Of a stretch of DNA of 64,000 nt, positions 1 through 64,000 are shown in pieces. How positions within the stretch are numbered: the stretch's first letter is position 1; every line of letters starts with the position of its first letter. The position numbers and the translations under genes are program-made. Location: positions 1 through 64,000 of the forward strand of contig CATKHK010000124.1 in the NCBI GenBank assembly GCA_949751835.1, read 5' to 3'. The stretch is from Blepharisma japonicum (Eukaryota > Ciliophora > Heterotrichea > Heterotrichida > Blepharismidae). The notes beneath the pieces were generated by a model that searched no databases, was not told the origin of the DNA, and saw nothing but the letters and a program-made list of their open reading frames with translations.

Positions 1-1
1 T

Positions 2-130
2 AGTGACTGGGACAAATCTTTTGCAGACCACTTACATGGAACGAGGGATTGTACGTACGAGAGTAAGCTTGTCTTACGATCTACTGAGATCCAGCCTCCT
101 TCCTTCGATTTGTCACCCCTGTATATTTAG
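2..130 (+). CDS. possible 3' end of a gene running in from the left edge
   Basis: An open frame enters from the window edge and runs 42 codons to a TAG at 128-130. It includes Trp and Cys codons and is less AT-rich than the following DNA, which suggests real coding sequence. I recognise no domain. No 15-nt GT-AG segment spans the TAG, so it is probably the true stop. The frame stays open about 20 more codons after the TAG. The reverse strand carries stops in all frames. Assignment is weak because only the tail is visible. Confidence 0.3.
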   Translation, partial: SDWDKSFADHLHGTRDCTYESKLVLRSTEIQPPSFDLSPLYI

Positions 131-1159
131 CTCTGCTGGGGTATAGAAGTTTCCTTTGTGTCCATTAAATTGATTTTTCTCTTAAATAATTAGTAATGAT
201 AACTGCTAGGATATATATATAATGTAGCTAATCCTTGATATATATATTTAATTATCTGTATAAATAAATTAAATGATATTATTATATACATTTAAAAATT
301 TTGAGATTATATATAAAATAATTATAGAATATATAGCAAAATTAGTGCTTTCTTATAAAAAGAATTATAGTTCAAGATGTGAGCATGCCAGACGAAATAG
401 ATGCTCCATATCATATAGCTATATAAGTTGTTAATGCAATAATAAACCAATGAAAATCATAATAATAAACAGAATTCTCAAAAAGATTAGTGAAAATGAT
501 TAAAAATGATATAACTAGAGAGTCAGGATAATGAATTGTTGAATCTAATATTTTAATTAATTGCTAGATTAATTATTAAATACCTTAAATTTGCAATATT
601 TCGAATTAAATAAATAATCTTTTTTCATGTAAAAATTATACGTTATTTTTTTCTTAATGTATAAATCTATTCATTTGATTTTATAGATATTTTTACACTT
701 TCGCAAAATTACACATATTAATAAGCCATAGGAATTATTATGTTATGTTTAGTAAAAATAAACTTTTTAAGAAATTGCTATCATCAACTTTATTATCACT
801 TTATTAGCATTTATAACAAAATATGACACAACTTATAATATCTATTCCTGTAGTAATAAGTGAGAATCTCTTTTATTAAAGTATTTTTAACCTATGGCTA
901 GCCTTTATTAATTATATCTATTTTACTAAATTCCTCTGTAATTTTTAATAAAAATACCTAGCAATAGGTTTTTAATTCAAGTTTTTTTTTCCTAAACTTA
1001 TATATGAAAATTAAAATAAGGGCTTTTTATGATGATTTTGTATTAATTATATGCTGTCTAATTGTACTCGATTCAAAATCTAGTTTTTCCTGTTTAATTT
1101 CCCTAGGCCCCTCTCATTTTATCGAAACATCTTTGCCGGGCATTTATTATAATTTAAAT
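131..1159. other. AT-rich intergenic region
   Basis: I see no convincing gene, RNA gene or repeat in this stretch; stops are dense in all frames for most of it. A frame open from ATG at 1004 runs into the HMG-box gene, but it lies in AT-rich DNA with an uncharged, hydrophobic translation unlike the gene itself. I treat it as 5' flank that happens to be open. Confidence 0.6.
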
Positions 1160-1669
1160 ATGCCTAAAAAGGGAAACAGTGGAAGCGCCATGAAATGCGC
1201 TACATGTGGATCTGCAAAGTGTCCAGGCTGTGGATCAATGAAAGAGGAACCCAAAAAGCCTATGAACAAGAAAAAGCCAGTTGAATCCGAATCTGAACAA
1301 GAAGAAGAAAGGGAAGAAAAAAAGGTAGAAGGTCCTAAACCTAAAAAAGCTAGGAGTGCCTACATCTTCTTTTGCAATGAAAAGAGACCAGAGCTTGACG
1401 AAGAATTCAAAGGGAAAGAAGCCATGAAAAAGCTGGGCGCCATGTGGAAAGCATGCTCAGAAGCGGATAAGCAGCCATACGCAGACTTAGCTGAAAAAGA
1501 TAAGGAAAGATATGAAAGACAGAATAAAGAATTCGAAGATACTGGAGAGTTCCATGATGAAGATGGAAATGTAGTCACCGAAGACAAACCAAAGAAAAGA
1601 AGAAGCATGAGTGCCAAAAAAGAAACCGCAGGAACAAAAAGAAAGGCGGGAGGAAAGAAAAAATGCTAA
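1160..1669 (+). CDS. HMG-box chromatin protein with N-terminal Cys-rich motif
   Basis: A 169-residue protein. A C-x2-C-x4-C-x2-C cluster (Cys13, 16, 21, 24) could bind one zinc ion. A Lys/Glu-rich linker follows, then one HMG box at about residues 57-128, recognisable by KKARSAYIFFCNEKRP, the GAMWKACSEADKQPY core and the final AEKDKERYE helix. The tail is basic (KPKKRRSMSAKK, TKRKAGGKKKC). HMG-box proteins bend DNA and act in chromatin, so nuclear localisation is inferred. I chose the ATG at 1160 because its context (tttaaATATG-like, A-rich) matches other starts here. The frame extends upstream to an ATG at 1004 but that extension looks non-coding. It ends in TAA. The HMG box is confident; the zinc role is inference. 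Confidence 0.85.
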   Translation: MPKKGNSGSAMKCATCGSAKCPGCGSMKEEPKKPMNKKKPVESESEQEEEREEKKVEGPKPKKARSAYIFFCNEKRPELDEEFKGKEAMKKLGAMWKACSEADKQPYADLAEKDKERYERQNKEFEDTGEFHDEDGNVVTEDKPKKRRSMSAKKETAGTKRKAGGKKKC

Positions 1670-2449
1670 TTAGTTAATAGGTATTTATTAATTTTCATGA
1701 AATTTAGCTTTAATTAAAGTTTTAATTATGAATACTTGAATTATAAGTTCGTGTTTTAATAAACCATAAATTAAATTAATTTGCTTGATAAATTTGAATA
1801 TTTACCGACTCTGCATACTGAAGTTTGATTCTAAAGTAATTATATCTAATTCATACTTAAGTAGTAAAAAAGGTCAAATTATTGAAAATCGATGTAGAAA
1901 CATACTAAAATAATCAAGTATTGAAGGCAATTTAGTATAAATTAATGCTATCTGGATGATATTGCTCTTAAAATTCAAAAGGAGAGCAAATATTTTGATT
2001 AAAGAAAACTATTATTAGATATGTATCCTAAAGAGCCCTAATATTTATAGGCTAATCATAATACGAAGGTGCAAGGCTGATTTACCCTAAAATTAGATTG
2101 CTGAAAAATGGAATTATTGAGAATAGTCAATAGAGGCGAACTTGCACATTTTATCAAAAAATTCTAAACAATAAACTCCAAATATAAAATTCATTCATGA
2201 ATATTAAGATATTTATATGAATAAATATATTCAAAGAAATAATAGCATTCAAATAATAAAATTATTAAATCATTCAATGAATAGATGTTTTACATGGTAA
2301 ACATGCTTTTATTTGATTACACAAAAAATGTTTACAAATTAATATGGAAAGGGGAAAAAACTAACTTTTATAAAAACTAATAAACTTAGTTTGAAAATCT
2401 CAAAACATTTAAGTTTTAAATCAATATGAATGGATAAAATATAATTTCA
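1670..2449. other. AT-rich intergenic region
   Basis: No gene is supported; every frame has frequent TAA/TAG. A GTGCAAG at 2069-2075 is matched by CTTGCAC at 2141-2147, so the 79-nt segment could fold on a 7-bp stem. I cannot extend the pairing inward and do not call an RNA gene. Confidence 0.5.
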
Positions 2450-2824
2450 ATGTCAAGAACTCTAATAACCCCAATTTCTCACAAATCCGCATCAATAACC
2501 GTCTTATGCAGAACTTATAGTAAAAATGTGCCCTTCAAGACAAACTCATTTGGGACTTATCTTCCTCAATTCGAGAAAATCTCAGGGACTTCCCAGCTAA
2601 GTAAGATAAACGAATCAGTTAACGAAAAACCGAGCAAAATATTAAGAACCCCGTCTCCAGTTTCAGGAACTTCTACAAGTAGCTTCGATACTCCAATCAG
2701 GCATACTCGAACTTTTACGATGCCGAAACTGACCAACCCGTCTTATTCCTTAATGAATCCTGCAGGAGCTAAAAAGCCAAAAGTCAGAAGAAGCTTAAAA
2801 AGAGCTCTCACAACGTTGAGATAG
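2450..2824 (+). CDS. small basic protein of unknown function
   Basis: A 124-residue frame from ATG (context ttcaATG) to TAG. It is Ser/Thr/Pro-rich with several TP and SP sites (RTPSPVSGT, FDTPIRHTR), so it could be phosphorylated by proline-directed kinases. The C-terminus is strongly basic (AKKPKVRRSLKRALTTLR). I see no signal peptide, membrane segment or known domain. Its base composition clearly differs from the flanking AT-rich DNA, which supports it being real. It converges on the tubulin cofactor A gene, with 113 nt between the stops. Function is unknown. Confidence 0.65.
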   Translation: MSRTLITPISHKSASITVLCRTYSKNVPFKTNSFGTYLPQFEKISGTSQLSKINESVNEKPSKILRTPSPVSGTSTSSFDTPIRHTRTFTMPKLTNPSYSLMNPAGAKKPKVRRSLKRALTTLR

Positions 2825-2937
2825 TAAACGATGCTTAATTTAAATCTAATTACCTGCAAAAAAATCTATTAAATGATATGGCAAAATATGCTGAGAAATA
2901 ATGAAAAACAGCAAGAATCTTACCCCTCAAATATCCC

Positions 2938-3291
2938 TTAGTTAGTATTTAAACTTAAGACCCCAGTTACTGCTGCTTGTATATGCCCGGTCGCTTCTGT
3001 CCACTCCGGCGATGTGATCAAATCCTGATCAGTGTCATTTTCTTTCATAAATTCTTGTAAGTCCTCTACAGCGTCTTGCAAACGCTGTCTCGTATTTGGA
3101 AGCATTGAAATTGTTTCGTGCAGGACATCTTCTTGTTTCTTAATAGCGTGATCGCCAGCGCCAGTGTCTCTTAATTTTTCTATTCTATCTCTGTCTCTTT
3201 GGACCTCTTTTACGTATGAGTCATACTCTCTGGTGATTCTTTTGACCATCCCTGACTTTATTTTTAGTTGTCTTTTCGCATCGGCTTCCAT
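2938..3291 (-). CDS. TBCA: tubulin-binding cofactor A
   Basis: A 117-residue, all-helical protein close to the family's usual length of about 110. Family signatures are the N-terminal RQLKIKSGMVKRITREYDSY block (compare LKIKTGVVKRL in animal proteins), the KQEDVLHET helix with the conserved K-Q-E, and MLPNTRQRLQDAVEDL. Cofactor A captures beta-tubulin released by cofactor B/C/D complexes during tubulin folding in the cytosol. The ORF is uninterrupted and ends in TAA. It is divergent from the large surface-protein gene. The assignment is confident from motif order and length. Confidence 0.92.
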   Translation of the reverse strand: MEADAKRQLKIKSGMVKRITREYDSYVKEVQRDRDRIEKLRDTGAGDHAIKKQEDVLHETISMLPNTRQRLQDAVEDLQEFMKENDTDQDLITSPEWTEATGHIQAAVTGVLSLNTN

Positions 3292-3936
3292 ATTAATTTT
3301 TATTAGTTCTTTCTTAAAGTGGTGTTACTTATCACTTTGGTTTTATTTTTTTAGGATCTTGTATATAAAATTCACAGGTTGAGATTTTATAATGAGTTTA
3401 GACTAGGGCTTCTTTTTAGATAAATTAAATAAGTCATTGCCGATTTTGGATGTTTCGATAGACTCTTGATAATGATTTGCATTTATTAGTGCTAGGCTCT
3501 TCTAAAAGGAAGCTGAAGGAGTAGAAGTTATATAATATATCTTTTGGCAGTAGTTGAGGTTCAATAAATATAACGAAAATAAAATCAGATGTCTTGCTTT
3601 CTGGGTATTTATATTGTAAATTTAAATAAGAAATTCTATTAGAAAGTTTATTTTACCATTTTATTCACCCTTTTTAAGTAAAATTAATAATTTTGCCTAT
3701 TTATTATGATAAGTACCATTTGGTAAGTTTTTAAAGATAATTACCAACAAAGAAATCAAAATTATATCAATAATGGTTAACAAATAATATTTTAAATAAT
3801 TTGCTTGAGTTAATAATCTACTTTAATTTGCCAAAAAAATAGTTGATTATTTCCAAGTTAAAAATTGAAACGGATTTTAATTTTTTGAAAATTATTGATG
3901 ATTAATAAAGAAAAATCTTTGATATAATTTATTATT
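3292..3936. other. divergent intergenic region
   Basis: This 645-nt AT-rich stretch separates the divergent starts of cofactor A and the large surface protein, so it presumably holds both promoters. I see no discrete motif I can name and no gene. Confidence 0.5.
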
Positions 3937-6900
3937 ATGAAGGTTTTTTTATACTTTAGTGTTTTAGCTTGTGTAGTATATTCCCTTTCTCTTGGATCTA
4001 AGGATGGGACACTGGATCCAGGCAGAATTGTATGGCCGAAAGAAACCTGGGTAAGCTCTCCGATTGAGCTTAGTAGAACCAATTCTGGATTGACAGTTTC
4101 CATTACGTTTAATTTTAGACCTTCAACGTCCCTTTCAAATGGATACATTCAAATTATCCTTCCAAGTGGGTTATCTGGAAGTCTTTCAACTATTATGCCG
4201 GTTACCGCAGACCAGGACACTGCAGCCATTTTCTCTATTGCTTTACCTTCAAGTGCTGGTGTTTACGGCCCATTTGGTATCATTACTCGAACTTCATCTA
4301 CAGGCCAAATTATTGATGCAAATTATATTTTTGGGTGTATTGCTACTACATCTCCAGCTCAAAACTTACCATCACTTACAGTATCTACTTATCTAGGACT
4401 AGCAAGTCCTGTTATTTCTACTACAGACAGTCTTTATTTTACATTTTTTCTTACTTCAAGTTTATGAAGACACGATTTAATTGAAATAATTCCAGCAACA
4501 GACTGAACAGTTTCCCGTTCAGTACGATGCTCTTCTATAGACATTTCTGGGGTAACCAATATGCTATATGGATATAACGATGATCATACATTACCCTGTG
4601 GAACTGCAACTTCAAGCAGTGATACAACTGGCCCTGAGTTTTCAAGAGGGACTTCTAATAGTGTTTATATATATGGAATTGATAGAGATGTAATAATATC
4701 AAGCTCAATTCGTGTAAGTATAAAAGTTTCAACCTTCACATTGCCTGGATATGTAAAATCATCATGATCTAATACCTGAATTGTCAAAATCTGGAGGTTT
4801 GGGACAAATAATCTCCTAGCTCAATACTCTGGAACTGGCCCAGTAACTACAGCAGTAGGTGCTATAACTTTTAACTCATGAACTCCAATAAGTGATATTG
4901 ACACTAATTTAATGCCTTCTGGAATAACTCTCTTTACAAAAGTAACTTTCACGAATTCTCATACAATTCCAAAAGATGGCTCTGCTGCTATTTATTTTTC
5001 AAATGTTGATATTTCAGGAAACTGGTGAATTGATTTGGATGGGAGTTATGCTTCAGGCTCACAATGCTATATTTCATCTCAGAATCAAGGAGCAGCTTGC
5101 AAGATTACTAGTAGTGACACAGTTACTTTAACTTTTTCTAAAGGGTTGCCAGCTAATAGCATAATTTCTATTTGCTTATTGACAGCATTATCTTCAAATG
5201 CCAAAATTTCAGCAATTACTACATATTATGCAGGAACTATCAATATTGACAGTATCTCAAACCCTTATTCTTGGCCTTTTAATGCTGCTGTTAAAACTTT
5301 TGGCTACTTCCAATATCATGCATATAAGGATAAATCAAACTCATACCCAGCTATTGGAAGCGCCTCTCCTACTTGGTTTGGGGAATGGGTCTGGGGAGCT
5401 GACATAACTGAAGACTTATATTGGGCATTTTTACCTAATACTATGGTTACATGGACAGCAAATACCATAATAACTGTTCACCTTCCTATATCACAAGTGC
5501 TTTCTTTTACAGAGACATATATTTCTTTAAGCTCAATTGTGTATGATATAGTAAATCCACTTACATCAGCCCAGCTTCTTGCTAATCCTACAACTGGACG
5601 AAGTTATTCAATTAATGGAAATGTTATTACAGCTAAGTTCTCAGCAGCTCCAACCCCTGCTAATTACTTTGTTTTTTCATATACAGGAAATACTGCATTA
5701 CCTTTTGTCACCTCGAATTTAGCAACATTTTATGAGTGCTGGGCAAAGTCACAAACAGGCGCAATATATGAGTTAGGTAATTCTGTGTTTACTGTAAGAA
5801 TTGGGGAATATTTTGGAGATGATAGCATTTATACGAAGCCACTATGCCTTAGCACCGTTGGAGCTGTACCACTTATCACTCATTTTACAGCATTACATAT
5901 GGATCTTGATTTTGCTTCAACTGCTACTCTTTTTGCTATTGAGGTATCTGTTACTAATGGCGCAGATCTAGGTACTGGTCTAGAAGATGGAAGCCGCATT
6001 CCATGCAGTGCAACTTTGCCTAAAGTTATTTGTACTTTGTCTACTACCAATAGTGGAGCAGACAGCCTTGTTACTATCAGAGGATTATCATCATTAGCAG
6101 TAAATGATGAAGTGTATATATATACTGGCAAAGGAATCCAAGCCTCAGGGATTGCATTATCTCTTGCAACTTCTGTGTATTATACAACAGCAAAAGACCT
6201 AAATATCCGTAATTACCTTTACACCAGACTTTCTGATGACTCAAATAATTATATCACTTATACTACAGCAGGCGAAGTAACTTTAACAAGTGGTAGCTCA
6301 ACTGCTGCTTGGGATGTTTCATCTACTCTTTCTTTGCCAGTATCTAGTGCAAGTATTGGAAGTAGCACAAGTTCTGGGACTTATATTGGAATTGGTTTAC
6401 CTGTAGGCTTTAAGCTGGATAATTCTGATATATCAATTAATAGCCACTTTCCTATGCATAGCTATCAAGCAGCTAATAGTGACGATTACTCAATTGGAGG
6501 ATTTATTATGGGTATTGATGATGGAACTTTTAGATTAGCAGGTGGCGGATCTAATATATTGGTTAATAATATTATCGCGCCAGGATATGCTGGACCTACA
6601 AATGGAGCCAATAATATTCACTTTAACGTATTTATTGCAACCAGTTTGGGCAGTACTTGTGATGCATCTGATGTATCATCATTAGCAAATAAAATCAACG
6701 TTGCAACTATAAGCAACTCAGATGTTTCTTGCACCTCTTCAGCTTCTCCGCTACGATGACCAGATTCAGTTGACTCAGATATGATTATTACAATAAATCT
6801 GCATTTTAATATTCCATCAGGTGGCATAATAAGTCTTGCGATGGACAACAATTGGGTTTATGGCGAAGCAACTTGTTCAGTTTCTGGACAGATTGTATCA

Positions 6901-9900
6901 TGCTCTCCTGGATTAACTACAACAATTACACTGGCTAAAGATTTTGCAGCAGGGTCAATGAAAATAACATTTCTTCATGTCCTTCCTCCTATTTCAGGTA
7001 CTGCTAGCTGCGTAAGCACAATTACAGTCAGAGATTCAAATAGCAATTATATTGCTGCAGGATCAGGCCTCTCACAAGCAATTTCTTTATCAAGTGCAGG
7101 CTTTCAAGGAACTTCAAAAATTGTCTCATCTGCAATTCCAAACTTTGCTGGAGCAGTTGGAGTCGATATATACCTTTCTTTTTCACTCAATAAGTCTGTC
7201 CCATCAGGCGGAATTCTTTACATTTCTCCTGGCAGTATTGGATCTTGGTTAAAATCAGGAGACATTAAAGATTATTGTTGGTCAAATATAGTATATACAT
7301 CTTGTACTATCTTGGGCTCAGATATACAATTCTCATTAAAAGATACACTGCCAGCTGGCACTGATGTTCAACTTTATTTGGATTCAGCCATTACTCTACC
7401 ATCAGATGAAGGGGTTACTTCGTCTGGCTTCAAAATTATTTCAAAATGGAATGATGTTACTATTACTTCAGATAATTCTCCAGGATATGTACTAACAGTG
7501 AATCCTCCTTGTGATGGAACCATATCTCTTAATAGTGTAACGCAGAGCGATGTTGAGAATGCTGGAGAGGAAGCTATCTATCTATTTTCTTTCTTAAGTG
7601 ACCAAGCAGTTGTAAACGGGGATCATTTTATTATTCAATTCCCAAGAAATTTTGATCCATATATAGGAAATGCAGACAACACTTATCCTGACTGTGAACC
7701 TTATGATTGATATTTAGCCTGCAGCTCAGCAGCTCTTGGAAATGTCGTTTGTAAGGTTGACCATTGGTATCTTAAAATCTCTGGAATCACTAAATCTGCA
7801 GACAAACTATCAAGCTTGGATTTAACTATTAATGGTGTCTGAAACCCAGCAGCAGTTGCTACAGGCTATTTTAATTTGTGGCATTATGGATCAAATGGGT
7901 CTGTCAAAGCTTTCATTAATTCAGATATAAGTACCCTTACCTCAGATTTGGCCAAGAATTTATTGATATTTAAAGCCCTTATGATAGATAATAGCCAAAT
8001 TGGGAGTCCTTCTACTTATTCTTTTGACTTTTACTGTGAAGGAACTTTAACATCAGATTATGCATTCATAATCAAATTTCCAGCTCAGTTTAATCTTAAG
8101 TTAACCAATGGAGGATCCACGCATTGCAATACTAAATATTATGATGATTCAGGAGCTACCAAAACTGACCCAACAGTCAGCTATGATTGGAATGATGCTA
8201 CAACCTGCAGTGTAGACACAGCAGCTGGCACTGTTACTCTTTCTATTCCTGACACTGTTTCTAAGAAATTTGCAGCAACCAATAGAATAAGAATCAATTT
8301 AATTGATATCGTCAATGCTCAATGGGGGTTAACTAGAATAGATAATATGTGGGATAATAGAGACACTGATGCATTTGGATCTTTTTCATACTGGACTAAT
8401 AAATTTACTGTGAATTTGGTTAATAATCCTGACAAAACAATAATTGCAAAAGGATACCCAATTCTTAATGGAGCTTATGCAGGGTTTAGCACATCTACGT
8501 CAAATGTTGATATAAATTGATATAATCCATTGACAGGAACTGGAAAGGTTCATGTGGCTCCAGGAACTCAAAGTAAAGATATAACAATAACTGTTTCTCC
8601 ATCATGGCCTATGAAATCTAAAACATTAAAACTAGTGCCGATCTCGAACTCGGACTATGCAGATAATGGGAATCTTGAATTCACATCGGCCCACTATAAT
8701 TTTATTGTTTATCAAATGACAAAAACCATCACATTCAGAGTTTCTGCAAAAATTGGAACTGCAACAGGGATTTATTATGTTGACTGGGAAACTTCTGAAA
8801 GCAGGCAGCCTGGAGTACCAAGCGATTTATACAGTGTTCCATTGAGTCTTCTAATAGAAGTTTGTACACCTTCTGCTTTAGCACAAATATCAGTTGCTTC
8901 TATACCGACACTTTATAGAGGACATAAAAGCATCCCAATTGCAATTACCCTTTCTCAGTCGCCAGCTACTGAGCTGATTATTTCTCTTACAGTCTCATCA
9001 GTAGACATATCAGTGTATCCAAATACTTTGACCTTTGGGAAAGACACTGATATGCTCTATTTTGAGATTTCCGTTTCAGCTGGATACGAGTTGACTCAAG
9101 CGTCTCCAGTACTATCATTTATCATTTCAGGAATTGATAAAGCTGCTTTTGGGACACTTGCATCAGTGACTCTCCAAATGTCATCGACAGATTCTAGTTC
9201 AAAACAGCCAATAATTACAATTTCTGCAAATCAGATCACTGAAAATTCAGCAACATTGACAATTTCTTCCCCACAGACAGGAGTTCTTTACTGAGGCTTT
9301 TCTTGCCAAGGGGCAATAGTTCCTTCATTCAATGACTTATATGCAATTACTGCAGATCTTGTTTCAGAAAAATCTGGAATTTATACATATCAGAAATCAA
9401 AAGATATAGACTATGCTTCTACTGAAACAGATATAGATCGAGAGAATGGAGACACAGATATTAATTCTTTTTTTAGAAGAATGCACTCTAAGCATTGTAC
9501 TCACTACTATACAAATTCTCAAGTTATATATTCTGGAGTTTCAACACAAGTTGTATTGGATAATCTGATGGTAAATACCAGCTATGTGTTTACTGCATAT
9601 GTTGATGATAGACTTAATTCAGATACATCAAAATTTGTAGCCCAAACAAAAAATTTCACTACCCAGCAGTTCCCGAGTGTATGAACTCAGTCAGTCAGTT
9701 TTTCATGAATTATCCCACAAAGGAACAGTGAGCGTGTCCGATATATCCTTGCGAAAAACATGGGAGTTAATCCTTCATGGCTTACACCAGTAGGATACTC
9801 CACAACTCCAGGAAGAATCCTTGATGAGACATCAGGGACGACAACTTTTACTTATAATGTGATTTATGATAGATCGACTCCATATTCTCCATCTGCAATT

Positions 9901-10422
9901 GTCAATAATCTGGATGAAACTCAAGCAACTAAAGATTTTTTTGATCTTTATAGTTATGCTGTTAATGGTTATAGGCCAGGAATTGTTTATGCTGGGATTG
10001 CTCCATCATGGGTAGTTTCACCTGTATTAGAATCCGTTAACGAAACTACTGCAATTTTTAATGCAAGCTCATCTGTCAATGGAATTATTTGTGCTTTGTG
10101 TACGGATGAACCTACTGATCAGAACACTTATGCATGGCAAGTTATTGATGGAATAAATGCAAACTTGATTGCTGGATATGGAATATGTGGGAATAGCACT
10201 GCAGGAACTAACCTGACTTTGGAAATTTCAGGCTTGACTAAAAGATGATACTACCAATGCTATTTCACTGCTTGTAATGATTATCCAATATGACCATCTT
10301 GTATTGAGTTTTCAGAAAAATCACCTTTGATTTCGATACCAATTTGGACAGTCAATTCAGAGGATGATGGTAGTATTATTCTTCAGAGCTTATTTTGTGT
10401 ATTTATTTCCATATTTAGTTAG
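3937..10422 (+). CDS. giant secreted/GPI-anchored surface protein with repeated beta modules
   Basis: One continuous frame of 2161 residues without introns once TGA is read as Trp (15 in-frame TGA). Residues 1-20 form a signal peptide (MKVFLYFSVLACVVYSLSLG). The C-terminus has a small-residue stretch (NSEDDGS) followed by a hydrophobic tail of 15 residues with no basic residue after it, the classic shape of a GPI-attachment signal. The body is Ser/Thr/Gly-rich with spaced cysteines and repeated beta-strand modules marked by IPSGGIISL, VPSGGILYI, IPKDGSAAIYF, VNGDHFIIQFP and SDYAFIIKFPAQF. No enzymatic motif is seen. It is likely an extracellular cell-surface or cortex protein. It ends in TAG. 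The membrane anchoring is inferred; the single long frame is observed. An ordinary single-pass anchor is unlikely because no cytoplasmic tail exists. Confidence 0.85.
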
Positions 10423-10660
10423 ACAATTTATTAAAATAAAAGTATTGGATTAATATTTATTCCCCCTATGCAGCACCAAAAAATTCTGTTAGATATGGAG
10501 TGGCTAATATTTTTTCTATAGCAATTCTTAAGTTTTAATAATTATGAGGAGTTTTAACCTTCCAAAATATTTGTTATATGCATATTATTTATTAGGCTTA
10601 CTTAAAATTTAATTATAATAAAATTCATTTAAAAGCATTTTCTTTAGTTAATATTATTTT

Positions 10661-11917
10661 CTAGATATCTTTCCATATCACTGCACTTCCCTTTTGTCCA
10701 CAGTTGATACTGACAACTTCTTTATCTATATAATATTTCATAATTCTTGGCTTATCCTGTATCGTTCTCTTTTTATTTCCTTGTTCTCCATTTTCATTCC
10801 CTCCCCATATATAGACAGCCCCTACATCCATAAGTGCCATACAATGTTCACTTCCACACTCGAGCTGCGAATACTTAACTGGGTTAATTTTTCCATTTTT
10901 TGGGTCTGTCACAACAAAATTTGAAAGCTGCTGGACCTTTACAAAGGAAGTACAATGTGTCAAAAATCCAAGGCCAAGCTGACCTCTTGAGTTTAATCCT
11001 GTCGCATACACTTCTTGTTCTCCTGTACGAGTTTCTGCAACATACAGCGAAAAATAGTCCCCAGTAGCAATTTTTACGATTTTTTTATCAGAGGATCCAG
11101 ATACTTCTGTTGGTAGATATATAACCTGCTTTGCAGTTTTGTTATCAGTTTCTAAGAAAAGTCCGAATTGCTGTTTATGATTTCTTCCCCAACCTAAAAC
11201 AGAACCATCTTCCAGAAGTGCGATAGTATGCTGTTTTCCACAGGCAATATCAATGACTTTTCCTTCTATATTGTATATCATCATAGGGTTAGGGTATCGA
11301 AGTGATAAATATGGGGCATTTGTAGTCCTGTTCAAAAAACTCTGACCGCATTGTCCAAAAGTATCATCTCCCATACTCCAGCAATGTCCATCGTTATCAA
11401 GAGCTACAAAATGGTCATACCCGGTAGAAATCTTTTTAATGTTTTTAAGTCTTGGAATTCGTCTAGGGGCAGGGTTCTCTTGTAAGTCAAATCTCCACTC
11501 CCAGACTTCACCTTTTTTGTTTAACGCAAATAAAATGCCTTTTGTCCATTGCAATTGTGTATAATTTCCGCCAGAGCTTAGCTTTTTAACATCTCGAACG
11601 TGATCGTCGATTTCTGGAAGCGAAACATTATTGACAATGTGGATAGGCCATATATAGATATCGCCTTTGTCATCTAATCCTACTTCGTGAGTTGTGCCAA
11701 AGGAAACTTTGACTAGGTTTGGGGATGATTTGTCCTGAAAATTTGCTATTTTGCGAGGTGTGAAATTTGTGAAATTGAGCAGATCTTCTGGATGCCCTGG
11801 TCGAGGATCGTAGACGCCGTTGCCCCAGAGATGGAGAATGCTGTGGGGGGCTGCACAATAAGCAAAGAGACTACCTGCTGTCAGCGCTCCTGCTAAGGCA
11901 AAAATACCTCTGTGCAT
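10661..11917 (-). CDS. RCC1-repeat protein, probably mitochondrial (RCC1L/Fmp25-like)
   Basis: A 418-residue protein. The N-terminus (residues 4-25, IFALAGALTAGSLFAYCAA) is a single hydrophobic segment after a short basic start, fitting a mitochondrial inner-membrane anchor. The rest is a seven-bladed RCC1-type propeller with blade signatures ILHLWGNG, VWEWRFD, HCWSMGDDTFGQCG, VLGWGRNHKQQFG, VYATGLNSRGQLGLG and VYIWGGNENGEQG, and repeated CG-x-x-H / TGDYFS turns. The membrane anchor and overall order resemble Fmp25/RCC1L, which act in mitochondrial respiratory-complex or ribosome assembly. That functional match is inference. It ends in TAG and is divergent, with 291 nt between starts, from another RCC1 gene. 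Confidence 0.75.
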   Translation of the reverse strand: MHRGIFALAGALTAGSLFAYCAAPHSILHLWGNGVYDPRPGHPEDLLNFTNFTPRKIANFQDKSSPNLVKVSFGTTHEVGLDDKGDIYIWPIHIVNNVSLPEIDDHVRDVKKLSSGGNYTQLQWTKGILFALNKKGEVWEWRFDLQENPAPRRIPRLKNIKKISTGYDHFVALDNDGHCWSMGDDTFGQCGQSFLNRTTNAPYLSLRYPNPMMIYNIEGKVIDIACGKQHTIALLEDGSVLGWGRNHKQQFGLFLETDNKTAKQVIYLPTEVSGSSDKKIVKIATGDYFSLYVAETRTGEQEVYATGLNSRGQLGLGFLTHCTSFVKVQQLSNFVVTDPKNGKINPVKYSQLECGSEHCMALMDVGAVYIWGGNENGEQGNKKRTIQDKPRIMKYYIDKEVVSINCGQKGSAVIWKDI

Positions 11918-12208
11918 TTATTTAGCATAAAATATCCATATTCAAAGTAAGCTGTGAAATGAAAGAGATATAATTAATTTAGTGCGTTCTTGAGCTTTAA
12001 TAATGTTTTGGCTATCTTAAATAATTTGATAAAAAATTATAAATTCAAAAAATATAAAAACATCGATAAAGAACTCTATATTTGTGATTGGATAATATTG
12101 AGCTTTTTACTAAGAGAAGGCAAAGTTTATTTTATGAAAAATGAACTACTTTCATGAATTTGAAGAATTTTGCATTATCTTGATGAAAAATTCAAATAAA
12201 CGTTAAAG

Positions 12209-15200
12209 ATGGAAGGATACACAGAAGTCTTTGCTTGGGGTTTAGATAATTACGGCCAATTAGGCCTCGGTGGTAAAGTAAGGGGCAAAACTTATACAGT
12301 CCCCCGTTTTTGCAGTTACAATGTCATAATTCGAGACATTTCATGTGGCGAAGATCACAGTGCATTTATTTCTCTACACGGGCACGTCTATTCAATGGGC
12401 AGCAATGCAGATGGAAGGCTCGGAACAGGCGACAGATCAATTAAAATGAGCTCTTCTCCTTGCTTAGTTGAAGGTCTCACTCACATTAAGGCCGCCTCAA
12501 TTTCATGTGGATGAGGACATACAGTTGTAGTCACTGAACAAGGGACTGCATATTCATGAGGCTTAGGAGAATTTGGAGCTCTCGGCATTAGCACCTTAGA
12601 ATCTCAATGGTCTCCAATCGAGATGGAAATTTCAGAAATCATTCGAATCAAGCAAGTCAGCTGTGGCAGCAGACATACTTCAATAATAGGCGAAAAAGAC
12701 TTTAGAAGGATTTTACTCACCTGTGGATCTGGAGAAGCAGGACAACTTGGGACTGGAAAAAGAGAAAAAGAATTAATTCCCATAACAATTCAAACTGGAG
12801 AAGATGTAAAACAAGTAAGCAGCGGGGTTTATCATACAGTTTATGTGACTGTGAATGGAAGAGTCTTTGCCATGGGAGGAAATTCATTTGGACAGCTTGG
12901 AATGGGCGATAAAAAAAGCTATAGCAGACCTGAAAGAGTGAGCTACTTAGATGGAGTTTTTATTGAAAAAGTCAGTTGTGGGCAGCATTCAGCTGCAATA
13001 AGTGATAAAGGGCATTTATATGTGTGGGGAACTGGAGCTTTTGGAGAGTTTTTAGTTCCACAAAGATTTAACTCTGGGATTGGTGCAATGAAAGATGTGT
13101 CAGTTGGCGGGTGCTTTGGGGTAGCTTTGGATTCCTCGTTTAATACTTATATTTGGGGAGCAAATTCTAATGGAGAGCTAGGGTTAGGAGATATTGAGCC
13201 TAGAGCTGTGCCTACTTTGGTTTACCATTTAAAAGATAAACAAGTGAGACATATTTCAAGTGGAGGAAGCTTTTTTTTAGGATTGGGTTCAGATATAGAC
13301 CCTCCAGTCAAAATGGAATCACGAACAAGAAAATCCACACCCGAAAGGATACATGACTTGCGTTATGTTCAGGCTCAACGAGAAGCTTCAAGCAGGAAAA
13401 TTGACACTTCTTTTGCCTATAGCTATAAAACCTCTGAAGAAAATTCATTCTATAAAGCTAAAAAGAGCAAAGAAAACAAATTTTCAGCCTATTCTAGACC
13501 TGAGCCTAGGAGGAAAGGAACTCCAACAAGAAAGAGAAAAAGCTCTAAAGAAAAAGGTACACCACTGAAAGAACGGAACGGGTCAGCTGAAAGAGAAAAG
13601 CGGCCTGAATTTGAAAATCCAGAAATCTATAATCCAGTAAATCTTGAAAGAGTCAGAAATAATAACCCATTTTTCGCATCCAACGAGGAAAGAAGAAAAC
13701 ACTCATTATCTGGAGCTGATTTTGATAAAGAGCCAAGACCTTTATCAAATAGACCTAGAAGTACTACTCCATTTAATGAACAGCCTGAAGGAAATGTGAT
13801 TAAACCTCACGAGTTTGAGCAAGAATCGTCTTTTCAACGATCAGAAGATCCATCAAGAGATGTAGAAAGAGAGTATTTTAGGCCGTCAATTCAAGAAACA
13901 CAAAAAAGGTATAATAACCAACAAGAATATAATATAGAAAATAGAGGAAACAATTTAAGACAAAGTGCTGGTTTAGTGCAAGAACTGGAATACCAGCTGG
14001 AATTGAAAGATAGAGAAATCGAAAAACTGAATCTTGAAATAAACCATCTCAGTTCGCAGTTTTATGAGTCCAAAGTAGATATTGAAAGAATTTCAAGATC
14101 CAAAGCTTCAGATAATTCGAAAATTGAAGACATTCAAAGGGAATATGAAGACCTTAAGTTGCAACTTAGAAGATCTCAGCAGGATAATGAGCAGTTACAA
14201 TTAAAAGTCAATTCTATTGATCGGGACTACCATATGGTTGACACTCAATATATTCTCAAAGTAAAAACACTAGAAGGACAGCTTGAAGCCAAATCTGTTG
14301 AGCTCGAAAAATCTAAAGCCTACTCTCAACAACTTGAAGCTAAAGTTGCAGAGCTCAATAGGGCTAGCCTTTATTCTCAGCAGCTAAGTGGAAACTTAAT
14401 TGATGCACAATCAGAAATCAAAGTTCTTACAGATGCTCTTGAAGAAGAAAAAAACAATAAAGAGAACCTAGAAAGAAATATAGAAGACATGTCAATGGAA
14501 ATGTTTCAACTTAGAAGCGAAATAGAACAGACTGCAATAAGAGCAAAAGAAGCTGAATCTCAAATAAAAGGACAAGCCACAGAAAATTCTTATATAAGGA
14601 AAAATTATGAAGAAGCAAAAATGCAGCTCCAAAGTGAAAATATGAATTTGAAGAAAAACCTAGAAGACTTGAGAAGTCAACTTCAAAATGCTATGGAGGA
14701 AAATATGGTTATTAAGAAAAACAATGATGAGATTAAGCAACAGCTTAATTATGTTGATGGAGGTAGCAAGTTTTTGAGAGAAGAAAATCTGAGGTTGAAG
14801 AGAGGTGCTGAAGAGCTTCAAATGATGAATAAAAATGAGACACAAAGGCATGAAGTAGCTGTAAATCGCTTAATGGAAGAAATTGACTCTTTAAAAAGCA
14901 AACTCGAATCAGAAAGTCAGTCCCGTGTTCAATTAGAATTCGCTTTAAAATCTGCAAGCCAAGAAAAAATCAGCTTGGACAGCTTGCTCAAGCTTTCTCA
15001 ATCTCAAATGAACGACGAAGTTTCAAGGAACAGACAAAGCCAAAACAAACTTGAAATAGACCAGAAAAGGCTATATAATGAGCTCGAACAAATGAAGAGA
15101 GAAAATATGGAACTTAGAAGCTCAATTATGAGCAAGGTCCAAGAAAATACCCAATTGAGCTCATCAATATCAAATTTCGATTTCAATATCAAAAAGTCCT

Positions 15201-16069
15201 CAGAAGAAATAGCTTTCTTAAGGCAAGAAAGCATAGATTTGAAAAATAGATTAGAGTTTTTTACTAATGAAAACCAAGAAATAAAGGCAAGAATTCAAAA
15301 TTTACTTGCAGAAAATGATGCTTTTCAAATGGAAGCAAATGAAAGCAAGGCACAAATTGAAAAGCTCATAGAAGAGAACGAGCATCTTCAATCAATTTAT
15401 ATTAATCATAAGACTCAAACAGGAGAAAATGTAGCAAGTTATGAAAAGGAAAATCGGATCTTAAAAGATAACATGAATGATATGAAATATGAAATAGAAA
15501 AGCTGCAACAACAAATCAACGAGAAGCTGGAAATCATTGATAATATTTCAGCAATTAGCAGAGAGTGGGAAGAAAGGTTCAATTCCTCTGTTGTTGAAAA
15601 CCAAAACCTCCAGAAAGAATATAATAATTTAGAAGCTAAAAATAGACATCTTTTTGAAACTTTAGAAAAAGAGCTGCAACAAAGGGCAAAAGAATATAAA
15701 GAAAGGACCTTGAACTTGCTTAATACTCCTAATAAGAGCACTCCTTATGTGTCGAAATCTCCTATTGTGCAAAGTTCTCCAGCTGTATATCACAGCTCTG
15801 AATTCGCAAAGCTACCAGGGCCTCCAGAAAACCAAGAAAGGTTAGGAAACTGTGCTGAAAAGCTACTAGAAGCTCTAAATGATTCTCCTCTTAGAAATTC
15901 TAGAGATACATCTCCAAATCGTGCAGGTGCTGACATCTTCAATGAAAGACAAAAAATCTCTGCTTTGAAAGATCTCAGCCTAACTCCACAGCGGCAAGAT
16001 TTAAACTCAAGAATCTCTGCGCTCATGCAAAGCAGAGCGAAGCTAAGAGAAAGCGGTTTTAATATTTAA
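12209..16069 (+). CDS. RCC1 propeller fused to long coiled coil
   Basis: A 1286-residue protein; two in-frame TGA in the propeller encode Trp in CGWGH and SWGLG. Residues 1 to about 365 form a complete seven-blade RCC1 propeller: VFAWGLDNYGQLGLG, VYSMGSNADGRLGTG, YSWGLGEFGALG, LTCGSGEAGQLGTG, VFAMGGNSFGQLGMG, YVWGTGAFGEF and YIWGANSNGELGLG. A charged, low-complexity linker (about 370-580) follows. Residues about 584-1180 are almost continuous heptad-type coiled coil rich in Glu, Lys, Gln and Leu. The tail is Ser/Pro-rich. Such a protein is likely a scaffold, perhaps at basal bodies or the cortex, with the propeller as a protein-binding head; this is inference. It converges on the next gene with 13 nt between stops. 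Confidence 0.85.
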
Positions 16070-16082
16070 TGTTTACAATAAA

Positions 16083-16754
16083 TTACATAAAACTTCTTAT
16101 TTCTTGCTGCAGTTTACTTAACGCTCGTTCTTGATACAGTTCTGCTATATTATCTGGCTTAATAGCTTTCATTCTTCTAGGCCTTTGAAGTACAAGTTTT
16201 CCCCGAGATCCCCCAATTAAATGTTCATAAGGAGGAGGAGATCCTGAATACCTTGACGAATATGCCTGCTTCCTTGATATATCTTTTGAAAATCTTCTCC
16301 TACTTTGGTCTCTTGGTTCTGGAATTAAATAATCAGGTCTTGATAGTCTTGGTGCTGGTGTGTATCTATGTATGCTTGAAGAGTCATAAGCCATTGCTTC
16401 ATTTAAAATCTGTAGATCCAGCTCACTTCCATTAATTGAGCTAAATGAACTATTTGCATGTGAGAGAGGCTTGTCCTGAATTATCATTACCATACTGCCA
16501 AAATTATCAGCTAGTTCTGTACAATATAAAGTATATTTAGGCTGTAAGTGCTTGTGTTGCTCTAGCTTTTTTAGACTTCGAAAAATTTTTGTAAAGGTTT
16601 GTGAAAGATAAGGGACATCTATTGGCTCTAAATATTAAGTACCTCCTTTAAGAAGGGCTAAAAGATGGGCTTGACAAAGCTGAATCATGTGGCAGACGCC
16701 TCGGTTATAAGCAGTTTCCATACTTCTTGTAGCGAATCCACTGTAGATAGACAT
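16083..16754 (-). CDS. unknown protein, two exons
   Basis: A 218-residue protein assembled from two exons around a 15-nt intron at 16628-16642. Exon 1 starts at ATG 16754 (MSIYSGFATRSMETAYNRG). The junction GGA-G|AG-CCA keeps frame. The N-terminal half is predicted helical (VCHMIQLCQAHLLALLKG, then KIFRSLKKLEQHKHLQP). The C-terminal half is Ser/Arg/Pro-rich and probably disordered. The downstream ATG at 16493 could be mistaken for the start, but the open exon upstream with a consensus intron makes the longer form more likely. I recognise no domain. The gene converges on the RCC1/coiled-coil gene. Function is unknown. Confidence 0.7.
16628..16642 (-). other. 15-nt intron
   Basis: Minus-strand sequence GTACTTAATATTTAG, phase 1. 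If retained it would put TAA in frame. It has A at position 10 and ends in TAG like the other introns in the window. Confidence 0.85.
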
Positions 16755-17096
16755 TTTATTATTAAAGGATATGAAAATATTGTTAGAATGCCTAGGAATC
16801 TATAACAAGGCTCAAAGACTTAAAAATTTGGCTTAGAGACCTCTAATATGTTTGCATGCCCTCAGAGCTTCATATTATTGCACGAAACTAAATAAAAGAC
16901 GATAAATAAAGAACTTTCTAAAAAATACCAAAAATAAAAATCAAGCGAATTTGAATATTTTTAGCAAGCAAATTCTTACTTGGAAATGTCAGATCTCAAG
17001 AAAAGGCATTCATTATTATGCTTTGAGTAGTTAAAGAGATAAAGAATTAAGTTTCTACTAAATTTTAATTTCTCTAAATCTAGTAGAATAATAAGT
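16755..17096. other. divergent intergenic region
   Basis: AT-rich spacer between divergent starts of the unknown gene and the myotubularin gene; nothing else is recognisable. Confidence 0.5.
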
Positions 17097-19133
17097 ATGG
17101 TAACAACTTATTTTCATATTCCAAGCATTTACAATATCACCCATGTCCGAGCCATAGCACTGACCTCCTACAAGTCAGATTTAGTAACACACTTGAATCT
17201 CAAAAAAGACCAAGAAATCCAGCTAATAGAAGTTTCTGACGATTGGTCATGAGCAGTAGATTTTAGTGGGAAATCAGGATGGGTGCCTTCAACTCAGCTC
17301 AGAATTTCAGAAACCCCAGCAACTCAAAGTGATATTTCACGACTTCGTCTGACTATAACCCTCAGAATAGGTGACAAACTAAAGAAAATTGATTATCTAG
17401 GACATCCAGAGCAAACCTTTTTCACATCTCAAGAATTCGCAGCTTTTGAAAACGTTGATTGAAGCTCAACCCTTTCTATTGTATTAAAAGATGATGACAA
17501 CACTATTTCCGTTTATGAAGAGCCTCTTGCTGGTATGAAGGATCAAGCTTCTGAAGGAGTTTATTTCAAAACTTTAAAATCAGGCCTCAAAGGGAATTTC
17601 GCGTCATGCTTGATGTTGATGAGAGTTTCTTCAAGCCTTGAAACTTTACAAAGCATGAATAGCGACTATGATATGCCTGGGGTTGCTGAGCCACAAGCAG
17701 ATCCAGAATTGATGCCAGGAGAAATCATTGCAATTTCAGCAAAAACTCAAGGAGCTTGTGGAAATATTATTTTGGATGGAATGCTATACTTGACTAATGC
17801 TAGACTGATTTTTATGTCATCATCAATATATTCTAATGTTTTAAGCTGCCCTCTGCTCTGTATAGAAAACACTGAAATAGCGCAAGGAAATTTTAAAGTA
17901 ACTACTAAAGATCTGAGGGTTATTGAGTACTCTATATCTTCCCAAGAGCAGGCAAAAACATTTAGTGAAAAATTTGGCCAGCAAATTGGGATGTTTTTTT
18001 GTATATCACATTATTTAGCGTTAGCGAGCCCACAGCCATATGGTTGAGGTGTCTATGACCCAGAAAGAGTAAGCGTTATTTAGGAATTTATGAGACTTGG
18101 AGTGCTTGAATCGAATTTATTTAGAATTTGTGAGCTAAATACCGATTACGAATTGTGCGATACCTATCCATCAATTTTGATACAGCCTGTCACAGTCCCT
18201 GATACTCAGTTAGAAAAAATCAGCAAATTCCGAAGCAAAAATCGAATCCCAACTCTATGTTGGTATGGAAAAGGAGCTGGACTTTATAGAAGTAGCCAGC
18301 CTTTGGTTGGGTTTTTCTCAAGTCGTTGTAGAGATGATGAAGACTACATGTTAAAAAGCCGAATAAAGTACATTATAGATGCTAGGCCCAAGATTAATGC
18401 GCGAGCCAACAAAGTGTCAGGAAAAGGATATGAGCACCAGTCTCATTATCCACACTGCAAAATTATCTTTGCAAATATTCACAACATCCACAAAGTTAGA
18501 GAGAGCTTTGAGTCATTAGTCGAGCTATTCGGAAGAGATGATGATTTCTTTTTAATGGTTCAAAATTCAAGGTGATTGCATTATATCAAAGCAATTTTGT
18601 CAGCTGCCAAAATTGCTGCTGATTTATTGTATTATGAAAAAGCTTCAGTTTTGGTTCACTGCTCAGATGGGTGGGATAGGACGCCAGAAATTACAAGCTT
18701 GGCTCAGTTGCTTTTGGATCCTTTTTATAGGTCTTTTCATGGTTTTCAAGTGTTGCTAGCCAAAGAATGATTGGCTTTTGGTCATAGATTTAGAGAGAGG
18801 ATACAGGGAACAGAAAAATCGCCTGTGTTTATACAGTTTTTAGACTCGATTCATCAAGTTATGAGTCAATTTCCTAATGAATTTCAATTTAATAGCAAAT
18901 ACTTGCTGTTTTTAGCTTCAGCTCTTTACTCAGGGAAATATGGAACTTTTATGTCAGATTGTGAGAAAACTTCTCAGGACTTTCAAGGAAGGACCTTGTC
19001 AGCTTTTAGTGAAGATTCTGCTGAATTTTTGAATTCAAATTACTCGCCGTCACAGATAGAAATTTTGCCACTTAAAGTGGGCCTTAGATATATGAAGCTA
19101 TGGGAGTATCATTTTCAGTGGCAAATAATATAA
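17097..19133 (+). CDS. myotubularin-family phosphoinositide 3-phosphatase with N-terminal SH3 domain
   Basis: A 673-residue protein with one 15-nt intron and five in-frame TGA. Residues about 18-72 read as an SH3 domain (ALTSYKSDL, then SDDWSWAVDFSGKSGWVPS). Residues about 205-305 form a PH-GRAM domain (LMPGEIIAIS, GMLYLTNARLIF, PLLCIEN). The phosphatase domain follows, with the active-site loop VHCSDGWDRT: catalytic Cys517 and Arg523 are both present, so it should be active. Myotubularins dephosphorylate PI3P and PI(3,5)P2 on endosomes. Two TGA fall at family-conserved Trp (R-W-LHYIKAIL and KE-W-LAFGH). The start at 17097 is the first ATG and gives the SH3 domain. The SH3 fusion is unusual for the family. 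It ends in TAA shortly after the phosphatase domain, without FYVE or coiled-coil extensions. Confidence 0.9.
18069..18083 (+). other. 15-nt intron
   Basis: GTAAGCGTTATTTAG, phase 0, between the codons of PER and EFMRLG in the myotubularin gene. Retention would add an in-frame TAG. Removing it restores the family's continuous YDPEREFMRLGV-type block. Confidence 0.93.
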
Positions 19134-19397
19134 ATGAAATAGATTGATTAGCCCACATTCTTAATTTAAATCTATAATATTCTCATCTAGCTATCAGTAG
19201 ACTCACTGCATTAATATTTATCCAATTATTATTCTTATTATAGACTAATTTATGGGACCTTTAAACATTTTAAACAACTTTAAATTAATTCATACAGCTA
19301 TCTTATATCTTATATATCAAATAAACAATAAATTTTATTTTAAACGTAAATCCTAAAAGATTAATCATTGCTAACCGTTAAATATAATTTACATTAA

Positions 19398-20180
19398 ATG
19401 GGCGCTTGCTGTGGCACAGTATCAAAGAAGCCAAAGTCTGATAGCACTCAGAAGAAAAAGACTAATATTGAAGATAACGCAACAGAAGAGAAGAAAGATA
19501 TTCAGAAGGAAAAGGAAAATATTCCAGAAAGTCCTCCAAAAGAAGAACAATTTATTGTCAATTTTGAAGAAAAGTTAGAATTTGTACAGCTGAAAAGCAG
19601 AGATATCATAAGTGCTCTTGCAGCTGAAGGAATGGAAGGACTATTAAGCAAATCTCAGCTAAAGCGTGCATTTATGACTCTTGAGCTTACAGATGAGACC
19701 TTAACTACCCCAGATACATCATTTTATAAAATTCTCTCCAGGGTAAAAAATGAAAAGAAATTATATGAAATCAGAAAACTTTCTTTATTAGGGATACTTA
19801 TGGGAAAGGGCCATTCAAAAGGAAAAGCTAGCTTACTTTTTAAATTATATGATACAGAAAATTCAGAAAGCTTAGATGCGGCGAAAGTTGAGCTGATGTT
19901 CAATGAAATTGCTGATTTGTCTGCTGATATTCTTCCGATAATTGCAATTGGAGAAGGAGATGAATATTGCACAAAAGAAGAAATTGATGGTTACATTGAA
20001 TTATTGAATAAAGGGAAAGAAAAAGCTGCTCAAAAAGTAAAAGTAGCTCTAATGGATGGAGATAGTATCAGCGAATCTGATTTTGTCGCCAAAGTGTGTG
20101 ACTCTGAGCTATCATTGAGAAGCTTATTATCCAGCTCTGGCACAAGAGCATTTATAAGACAGTTTTCTAAATCTAACTAG
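19398..20180 (+). CDS. acylated EF-hand-like protein
   Basis: A 260-residue protein beginning MGACCG: Gly2 fits N-myristoylation and Cys4/Cys5 fit palmitoylation, so membrane attachment is likely. A Lys/Glu-rich linker (residues 8-50) leads to a helical domain. A degenerate EF-hand loop is visible in LYDTENSESLDAAK: Asp at position 1 and Ser/Asn at the side-chain positions, but Lys replaces the usual Glu at position 12, so calcium binding is doubtful. The helical layout resembles calcineurin-B/CIB-type sensor proteins, which is only a loose comparison. A second acidic loop (MDGDSISESDF) near the C-terminus could be another. It ends in TAG. Partners are unknown. Confidence 0.65.
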   Translation: MGACCGTVSKKPKSDSTQKKKTNIEDNATEEKKDIQKEKENIPESPPKEEQFIVNFEEKLEFVQLKSRDIISALAAEGMEGLLSKSQLKRAFMTLELTDETLTTPDTSFYKILSRVKNEKKLYEIRKLSLLGILMGKGHSKGKASLLFKLYDTENSESLDAAKVELMFNEIADLSADILPIIAIGEGDEYCTKEEIDGYIELLNKGKEKAAQKVKVALMDGDSISESDFVAKVCDSELSLRSLLSSSGTRAFIRQFSKSN

Positions 20181-20387
20181 TCTATTTTTTAAATTATATT
20201 TTAATTAAACTGAAATATAACCAATCTTTGCACAACTTCAACTAATACAATCACTCCTATCAGATCAAATAAAACACTATATATATAATAATATTAAAAA
20301 ATATATTAAAGAAAGATCTATAAAATATTGCCAATTTTTTAAATTTCAAGCATATCTAAAACTTACAACATTTAAATTATATCAAAA

Positions 20388-21239
20388 TTAGTTTTTACCC
20401 TTCGTTTTCGATTGAATGTATTTTTCATACTTTTCATTTTTTTTATCGATTGCAGCCTGTTTTTGTGCCAACATACCAAGCTGCTGATTAAGCGAAGCAG
20501 GTGTCAACAACTCTTCATGTGACCCCTGCAGTACTCTTCTTTTCGCATCCAGTGCGTCACATTCTGCCTGCAGTTTTCTGACAATCCCTTCTTCTTTATC
20601 AATTGCATTTTCAATATTTTTCTTTTCTCTATAATTTGTCTTTAAATTTTCGACATTAGTGTTTAAATTTTCTTGCAACTGCATTAAAATTACAGTTTTT
20701 ACTTCATTATCTTTTGCTGAAGAATTGCTGCTTGTAATTTCCTCTATTTCTTTTCTGAGCTCATCATTGATATTTTCAAGTGATAAATAATGCGTGTATA
20801 TCAAATTTATAGACTCGTTTGCCTTTGAAAGGGCCTCATAGAGATCATCGATTTCAACTGCTAATGAATTTTTGGAGTTTCCTAATTGATCACACTGAAT
20901 TGTTGAGAGAGTGCTTTCATTTCTCATAGTATCTAGCTTTGTGCTTCTGTTTTCTAGCGAAATTTTATCGTAAGGAGACCTTAGAGTCTGTTGAATTACT
21001 TCAAGCTGCTCTTTAGTTTCAGAGAAACCTCGCTTGTGACGGATTGATTTTCCCCGTATTCCATATGAGGTAGTGTTTAGGCCATAATCTATAGACCGAT
21101 TCAAAAGCTCCCGCTGGCCACTGTCCGGAGAGGTTGATTGCTGCCTTTCGAAAAATGAAGTGGCTGTATAAAGTGGCAAACTTGTTCGTCTATTTAAAAA
21201 TTACTTTGTCTGCCTGAATATATCATCATCTCTTTTCAT
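20388..21239 (-). CDS. coiled-coil protein of unknown function, two exons
   Basis: A 278-residue protein. The main frame has no ATG at its 5' end, but a consensus 15-nt intron at 21190-21204 joins it to a short first exon beginning ATG at 21239 (MKRDDDIFRQTK). The junction codon is AA|A, Lys. Residues 1-90 are Ser/Arg-rich. Residues about 95-225 are a strongly heptad-like coiled coil (KNSLAVEIDDLYEALSKA, ENLNTNVENLKTNYREKK). The C-terminus is basic. I see no enzymatic motif. Such proteins are common structural parts of ciliate basal bodies or cortex, but nothing here proves that role. It is divergent from the next coiled-coil gene. It ends in TAA. Confidence 0.75.
21190..21204 (-). other. 15-nt intron
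   Basis: Minus-strand GTAATTTTTAAATAG, phase 2. Retention would create AAG-TAA immediately after the first 11 codons. It supplies the otherwise missing ATG start of the coiled-coil gene. Confidence 0.85.
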
Positions 21240-21550
21240 ATGCTAATTTTCAAGAATTTATTGACTTAAAATGACGCAAAATATGAAAAATGTTTTATCT
21301 AAGTAACGTATTTTTTTGCAGTATAATAAATAATTAAATTAGAAACTTATTAATTGAAAGCACAAAGAACATTAAAAATTCACATATTTAAATTTTTGCT
21401 TCTCAGTTTTAAATTCTTAAGCTTAATTTGCAAGAATAGCACATTTATTTTCATTTAATCAATTTCTAGCTTAATAAAATAGAATTATATTTCATCATTG
21501 CAATTTCCTATGGTTCAATTTAGTTGTCTAAATTACTAAAATTGATAAGT
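21240..21550. other. divergent intergenic region
   Basis: AT-rich spacer between two divergent coiled-coil genes. I see no other feature. Confidence 0.5.
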
Positions 21551-23260
21551 ATGGATAACGAACAAATCCAAACACAAATTTCTACTCTTTCACAAGAACT
21601 TGAGCAATTGAGAAATTCAATCCGCCATTCCTTTCAGTTAAATATCGAAATCGATGATATACGAAGAAAGAGAAAAATCCCAACTGAAACAAACTTTTCA
21701 ATCTTAAACTTAATTGCTTTAGAATTAAAGCCAGAAATATCACGTGAGCTATACAGTCTCTGTATTGAATCATCTGATGACATAAAAGCCTTGAAAATTC
21801 AAATTAATGATCACGAGACTGATATTAATTTATCAAAAGAAGAAATTGATCGCCTGCTTAGTCGATCTGCCAAGATCGAAGAGGATCTTAGAATGGCAAC
21901 TAACAGGTGTGCTGAGCTTAAATCTGAATTTGCGATTATGGACAGAACACAATCAGAAATCATCAAGGATATGGCTACAACTCAGCAGCTAGGAGAAGTG
22001 AAATCGTCTTTAAATAAATACGCCACGATGGCTAAATATCGTGAATTAAAACAAACAGTCAGTGAGTGTGCGTTAAGTGTAGATGTTGATGCTTTAAAAA
22101 GAGAGCAAGAAAGAGTCAAAACTAAATTCAAAAAATATATGAATAAAGAAAAAACTGAAAATCTAATTGAAAAGTCCAAAAATGATATTATTGGCAGCTT
22201 GAATGAGCTTTATTGCACTAAAGACTCATTAGAAAAAATAAGTGCAGAAGTTGAAAAATTTCTATCAAAAAGTGATGAAAGAATTAGAAGTCTTGCAGAA
22301 TCATCAGCGCGCATGGACGCAAAGATTAGGGAACTTCATAGATCTTTTAAAGATCAAATTGGCTCTAAGCCTTGAAAAGACGAACTGCAAGCAATTGTAA
22401 AAGATCTTGAAGGAAAAGCATCATTAGAAGAGCTCAAATATATGCAGAATGAAGTTGGGCCAATAATTTCAGGATTTAAAGACACAATAGATAAATACAA
22501 TAAAAGACTCAACGAAACTGAAAATATTTTAGAAAGATTTGATGAGATCCTTCTTGAAAAATCATCTAAAGATGATATAAAAGAACTTAAAGCAATCATT
22601 GAGCTGGCTGCAAGCAAAACTGATTTCAATAACTTATCAGAAAAACACAAAGAAGAATCAGTTGAAATTCGATCCCTCCTTCAGCAAGTAGCTAAAAAAG
22701 CTGATGAATCCAAAGAACTAAACAATCATCTTGCATACAAATTTGAAATATTAAAAAGAGATAACCATGATGTCAGCCAAATTTCGTACACTCTTCAAGC
22801 AATTCAAGAACAAATTGACAAGAAAGCAGAAAAATCTGAAATTGAGGTGATATTAGAAGAAATGGGAAGGAAAAATGACTTAATTAATCTTGAAATTTTC
22901 TCAGACAGACTGAAAAGACAGCTAGAAATGAATTCTGTACTTATGCATTCAATGTGTAGAACACTATTAAAAAGTGGAGAGCCGCCCACTGTGATCAGAA
23001 AGCAAAGGTTTGACTTATATCGATACATCACTTCTCTTGTTAATTGGATAAGCGGAGAAGGAGGGAGTCCTAGAAACTCAATTTCATTCTCATCAAAACT
23101 TGCAGAAACTCAAGTTCGGGTTGATATGAACCAAACTACTTTTGACATGTACAGTCCTCCTCCTACAGTCCGTATATCAAAAATCAGGAGAACTTCGGCT
23201 GCAACTGTAAGTCCGAGCAAATATCACTCATTAGATCTTCCCCCTCTAAAGCAGAGCTAA
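21551..23260 (+). CDS. large coiled-coil protein of unknown function
   Basis: A 569-residue protein with one in-frame TGA (SKP-W-KDELQ). I chose ATG 21551; the frame is open a few codons upstream but without an ATG. Nearly the whole protein to residue about 460 is coiled coil with short breaks, alternating blocks such as QTQISTLSQELEQLRNSI and SDDIKALKIQINDHETDI. A less charged segment near 470-510 (MHSMCRTLLKSGEPP, DLYRYITSLVNWISGEGG) may be a small folded domain. The tail is basic and Ser-rich. No family is recognised. A cytoskeletal or basal-body role is plausible but not shown. It ends in TAA, 95 nt before gamma-SNAP. Confidence 0.8.
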
Positions 23261-23355
23261 TCTGTATTGATTTCTCTCTAAAATACCCTTAATTATAATG
23301 TCTGTGTCTTATAAATCGTTCCTAACTTATTTATGCTATCATTTCTCAAATTAAT

Positions 23356-24249
23356 ATGGATCCTGAAAAGGAATTCAAGAAGGGCCAAAAGGCCATGTCG
23401 ACAGGAGTTTTTAAATGAAAGTCTGATCTCCCTCAAGCAGCAATTCACTTTGAAAACGCAGCAAAGGCTTATGAAACCATGAGAAATTACTTCGGAGCAG
23501 TTCAAGCATATGAAAAACTCGCTCAAGCTAACGAGAAAATGAACGAGTAAGCTTTAATTAGCATGTGGGCAGCTGGAAGAGTATACGAAAGTCTCTCAAT
23601 TTTGCAGCTGAGAAACGACCACGTCAAAGAAGCTGTAGAAAACACTGAAAAAGCAGCTGAACTTTTCAGAATCAATGGAAACAGTGAAAAGTCTCTCAGG
23701 ATGTACATCTTTATGGGAACAGAGGCGCTTAATAAAGGGTTGATTGAGTTGGCTTGTAGGATGTATGCCCTAGCTCTAAATCTAGTAAATGATGATCAAT
23801 TGCAAATGTTCGCCCGAGATGTGATCACACCCTATGTTGGGCTTCTTATAGAAAACAAGAAATATGCAGATGCTATGATTGTGTATGAGAAAGAGCTTCG
23901 GTTCGCTCAGAACTTGAACAGAGACCATTATATGAATAAAGCTGCATTTTGTATAGTGGCTTTAACACTTTTACAGAACCCTAGTTTATGTGAAGGGAAA
24001 TTCAGAGAAATGTGCTCAGCGGTGGCACCGTTTATTATGTCAATGGAATACCAGGCTATCACAGAGCTCTTGGATGCTTATGAGGCAGGAAATCAAGAAG
24101 ACTTTGATAAGGCTGCAAGAAAAGCTATATGAAATAATGTTGAAGTCCAGGTATGGCTTATTTAGCTCACAAGAGGGATTAGAAACATTAAAGTGCCAGT
24201 CGGAGGACAAGTCGTTGTGGATGAAGAAAAAGATCTTGACTTTACCTAA
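23356..24249 (+). CDS. gamma-SNAP (soluble NSF attachment protein)
   Basis: A 287-residue protein with two 15-nt introns and two in-frame TGA. SNAPs recruit NSF to SNARE complexes for disassembly after membrane fusion. The frame shows the gamma-type N-terminus (GVFKWKSDLPQAAIHFENAA, compare FLKWKPDYDSAA in animal gamma-SNAP, with the Trp encoded by TGA). Then come stacked TPR-like helix pairs (AAGRVYESLSILQL, AVENTEKAAELFRING, DAMIVYEKELRFAQN) and the SMEYQAITELLDAYEAGN block matching SEDCAALEDLLQAYDEQD. Length is slightly under the usual 310. The second intron hides a final exon encoding LTRGIRNIKVPVGGQ and the end. I favour gamma over alpha from the N-terminal and C-terminal blocks. Confidence 0.9.
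23547..23561 (+). other. 15-nt intron
   Basis: GTAAGCTTTAATTAG, phase 2, between AAC-GA and C-ATG in gamma-SNAP. Retention would read GAG-TAA and stop translation. Confidence 0.95.
24151..24165 (+). other. 15-nt intron
   Basis: GTATGGCTTATTTAG, phase 0, after VEVQ in gamma-SNAP. Retention would add in-frame TAG; removal extends the protein by 28 residues. Confidence 0.92.
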
Positions 24250-24942
24250 TTATCTGATAATCAATTAATTAAAATAGTTATTAAGGTAATTTCATTATTT
24301 CTTGATTGTATTGGCTTAAGGAGATTAATATCGATCTAAAACTAAGTTTAATTTATTTTTTATAAGATAGCATCAAATATGCTAATAGTTCAGTTGAGAA
24401 AATTATTTTGCTTCTATTTTAAGTAATAGTTTAGATTATTTTTTCTAAATCAGAACTCAGTATTGCAGAGCCTATGCTTGACTTACATATTTCAATTCTG
24501 GTGTCTGGGGAATTCTAGCCAGTATACCAGCTCCAGAACTTATAAGGAGACTTGTGGTTCTACTATTTAAAAAATTCAGAACATGGAAATATTATATAGA
24601 AGCCATTTATTATTAAGCTGAATAAGGGCTACTTCGTATTTATAACCAAATAGCCTTAATATTATAAACATATTTAATGCCTTTATATTAAATTTTATTT
24701 CTAAGGGACCAATTTAAATCTTAAATTGCTTAGGAGGTTTATTGATGAGCTAACTTTTTGAAGCACATCTTAATATTTATTTTTCACCAGGAAATTAAAA
24801 TTGCTGTTTTCTAGAGGTTTAATTTAAAATGCATAACTTGAATAGACGGAAATAAAACCATTAAATCATTCCAATTGCTATAAGTATTCAGATTTATTGA
24901 TGTAATTCAAATATTAGCCTATTATATTATTTTTTATTGAAA
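24250..24942. other. AT-rich intergenic region
   Basis: Mostly AT-rich and stop-dense. The exception is a richer island at about 24449-24616, listed separately. Confidence 0.5.
24449..24616 (+). pseudogene. possible short gene fragment
   Basis: Between a TAA at 24446-24448 and a TAA at 24614-24616 lies a 55-codon frame with one TGA. It reads like protein (QYCRAYAWLTYFNSG, GILASIPAPELIRRLVVLL) and is less AT-rich than its flanks. It has no ATG and no 15-nt intron that would connect it to anything upstream. It could be a leftover exon of a decayed membrane protein gene or a chance frame. The segment also contains nested inverted repeats (TTCTGG with CCAGAA, CTGG with CCAG at about 24497-24540). 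Confidence 0.25.
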
Positions 24943-26979
24943 ATGCTATTATGGGGTTTATTGGAAGTCCTATGGCATGATATTGCGCTTGTATCAGACT
25001 TCAAACTTAAAAACTGGATCTTCACCAAAAGCCTCTCTTTAGATTTCACAAATCCTGCAATGGAAAAGCTTTTTCAAGAAGAACTCAGAAATCAGGTAAT
25101 TTCCTCAGACAAAAACCTTACTCTTTGAGCATTGTTTTCTATTATATTTTGCGCACTCTTATTTTTTTTCTCAGGAGTAATAAGTGCTGCTTCATTTTTA
25201 TCACTCTTGCCCTTATTTATGTGGAACAGCTCAAATATTCATCTAAGGCGCTTTATCGCAGAATTTTTCTCTGTTCAGTTTCAAATTGCCTTCAAAGAGT
25301 CCTGCTCTATAGCTGAGATAATGGGAGGCTTTATCCCTTGCTATATGCTGACTGCTATGTGCTTTAAAAAATGAAAGTACTCTTTATTATATGGTATTTT
25401 AGAAGGAACAATAGTTATTTACTTTACAAACACTAAGACTTATTATGTAATTTTTGCGATTATAGCTTGAACAGGAATGTTTATTATAGCTGAAATGGAT
25501 TTTAGATGTTTGTGAAATATGCATTCAAGCAGCAAACATCAATTCACAGAGTTAAATCATGTATTTAATACTGCTCATAGCGCATTATTTATTGTAGATA
25601 GAGATGGAAATATTATGTCTCATAATAAGCGTGCATTGCTTCTTTCTCATACGATGGGCAAAACTGAAGATACACTAGTGAATACTAAGTTTTATGATGC
25701 TTTCGACGATGACCATCGACCGTGGGCAAAGGGAATCGTACAAAGCATCTTTAAAGGAGAGAAAAGAACAGAAGAGTATTTAATAACCAACCAAATCTCA
25801 GATTTCAAGCCAGAAAATATAGAAAATTTAGGCTTTATTGTAAAAGCTGACCTTGTTGGCTGAAATAATGAAGCCACCATGAGAATTTCTTTTATTGACA
25901 TTTCTGCTGCTGTTGCAAATAGAATCTTCATTTCTAATAACTATAAGCACATTCAACTTTCTCTTGACAAGTTTTTCAATGAAACATTGGAAAATTATGA
26001 ATCTGGACATTTCGTTTGGGAAAATCTGATTGTAAAAATCAACAAGCTACAAAATGAGCTCAGAAGTAGTTTGCTTTATCAGTCACTTCTTCTAAGTCGG
26101 ATTGATATTAAAAATGAAATTTTAAATATTTTTGTAGAGCTGCACAATGTAATTGAGATGCTATTTAATTTAGCTGAAAAGAAACACATGACAGTATCAT
26201 TAAAAGGATCAGCAGATCTTCCAGAGAGTTTATACGGTGACAAAACGTTTCACAATTATGTCTTGAATTCGCTTTTGATGTTTTTAATTGATAAATGTGA
26301 GTCTGGTTCTGAACTAAATATTTCATCTCAAATTAGTAATATGAAAGATTATGAATTTTTAATTCAATATAACTTTGATTTTGCCTCTAATACGATAACT
26401 CAAGAAATGCTTGATGAAATATTCCAAGTTAAAATGCAAGGATCAAAGCGAAAGTTCTTTAATGATTTCGTAAAAATATATAAAAAATATGGGTGTGGAC
26501 TTTTTATGTTTGATTCAATGATTTGCTCAATGAGAGGCTACACAGATTGTAGGATGAACTCGGTCACAAAAGAAGGCAGAATAAGTCTATTTCTTCCATT
26601 TACTGTTACAGAAAAAGAAGCTGTCTGCAATATTCTTGATTTAACTCAAAAATCTATTTGCCACTTCAAGTTTTTCTATGAATGATTTCCAGCCAGCAAC
26701 AATAAATGCAAGTACAATAAATTTGAGTCAGAGAGCGATGGTTCCTCTTCAGAGTCAAGTGAACAAATCCCAGATAAGGATTCGAGCACTGAGGAGATTC
26801 TTAAAAGTAGCAAACGTGTAAAAAAAATGAGACAATCTAAAACATTTTCCAGTCATATAGAGCAGCTTCCAGAAATTGAAAGTTTAGCCACGATCCGGCA
26901 GGGAGGGAAAAAATCGTCAGTTTTTAGCAATCCTGGAACTGATATCAACTTTTTTGGATATATGAATAGCACATCTTAA
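24943..26979 (+). CDS. membrane PAS protein with degenerate histidine-kinase-like region
   Basis: A 678-residue protein; TGA is used as Trp at several positions. About four hydrophobic segments lie between residues 64 and 187 (FSIIFCALLFFFSGVISAA, YYVIFAIIAWTGMFIIAEM). A PAS-like domain follows at about 196-310 (HSALFIVDRDGNIMSHNKRA, a typical PAS opening). Residues about 330-580 resemble a histidine-kinase core: helices like a dimerisation domain, an N-box-like stretch (GDKTFHNYVLNSLLMFLIDK) and a later KKYGCGLFMFDSMI block. The usual phospho-accepting H-box and clear G-boxes are not visible, so it may be catalytically dead. The C-terminal tail is Ser/Glu-rich. I chose ATG 24943. Role as a membrane sensor is inferred; the kinase relationship is moderate. 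Confidence 0.65.
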
Positions 26980-27098
26980 AGGTGGGATATAGAAATAAAT
27001 ACAATAAACTATTTTTCAAATCTTTCAGCTTCCTCTCTCCAATTGTGTATTTAAAATTAAAAAATAAAACATAATTTTTTTTACAAATAATTGATTAT

Positions 27099-30000
27099 TT
27101 ATTCCATACTCATATTCACTACATCGAAAATAGTTTCCTTTTTAACAATTTCTCGGCTCAATCGTCTTTCCTCTGATTTGATAGGCGTTAGCTTTCGCTG
27201 AAAAACTTGTGAACCAAGCTGGGTCATCGACCTCCTCATTCTTCTCTTCTTTTTATCACTCATAGTCATCCTTCTACTTTTATGATTTTTATTGAATTGA
27301 GGAACATTAATGGTGGTATAAATATCCAAAACATTGCCTAAATCATTATTATACAATTTAGCTGACTCAAATTCATCCATACTTTCTTGGTTGAGAATAT
27401 TCAAAGGCAAGCCACTATTTTTCACAGCCCTTTTTAGAATTTGCTCATAAATATCTGGGTATTTTTCTGCAAATCTCATTAAATCATTTCTATGGAGTGA
27501 ATAAGTGTAGCACATGCTTTTAGCGATTACAGAAAAACTGGGTTTATCTTCTGTCAATAACTCAATATCACCAATAAATGATCCTTTTCTAATTGTTTTA
27601 AACATTGATTTGTTATCTGACGAAATTAGTACAACTGAGCCTTCGATAACAAAGAACATTTCCTCACAGTCTTCATCTTTGTAAATAATATAGTCTTTGG
27701 GAAGAAACAGCTTTGGTTTGAGATATATAGCGATTTTTTCAAAAATTTTATGGGAGTCTAATAACTGGAAGCAGGGAACTTTTTCAAGCATCAGCTTTGT
27801 GCACTCAAAAATGATGGATTTAGACAAATTCTGTGGAATATGGAGAAAGAGTTGATTATAATCGATAGGGCCATAGACTAATCTGAGAGAGGTCGAAAAT
27901 GAGTGATATTCCTCAAGGTCCTTGATTAATTTTTTCATTTTTTCGGATCCTTGGCTCATACAAAATGGTGAATTAAGTTTTTCTATATAATAGATCAGTT
28001 CAGATTTTGAAGTTGCTGCCGCAGTTGCCATAAGTCCGAAAACTATTGCATTCATTATATCTCCTAAGAAAATTCAAAACATTGTTCACACCCTCTCAGA
28101 GTCATTCGCCTCATGCATAAAGCCATATCCTGTACAAGTAATAATATTAAGTATGTAAAATAATCCTCAGCTGTACTCATTGCCAACTCCTGTATCTTCC
28201 AAATTATTCAAATTTATTCAGGAATAGTGAACTTCATGAAGACTATAATATCACATTAAGCAGCTCATCCAATGTATAGAAATTAAAACACTGATAGAAG
28301 CCTCTAGCACATTTAATTCTGTCAAAATATCCTTCATCTGTCTACCCAATCTATCAAATAAAGAAAATAGCCTAAAAACTGCTATTATTCTAACTGACCT
28401 AAGGAATGCTATAAAATAATAAGGATTCTCAGCACCTAAGGAAGCAAGAATTGCATCAAACGGTAAAAGTGCAATTATATCAAGATAAAAACATCAGTAA
28501 GAGTCTTTATTTGCTCCCTCATCATTTTCATGGTTTCATTTATTCGAAAATATAAATGAGTATTTTAGGTTAACTAAAAAGAACGCAAAGGACACAATTA
28601 AACACAAAATCTCAATACCCAGGAGTAAACCATTATAAGGTATTTCAAATCCAATTTCTAAAGGCAACTCTATTGACGTATAAATGAGAAATATTATATG
28701 AATAATAGCAATATTTCTTCAGACATTATTAGATTTTTTCGACAAAATGTTTTGAATTTTTGATTCCATGAGCTTTTCAGTCCTATTGTAGTATTTTATC
28801 GAAGCATTCGGGCCATTTTGAAATTTTTGGTAAACTCTTTCAAATTCAGCAACTGCATACTCCACACTTTCAGCTGCAAAAATCTCTGCTAACCTGACTT
28901 GGGCCATATCAAGCATCTCTTGATGTCATTCAGGGAATGCATCTCTCAGTAACTCAATATGTTCAGCTTTCAGTAATCCAATTTGGCACACACTAGTTGC
29001 TATAGCATTAAAAGGTCTTGCTCTTATTGATTCAATAAAAACTGAAATTTCTCCAAAATGTTTTCCTTTTGTAAGGGTCATTATAATCCTTTTTCCACAA
29101 AAATTAACTATATCAACTTCTCCGTCCAATATGATATATAAGTCATGACTTTTCTCTCCCGCATGTATGATAGGATCTCCAACCAAGTAAGTCTCTATTT
29201 CAAGCAGCCTGAAAATTGATTTTGCAAGCTCTGCATCAACTACTCCATTTTTTTTAAAAATCTGGGACTGTTCAATAGCATTAGAATATCTGCACATTTT
29301 TATTTCTACCATCAAGCCAGATGGCAGTTCCTTTAATATTTCCTTATCATTTATCCCTTTGTTGCATTTATTTAAATAATTAAAATATTCGTCAATTTCT
29401 CCAGAAAAATTATCATCAAGAAATTTTTTAGCAATAAAATCCTTTACAAAGTTATAGCTCTTGAGGAATTTAAATTGAATATTAGAAGCCATTTCTGTGA
29501 CTAGTGACGTGATGCTTCCAAATAATATAGAAAAAGCAAATAGTCCTATAAGGAAAATAAAGCAGTTATAAGCTTTTTCAGATGGAGAGTTGCTTACAAC
29601 TCATCCATATCCTGCATGTGAAACTACTATTGAAGACCAATGAAATGCGTGGATATAAACAGTCTGATGTGTTAAAGGTCCAGATGAGCTGGTTCTGAAT
29701 TCGTGTGGTTGAGGAGACGGAACTCTTGAAAGCCAAGAATGCATAGTATCTTCTCGCTTTGCGCACTCAATAAAGAAAGCACCACTAAAGTGGTTAACCA
29801 TTATGTATATTACAATGACTTCTAATACTCTTAATAATGTAAAAATATGTGGAAATTGTTTTTTCATGACATCAAAAAATTCTGCTATATAATAGCAGCC
29901 AGTAATTCTAATAACCGAAAAAATAGCCACAAGCTCTCTTGGATCTCACAAATCTGCAAGACAGAAAATTAATGCAAATGGTATGGCCATTAAAAAATTG

Positions 30001-33000
30001 TGGACGCATTTATATAAAGGCCTTCGAGGTTTTGAGCCTTTAAGTTTTAATTTTATAATTGAGGAAGGAGCAAAGCTAAGAATCTGATACAAGTTTCAAT
30101 AATAAAAGCTATAAGCCAAGTACAAAATAATTGACATAACTTCAAAAAGCAAAAAAGCTGGATTAAAGTCATATTCGAATGCTATTTGAAGAGGGACAAA
30201 TATAAAATTGTAAAAGTTGAGGATAAAATAAAGATAATGCCTTAGCATAGAATTGTGGAATTTGACAAGAATTGGACTAATTCTGAAATAGCTCACAGCA
30301 ACTTCGTTTGCCGGAGAGTTTTCATCTTTAGTTTCCACTCTGTCAGAAGGTTCATCCTTGCTGAAATAGTCATCCGAACCTTCAGTCATCAACGTTCTAG
30401 CAGTCAGAATAGGCAGTCCTTGGATTTCGATTCCTGCGTTTTGCATTGTTGTTATGTTCATCATTTGTCTTTCAACTGCAATTTTACGAATTTTTCTCGA
30501 AAATTCAGGATAAGTGCTCATGATGAAATTGAAGTCGTTAATAGAAAGGATGGCAATCGTCACATCGGTTTTGGCTCTCACTGTTGCAACTCTCACTGAG
30601 GGAAAGTCATGAAGCAGCGCCATTTCACCAAATACAGAGCCACTTTTAATAGAATTCAAAACAATTCCTGCTGAAGATACTACTTCCACTTCTCCATCAA
30701 GTATGAAATACATCTCAAGTCCTAATTCACCTTCTGATACAATTGTTTCTCCTTTACAAACCATTGAGAGCCTATATTTTCTCACTATAGACAATATGGC
30801 CCCTTTTTCCTCCTCTGGGAAAAACCCAGACTTAGTGATGTCTGAAAATAAAAAGAATTTGATATCAGTTCTAAGGGTTTCGGGGAAATCTTGCATGATT
30901 TCTTCGTCATCATAGCCCTGCAGCTTATTTCAAAGCAGTTCATAGTAGTTTAAGATGCGGCTTTGCAAATCTTGAGAAAGATTGCAGTGAAGCATCCATT
31001 CCTTTATTACACTCAGTTTTTTTAAATATTCTGTTTGATTTTTGTGGTAGCTTGAAGCCAAACTTGCAGCTTCTCCAATAATAAATGCAGCCAATATCAT
31101 AGAAGAGATATTAAAAGAAATGTTGAGAACTTTTTCAGCCACAGTAGGGACAGGGACATCACCATAGGCTCCAGATGTGCTAATTGAGTACCCGAAGTAT
31201 AATAAATTGACATATTGATCATATATTGGGATATCTAAAATGCCTGTTCCAGGAGGGTAATAGTGGTTAAGAGGAAATGAGTTAATGAAATTTTGATGAT
31301 TAAAACGTGCATCAGGATCTATTCAATACTGAAGCTTACCTAAATAAAAGGAAATGCAAGCTATAAAATGGCTGAAATAAATAGTGAATACGAAAAGAGT
31401 CAAAAGACGAGCATATGATAATGTTGAGTGAGAATTATAAAAAAAGTATTTATAAAGTCTGTAAATTCTCTTGCATTTGAAAAGTCTTAGAATTCTAAAA
31501 AAGGCAGGAACATATTGATAGCTTCCAGCTGCTTCACATATAAAATCAATGGGTAGAACAGAAATAACATCTCATAGTAAATAGCGGTTTAAATAATTTT
31601 TTTGAAGAACTGATGGGTCTCATGTATATGTCCCAAGTTGTGTGAAAATTGCAGTTTTGAGATGTATAGGCATATCCATTATGTAAATTATATATGAAAC
31701 TATATCGAAGCCTAGCCAAACTCCATACACAGGAAATTCAAAAGCAATTGCAAACGGAATATAAAATAAATAAAAGCCAAAAGCAAGAGTTAACAAAAAA
31801 GATCAAAGATAAAAAAATCCTGAGAACGGATCTATAATAAACTCTTGATTTCTTTTATCATGCTTGTCATTATATATAAACATTCGTAGCCATCCAATTT
31901 CTGCATTCTCAAATTTTTGTGGGCTGTCTTTTAATTTCATATTATCATTTTCATTGCCATCATCATTTTCATCTGCAGGGGATTCTTCCTCTTTTGGAAT
32001 TTCTGAAGCAAAGTCAAAATCTTCCATTTTGGTTGTGGCCATTCTTTGCTTGCCAACTTTGATTAAAAAGTCATGGTAGTCAGGATAATCTTTTAGGATT
32101 CTGACCAAGTCTTCTTTAAGGATTGAAGAGATCATTGCTGCTGTTTGGGCACGAACAGAAACTGTTCTTCTCATATTAAGTAAAGCTCCTATTTCTCCAA
32201 AATAATCTCCTTCATGCAAAAGAGCTATAATTATTTCTGCATCAGCGGCTATAACCTCAACAATTCCTACTTTGACAAAGAACATTTCTTCTCCGTAGTC
32301 TCCTTGTCTTATGATGAAGTCTCCCTTCATAAAGATATTAGGCTTTAAGTGCTTGACTATTTCAAGAACAAAACTTGGCTCAGCCATTTCAAATAGAGAA
32401 ACCTTGGGTATCATATCTTCATGAAGAACAGTAGATATCTCACCTCTCAGAGAATTTGGCAGCTCCTTCAAAAATTCAACATCAATGATATAGGAAAATT
32501 GATTCCTTATAGAAGAGTAGTACGTAATAATTCGCTTGCTTAACTTTGGTGTTAAGTGTCTTAATCTACATCATTTCTTTACCCTATCTATCTTTTCCTG
32601 AGTTTCATATTCTTTAAACTTTAATGTAATTAATGCTGAAACAATACTTCCAGAGATCCACGCACAAATGGAAGCCCCAATAACCATGATAAACGATGAT
32701 GCATACTTTTCAGCAAGAGTGGATGGCGTTGTATCATTATAGCCAATTGTTGATAAAGTTGCTGTAGCTCAGAATATAGAGTCTGTGTAGATCTCATATT
32801 TCCTAGCTCCTCCATCAATTCAAGGCTGCAATCAAGTGCCAGTGTCCCCGTTATCAATTTCTATTCTTGCTATGAATGCTAGGAGCATCCCAGAGCAGTG
32901 AATTGTTCCAAGAAGAAGAATCAAGTTCTTAAAAATTTTCATCTTTAATCCTTCAGGAGCCTTTGAAATGATTTCTTGGTTTGAAAATCAAGTAAAAAAC

Positions 33001-33533
33001 TGAAAGAATCTTAGCAGTTTAAGCGCTCTTAGAGATGCAACAATATATCCTTCTAAATCAATACCAATCGCTAATGATAAAAAGGAATAAGGAACTGATG
33101 ACATCAAGAGACATGCCAAGTGAGCATAATCGGATTTCTCATGCAGCATCCAGAGGCGCTTTCAAATTTCGAATCTTTTTAAAATAATCCTGGAGATGCA
33201 GTCAATGATGAAAATTATCTCAAAAGTAATTTCCAATGCTAGTCATAATCCCCAAGGAAATCCTTGAATTCCTAAAAATAAAAGGACTGTAAAAAGATTG
33301 TAAAGGTTTATAGTGAAAACTAAAAGTGCTCATTTACTCTGGAAATCGCTTTGACTTGTTGATGCTAACTTTATAAAGGTTTGCCTTCCTTTGGTTTTCT
33401 TTTCAGATGGATTTTTGACTGTTACCTTCTTTTTTGTTCCACGTCCGAATATTTTTTCGCTAAGCCTTTCAAGCCCTGGGCTATAGAAATCACTCGCTCC
33501 AGAAGATCGCCTTATCCTGATAGGACTAATCAT
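27099..33533 (-). CDS. four-repeat cyclic-nucleotide-gated-type cation channel in a single chain
   Basis: One intron-free frame of 2144 residues, with about 25 in-frame TGA read as Trp. It contains four successive units, each with six membrane segments, a pore loop and a C-terminal cyclic-nucleotide-binding domain (CNBD). Pore cores: unit I TIGYND (Gly264-Asp267), unit II SGAYGD (Ala789-Asp792), unit III HAGYGW (Gly1308-Trp1311), unit IV CTGYGF (Gly1802-Phe1805). CNBDs lie near residues 390-495, 920-1015, 1442-1535 and 1943-2037. CNBD I (FGEIGALLNMRRT), II (FGEMALLHDFPSVR) and III (FGEISVFIESIRAR) keep the FGE and an Arg. CNBD IV reads FIGDIELLTEDKPSFS and lacks both. S4 is Arg-rich in II and IV and weak in III. 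The plan matches the animal CNGK channel, in which one chain forms a whole pseudotetramer. K+ selectivity is inferred from GYG. Confidence 0.92.
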
Positions 33534-34162
33534 ATTTTATATTTTATTTGCTATCTTACTAATTATCTTTGTTTTCAAAGGCAAAGCTTATACCGAACAT
33601 CTGTGATTGTTCAATATGGTAGTCATCATTCTATCTTAATTAGATAATTAGGATGAAATTTGGATAATTATCTCTTCTTTGAATTAAAATGGACAATATT
33701 TCCTTAAATTAACATTATTAAAAGACAATAAGAGTTATTTAAGAAATTAGTCTATACTGACTTTTAGTTGCAAATCTTCTGATCCTCGCTGCCTATATCA
33801 ATTAAACTTTCTTTTGAAAATTTTTAAGGCTCATATTAAGAAGAGTAATGATTCTTGTGATATGAAATCATCAAAAAATCATAAAATGATTTTGCTAATT
33901 TCCAAAAAAAGCGTAAGTTTGATTGGTGAAGATTTTGGTTTATTAAATTTATAAGCAATTTAAAGGCTAGAAAGGCTAATTCAAATAAAATGCGAGATAA
34001 ATGGATTGATTAGATTAAATACAACGCTATAAATAGGATTTATGTACATCTAATATATAAAAGCATTTATAAATTAAATTTTTATCAATCTTTGATATAT
34101 ATTCATTTTTTAATCAAATTTATTAAACATATTTTTAAAAAATGTTAAAAATTAATTAATTT
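33534..34162. other. AT-rich intergenic region
   Basis: Spacer between the channel start and the end of the C2 gene on the same strand. It probably carries the channel's promoter. I see no gene; one perfect short hairpin is listed separately. Confidence 0.5.
33875..33893. repeat. 8-bp perfect hairpin
   Basis: AAAATCAT and ATGATTTT separated by AAA form a perfect inverted repeat. It lies in an intergenic region; it may be chance in AT-rich DNA. Confidence 0.4.
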
Positions 34163-34897
34163 TTAATGGGCCGAACTTGCTTGCTGAGAAGCTTGAGATT
34201 GCTGAGGCATGTCCTTTTTCTCAGATGTCTGCTCTTTTTTCTCAGTAGATTGCCCTTGCTCTTTTCCTCCAGATTGCCTAATTTCTCTTTCCCCAAAAGG
34301 AATTACTGTGACTCCAGAATAAAAATGTCCCCAGTAGCCAGGCTCATTAATCTCTTTTAAGTATTCTTTTGTGTATTCATCTTCTCTTCTCTTGACACGG
34401 ACATACCCTTTATCAGTGTACCTAATTTCTTCGCTTGCTCCTGGACTCAGATTAATTGATACAAGACCTTCTTGAGATTGTGATTCATGCTGAGTCTGAG
34501 TAGGATTTAACGTTGTGAAAAGTCTGATCGCTCCGACCTTTCTGCCCTCATAGAGAAGTTCAATCCAGTCATCAAATGTCTTATTTGCTGTTAGTCTGCT
34601 AAGAGGAATTTGATTGCTGCACATTTCAAAGTCAGGGACAAGTCTGCCTTTATGCCAGATACTTATTAGGAGATTTTCATCTTGACCAGAAAGATCAAAG
34701 CGAATGAGATTATCCCAGAAAGGATTTAATCCACCTTTAAAGCACACATCTGTATACTTCACTTGATTCCCGATTCTTAATAAGCAGTAAGGATTGAGGC
34801 TTTTCTTATTGAAATCCTCTTCAATTTTGGCACTAAGAGGCCTGATGACGAGCATATTTTGATTTTGTTGCATTGCCATTTTTTTATTATTAGCCAT
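34163..34897 (-). CDS. C2-domain protein
   Basis: A 244-residue protein. Residues about 14-130 form a C2-type beta sandwich: MLVIRPLSAKIEEDF, NPYCLLRIGNQVKYTDV, GGLNPFWDNLIRFDL and ENLLISIWHKGRLVPDFEM are the usual strand order, and the LNPFWDN element is the family's N-P-x-W core. Some calcium-binding aspartates are replaced, so calcium-dependent membrane binding is uncertain. The remaining half has a short conserved-looking stretch (EYLKEINEPGYWGHFYSGV) and a Gln/Lys/Ser-rich tail that is probably disordered. It resembles the small C2 proteins common in ciliates and plants. No enzyme domain is present. It ends in TAA. Confidence 0.82.
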   Translation of the reverse strand: MANNKKMAMQQNQNMLVIRPLSAKIEEDFNKKSLNPYCLLRIGNQVKYTDVCFKGGLNPFWDNLIRFDLSGQDENLLISIWHKGRLVPDFEMCSNQIPLSRLTANKTFDDWIELLYEGRKVGAIRLFTTLNPTQTQHESQSQEGLVSINLSPGASEEIRYTDKGYVRVKRREDEYTKEYLKEINEPGYWGHFYSGVTVIPFGEREIRQSGGKEQGQSTEKKEQTSEKKDMPQQSQASQQASSAH

Positions 34898-35554
34898 AAG
34901 AAAAAATGAGAATTTATGGATTATGGAAAATTCTAGTAATGGCCAATCATTAAAAATGGAAAGCTTATGAACTAGCTTTTTTTGGTATATTATCAGAATA
35001 TGATAAAACTTAATAGTACCACTTAGTTTTGTGCCACGTAGGCTATCATAAATGATATTTAGCTCAACTTTCTATGGAGATACCTAAAAGCATTTATGAA
35101 GTGAAAAATATAATAGATTAATTTTAAGCTTCTTATCTTAAGATAAACTAGTTAGGCTTGCATTATATGCTTTGATATATATCACTTTATAAATCTTACA
35201 TTGAATTATTTCTGTTTTTATGCTTTTTCGAATTAAATTTTGATTGTTAAGATTGGAGATTTGAGATTGAATTTCTTGTGGATAGGTAATAAAAAAGCTT
35301 GTAAAATGCTTTAATTAGTTTGGAGTGGCAATATTTTACATTCAGGATTTAATCCACTTAAAATATTGACTCTGGAACATTCTAATGATTAATGCTTATA
35401 TTTTTGCCAAATTTAAATAAAGACTTATATAAAAATAAAATAATCATTGTTTTCTCAAATAATTTTCAATTTTTCCTTATTTCTTAAGCCAAATTTTACT
35501 ATCTTTCACATCCTAAATAATTAACTGCTTTTCTTAGCTATTTAAATTTAAAAA
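34898..35554. other. divergent intergenic region
   Basis: AT-rich spacer between the divergent C2 and kinase genes; no gene, RNA or repeat is recognisable. Confidence 0.5.
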
Positions 35555-36760
35555 ATGAAAATTCATAACCCTATGTCATCGAAGCCAAAGATAGGGAATA
35601 CAGTGATATACACCAGAAACCCAAGAGTAAGCTTGACCCCAAATCTTATCGAGAACAAATTGAAAACCCACAGAGAGTTTACTGGAAAAGATCTTACCAA
35701 TACTCTAGCCAAGATTGCTACAGATCGAAGTAATGAAAAAGTACCCTCAAGGCCCCTAAGCTCCAAAAAAGTGACTGAACCTCCTTATAACATCAACAAC
35801 ATTTTTGCCCAAGAAAATAATTATTTAAAGAAGGCCAGATCAAACTCTGCGAGACCTTCTATTGAATCCCCTACAAAAGAACTTAACGATCTTGTGGACG
35901 GCGATATCAACGACTATATTATTGGCCGTGCTCTAGGACAAGGGGCTTACGCTATTGTCAAGCAAGCTGTAGACAAACAAACCAAGATGCAAGTCGCTAT
36001 CAAATCTTATGACAAGTCAAAACTTACTCAGCCTCATCGGAGAAGGAACTTACGTAGAGAAATCCAAATAATGCAGAAACTAGACCATCCGCACATTGTA
36101 AAGCTTCACAAAGCTATCAAATCTGCCAGACATATTCATTTGATTCAAGAATATGTTGGTGGATGCTCATTGCATTCCTATGTGAAATCAAGGCTTGTCA
36201 GAAAACTCAATGAAGAAGAAGCTAAAAGGATTTTCAAACAATGCGTTTCTGCAATCAAATATTTGCACGAAATGGACATAAGCCATAGAGATATTAAATT
36301 GGAAAATATTTTACTTGACTCAAGTAATAATATTAAGCTGATAGATTTTGGATTTTCGTGCATCATGCAAAAAGATCAGCTTTCGAGATCTTTTTGTGGA
36401 ACTCCAAGCTATATGGCTCCAGAAATTGTTAAAAGAAAGGATTTTTTTGGGCCTCCTGCGGACATTTGGGCACTTGGAGTGATGCTTTATGTCATCTTGA
36501 CAGGAACTTTCCCATTCAGAGGCACAAGTGATAGAGATTTATTCAGAAAAATTGTGTTTGGAATCAGTGAGTTTCCTGACTCAATACCTGCAAGAGCAAA
36601 GATACTTTTGAAGAAAATGCTATCTTTGAATCCTGCAGCAAGGCCAAATATAAATGAAATTGCTGAAGATCAATGGCTGAAAGAAGCCAAGCAAGAAAAT
36701 CTAGACACCACGTTGAAGTATGTGAGTAAGCTTTGTAGGTCCCCGAGTGCTGAAAGGTAA
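35555..36760 (+). CDS. Ser/Thr protein kinase, CAMK/AMPK-like
   Basis: A 401-residue protein. Residues 1-118 are a basic, Ser-rich N-terminal region. The kinase domain spans about 121-375: glycine loop GRALGQGAYAIV, catalytic Lys150 (VAIK), HRDIKLEN (Asp246 region), DFG at 264-266, the activation-segment CGTPSYMAPE and DIWALGVMLYVILTG. All catalytic residues are present, so it should be active. The HRDIKLEN and GTPSYMAPEI patterns put it in the CAMKL/AMPK-MARK neighbourhood. It lacks obvious calmodulin-binding or UBA extensions; the tail after the kinase domain is short. Substrates are unknown. A short alternative start at Met7 is possible. It ends in TAA. Confidence 0.9.
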   Translation: MKIHNPMSSKPKIGNTVIYTRNPRVSLTPNLIENKLKTHREFTGKDLTNTLAKIATDRSNEKVPSRPLSSKKVTEPPYNINNIFAQENNYLKKARSNSARPSIESPTKELNDLVDGDINDYIIGRALGQGAYAIVKQAVDKQTKMQVAIKSYDKSKLTQPHRRRNLRREIQIMQKLDHPHIVKLHKAIKSARHIHLIQEYVGGCSLHSYVKSRLVRKLNEEEAKRIFKQCVSAIKYLHEMDISHRDIKLENILLDSSNNIKLIDFGFSCIMQKDQLSRSFCGTPSYMAPEIVKRKDFFGPPADIWALGVMLYVILTGTFPFRGTSDRDLFRKIVFGISEFPDSIPARAKILLKKMLSLNPAARPNINEIAEDQWLKEAKQENLDTTLKYVSKLCRSPSAER

Positions 36761-37318
36761 ATTCGTTATCATAATAAATATATTCTTTTTCTAACCCTAT
36801 CCAATAGCTCTGTGCGCCGGCTCAATCTTAAGAATATTGCTATTTCATCTTTTTTATTGACTTTTTTCAAGGCATGACTCAAAGTCTAATTAAATTTAAC
36901 TTACTCTAGCTATGCACAATTTAATTAAACGGTTTAGGGATAGCACTTATATTTGGTGTATAAGGCAATATGATAACCTGTCTTTTACAATTGCGATATT
37001 ATTATCAAGCCCTGGAATTAATTTCAACATATCTTTCTTGAAAGCACCTTTATTATTGAAAAGTGTTTAATGCTTCATGAATCTATAATATTCAATTATT
37101 TTGGTTAATTAATAAAATCATTTGGTCATCTACTCAAACATGCTTTCTACTAATTTATTAAATTTTTCATGTTCTTACTATTTGAATAAAACGATTTTGC
37201 TTTTACTTTTATTTAGCATAGAAATATTAGTTTAATTTTTTTCGAGCCAAAGATGATAACTGTAAATAGCTCATACATCAATATTTAATGTAATTCAAAA
37301 TAAATTAGAATAATTACC
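36761..37318. other. AT-rich intergenic region
   Basis: No gene, RNA gene or repeat is recognised between the kinase and kinesin genes on the same strand. Confidence 0.55.
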
Positions 37319-40111
37319 ATGTTGGCCAAAAGGCAGCAGACAATGAGAGAAGCAAGCAACATCAAGGTCGTTTGCCGTTTTAGACCATTAATTGACATAG
37401 AACTTCAACTCCCAGAGAACAAAGCAGAGCATTACTCTTTTCCAGACGATTCGACAGTTAGTGTGGCACATAGCAATAGCAATCCTGATAATTTTATATA
37501 TGACAAAGTTTTCCCTCCAAACACTGAACAAGTTGATATTTTTGAATGTGTAGGAAAACCTATCATTGAAGATATTTTAGCTGGATACAATGGAACTGTT
37601 TTTGCATATGGCCAAACAGGTTCTGGCAAATCCTACACTATGATGGGTCTGGATATTTATGATGATCTAACAAGAGGAATCATCCCTAGAGCCATTAGCT
37701 TGATTTTTGATTACTTGTCAAATGCTAAGGATGAGGCAGAATACACCTTAAAGTGCTCAATGCTTGAAATTTATAAAGAAACTCTGAAAGATTTATTGGG
37801 AAATAACACAGATTTGAAAATAAAAGAGGATCCGAGAAGAGGGATTTACGTTCAAGGACTAACTGAGATGTATGTGGTTTGTGAAGAAGAAATGATTGAA
37901 GTTTTATCATTAGGAGAGAGCAATAGAACTGTAGCCTCAACAAAAATGAATCAAGTGAGCTCAAGGAGTCATCAGCTTTTTATGCTTGAGGTCAATCAAA
38001 AATTTCCCAATGACACAGAGAAAAGGGGAATTCTGAACTTAGTTGACTTAGCAGGCTGTGAGAAAATCAACCAAACAGGAGTGACTGGGAATAAGCTCGA
38101 AGAGGCCAAAAAAATCAACTTGTCTCTCAGCGCTTTGGGGAATGTAATTCATGCTTTAACTGCCAATCAAGAGCATATTCCTTACAGAGATTCAAAATTA
38201 ACTAGACTTTTGCAAGAATCTTTAGGAGGTAACTATAAAACGACTCTTATAGTGAATTGTTCTCCTCATCCAAGAAACTTAGAAGACACATTAAATACTC
38301 TCAAGTTCGCCCAACGTGCAAAGACTATCAAAAATAAAGTCAAGCTTAACATAAAAAGATCTCCTGAAGCCTACATGAAAATGATTGCAAAATTAAAGAA
38401 AAAATTAGCTGATGCCAAAGATGAAATAAAAAGACTAAAAAAACAGTTAAAAGAAAGCTCTCCTACTATACCTCAGCAAAATTCTCCATCTTTGCCAACA
38501 GAAGAAGACCAGAAATCAGAAGACTTCAAAAGTACTGAAGATATTGGAGTCTCATTTGCTATTGATAAACGAAGGATTTCTTTATTGGATGATTTCGGGC
38601 AAAATGATCAAATTATTGAAGAGCTTAACTCTTTAAAGCAGGATAAAGAAAATCTTGAAACTAAGGTAAGCGAGCTTGAAGATGAGCTAAGTCGAGAACA
38701 AAGAAAAAGAATAAAAGCTGAGACATCTTCTTCAGAGTCCTTTGAGTGCTACAAAAAATTACTGATTATGAAGCAAACTGACGAAAATGCTTACAAAGCT
38801 ATTGTAGAAGAAAATAGGAGCCTGAAATCACAGATTGAAATGCTGAAATCCCACTTAAACCAAGCCAATAATAGGTTTAGCGATAGCTTGTCAAAAATAA
38901 GGGCAGGAGAAACAGTTAGTGAGTGAGAGTTCATCGACGCAACTGTTGATGCTGCTTTGACAGGTGAATTTCCTATACAAACTGAAGAAACTTCTCTTCT
39001 GATGACAAAGATTAATGAAGTAGAAATTGATATGCCATTAAACATTTCTGTGCTGAAAACTCAAGATCTATATTCCCAAGAACTATGCACAGTCCTCGAA
39101 GACAACTCAGATATCAGCTCAGAAGTTGTTGCATTCCAGCTGAAAAAGCAAGTTATTCAATCAGGACTTATCAACTGTGAGCTCATAAGGAGAATTTACG
39201 ATCTGCAATGGAAATATAATTTATTAAAAGAAAAATTTAACTTGAAAAATAAGCTTTCAAAGTTTCAAGAAAACAAAATTGGAGCCCTTGAGCAGCTCGT
39301 AGATCATCTGCATAATTCATTTAACAAAATCATAAATCTTATGAATAAGCTTGAAAACGAACACTGGGGCAAAGAAAAATTGTCAGATCCAACTCCAAGA
39401 GGGAAGTTTATTAGAGGTATAAGGCCAACTATTTTATTTGACAAGCAACCAGATATAAGAAGGTCAAATCGAATGAACACTGCATTAAATTATAAGCTGT
39501 TTTCTCCATCTCCTAGATTTGATGATATAACACCTAGATTTGCAGGGCTAAAAGCTTCTTTTGGAGATCACGGAGACCAAAATGACCCTTACAAGGTCAG
39601 AAGTCTTGAAACAAATTTAGAAGTGCAGACTCTGTTCAATCAGCAAATAAAAAATGGCTACGAAATTGCCAAATCAGAAAGCGCGACCTTTAAGCTATTA
39701 CTAGAGACTTATCAGCATGAAAATTTGGAAGTTTACTTGAAAGAAAAAGATAGGTGGAAAGAATATGTTGAGTCTTTTAAAAATTCTTGTGAGAAAGAAT
39801 TGGCCAGAAAACAGTTTGAAATTAATGAGCTGCATGAGGTGCTGGGAAGGTGGATTAACATGTATTTGGACTTACAAGAAAAATCTGGGATTCCGAGATC
39901 ACAAGACGAGACTGATTCTCCAGGCTTGAAGAGATCTCTAACAAAAGAATATTATTCCAAAATAGAAGACTTAGTAAAGCAAACAAAAACAGTGGCTAGG
40001 CCTATTAAAATTTCATTAAAGGGATCACCCTTCCACATAAGATTTAGAAAACCGAGCTCCCTTTCTGTTTTCTCACAAAGTGGAGATAAAAGTCCTCCTG
40101 TAGATGATTAG
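37319..40111 (+). CDS. kinesin motor protein, kinesin-1-like
   Basis: A 930-residue protein with one in-frame TGA at about residue 536. The N-terminal motor domain (about 14-345) begins NIKVVCRFRPL and has the P-loop GQTGSGKS (98-105), switch I SSRSHQLF (214 onward), switch II DLAGCEK (about 243-249) and the HIPYRDSKLTRLLQESLGG helix. The motor is followed by the NTLKFAQRAKTIKNKVKLN neck region and long coiled coil. An N-terminal motor means plus-end-directed transport along microtubules. The NIKVVCRFRPL opening is the conventional kinesin (kinesin-1) pattern. The tail is not recognisably a kinesin-1 cargo domain, so the exact subfamily is open. It ends in TAG. Confidence 0.93.
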
Positions 40112-40227
40112 ATATATGAGTTTAATAAACATTTAATTTTTTACCCAAACTGATAATTTATTTATACAAATAATTGCTATTCGAAATATAAATTGAATAT
40201 TGTTTAAAAACAAGGCTTGATTATTTA

Positions 40228-40521
40228 TTACTTTTTGACTGAGAAAGAATGATATTTCAATTGAGAAATGTCTGCTTCATTTGTTATTCTGAGATCATCA
40301 ATTCTTGATTTTGGAGACCCAACATTTCTCAACCAATGTTTAAATTCTTCTATTTTAACAGATGGACCTTCAGCTTCTCCAATGACAGTTCCTTGTGCTG
40401 TATTTTGGACCCATCCAGTAAGTCCTAGCTGTTTTGCCTGCTTTTCAGTGTACTTTCTGAAAAAGACGCCCTGAACATGCCCAAATACCTCGTAGCGAAT
40501 ATGCTTTTTTAAAGCTTCCAT
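40228..40521 (-). CDS. acylphosphatase
   Basis: A 97-residue single-domain protein, the family's normal size. It hydrolyses acyl-phosphate bonds such as in acetyl phosphate or 1,3-bisphosphoglycerate. The signature FGHVQGVFFRKYTEKQA carries the catalytic Arg (Arg22), and GWVQNTAQGTVIGEAEG carries the catalytic Asn (Asn40) and the second family signature. It is cytosolic by default, with no signal peptide. It converges on the kinesin gene. A 16-nt GT-AG segment overlaps its stop but I do not think it is spliced. It ends in TAA. Confidence 0.93.
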   Translation of the reverse strand: MEALKKHIRYEVFGHVQGVFFRKYTEKQAKQLGLTGWVQNTAQGTVIGEAEGPSVKIEEFKHWLRNVGSPKSRIDDLRITNEADISQLKYHSFSVKK

Positions 40522-40792
40522 AATGAATATAAATCTTCTTCAAAACAAATTAAGTCTTAAAAGCTTAGTGAATGCGAAATGTTTTAATTCAAATTAAAAA
40601 TACCTTGAATGAAGCAGCAATTATTTTTTAAGCATTGCATAAGCAATCCAGAAAAAATTGCTGCTTTTAGCTACTAGAACTCTAAATAATTCGCAATTAA
40701 ACATTTAATTAATCCTATTTGTTTGTAAGCTCAATAGTAGCCTTATTTATAAAGTATAAAATCATTTAACATATAAATTCAAACTCCATATC

Positions 40793-43660
40793 ATGGAGAA
40801 TAGCCAGAAGCAAGATACTGTAAGGGACCTTAAAAATTACTTATTCAAACTAAAAAACTTTATCCATCGGCTGGAATCTGGCTCAGAAAATCTGAATCTC
40901 AAAGAGATTATTTCAACTGATTCTTCAGGAAAGGAAAGTATAATAGCAATTGAATCTTTGCTAAGCAAGTTGCAAACTCAAGGTCCAAGCTCAAATAAAT
41001 CGCTCGCGATGTATAAATTGGAAATAAAAAATCATGAGATGGAACTTGAAAAGCAAATAACTGAAAATCAGCAGCAAATTCAACTTCTAAGAAGAGATTA
41101 CGAGCGTCGAATCAGTGAGTACGAAATTAAACTTCAACACAGCGGTAGTTCATTATCAATTCCTTCTTCAATAGAGTTGCTGCAATTTCGCCAAAATTCT
41201 GAAATAATTTCTAATGACGATAAGGCTGAACTTTTCAGGGCAAGAACCCATGAAGTTGCAAATAAATATAACCAGAATTTTGAAAAAGAAACACCTAGAT
41301 GGCTTGATGAGGACCGACTTTTTAGCTTGAGGTCTCACGATTCAAAGTTCAACGATTTGAAAGAAATTTTAAATTTGACACAAGCAAGGCTGCAATCGGT
41401 TCTAAAAGAAAAAGAAAGTCTTCAAAACTTGGCGGATCACACCAAATCAAGGCTTTCAAAGGTTGAAGAGGAAAACTCTTTGATCTCAAAAAAATACGAA
41501 GAAGCCCAGCAACAAATCTGTGATCTTCAACTACAAAGTAATAAGACTGAAGATCAATATGAACAGCTAAATAGCGAGTTTTCTCAATTCAAAGAACGAT
41601 CTCAAGCTCAGGAGGCAAAATTGGAAGATCAGATTAAAAAGAAATCAGTGCAGATAGAGAAAGTTCTATTGAAAATGCAACAATTAAATCAAAGATTTTT
41701 GCATACTAAGCAGGAACTGGATGCTAAACAGCAAGAAATTTCTGTAAAAGTCAAACTTTTTGAAAAAGAAAAGGAATTAAGAGAACAAACCGCAGATGCT
41801 CTATCCAAAAATGACAAGCATATTTCAATTTTAAAAGAAACAGTAGACAACCTTTTGTTGAAATTAAAAGAAACTCAAGAAGAAGCAGACCGTGCTCAAA
41901 AGCAGCTCTTTCAAAAGCTAACCTCTGAGCATAATAATGAAATAAACTCTTTAAAAATAGAGCATTCTGCAGCTATAAAGCAGTGCCAAACAGAGTACGA
42001 AGAGCAAATAAGTGACCTAAAGAAAAATCACGCTGAAAAAGAAAAAATTCTTGAGGCTCATTTTCAGCAAAGGTATAGTGAAAATAGAAAATGATACGTT
42101 GACAGAATTTTAGAAAAAAATGAGCATCTTAGCAAGCAAGAAGGGCTCTTTTATGCTCAGAAATCAGCATTTCAAAACGAAATCAATGTCTTATCTCAGC
42201 AAAACGACCAAGTAAAGCTCGAAATTGAAGCTCTAAGAAGAGAAATGGAACTAAAAAAGAGAGAAACAGAAATCGCAGAAAACAAAGCTGGAGAAATACA
42301 AAATAAGCTTGATACTTCTACAATTAAAGAAAAAGTTATTCAGGTTCAGTCAAAAACTACATTCAAGTTGCTAAATGAACAAATTGCAATGCTTGAAAGT
42401 GAAATGGGTGATCGAATTAGACATGAAATAACAAAAGTTCTGCTGGTTCAGAAAGCAAAGAGAAAGCAATTAAAGAAAACTTGTGAAAGAAAGATGAATG
42501 AAACCCAGAATTATTATGAAAATGAAATCAAGAAAGTAAGGGATATGGTTTCAGCAGAAAAACAAGTCCTTATTGACATTATTGGTGAAAAAGAAAAGCA
42601 ACATTTGCTAAGTGAACTCCAGAATGAAAAAATAGTCCAGAGTGTATTACAAGATGTCGAAATAAGAAACTCCAGAGTTATCGAAGAGAAAAACCAAATC
42701 TTAATCAATAAGAAATTAGCGTTTAAAAAAAAGAAGAAGGACCTTAACGAGCTCTTTCAAAAAGAGATTGAAAACTTAAAGATACTTTCCATGAATGAAA
42801 CTGAAAGACTTCTCAGAGAGCAGGAAATGAGCTATAAAGATGAAATCAAGAGATTGAAAGAACATTATAAGCAAGAAATAGCTAATAAAGAAGTCCATTT
42901 CAGCCATGGCGAAACAATATTAAAAGCACTCTATGAAAAGCAAATTAAAGATTTGAAGGCTTTGGTAGAATCCTTAAAATTTGACATTTCTGAGGCAAAG
43001 CGCTGCAATCTTGAAAATGAAATGACGCTAAGAAGCGAAATTCAGAGGCTCCAAGAAAATTTTGAGACCGAAGTTCAAAATAGCCTCAAACTTAAAGAGA
43101 AAATTAAATTGCTAGAAAATGAACTAGAGCAAATAGTAGAAAGTTATGAAAGTGCAAAACAAATAGCTGAGAGCAAAGAGCTGGATACCAAAGAAGAGTT
43201 TAAGTCTGAATACAATATTGAGATCGTTCTTACAGAGCAGCTTCATGAAAAAGAAATTATTATTAACAAGCTAGAACAAAAAATTCACCAACTTGAAGGA
43301 GAAATATCGAAACTGAAAGAAAGTTTTCAGCCAAAAACCGAAAAACCGCCAGGATCATTTACAATAATAAATGAGAAGCTCAGAGAGAAAATAATAGTTG
43401 CAGAAGAGACATCTCAGCTTAAGAAAGAAATTGTCTCTAAAGATGAGGAAATAAAAACACTTGAGAAAAGCCTTGAAGAATGCAAGAGAAAGATACGAAA
43501 TAATGAAAATGACTTAAAATTTTTATTTGAAAGTAAAAGCCCATCAAATATTTCAACAAATAAGTCTAAAATGAGTCTATCACCCATAAAAGCGCATACC
43601 CCAAGAGGAATCCGATCTCGAAAAATTATTAAGAGAACCTTATCTCCTGATAAATCGTAA
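40793..43660 (+). CDS. long coiled-coil protein of unknown function
   Basis: A 955-residue protein with one in-frame TGA (NRK-W-YVDRI). After a short N-terminal helical region (TVRDLKNYLFKLKNFIHRLE), almost everything from residue about 80 to 920 is heptad-repeat coiled coil, very rich in Glu, Lys and Gln. The C-terminus turns basic and Ser/Pro-rich (MSLSPIKAHTPRGIRSRK, IIKRTLSPDKS), with SP/TP sites. No head domain or enzyme is visible. Proteins of this build in ciliates are often centrosomal, basal-body or cortical fibres; that is inference. It ends in TAA and is followed by a tubulin-modifying enzyme gene on the same strand. Confidence 0.85.
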
Positions 43661-43801
43661 ACATGGCCGAATAAATTAATTTTTGCATAATAGTTTAATT
43701 TTTAAACGAACAAGCAATATCTAAGTGCTCATTTTCACTGAATTAATTCACCATTTGTATAAAAACTGCAAAATATCTCTAATTAATTTGATTCCAAAAT
43801 T

Positions 43802-45808
43802 ATGATTGGCAGCAAAGAAGAACTAGCTTCTTGGGAAGAAGAAACAAGAGCATGTCCTGAATCAGACCAAGAAGAGGAAATTAAAGACTCACTTCCTCCA
43901 ATAAAATCCAAGCTAAAAACTAAGAGAAAGGTTGTTGTGAACGTTTCCTGTACAAAATACGATGTTGTTAAAAGAGTAGCGAAAGAGTTTTTTCAATGAA
44001 GGCTTGACTTCAAAGACGATAATCTTAACTGAGACCTCTTCTGAACTGACGGAGCAGTCCAGCCAGAAAAACTCTTACAAATGAAGCCTTACCAAAAAAT
44101 CAATCACTTTCCTGGAATGTATTCTTTAGCAAGAAAGAACTTTTTAGGGAAGAATCTCAATAAAATGAGGAAACTTTACCCTGAAGATTATAATTTTTAT
44201 CCTAAAACTTGGCTTATCCCTTCAGAACTCTCAGATCTAAGAAACCAAAGCCTTATCTCTAAAAATAAAGTTTACATCGTAAAGCCAGAAGCAAGTTGCC
44301 AAGGAAGAGGAATTTTCCTGACCAAAAATTTGGATGTTTTTGAACAAGATGACCGATATGTTGTGCAAGAATATCTGAAGCATCCATTTTTAATTGAAGG
44401 ATTAAAATTTGACTTGAGACTTTATGTCTTGGTTGCAGGCTGCGATCCTCTTAGAATATATCTGCATAAAGAAGGACTTGCAAGGTTTGCTACAGAATCA
44501 TATGTGAAACCTTCTGGCCAGAATTTAGCTAAACAGTGCATGCATTTAACTAACTATGCAATTAACAAGAATAGTGAAAATTTTGTATTCAATGAAGACC
44601 CTGCAAATGATGATATTGGACATAAGCGAAGTTTGACAGCAACGATGAAGCTGCTTGAAGAGATGGGCCATAACACAACGAAATTGTGGGAAGATATCAA
44701 AGGAATTATTATAAAAACGCTTTGCTCAGTTCAGCCATTCCTTTCCCACACTTATCGAGCATGCCAACCGGACGATCCTTTTAATGGCATGTGTTTTGAA
44801 ATATTGGGATTTGATATAATTTTAGATAAAAAATTGAAGCCATGGCTTCTAGAAGTCAACCATTCTCCTTCGTTTACAACAGATTCTCCATTGGACTGGA
44901 AAATAAAATTTCAAGTCATAAGTGAAGCAATGACACTTTTAAATATCAATACCGACAATAAAAAAGCATATCTCTCGAAACAAAGGCAAGACATCTTAAA
45001 AAGAGCGTTAGGGAAAAAGAACGCTGACTTTAAAGACCAGAAAAAAGAAGAAATACTGAGAGCACAATCCAAACGAGACAGGTGAGAAAAATCACACCTT
45101 GGAAGTTTCCAACAAATTTACCCTGATCATAAAGAAAAAGATTACGAAAAGTTTATTGAATCTGCAAGAAATATTTGAGTAGAGTCAACTGGGAGGAAAA
45201 CAGCACTTAAAAAAGAAGAAGACAGGCCGCTAACAGGGGAAAACGTAATTAAAAAAGCAGTAAAAATAACCCCAAAAGTAAAATCTGCGAATAGAAGCTC
45301 CTCAGTTGCATATTCTCCGGTTGGAAATAATGACGAGCGAAGTGCTCCAACTCCTAATGTTTTTGAAAGACTTTCACAAATTCCTAAAAAAGAATATGTA
45401 ATGACAACCCAAGCTGCTCCTGACCCTTGCTTCAAATTAGAACAGTCAACATTTGAATTTACTCCTAAGCCTCCAACGCCTACTATTGACTTAGCTCTTT
45501 ATTTAGAGAAAACAAATCTAATGAAACTAAAATATAAGAAAAGACACGAGTCTCCCCGCAATGCTAGACTAGACGACATTTTAAAGGAAAAAAGAATCAT
45601 CGAAAATATGAAACGAACACTTGGATTTCAGGAACAGCCAATGCAAATTAAATCTGTTATTGCTGCAGACTTACTGGATGAAGACTTTTTATTCTCGTAA
45701 TTTTTATATAGCGAAGGGAGATTTTTGATGCCCAAAATTGGCAGTCTTTCTCCTTCAATCTACCGAAAAAGACAAAGCACCATTAAGACAAGCAGTAATT
45801 GAATGTAA
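43802..45808 (+). CDS. tubulin polyglutamylase, TTLL6/TTLL13-like
   Basis: A 663-residue protein with one 15-nt intron near the 3' end and several in-frame TGA. The tubulin-tyrosine-ligase-like domain spans about 45-370. Matches to TTLL6/13 include VNVSCTKYDVVKRVAKEF, NWDLFWTDG (both Trp from TGA), PYQKINHFPGM, VKPEASCQGRGIFL (ATP-grasp), GLKFDLRLYVLVAGCDPLRI, CMHLTNYAINKNS and LLEVNHSPSF. These enzymes add glutamate side chains to tubulin in cilia. The C-terminal third is basic and probably binds microtubules. The intron at 45697-45711 hides a final exon ending RKRQSTIKTSSNWM. Ignoring it would truncate the protein by 31 residues. Activity as an elongating polyglutamylase is inferred from the subfamily. 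Confidence 0.92.
45697..45711 (+). other. 15-nt intron
   Basis: GTAATTTTTATATAG, phase 2, in the TTLL gene. Retention would read TCG-TAA. Removal continues the frame for 31 further residues to TAA at 45806-45808, including one TGA Trp codon. Confidence 0.82.
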
Positions 45809-46084
45809 ATATGCAATAAGCCTACAAACCGTCATTAATTAATATAATGCCATTTACTAGCGCAAAGACAATAAGAATAATTAGTTAATAAAATCATAAA
45901 GACTTCTATTTTTGATAGAAATACTAGTAAACCTTCTTTACTATTCAGTTTTGCTGCATATATTAGTCTATAAGTATAAATTAAGTTTTCAATGGCTAAT
46001 AAGAATATTGTTTGAGCCATTCTGATATCATCTTATAAACGACATTTCTTTGATAGATTTTTAAGGATCTAAAATAATATAAAG

Positions 46085-49000
46085 ATGTGGCAAAAGTCCA
46101 AAAAATGGTCTATGAAGATCGGAAGTGCATCCAAAGACCAGGCAAAAGAGAAGGAACTTTTCAAAGATCTTTATATGCAAGCCACCGTACTGAACCCAGA
46201 TGTCTTAAGATCTCCTGATATTGCTTTAAAAGTTCTCAATATGCTCATATCCAATCAATCATTGGATCAAATCCAAAGTGAACTGGTTGACCTCCTAGGT
46301 TTTGACTGCATCGAAATTGTCGGGAAAATGCTTGAAAGCAGAGAAGCCATCGCTAAATCTGTAAAAGCATTAGAATCCACCAAACCTTCTGATAAAGGGA
46401 AATTTTCGTCTAATATCATCATCAAAAAAGAAAGCGAAATTCAATTTGAAAAAGAAATGAGAAAAGGAGCAAAAAGAAACAAAAATACCACAAAAGCTGA
46501 TACTGGAATTCTGCTTGATTTAGGCTTTGATGAAAATTTCTTAAAAAATGAAGAACAGATTAAAGAAGATGAGGAAATGGAGCAGTATACAAGCCAGCTT
46601 GAAGGGGGAAGCGGATTTCAAAACAAGGCTTTGCCAAGCACTCTTTATGAAATCCAAGAAAAGTATTATACTGAACAAGTTCTGCCTGCAATTCCAAAAG
46701 CTGCAGTTTCTAAAGATCATTTGATCCCTATTGAAGCTTTTGAAGAATGGTGCAGGCCTGCATTTGCAGGGATTTCTCACCTGAATCCGATGCAGACACA
46801 AGTATTTGAAGCAACTTATTTTACAAATGATAATGTCCTTGTTAGTGCTCCAACTGGAGCAGGAAAAACCAATATAGCCTTGATGGCTGTCATGAGGGTT
46901 CTTAAGAACGCCATGGATGAAAATGGGACTATTTCAGAACCATTTAAGATTATTTATGTCGCTCCAATGAAAGCACTAGCTGCAGAAGTGACTGAAAAAT
47001 TTAGCTCTCGACTTAAGTACTTAGGAATCTTTGTGAGAGAGTTGACAGGAGATATGCAGCTGACAAGGATTGAAATGGCAAGAACTCATATTATAGTAAC
47101 GACTCCTGAGAAGTGGGATGTGGTTACTAGAAAATCTGAATCTATAGCTCCACTAGTTAAATTGCTAATTTTGGATGAAATCCATCTTCTAGATGATGAA
47201 AGAGGTCCAGTTCTTGAAAGTCTAGTTGCAAGAACTCTTCGACAAGTTGAATCCTCTCAATCCTCCATCAGAATTGTCGCTTTATCTGCAACTTTGCCGA
47301 ACTATTATGATGTTGCTTCATTTTTAAGGGTTCCTGACAATGCTTGCTTTTATTTTGATGGAAGTTATAGACCTGTCCCACTTGAGCAGAGATTTATATC
47401 CGTGAAAAGTGTCGTTAATAAACAACAACAGCAAAATATTATGCTGGAAGCCTGCTATGACAAAGTTTTAGAACAGGTAAGAAACGACCAGCAAGTAATG
47501 GTTTTCGTGCATTCAAGAAGAGACACAATAAAAACCGCAGAAGGGCTGCTTAACCTAGCAGTAATCAATGGAGAAGTTGGAGACTTTGATTGCTGCTATT
47601 CTTTAGCGTCAAAAAAAGAAGTAGAAAAGAGTAAAAATAGAGATGTCAGAAACCTTTTTGAGCATGGGTTTGGAATTCATAACGCAGGTATGCTGAGAAA
47701 AGACAGAACTTTGACTGAAAAATTATTTAAGGAAAAGAACCTTAAAGTACTCGTATGTACAGCTACACTCGCATGGGGTGTTAACTTGCCAGCCCATTGC
47801 GTTGTAATAAAAGGAACTGAAATTTATGATACAAATGCAGGAGACTTCAGAGATATTGGAGTTTTAGATGTACAGCAGATTTTTGGTAGAGCAGGTAGAC
47901 CCGATTATGATACATCTGGTTTGGCTATTATTATTACGACGATTCAGAAAATGCCAAAGTATTTGGAAATGCTTGTTTATCAGCGTCCTATAGAAAGCAA
48001 GTTTTTAACCAACCTTAAAGATGCTCTCAATGCTGAAGTTTCTCTTGGTACTGTTACAAATTTGCAAGAAGCTATGAGGTGGCTTACTTATACCTATTTT
48101 TATGTCAGAGTTAAGAAAAGCCCTCTAACCTATGGCTTTAGCTTAGATGAGTCAAAAAACCCACAATTACTAAGCTTAAACATAGAAAAAAGAATCATCG
48201 AAGCTTCCAAGGCTCTTAACATCTTCAAAATGGTTCGGTATGGAGAAAACAACTACACAATGTCTACCACAGCGCTAGGTAGAATTGCCTCAAACTTCTA
48301 CATTAGAGCTGAGACTATTGAAGTTTTCAACGAAACTCTAAAACCAGCACTCACAGATGATGAAATCTACAGAATGTTTTGTGAGTGCTCAGAATTCAAA
48401 CAAATAAAGCAGAGAGAAGAAGAACTTATTGACCTAAACATCCTAGTAAACGAAGTTAGTGAAAACTGGATTGAGCTCAAAAAAGAAGATGCATGTACCA
48501 CCTATGGAAAAGTAATTTGTCTGATGTATGCTTACTTAATAGGATATCCTATCGAAACCTTCTCATTAGTAGCTGATATGGCTTACATCGTACAAAATGG
48601 GGTCAGAATCTTGAGAGGGCTCTTTGAAATCTGCATGAAAAGGTATTGGGCTTATATGGCTGAGAGGCTTTTAAAAATTAGCAAAATGCTGGATAGAAGA
48701 GTGATGGATTGGATGAGTCCTTTGAGGCAGTTTTCAACATTCGGGAATTTGGGAGGCTACACTGCTTCTACAAGTTCAAGCTTCTTCCAAGGAGGATATA
48801 TCTCGGATGAGCTTGTACAAAAAATTGAAAGTTTAGGTATCACAATAGAGAGGATTAAAGAATATGAGCTAAACGAGCTTGCATTGCTACTAAGGAGGGA
48901 TGAGTCTGCAAAATCTGCTAAACAATTTGCAAGTTATCTGCCCATTTTAGATCTAGACCCAACTTTGCAGCCAATTACAGGAAATATTATTAAGGTCCAT

Positions 49001-51823
49001 CTAGAGATTTCTCCAGATTTTACATGGAGAGAAAGATGACATGGACAAAGCCAAGGGTATTGGATTTGGGTCGACGATGGCCATGATATCCTCCACTTTG
49101 AATACTTTGTTCTGCACTTAAAAGCCTTGCTTAAAGATGAGAAGCCAACTGTCACATTTGCAATTCCTATTCACAAGCAAAGGGCTGGAGACCTATTTTA
49201 TATAAGATGCTTTAGCGATCATTGGTATGGGGCTGATACAATTGTGCCAATAGAAATTGACCAATCTCTTCTGCCCAGCGAGGAAACTCTTCATACCGAG
49301 CTTCTTGATTTAAATCCTCTCCCTAAATCTGCTTTGCAAAACGCCACCTTTGAAAGCTTGTACAAATTCCAATTTTTCAATCCAATCCAAACGCAGACTT
49401 TCCACACCCTCTACCATCATGACACAAATGCATTGGTAGGCGCTCCTACTGGCTCTGGAAAAACAATTATTGCAGAAATTGCCATGTTCCGAGTTTTCAG
49501 CCAAACTCCTGACAAAAAGATAATATATATAGCTCCACTAAAAGCTTTAGCAAAAGAAAGGCTGAGAGACTGGAATGTAAGGCTGGTTGGAATTGGGAAA
49601 AAAGTTGTGGAACTGACTGGAGATTACACCCCTGATATAAATGCATTGAACGCAGCTGATGTATTGGTGACAACTCCTGAAAAATGGGATGGTATTAGTA
49701 GAAATTGGCAACATAGAGAATATGTCCAGAAAGTAGCTCTAGTTGTGATTGATGAAATTCATCTGTTGGGACAAGACAGAGGACCTGTACTAGAGGTTAT
49801 TGTGTCTAGAATGAGGTATATGTCAAGCCAGATTAACACTAATGTCAGAATTATCGGGCTCAGCACCGCTTTGGCAAATGCTCATGATCTTGGAAATTGG
49901 CTCGGCATCGAAAAGCCTGGATTTTTCAATTTCAAACCTTCAGTAAGGCCAGTCCCATTGCAAGTTCACGTTGATGGATTTCCAGAAAAAGCTTACTGTC
50001 CCCGTATGGCAACAATGAACAAGCCTGCTTTTAACGCAATCATGACTTACAGTCCTAAAAAACCAACCCTCATCTTCGTGTCTTCTAGAAGACAAACCCG
50101 ACTTACCGCTTTTGATTTAATTGCCCATTGTTCAGCACAGCTAGGCTCAAGCACAGGATTCTTGCAAATCCCAGGAGAAGAGATGGACATGATAATTCGA
50201 CGAATTAAAGATTCCAACCTCAGACATGCTTTAATGTTTGGCATCGGCATCCATCATGCAGGGCTTGCAGAGTCAGACAGAACTACAGTCGAAGAACTAT
50301 TCGCTAATGAAAGAATTTTGATTTTAGTGACTACAAGCACTTTAGCTTGGGGTGTGAACTTCCCTGCACATTTAGTCATTATTAAGGGTACTGAGTTTTA
50401 TGACGCAAAGGAAAAAAGATATGTTGATTTCCCAATTACTGATGTGTTGCAGATGATGGGCAGAGCTGGAAGGCCACAATATGATGATAATGGTATTGTT
50501 TGCATCTATGCTCAAGAAGAAAAAAGAAATTTCCTCAAGACATTTTTGTATCAGCCTTTCCCAGTAGAGTCATCTTTGGCAGATCAACTTCCTGACCATA
50601 TAAACGCTGAAGTGGCAGCTGGGACACTAACTTCTAGAGCGGCATGCATTAATTATCTTACTTGGACATATTACTTTAGAAGGCTTACTAAAAACCCTGC
50701 TTATTATAATCTCCACGATACTACGGCAGAAGGAGTTAACGAATTCCTAACAGGTCTTATTGATTCTGTCCTAGGCAAGCTAGTAGAGTCCAAATGTATT
50801 GAATTAGAAGATGGCTTTATCCAGCCTCTACCTATGGGCCATATAGCAAGTTTCTACTATGTTACACATAAAACAGTAAAAATCTTGAGTGAACAGTTGA
50901 CAGGGACTTCACAGACTTTTGAAGACCTAATAAAAATAATCAGTAGAGTGCCTGAATTTTCTGAAGTCCCAGTAAGACATAATGAAGACAGCTTAAACGA
51001 AGAGCTCTCTCGGCTTGTGCCCCTTCCAGTTGACCAAAAATCCCTTGATTCTCCATACACTAAAACAAACCTGCTTCTTCAAGCTCACTTTTCAAGAGTC
51101 CCACTTCCTATCATTGATTACATGACTGATACAAAGCTTGTGATGGATCAGTGTATTAGAATTTTGTTCGCTATGGTCGATATTTGTTCACAAATTGGCT
51201 CACTTGAAACTACCCTCAAAATTATGACCCTTACACAAATGGTTTCTCAGGGGCAGTGGTACTACAACTCTTCTTTGCTGAATTTGCCTGGAATGAACCA
51301 CAATAGGATTCATGCACTTTATCACTCTATTTACAATATTGAAACTTTAGCACAGTTAGTAGAGATGGATTTTAAAGAAATAAACAAAATTTTGGACGAG
51401 CTTGGGTTTAATATGAGCAATGCTGAAAAAACCCAGCTTTTTACAGCTTTGAAAGGCCTGCCATTAATAGGATTGGAATGGACTCTTGCTGAAGGTGCCA
51501 AAGAAGAGAGTTTGTGGGAGGAAGATACACATTTTGAGCCAGGATCTATTGTGCCAGTTAAAATTACAATTGAAAAAGGCAAAAAGAACATTTCGAAACG
51601 TCCTGTCTTCAATAAGACTGGAAGGATGACAGAAATCGGATTTTGGGTGATGGTAGGGTGTAAGAAAAATGACCAAGTTTTAGCTATAAAGAGATTCCAG
51701 CTGCCAAACAAACATTTCACAAACTTTAATCTAAATATCCAAGTCCCGAATGATCCAAACATGCAAATATATTTGATATGTGACAGCTATATTGGCTTGG
51801 ATCAGCAATATGCACTTAAGTAA
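46085..51823 (+). CDS. ASCC3: ASCC3-type tandem Ski2-like helicase
   Basis: A 1912-residue protein with one in-frame TGA. It has two complete helicase cassettes, each followed by a Sec63-like domain. Cassette 1: Walker A APTGAGKT (255 onward), DEIH box (364-367), SATLPNY, TLAWGVNLPAH, QIFGRAGRP. Cassette 2: GAPTGSGKT (1119 onward), DEIH (1223-1226), GLSTALANA, TLAWGVNFPAH, QMMGRAGRP. ASCC3 unwinds DNA ahead of AlkB-type alkylation repair and splits collided ribosomes in quality control. I choose ASCC3 over the related splicing helicase Brr2 because cassette 2 keeps all motifs and carries the ASCC3-type STALANA and CPRMASMNKPAF-like block (here CPRMATMNKPAF). It is somewhat shorter than the human protein, mostly at the N-terminus. 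Confidence 0.93.
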
Positions 51824-51881
51824 CAAAAAGATGCCAGCTTAATTAATTTTTAACTGAAAATCTTTAGTTTATTATTTTCTA

Positions 51882-52424
51882 ATGAATCTTGCTATAATTG
51901 ATGCATCTCTTGACCAAATATTAATGATCGCTTATAAAGTTGCAGAGACAGGAAATAAAGCTGTAGGGCTTATATTGGAGAAAGGGTTTTACTCTAGCGC
52001 TTTTCACCGGCATCCTGAATTTCAAAAGAAAGAAGTTTTGAAGAAAGTCAAAATCAGGTTTGCTAAAAATTGAGAGGAAATTGAGAAATTTCTAATAAAT
52101 TTCCATTTGAATGATGAAGAGATCTCCAGTTTAATTATAGATCTCAAAAAATATTCAATAGAAGATCAGTCAAAAATCTTATCACTTGCTAATGATGTAA
52201 AAGAATATTTGGAGGAGCCTAAAAATATCATAGCATGTGTCCCTGGGTTTGGGAGTTTACAAGATATGTGATTTTGCTATTCAAGATTTATGGAACAAAT
52301 TTTTATTATGCAGAATACTGAAGTTTGTGAGCTGGTTTATAACTCTGGGGAGGTTTCTTTAATTAGCACAGTATCAGGAATCATTTCTTTTTCATTTAAA
52401 TCTTCAAGAGAGCTAGATGAATAA
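51882..52424 (+). CDS. small protein of unknown function
   Basis: A 180-residue protein using two in-frame TGA as Trp (AKN-W-EEIEKF and QDM-W-FCYSRF). The first part is helical (QILMIAYKVAETGNKAVGLI), with an acidic middle (FHLNDEEISSLIIDL) and a more beta-like end (SGEVSLISTVSGIISFSFK). I recognise no domain. It begins 58 nt after the helicase stop on the same strand. Codon composition is like the neighbours, supporting a real gene. It converges on the DHHC gene with 91 nt between stops. Function is unknown. Confidence 0.7.
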
Positions 52425-52515
52425 TATTATAACCAGAAACCATTGCCAGCAACTTTAAGGACTCTAAGTTCCGATATTGAATACAACATTTATGATCATA
52501 TTTAAGTTAATAGTT

Positions 52516-54165
52516 TTAAGATAAGTCTAGCAGTTGCAGTCTATTAATATCTGTAGCCTCTTGCTTGCTATAAGTCTCAACAATATCTTTATACACAAAC
52601 GATTTCTCTTCAGTAGGCCTAATTTCACAAGAATTTCTCCTATGCCTTTTTGTGTTAAAGCACATCTCTATACAATTCAGCACAAAACTTTGATTTGGCT
52701 TCAAAAATGATACTTGTGCCCCCAAATTACTTTCATTTAACCGATTCACAGCTTTCGAAAATCTCTCATTTGTCGTTGTATTTCTCGAAAAGTTCTGATA
52801 GTGCACAACTACAAGAATAGTCACAGGGATAATAAATAAAAGTGCTACAATTCCTAAAGCTCCAGCAATTAGCTTACTGTAAAACAAATCTAGCGGAATC
52901 ATTCCATCCTCTGTGCTGTCACTTCTAAGGACTTCTTGACATACATAAATACTGAAAGCAAGTGTAATTCAGACTGTATTAATAAAAATAAAAAAGTGTC
53001 CCAGATTTCTTGCAGCTATACAGTTGTTGACCCATGGGCAATGATGATCAAATTTTTCTACACATCTGTCACAGCATTGGCAATGTCTTGATCTTGCAGG
53101 ACGATAAATTCTACAGTCGGGGCAGACTAAATGGCTTTCATATTTATCGTAAAGTTGAAATAGGTTTGCATCAACAGCACCTTCAAGATATCCAGGGTTC
53201 CTAGAGACGACACATAAAAAGAAGAATAGTGATGCTGCTAGAATCCCACCATAAACATAAGATAGTGTATCACCAATATACCTGACGTTAAACAGCAAGG
53301 TTGCTACAGAGCCGCCACCATATAAGAAAAGAAAGGTTCCGACAGATATATATGCTGGCCGTGGAGGTCTTAGTGGAGGTTTTAGCCCACATTCAGACAT
53401 CAAAGTTGGTGGCTTAAGCATCGCAATAAGCGTTGTGTTTTTGCTTTCTTTTGCAATATCAATAGGAACTCTTCCTTTTACGTCCTAATTTAAAGTTACT
53501 CTGATCTTTCTGTCAGCTCCTTTTATTAATAGATTCCTGACAATCCTTGAATTTCCAGCTATAGTAGCCAGATGAAGAGGAGTGTGACCGTCTTTATCTC
53601 TATGATTAACTGGCGATTTCCAAGCAAGCAGAAGAGAGGAAGAAATTTCGCATCCCATATAGGCAGCCCAGTGAAGAGGAGTTCCCTCTTTTTCATCTAA
53701 AAGATCGATAGATAAATTTTGCTCTTTGAAATAAGATAAAATTAAAGGTTGATCTGCCTGAGCAGCTACATGCATAACTCCAAGTCCTTGTCTATTTAAA
53801 GCATATATATCAGCTCCAATTTCAATTAATTTTTTGACGATGTTCTATGTAGATCTTACGAGGTGACCTCTAAATGCAGCAAAATGTAAAGGGGTGAAGC
53901 CTTCATCAGTTTTCATGTTGGCTCATTCTGATAAGTGTTGGCAGGCTTGGCTTCCATAGACTTCTTTAACCTAATTGATACTTACATATTCTACCAAAAA
54001 TTGAATAACTGCATAATTTCCATTTAAACTGGCTATGTGAAGAGCAGTGTATCCACGAGAGTCATAGATTGTGAAAGGTTCAATTCTGTTTCTTTGTAAA
54101 ATTCGATAAATCTCTATTGGCTCAGCTTTGTAAATTGATGCCAAAAATTGCTGAGGTGCAGACAT
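52516..54165 (-). CDS. ankyrin-repeat DHHC palmitoyltransferase (ZDHHC17/Akr1-like)
   Basis: A 534-residue protein in four exons separated by three 15-nt introns; two TGA encode Trp. Residues 1 to about 230 form ankyrin repeats ([64 protein letters not shown]). Membrane segments flank the DHHC cysteine-rich domain: [18 protein letters not shown] then [12 protein letters not shown], with DHHC at 358-361 and its catalytic Cys361. A last hydrophobic segment ([21 protein letters not shown]) precedes a cytosolic tail. These enzymes S-acylate proteins at Golgi and endosomal membranes; the ankyrin part binds substrates. The architecture matches yeast Akr1 and animal ZDHHC17/13. All catalytic residues are present. 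Confidence 0.93.
53485..53499 (-). other. 15-nt intron
   Basis: Minus-strand GTAACTTTAAATTAG, phase 0, third intron of the ankyrin-DHHC gene, between RKIR and DVKGR. Retention adds in-frame TAG. Confidence 0.93.
53845..53859 (-). other. 15-nt intron
   Basis: Minus-strand GTAAGATCTACATAG, phase 0, second intron of the ankyrin-DHHC gene. Removing it joins RGHL to [12 protein letters not shown], restoring an ankyrin repeat. Confidence 0.95.
53971..53985 (-). other. 15-nt intron
   Basis: Minus-strand GTAAGTATCAATTAG, phase 0, first intron of the ankyrin-DHHC gene, after QFLVEY. Retention adds in-frame TAG. Confidence 0.94.
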
Positions 54166-54260
54166 TAATATTTCAATTATATCCGATTGTTATTATTTAT
54201 ATAAATTGTAGTGCCTTTATTTAATTATTTTTGTCATGGAACTTATGTAAAAAAGTTAAC

Positions 54261-55136
54261 TTAGGGTCTCCATGTAATAACATTAATAGCTCTATCAGCA
54301 AATCTTTTGATGATTTCTGCATCATTTTCTAGTAGCTCTCTGAGTCTATCTAAGGAATTCTGGAATTCTAGCTTTGCAAGCGGATGCTCAGCAACGTTTG
54401 CTATAAGCTGAATTGTGTTAAGTCTTATTTGCAAGCTGTCATCATCCAGCATTAAAGCAATTCTTTCAAGATACTGCCCTTCAATCAGTTCTACTTTGGC
54501 TGTCTTTTCTATTGTAAGGCATGCTAATGCCAGTAAAGCTGAAGCCCTAACCTCTGAAATGCTATCAAATAGCAGCTCAGCAAGGGCTCCAACACATCCT
54601 TGTTCTATAACTCTTTTCTTGCCTGGATAAGCGAATCCAATCGCTGCAAGCAATTCACAAGAAAGTCTCCTGAGTTCACTACTTACCGATTCACACAATT
54701 TTTTGATTCTACTAATAATTGGTGTATTCAAAGCTCTTACTTGACCTTGCTCTACTCCTAAGAGCTGCTGTATAAGTCTCAATGTTAGAACCAAAATTCT
54801 TTCAGTTTTTTCAGAGATTAGCTTATCTACTAGAATTTCCAAAATTCCTGCATTGACCACTCCTTCACAGCCTTCTCTTTGTTCGCTCAAATAGAGCATG
54901 GCTTCATAAGCATTGCTTCTTATTTTTTCTATAGAATCATCAAAAAGAACTGCTAAATCTTTTACAATCTCTTCACTTATCAATAGTCTTTTTCCACATG
55001 CGACTTTTGCCATTTGGATGAAGATTCAGGAAGCTCTTTCCCTGATTTCGTTATTGGTTTCTTTTAATTCGACACGAGTTGTGAAAGGCAGGTCGCTATT
55101 AACTGCTGATGCAATTTCATAAGAATCAGTTAACAT
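54261..55136 (-). CDS. armadillo-repeat protein
   Basis: A 291-residue, all-helical protein. One TGA (RERAS-W-IFIQMAK) lies early, so the true start is ATG 55136, not the Met at 55013. Repeats are visible as IRSNAYEAMLYLSEQREG, VNAGILEILVDKL, ELRRLSCELLAAIGFAYPG, EVRASALLALACLTIEK and QIRLNTIQLIANVAEHP, each with the V-x-x-A-x-x-A-L-x-x-L spacing of ARM repeats. The protein is just the repeat array, about six units, with short ends. Its simple build recalls the radial-spoke protein RSPH14, but I cannot establish that. It presumably binds another protein. Its start lies only 18 nt beyond the stop of the tryparedoxin-like gene on the same strand. Confidence 0.8.
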
Positions 55137-55154
55137 TTTTTCAATTATTTAATA

Positions 55155-55583
55155 TTAATCTAAGAGATTCCTCCAGATTTCGATACTGCCAGGTCCATTG
55201 GTTTGGATATCTTCTCTGCATTCCATTCGAATAGGAGCTCCGTTCTGGTTTAGTAAAATAAGCTTAGGAATTCCGCTTATCCCAAATCTCTGAAAAACTG
55301 CTTCCGCTCTTCTTTGATCAAAGTTCATTGCAACCCAAGGAACATTGCGAACTGTATTATTGAAGTCATCCACTTTTTTGTCTCTACTGACAAAGACAAT
55401 TTCCATAATTTTTCCACTTGAATTCACTGCTCGATAGAAATCTATAAGTCTTGGGAGAAACTGATGGCATGTAGGGCATCATGATGCAGAAGCCAGCACT
55501 AAAATGATTCTGTAGTTGTGCAGTGTGCTTGTCCTCACTACGCCTCCTTGCGATATAAGGTTAACACCAAAAATATCTTCCAT
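55155..55583 (-). CDS. tryparedoxin/nucleoredoxin-like thioredoxin-fold protein
   Basis: A 142-residue single-domain protein. The active site is WCPTC (residues 35-39) in the nucleoredoxin/tryparedoxin style, not thioredoxin's WCGPC. Its Trp35 is encoded by TGA, which under the standard code would break the gene at its catalytic centre. Other fold markers are MEIVFVSRDKKVDDFN, VPWVAMNFD, RFGISGIPKLILLNQNG (with the conserved cis-Pro) and the final helix IEIWRNLL. The family reduces protein disulfides using thioredoxin or glutathione-like donors in the cytosol. Start ATG 55583 lies in a clear gene-start context. It ends in TAA 18 nt before the ARM-repeat gene on the same strand. Confidence 0.92.
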
Positions 55584-55697
55584 TGCAATTTATTAATATG
55601 AAACTCCTTTCTTTTTATTTTATCATATAGCATTATAAACGCGAATTATTTTTAAGTCAATATCCTTGTGAACTATTTTTAATTTATTATTTAAATA

Positions 55698-57449
55698 ATG
55701 GAAACTTCATTTGGAAGGCAAGTGAAAGCTATCCTAAATATCGACCTTAACAAGCCTTCAATCAGCGATGCTTTAAATTCACTCTCATCACTTACAGACT
55801 CTTATCCCCTCCAAAAAGACCTAAAATCACTTCTAAAACGACGCAGTCTCCACACATACAAATGCTTTATAGAAGACTTTAAGCCTATCATCCAACAAAT
55901 AAAGAGCCTTGAAACAACACACAATAACTTAATTGAAAACCTAGAAACAGTAAGCACAGAAGTAAACCGCTGCATTGAAAAAACGGATCATGCAGTCAGG
56001 CAAGGTAAAAAATTGCAACAAGAATTCCAGCACTATGAAAAAAGACAAGGCATATTAGATTGCGTAATGAGCAAAGTCACTTTATCAGAACAAGAAAAAG
56101 TCATTTTGACCAGCCCTGAAAAAGAGCTTGACGAATCTTTTTTTAATGCTTTAAACAAGCTGCAAACTTTGAGCGAAACTTCACTGCTATTAGATACAAA
56201 TGACTCGAGGCTTCTCAAGTTTTCTTTAGATGATTATATATCAGAAATCCAAGAAGCAGCTTATGAAAAACTGTTTAGGTTTGTCCAGCAGCAATGCAAA
56301 ATATTACAGCAAGAAAAAGTTGAGGTCTTGCCTGGCTTTTATTCTGCGATTTCCCATTTGAAAAATAGGCCAGTTTATTATAATCACTGCAGAAAAGAAT
56401 TGATTAAATCAAGGCAATATTATTTTTTAAGGAGATTTCGAAAGACTTTGACGAGTGGTGATGAAGCGATTGAAAGACATATAAGTGACCCTCCGTTGTT
56501 TATAGGAGAATGCCTTGCATGAATTCACAGCACTTTAATTTCAGAAAAGCATCTGATTGAAGGATTGCTTGGAAATATTGAAACTCTGACAGCTGAGGGA
56601 GAAAATCTACAAGAGTCAACAATAATAGATAAAATAGCTGACCCTTCAGTGAATGATCTAAAAGATTTTGTCGAAAAAGCAATAAACCAATGCAGCTTGC
56701 TAGACAGCTTCCATTCTTTAAGGATCATAGCATTTTATATCAAAAATTTTACAGATACATCAATTTTGTCATTTGCCAGCATGATAATTAAATGCTTGTA
56801 CGAAATCAGCACGCTTTGTGAAGAAAAGCTTGGACAAAGAGTGCTACAGTCCTTAACACATATAAAGCTTTTTAGTATAAGTACTGATTTGCAGGTCCCC
56901 AGAGCTTTTATGGAAAGGTTCACTGAGTTCTGTCAGCTTCTTAAGGTTATTGACAGCAATCGCGAATTTCTTCCGTTTTACCAAAACTTATACAAAGATT
57001 TGATCACAAAGTCAGTAGAGTTTTATAAAGAAGAAGCAAAATCTGCATTTGATACAGCAAGAGCTGCAGTTCTCATGATAAATATTTTGAATTTCATAAA
57101 ATTTGCATTAAGTGAATATGATTTTGCAGTTAATGAGCTGCAAGAATTAGATGAAGATATCGGACTTGATGCTGAAGATTTGATTAAGGCTTCAATTAAA
57201 TCAATCCTTGAACAGTATAACTTAGCTGAAACTTTTTTACCTAGAAACTTGCAGACTTTTGCTGAAAGTGTGCTTACTGAAGGAAAACTGGCAATGCCTG
57301 TAATAGATTCTCTTCAAGATATGAATATAAGAAATAAGGTAAAAAATATAGTCGCAAACTCAATTTTGGAAACTTATAGAGGGCTATTGGAAAAAGTTAA
57401 TGAAAATGACAGACCATCTGCGATTTTAGAACAATTGGTTAATCTTTAA
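55698..57449 (+). CDS. COG6: conserved oligomeric Golgi complex subunit 6
   Basis: A 583-residue protein with one in-frame TGA at a conserved Trp. COG6 belongs to lobe B of the COG tethering complex, which captures intra-Golgi retrograde vesicles. Family matches are AAYEKLFRFVQQQCKILQQE, HLKNRPVYYNHC, RRFRKTLTSGD and DPPLFIGECLAWIHSTLISE (compare [20 protein letters not shown] in human COG6, with the Trp encoded here by TGA). The N-terminal 130 residues are coiled coil as expected for COG subunits. Length is a little under the human protein of about 657. It ends in TAA and converges on the PB1 gene with 14 nt between stops. Confidence 0.9.
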
Positions 57450-57463
57450 TAATTTCAAATATA

Positions 57464-58864
57464 TTATCTAATTCTTATAGCTGTTGGATACCGAGGGGCG
57501 CAATCCCAAGAATCTAAATTTTCAGTTTCATTTAGCTGATCCCAAGCCAATTTGATGGCATAAGTCGTTTTTTCTCCTGACTTCGAGTCCTTCAAAGGCT
57601 CGCCTTTGTCTACTTTCTGTATCCACTTTCTTAACGATTTGTCAGAAATCATATACTTTTCTTCGATTTCGCTCGTTTTAAGGGTTTTTTCCTTATATTC
57701 TTTTACAGCTTGATACTTCTCTTCTGCAGCTATAATTCTCAACTCTATGGGCTCTTCATCAATCATGAGTCTAGAATAAATCCAGTTGATGACTGTATTT
57801 TTTTTTATATTAAAAAGCAGTTCAAGATCATCTTCGTCAAATTTTTTTGCCAAATAGTCACTTATTATATAGGGCTTCACTGACTCAGGATAAGGATCAA
57901 GCTGATAAGGAGCTTCTTTTGGCTCAGAAAATAAATTGATTCATAGTTGAACCACTTCAGGATCCACTGCAAAGTCTCGTTGGACTTGCTCTTTTGATAC
58001 CTTTGCTTCTTTAAGGTTGCGGACTATGTTGTAGCATAATAGTGGGGTAAAAGTGTATCCATTTTGTGGCTTGCACTGCTCAAGGTAGTAGCAGTTATCA
58101 AAGTGCTTAAGCTTTCCTGTTGGAGGCATAGCAGGCTCTTTAAAAATATAACAGACTAGCTCTAGTGGAATTCTAAATACTGCAGCTGTAGAGCGCGGGC
58201 CATGCTTTTTGCAGGTTTGAAAGATAAGCTCAGAAATAATCCTCATAAAGCGAGATGGACCTTGGTATAAATCTGATGTGCATCTAGGTATATCTTTTAT
58301 GGGGTCAAGGATGATTCCATTTATTGTCCCTTCACATTTTGAAGGAGGAAATTTATCGCCAGTTGAATCACTTTGGATTTCATCAAGAACACTTTTATAA
58401 GAGATCAAGTCTTGCAATTGGTTTTCAGGTCTTGGGTTACATCCTATTGAAGTATCATCATCAAATAAATCAGTAATTTTGTTCTTCGTCCTATAATGCT
58501 TTGTAGGCTTTTTCTCTTCTGGCTTGATTTCTGTTTCTTGATTTGCAATTCTCTTCTCTGGTAATGGAGCTTCTGGTTCTTGTTTTAATCGCTTTTGGGG
58601 GAGTGTAAGAGGCTGCTGGACACTTAAGACATAAAGCTTTGAATCACTGGGGTATTCTTCAAAGAAGAGATCCAGAGCCATTTGTGTAGAAATTTTTAGC
58701 TTGTCTCCTGATTTGTCTATGTAGTAAAAGCTGGGATAGGATTCAAATGCTGGAATTAAAGTGAAAATTGCTTCAATTAGGTCTTCATATTTTGCAGGGA
58801 CAGGTGAGAGTTTATATAAGTCGTCTTGATAACTTATTTTTAGTGATACTGGGATTTTATTCAT
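57464..58864 (-). CDS. PB1 protein with four tandem helix-turn-helix-like modules
   Basis: A 466-residue protein with one TGA (Trp308). Residues 1-84 look like a PB1 domain (VSLKISYQDDLYKLS, then a DLFFEEYPSDSKLYVL end). A charged linker with a basic cluster follows (90-150). The C-terminal half appears to hold four similar modules, near 209-242, 274-312, 331-365 and 381-418. Each has a helix, a turn with a hydrophobic I/F-x-I or Y-M-I core, and a closing helix with aromatic-Ile: VCYIF, VQLWIN, VINWIY and LRKWIQ. The last (KTSEIEEKYMISDKSLRKWI) is a classic transposase/Psq-type HTH. It is likely a nuclear DNA-binding regulator; the PB1 domain would mediate partner binding. I know no named family with this layout. 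Confidence 0.6.
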
Positions 58865-59210
58865 TCTAAGCCCCCTTCAATTTGAATAATTATACAATCT
58901 CTAATTAAGTAGGGATCTGTGTAGGGATAATGATAGGGTGATCAGTGCTACCAGTAGCGAATTTCTTCCATCAAAAATGTTGGGATAGGGTTAACACCCT
59001 TGTTGGTATCCCCTATACATAGACAAAATATTCAGAGATATATAAATTTTTATTAAAAATTTAATATGATTATATTTTTACATTTATTCATTTTAATAAT
59101 AAAATATTAATTAAGTTTTGTTTTAAAATATTTAATTATGAAAATAAAGATATTTTAATAATCCAGTTTTATCTATATCTACAATAAGCTCAATATATTT
59201 TACAATTAAA
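58865..59210. other. divergent intergenic region
   Basis: Shared upstream region of the PB1-HTH gene (left) and the basic unknown gene (right). The half next to the PB1-HTH gene is less AT-rich and includes an imperfect inverted repeat, listed separately. The other half is plain AT-rich sequence. Confidence 0.5.
58921..59018. repeat. 98-bp segment with imperfect terminal inverted repeats
   Basis: The left end, TAGGGATAATGATAGGGTG, resembles the reverse complement of the right end, TAGGGGATACCAACAAGGGTG. Inside, GGGTTAACACCC is near-palindromic. It is less AT-rich than the flanks. It might be a small MITE-like remnant or a structured promoter element; I see no clear target-site duplication. 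Confidence 0.35.
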
Positions 59211-60005
59211 ATGCAACTGAAGTTTAACATTTCTAAAATGGAGCAAGTTCGAGCATTAAATCAAGAAATCACTGATAGGTTTCAAAGCACAGTTAGCTCT
59301 TTGAGCTCAGTTTGTGACAATGATTTTCTTCAGGAAACTGCTTATAATTCTGATATTGATGAATCAATCCGAGAGGAAATTGAATCTAAATATAGGAAAT
59401 CGAAAGTTAATTCTCATTATGTATTTCCTCGGCAGCTAGGTGCAAGCCAAAGCCGAAAAAGATCATCAACAAGCATGCAAAGACCGCTACGGTCCTATTA
59501 TCCTACTCCTCTTAAGACGCGCTTGACATTAGAGAAATCACTTCCAATCATTCATAAAGGACTTAAGTCACAAAACGATTCTATGACAATTTATCCAAAA
59601 TCGAAAAGCAGAGTCAGCAATAATAGTTATAAAAAAATGTATAGAATATATAGGAAAAATTATGCATTAGCATACGAAAATACAAATTCGGAAATTTTGA
59701 AAAGAACCAGTTCTAAACAAATTTCGCCAAAAAGGATACCTACACATTCGAGAACGAAAAGTGATGCAGTTAGATCTAGAACACCGGTTTACGTGATCAG
59801 AACAAGGTCACCTGAAAGAACTCCTCTTAAGTAAATCTTATTTAGAAATACCCAGACAAAAGGGAGCATTAAGTCTCTTTCAAGGGAAAATCCTTATAAA
59901 GTTCCCATTAAGTCGACTCGAGTTCCATCGAAATCTTCGCAGCATCATTACTCTCAATCAATGGAAGATTTTGTGTATATACCTGTTGTACATTATGGGA
60001 AGTAA
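59211..60005 (+). CDS. basic Ser/Arg-rich protein of unknown function, two exons
   Basis: A 259-residue protein with one 15-nt intron at 59831-59845. The first 60 residues are acidic and helical (KMEQVRALNQEITDRFQ, DESIREEIESKYRKSK). The rest is strongly basic and Ser/Arg/Tyr-rich (ASQSRKRSSTSMQRPL, SYKKMYRIYRKNY, SKQISPKRIPTHSRTK), with several SP/TP sites. It looks disordered, perhaps binding microtubules or nucleic acid. The second exon encodes about 52 residues ending DFVYIPVVHYGK. The Met at 59239 is an alternative start. The stop lies only 11 nt before the HYLS1-like gene start. No family is recognised. Confidence 0.72.
59831..59845 (+). other. 15-nt intron
   Basis: GTAAATCTTATTTAG, phase 2; retention reads AAG-TAA. 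Removal continues the basic protein for about 52 residues in the same compositional style. Confidence 0.88.
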
Positions 60006-60016
60006 TATTAATTTAA

Positions 60017-60793
60017 ATGGAAAATAAGCGAATTGGAGATATCGACCGCCTACTTCAAAAGCTAAAGGAAGAAAATAATCAATACAGGAATTCAAAAAAG
60101 TTACAAGAAGAAATAGAGGAAAATAAGGAAAATGCAGACTATAGGCAAGATGAAGAGGAGGAAGAGGATTATTTGCCTTCAAGATATAAACGTGAACCAT
60201 CCTATCATTCAGAAAGCGAGGAGGAAGAAGGAGAAGAGCAGGAGAGTGAGGAAGAGGAAAATTCAGGAAGGGAAGATATAAGAGAAGCAGAAAGCGAAGA
60301 TGAAGAGCTAAGCGAGGAAGATGAAGAAGACACAAGAGAAAAAATTCGAAAGCGCCTTGAAGAAATCAGAAAAAAGAAGAATCAATTAGGCCCTCCAGTC
60401 AGAGTTGAAAAAGCTCAAGAAGCTCCTCAAAGGCCACATACCGCTAAGCCTCAGGTATATCGACCTCAAAGTGCAAAATTCCCAAAAACTCCTTCTTTTT
60501 TTGCGACTCCTATAACAACAAAAAAGAAAAAGAGCGATCCTGTTGCATTATTTAATCAGAGACAGCGAGAATGGAAATCAAATGCCTTTTTACGTTCAAA
60601 TACCTTAAATACTCGAGAAGGAAGAAAATTAAATTTAAATCCACCCCAAAAAGATTTTGAGCTAGTCAAAACTTCCCATGATTACAGAAAGAACAATTAT
60701 GTAGCACCGCATGAAAAAAGAAGAGATGATATTAGAAATATTACAAAGGTACTTTTTATTTAGATGAAAATGCTAGGTGCTCATGAATGCTAA
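60017..60793 (+). CDS. HYLS1-like centriolar protein
   Basis: A 253-residue protein with one intron of 15 nt. Residues 1-25 form a helix (DIDRLLQKLKEENNQY). Residues about 30-125 are extremely acidic (runs of Glu with Ser, Asp). The C-terminal half is basic and contains SDPVALFNQRQREWKSNAFL and NYVAPHEKRRDDIRN, which together resemble the HYLS1 box (DPV-x-x-Y/F-x-x-x-Q-x-x-W and K-R-R-D-x-x-R). HYLS1 binds SAS-4 in centrioles and is needed for cilia formation. The final exon after the intron encodes only nine residues, MKMLGAHEC. The HYLS1 link is by eye and moderate. It converges on the kinase gene with 55 nt between stops. Confidence 0.65.
60749..60763 (+). other. 15-nt intron
   Basis: GTACTTTTTATTTAG, phase 0. 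Retention reads VLFI then TAG; removal leads to a nine-codon last exon ending in TAA. Confidence 0.85.
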
Positions 60794-60848
60794 ACCTCCA
60801 GATTTAATAGTAATGATAACGAATTGATACCAAAGTTTAAATTTTCTT

Positions 60849-63542
60849 CTAAAAATCTGCATCCCAATTAGGACTAACTTGAGCTTTGCGTCTTTTGGGT
60901 CCTTTTGGAATTTCTGTGCTTGCTTCTTCTGCTGAAATGAATTCATCCATAGGGACGTTAGCTAAAAATCGATCCATCCCCATTTCGTCTGAAGGAGGAA
61001 CATATGGAGGAACTAGTTGCTTGCTTAATAGTTTTTCTCAATTCATAGGACTTAGCCATGGGTTCCCTTTTAATTTTTCTATGCTTCCTCCATTTCTTAA
61101 TGATGGATTTCTACTTAAAAGCTGCTCTATAAGAGGCCTTGCAGATAAATTTTGATCAACCCAAGACGGCCATTCAATTACATGTGCTTGAACCTTTTCA
61201 TATACTTTAACAGGATCTTCCTCATTTTCTGCAAACGGGACGCCTCCACATAAAAACTCGTAAAGCATGATTCCTAAGCTCCAGTAGTCAGCTGCAATAC
61301 CATAGCCTTTCCCAGTGACTATTTCTGGTGCCATATAATGAGGAGTTCCTACAATCGTATAAGTTCTTCCTTGGACAATTTTGGCAGTTCCAAAGTCAAT
61401 TAACTTTGGATAGCCATCTTCGTCAATCATGACATTTTCAGGCTTCAAATCTCGATAAATAATATCTCTTTCATGCAGATGTTCTAGTATGGTTACAAGG
61501 CATGCAAAATAAAATCTTGAGTCTCTTTCGTTTACTATTCCCATCTGCCGAAGCACATCAAATAATTCTTGTCCTTTTACATATTCTGTTAAAAAATAAA
61601 TTCTTTTTGCGTCTTTGAATGTTTTGATGAGCTTTAAGATCATAATATGATCAAGCTGCATCAATACTTTTCGCTCAAGTACTAAATTTTCTTGGATATT
61701 GAATCTGTCAATTTTTTTACGCGAAACAGTTTTAAGTGCATAATTTGTTTGCTTATCCCGATGCATTACTAAAAATACAATCCCAAACATGCCTTTTCCA
61801 AGTGTCCTGATCATTGATAAGTCATCAAGCTGAACTTTGTTATCTTGAAGCTGAATTCTTTTTAACAAAAGGTTTCTAATTTTGTCATCTATAGCACTCA
61901 GAAAGTCCTGCTGGTGAAGCACCCAACATGAAACGTTCCCTTTAGCCGTAATAGTAGCGGTTCTTGCTTCGTTGAAGAGAATTGACCTTTCTCCAAAATA
62001 GTCATGCTTTGTGATTGTCCTGATATAAAAATTATTTTTCATTACATCCACTTTTCCATGTTTCACAATGAAAAAGGAGTCTCCTGGATCATTTTCTCTG
62101 AAAATCACTTGATGGTCTTCAAAGTCCTCAATTTTCAGCTCATTTAGAAGAGAAAATATATCTTCGTTAGGTAGTTCTCTGAAAATGTTGACTTTCTTAA
62201 GCACATATAAAGCATCATTTTTTACGATGACTTCATGGAATGGGCCTCCAATTGCTGATTCAAAATCAGCGCGTGTTGCAATTCCAATCACAACTTCCCC
62301 GACTGCAAATATTTCATCATATTTGGCTTCTTCAGGCTCTTTTACTATTTCTGCGTCTCCAAAGCAAACTAGATCACGATATATAGTTTCTCCTGCTTGG
62401 TTTCGTAGTGATCCTTTTAATAAAATCCACAAGAATTTTCCTTTTTCATTTTCATCGCTATTTATAGTTTGCCCATTCAAAAAAGTGAAAATCTTGATAT
62501 GCTTAATAATATTTTCTATCTGCTCCTTCGTTAAGCGAGCAAAATGAGGACTTTTCTCCAGTGCAATTCTCTGTGAATTCACATAAATTATTTGCTGAAG
62601 CTTACTTCCAAGGACCTTTGTTAAATTTTCTCTGCCTATTGCTAAGCATTTCACTGGTGAACTAGCAGTTATGCTTGCAGTTCTTAAACAGTTATTTAAT
62701 AAAGACTGCTCGCCAAAGTAATCGCCCTTTCCCATCGTTCTTATTTCTACTCCATCTTTGCTGCAAGTCACTGTTCCTTCTTTAATTATATAACACAAAT
62801 CCCCAGGGTCGCCTTCATTGACGATTTTCTGCTGAGGACTGAAATTGTGTATTGACAAAGAACTGACTAAGGAGTCTTTCTGCTGAGGTGTCAAAATTTT
62901 GAAAATTGGGATACTCTCTATAAATTGCAAATTTTCTTGATAATTCAAAGAATTTATACCTTCTACTGCAGACCTAAAGGTTCTTCTATCAACTCCTCAT
63001 AGTGTACTTCTTTCCATAGTTTTGATAGTTGCACTCCTTGGTGTATCATGGAGAAGAGCTAGCTCTCCAAAGCTGTCACCTTGCCTGAGTACATTTACTC
63101 TTTTATTGTTTATTAATACTTCTAATTTTCCTGTACACACAACAAAAAAATTGTTTCCTGGTTGGGCTTGTTCAAAAATTATTGCATTTGGGCCCAATGT
63201 GTAATGTTTCATTTGGTCTATAACGATTTCACGCTGCTCATCTGTTAAACTATTGAAAATGAAGTGACGACCTAAGGAAGCTCTGATATTTTCACAATCC
63301 CTTAAGTTCTTTGGCTTATCAGCAATTTGAGCTGATGGGGCATCAGCATTGTATTCTACTTCTGATCGTATATCTCCGATTTGTCCTTTCTTTTTCACTT
63401 TTTTTCGTTCGCCAACCTTTAGATAAGAATTATCAGCTTGCTTTTTTTCTTCTTCAGGGAGGTTGATTGCGGTACTTAAAATTTGTCGCTTGGAAATTGA
63501 AGTATTGCCTAGAGTTCTATTAATTGTCATGCAGACGCCCAT
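60849..63542 (-). CDS. PKG: cGMP-dependent protein kinase, alveolate four-CNB type
   Basis: An 897-residue protein; two TGA encode Trp, one in STL-W-GVDRRTFR, a conserved CNB position, one after LSPMN near the C-terminus. MGVC at the start fits myristoylation and palmitoylation. Four cyclic-nucleotide-binding domains precede the kinase: A (FGELALLHDTPRSATI), B (FGEQSLLNNCLRTASI), C (degenerate, FGDAEIVKEPEEAKY, no Arg) and D (FGERSILFNEARTATI). The AGC kinase has glycine loop GKGMFG (582-587), ALK near 602-604, YRDLKPEN (Asp698), DFG and GTPHYMAPEI. Its gatekeeper is Thr (YFLTEYV). Apicomplexan PKG has the same A-B-C(degenerate)-D order and acylated N-terminus. The C-terminal extension reads WEKLLSKQLVPPYVPPSDE as in AGC tails. 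It ends in TAG. Confidence 0.94.
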
Positions 63543-64000
63543 TTTACTATATTTCCAGTTATATGATTTATTTTTTAAGTCTATTTTTTAGAAGACAGAA
63601 CAATAATGGCAAGCTAAAGGTCCAACTATAATTTTAAAAAAGAAGATTAAAGTCATGATATATATATAATTATGACCATTAATTATAATGAGTAAGGTTT
63701 ACTTATATTTGTAACATTTTCCAAAATTGAAAATATTTGAAAACAAAATTGAGTTTGTAGATTTTTTTGAAATTATAAGGATATAAGAAAAATCTTAATA
63801 TAATGTTTTTTGGTCCAAACTATCCTAAACAATTTCTCGCAAGAATTAAATTCTAAAAACCCATCAATATTAGTACAATTGTGCCTATAAGAATATATAA
63901 ATTTTCTTTTATATAAATGAGTTTGTATTGCTTTTAAAATGAGCATTCGTTTATATGTGACTTTACTAAAACACTCAGATTCACAAATAGAATACAAGAA
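63543..64000. other. AT-rich intergenic region at right edge
   Basis: Upstream flank of the kinase gene. Frames are stop-rich or implausibly AT-biased. I see no gene, RNA or repeat here. Confidence 0.55.

Follow-up and report, generated by a model that had tools for sequence, protein, structure and literature searches.

The closest described systems to the channel considered here are the CNGK channels. Each of these is a single chain of four 6TM-CNBD repeats whose pores read GYG or GFG, and they are known from fish, from marine invertebrates and, among choanoflagellates, from Salpingoeca rosetta (PMC4749565). The hosts named in the cited sections of two papers include sea urchin, fish, sea anemone, tunicate, sponge and choanoflagellate (PMC4749565, PMC7576140), and a broad 2020 survey places CNGK in metazoans and choanoflagellates (PMC7576140). 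In that survey, CNGK repeats pair 1 with 3 and 2 with 4, Danio repeat 1 being the sole exception; two-repeat CNBD tandems, perhaps independent, are described from dinoflagellates and oomycetes, and ciliates are stated to have yielded no tandem channels (PMC7576140). According to a review, the CNGK domains show no obvious specialization (PMC6259924). Among CNBD channels, CNGK is the only four-repeat chain named in the cited parts of these papers, and our search of the open-licence literature turned up no ciliate with a four-repeat CNBD chain. Four-domain Cav and Nav channels share the 24-TM one-chain plan with the chain reported below but, to our knowledge, have not been described with CNBDs, of which the Blepharisma chain has four.

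The chain is encoded on the minus strand of the window, by which we mean the whole 64,000-nucleotide stretch of DNA that was analysed, and its features are given in Table 1. The frame contains 25 in-frame TGA codons and no TAA or TAG, and under the standard code four frames of at least 200 aa are visible in its register. Pfam recognizes four Ion_trans stretches (109.2 bits, E 2.4e-31) and four cNMP_binding stretches (211.2 bits, E 1.5e-63) on the 2144-aa chain, and in each unit the ion-transport domain is followed by the cNMP-binding domain, a trait of the CNBD-channel superfamily. The profile search proposed in the initial annotation thus gives four of each domain, and its reading of one 2144-residue chain with four 6TM-CNBD units holds, given the open frame, the domain counts and two paralogues described below. 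A hydropathy scan placed maxima at the expected S1-S6 sites of each unit and missed S4 of units I and II; it is a rough check only, because segments were partly split and one maximum (aa 417-442) falls inside a CNBD.

Table 1 Features of the four-unit channel gene in the window.
Feature	Coordinates	Strand	Basis or remarks
Four-unit channel coding frame	27099..33533	-	2144 aa + TAA, TGA=Trp, two full-length paralogues
Channel start codon	33531..33533	-	
Channel stop codon	27099..27101	-	TAA
Unit I (aa 55-510)	32004..33371	-	S1-S6, C-linker, CNBD
Unit II (aa 561-1020)	30474..31853	-	Pfam, solved neighbours, tree
Unit III (aa 1086-1560)	28854..30278	-	Pfam, solved neighbours, tree; low-confidence model
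Unit IV (aa 1590-2035)	27429..28766	-	Pfam, solved neighbours, tree; low-confidence model
Filter position, unit I	32736..32750	-	TIGYN; paralogues TIAYN, RISYN
Filter position, unit II	31161..31175	-	SGAYG; paralogues SGAYG, LGVYG
Filter position, unit III	29604..29618	-	HAGYG; paralogues HAGYG, HVGYG
Filter position, unit IV	28122..28136	-	CTGYG; paralogues CTGYG, LTGYS
CNBD, unit I	32085..32333	-	FGE and phosphate-contact Arg present
CNBD, unit II	30510..30758	-	FGE and Arg present
CNBD, unit III	about 28944..29195	-	FGE present, Arg in 2/3 chains; ends estimated from alignment
CNBD, unit IV	about 27459..27716	-	FGE replaced by IGD/VGD, Arg missing in 3/3 chains; ends estimated from alignment
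C-terminal RRLSRE	27150..27167	-	RR[LF]SRE in 3/3 chains

A protein search of the same genome (45.19 Mb, 224 contigs) with the window chain, in which 22 of 212 first-look candidates were scored, yielded two more full-length four-unit chains, on contigs C11 and C48, with frames of 2130 and 2178 aa that contain only TGA as internal stop codon. End-to-end identity to the window chain is 57-58% for C11 and 49% for C48. With the C48 chain as query exactly three full-length chains were again recovered (22 of 180 candidates scored), and a fourth was not found with unit III or unit IV as query (88 of 133 and 91 of 137 candidates scored). Adjoining the C11 paralogue, at C11:8500-11784 (+), we observe a 1095-aa frame with an Ion_trans domain near its end, after repeats that look WD-like by eye.

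The paralogues also bear on the genetic code. Of the 25 TGA codons of the window chain, 17 align with a Trp codon in C11 and 14 in C48, with one gap each, compared with 8/9 and 6/9 for TGG, which bears out the reading of UGA as Trp. Within units, codon differences to the paralogues amount to 0.56-0.62 at the third position and 0.17-0.28 at the second; a chance frame or an assembly artefact is ruled out by this codon pattern and by the two end-to-end paralogues. Repeats of CCCTAACA occur near one end of contig C11, beside a stretch read as N. For Blepharisma stoltei, UGA as Trp, CCCTAACA telomeres and introns of mostly 15 and 16 bp are described (PMC9942806). The TGA reading and the repeats thus support a ciliate origin and point to Blepharisma or a close relative as the source. 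Rfam (gathering score) and tRNA scans of the window returned 0 and 0 matches.

The most marked feature of the chain lies in its pore. When TVGYGD of the bacterial chain 5v4s, presumably LliK, serves to anchor the filter columns, the window, C11 and C48 chains read TIGYND, TIAYND and RISYNS in unit I, SGAYGD, SGAYGD and LGVYGD in unit II, HAGYGW, HAGYGW and HVGYGY in unit III, and CTGYGF, CTGYGF and LTGYSF in unit IV. An apparent extra residue in the unit II filter was ruled out, the larger alignment being ungapped there. The canonical filter [TS][VI]G[YF]GD is thus seen in 0/12 units, whereas alignment finds it in 20 of the 21 single-unit channels of the same genome examined in detail; G-[YF]-G, always as G-Y-G, is kept in 5/12 units compared with 21/21 single-unit channels. 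The filter tyrosine position is Y in all 12 units. These single-unit channels share 6TM, C-linker and CNBD with the four-unit chain but have one unit per chain. They form a partial sample, 21 in detail and 33 in a larger tree, from a genome search that listed 77 matches, 65 of them outside the three chains and some CNBD only.

The S4 segments are just as unequal, with 3, 3 and 3 charges in unit I (window, C11 and C48 chains), 7, 6 and 5 in unit II, 1, 1 and 1 in unit III, and 3, 3 and 3 in unit IV, compared with 4-8 in the single-unit channels. In the CNBDs, the phosphate-contact Arg, whose position was taken from RTASVR of HCN1, is found in 3/3 chains in units I and II, in 2/3 in unit III and in 0/3 in unit IV, compared with 21/21 single-unit channels. 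A conserved Arg crucial for nucleotide binding is mentioned in the cited part of one CNGK paper (PMC4749565). FGE is kept in units I, II and III of all three chains and replaced in unit IV of all three; as it is also altered in 10 of the 21 single-unit channels, the loss of Arg is the main argument against a working CNBD IV. Although the C-terminal end of the chain is poorly conserved overall, all three chains have RR[LF]SRE there, which resembles a PKA/PKG site. By these residues, as read from the alignment, the units have diverged in filter, S4 charge and nucleotide contacts, in a pattern largely common to the three chains.

Compared with CNGK, the Blepharisma chain has the same plan of four 6TM-CNBD repeats in a single chain, but GYG or GFG, carried by CNGK pores, is found in only five of its twelve units across the three paralogues. 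Sea urchin CNGK also has unequal CNBDs, of which only the third is said to work (PMC4749565), unlike the Blepharisma chains, in which CNBD IV is the degenerate one. The likeness to CNGK put forward in the initial annotation consequently survives for the plan and not for CNGK identity, seven of the twelve units departing from GYG/GFG; because of this pore signature we do not class the chain as CNGK, and kinship with CNGK is compared here by description only. The same annotation expected a chain of this kind to place one-chain CNG channels outside animals. The ciliate case stands, but it is not the first, choanoflagellate CNGK having been published (PMC4749565, PMC7576140), and the novelty is a four-unit CNBD chain beyond animals and choanoflagellates.

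Among the best 60 solved sequences for the whole chain and for each of units II-IV, the nearest are CNG, HCN, KCNH and bacterial CNBD channels, unit I being compared only as part of the whole chain; no CNGK-named chain occurs among these 60 in any of the searches. CNGA/CNGB, HCN, KCNH and the bacterial SthK and 5v4s channels, the nearest solved relatives by sequence, are assembled from subunits that are separate chains. Fold models of units III and IV, for which the alignment consisted of the four window units only, gave poor AlphaFold mean pLDDT values of 52.1 and 45.7. In Foldseek, SthK, CNG and HCN chains rank high for the unit III model, with TM-scores of 0.22-0.36 in the best 50, and with this pLDDT and these TM-scores the model is too poor to count as evidence. 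One single-unit channel matches, over about 490 residues, PDB 7w5z_C, a 1471-residue 'Cyclic nucleotide-binding domain protein' that we take to belong to Tetrahymena respiratory complex IV. Two wider collections, neither meant for ciliates, were also searched: viral contigs gave 0 confirmed relatives from 221 pattern matches, and genome contigs gave one weak bacterial locus at 27% identity from 79.

Phylogenetic trees were built with 36 rows (12 units, 21 single-unit channels and three references, HCN1, CNGA2 and bacterial 5v4s), with 48 rows (including 33 single-unit rows) and, after removal of the long rows L064 and L065, with 46 rows; region L056 on C11 is without a CNBD-channel frame and contributes no row. 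Each unit class is a 100/100 clade in the 36-row and 48-row trees, and the inner order C48,(window,C11) recurs in all four classes, with ultrafast support of 86-96 in the former and 94-99 in the latter. The four-unit chain therefore predates its two duplications. The class stems are long (1.5-1.9 changes per column in the 36-row tree), and because of these long branches the joining of the units to one another is unsure.

We judge it about an even chance that ciliates evolved the chain independently, either through internal duplication or by joining different single-unit channels, and that it works like CNGK without being CNGK. Two-repeat CNBD tandems elsewhere in SAR, perhaps themselves independent, offer a parallel (PMC7576140); they are likewise CNBD tandem channels, whose first repeats fall in a different clade from the second (PMC7576140), but have two repeats, whereas Pfam finds four in the Blepharisma chain. 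Consistent with such an origin, the 48-row tree does not group the 12 units into one clade, although forcing them together costs 3.6 lnL and is not rejected (p-AU 0.228). Outside its own class, unit IV matches single-unit channels at 80.8 bits compared with 73.7 for unit I, and unit III matches them at 80.8 bits compared with 75.3 for other units. The 36-row tree, on the contrary, groups the 12 units, weakly (26/37), with the single-unit rows apart in 99% of 200 bootstrap trees, but this separation drops to 16% in the tree with 33 single-unit rows. In profile comparisons among units, I and II are closest (score 194) and II and IV farthest (136). For units I, II and IV, a profile built from 16 single-unit channels scores higher than any of the other units does, perhaps only because that profile is deeper.

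Unlikely, in comparison, is a true orthologue of animal and choanoflagellate CNGK, K+-selective and inherited from early eukaryotes (or transferred), then widely lost, with filters that drifted. The shared four-repeat plan, the tyrosine kept in every filter and the five G-Y-G segments agree with it; of the two CNGK pairings, that of units I and III is moreover seen in the 48-row tree (88/79) and the 46-row tree (53/79). In the latter, none of the other five pairings is rejected (p-AU 0.161-0.423). Against it, not one unit has the canonical filter, and the 36-row tree weakly joins I with II (34/0) and III with IV (55/78). When the 12 units were analysed alone, with two alignments and two models (four runs), I+IV / II+III came first (p-AU 0.588-0.622), whereas the CNGK-like I+III / II+IV was the last of three in every run (bp-RELL 0.037-0.056) and outside the 95% RELL set in three of the four, without being rejected (p-AU 0.097-0.137). 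CNGK repeats are also described as unspecialized (PMC6259924), and the Blepharisma units differ from one another.

The replacement of canonical filter residues in all 12 units, together with the single S4 charge of unit III in all three chains, could also suggest that the pore is non-conducting or strongly altered, the chain then being a voltage or nucleotide sensor or a regulatory protein and no channel. This is improbable, given that SGAYGD, HAGYGW and CTGYGF are each identical in two of the three chains and that the codon pattern indicates clear constraint on the units.

The linkers bear on whether the frame yields one protein. The order I-II-III-IV is kept at the three loci with linkers of 45-75 aa, and across the three chains the three linkers between units total 498 codons, none of them TAA or TAG; at the rate of these codons in the other frames of the linkers (0.0314), this corresponds to a probability of about 1e-7, a figure that assumes independent codons and paralogues, which is not fully true. 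Linker identity to C11 and C48 is 18% and 13% for I-II, 23% and 22% for II-III, and higher, 36% and 40%, for III-IV. Several separate proteins, made from internal starts and ends in the linkers with the open frame reflecting compact gene packing, might leave linkers I-II and II-III as they are, with near-equal divergence at every codon position, but the uninterrupted codons, the linker lengths and unit order kept at three loci, and the better conserved linker III-IV make them very improbable. A scan for short introns (GTA...[TAC]AG, 15 or 16 nt) gave 6, 5 and 4 candidates in the three coding frames. In linker II-III, one five-residue difference is missing in C11 and present in the window and C48 chains, which could reflect a 15-nt intron left unspliced.

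As read from the sequence, four 6TM-CNBD units stand in one frame and in fixed order in three paralogous chains, and this gene of a Blepharisma-like heterotrich ciliate probably encodes a one-chain pseudotetrameric cyclic-nucleotide-gated cation channel whose pore is asymmetric and non-canonical. In such a channel, the chain would fold round a single central pore with each unit at one fixed place, and cAMP or cGMP at CNBD I and II, perhaps also III, would open or tune the pore via the C-linkers, CNBD IV being presumably structural. Since only unit II retains a charge-rich S4, voltage sensing may be weak or uneven among the units. With four filter segments that differ from one another, the pore would probably lack a classical K+ filter, and RR[LF]SRE at the C-terminus suggests cross-talk with cyclic-nucleotide-dependent kinases.

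We tentatively hypothesize, at somewhat below even confidence, that heterotrich ciliates invented a one-chain pseudotetrameric cyclic-nucleotide-gated channel apart from animals and then evolved a four-way asymmetric pore, with a division of labour in which units I and II sense the nucleotide, II senses voltage, and the remaining G-Y-G segments come from III and IV. Nav and Cav channels became possible once four channel units had been joined in one chain, and a second, strongly asymmetric case in a distant eukaryote branch allows one to ask whether joining precedes unit specialization. The three paralogues provide a natural set for testing unequal filters and nucleotide sites within one pore.

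A likely role of the channel would be to convert cyclic-nucleotide changes into a membrane potential that steers ciliary behaviour, as in the heterotrich light response. According to a review, the related heterotrich Stentor uses cGMP in its light response (PMC4588039), and a title on photosensory transduction in the reference list of one paper names Blepharisma beside Stentor (PMC8582858). The fit of the channel to this light physiology is loose.

Parts of cyclic-nucleotide signalling are present in the genome, namely Guanylate_cyc matches and a kinase with three CNBDs. The latter is a 912-aa frame in the window (60852-63587, -) with a protein kinase domain and three cNMP_binding stretches, of the cyclic-nucleotide-dependent kinase type. 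The Guanylate_cyc matches number 87, many of them paired about 1.5 kb apart on one strand, which indicates a large cyclase family, and the genome contains at least 150 CNBD matches (150 of 394 candidates scored). Two other frames of the window have no Pfam match at E 0.001: a 2164-aa open frame with 15 TGA as Trp (3928-10422, +), and a 704-aa frame (24865-26979, +) which lies tail to tail with the channel gene, with 119 bases between the stops. Clusters of strong Ion_trans matches, putatively of the four-domain voltage-gated type, occur on contigs C95, C16, C71, C26, C51, C159 and C6.
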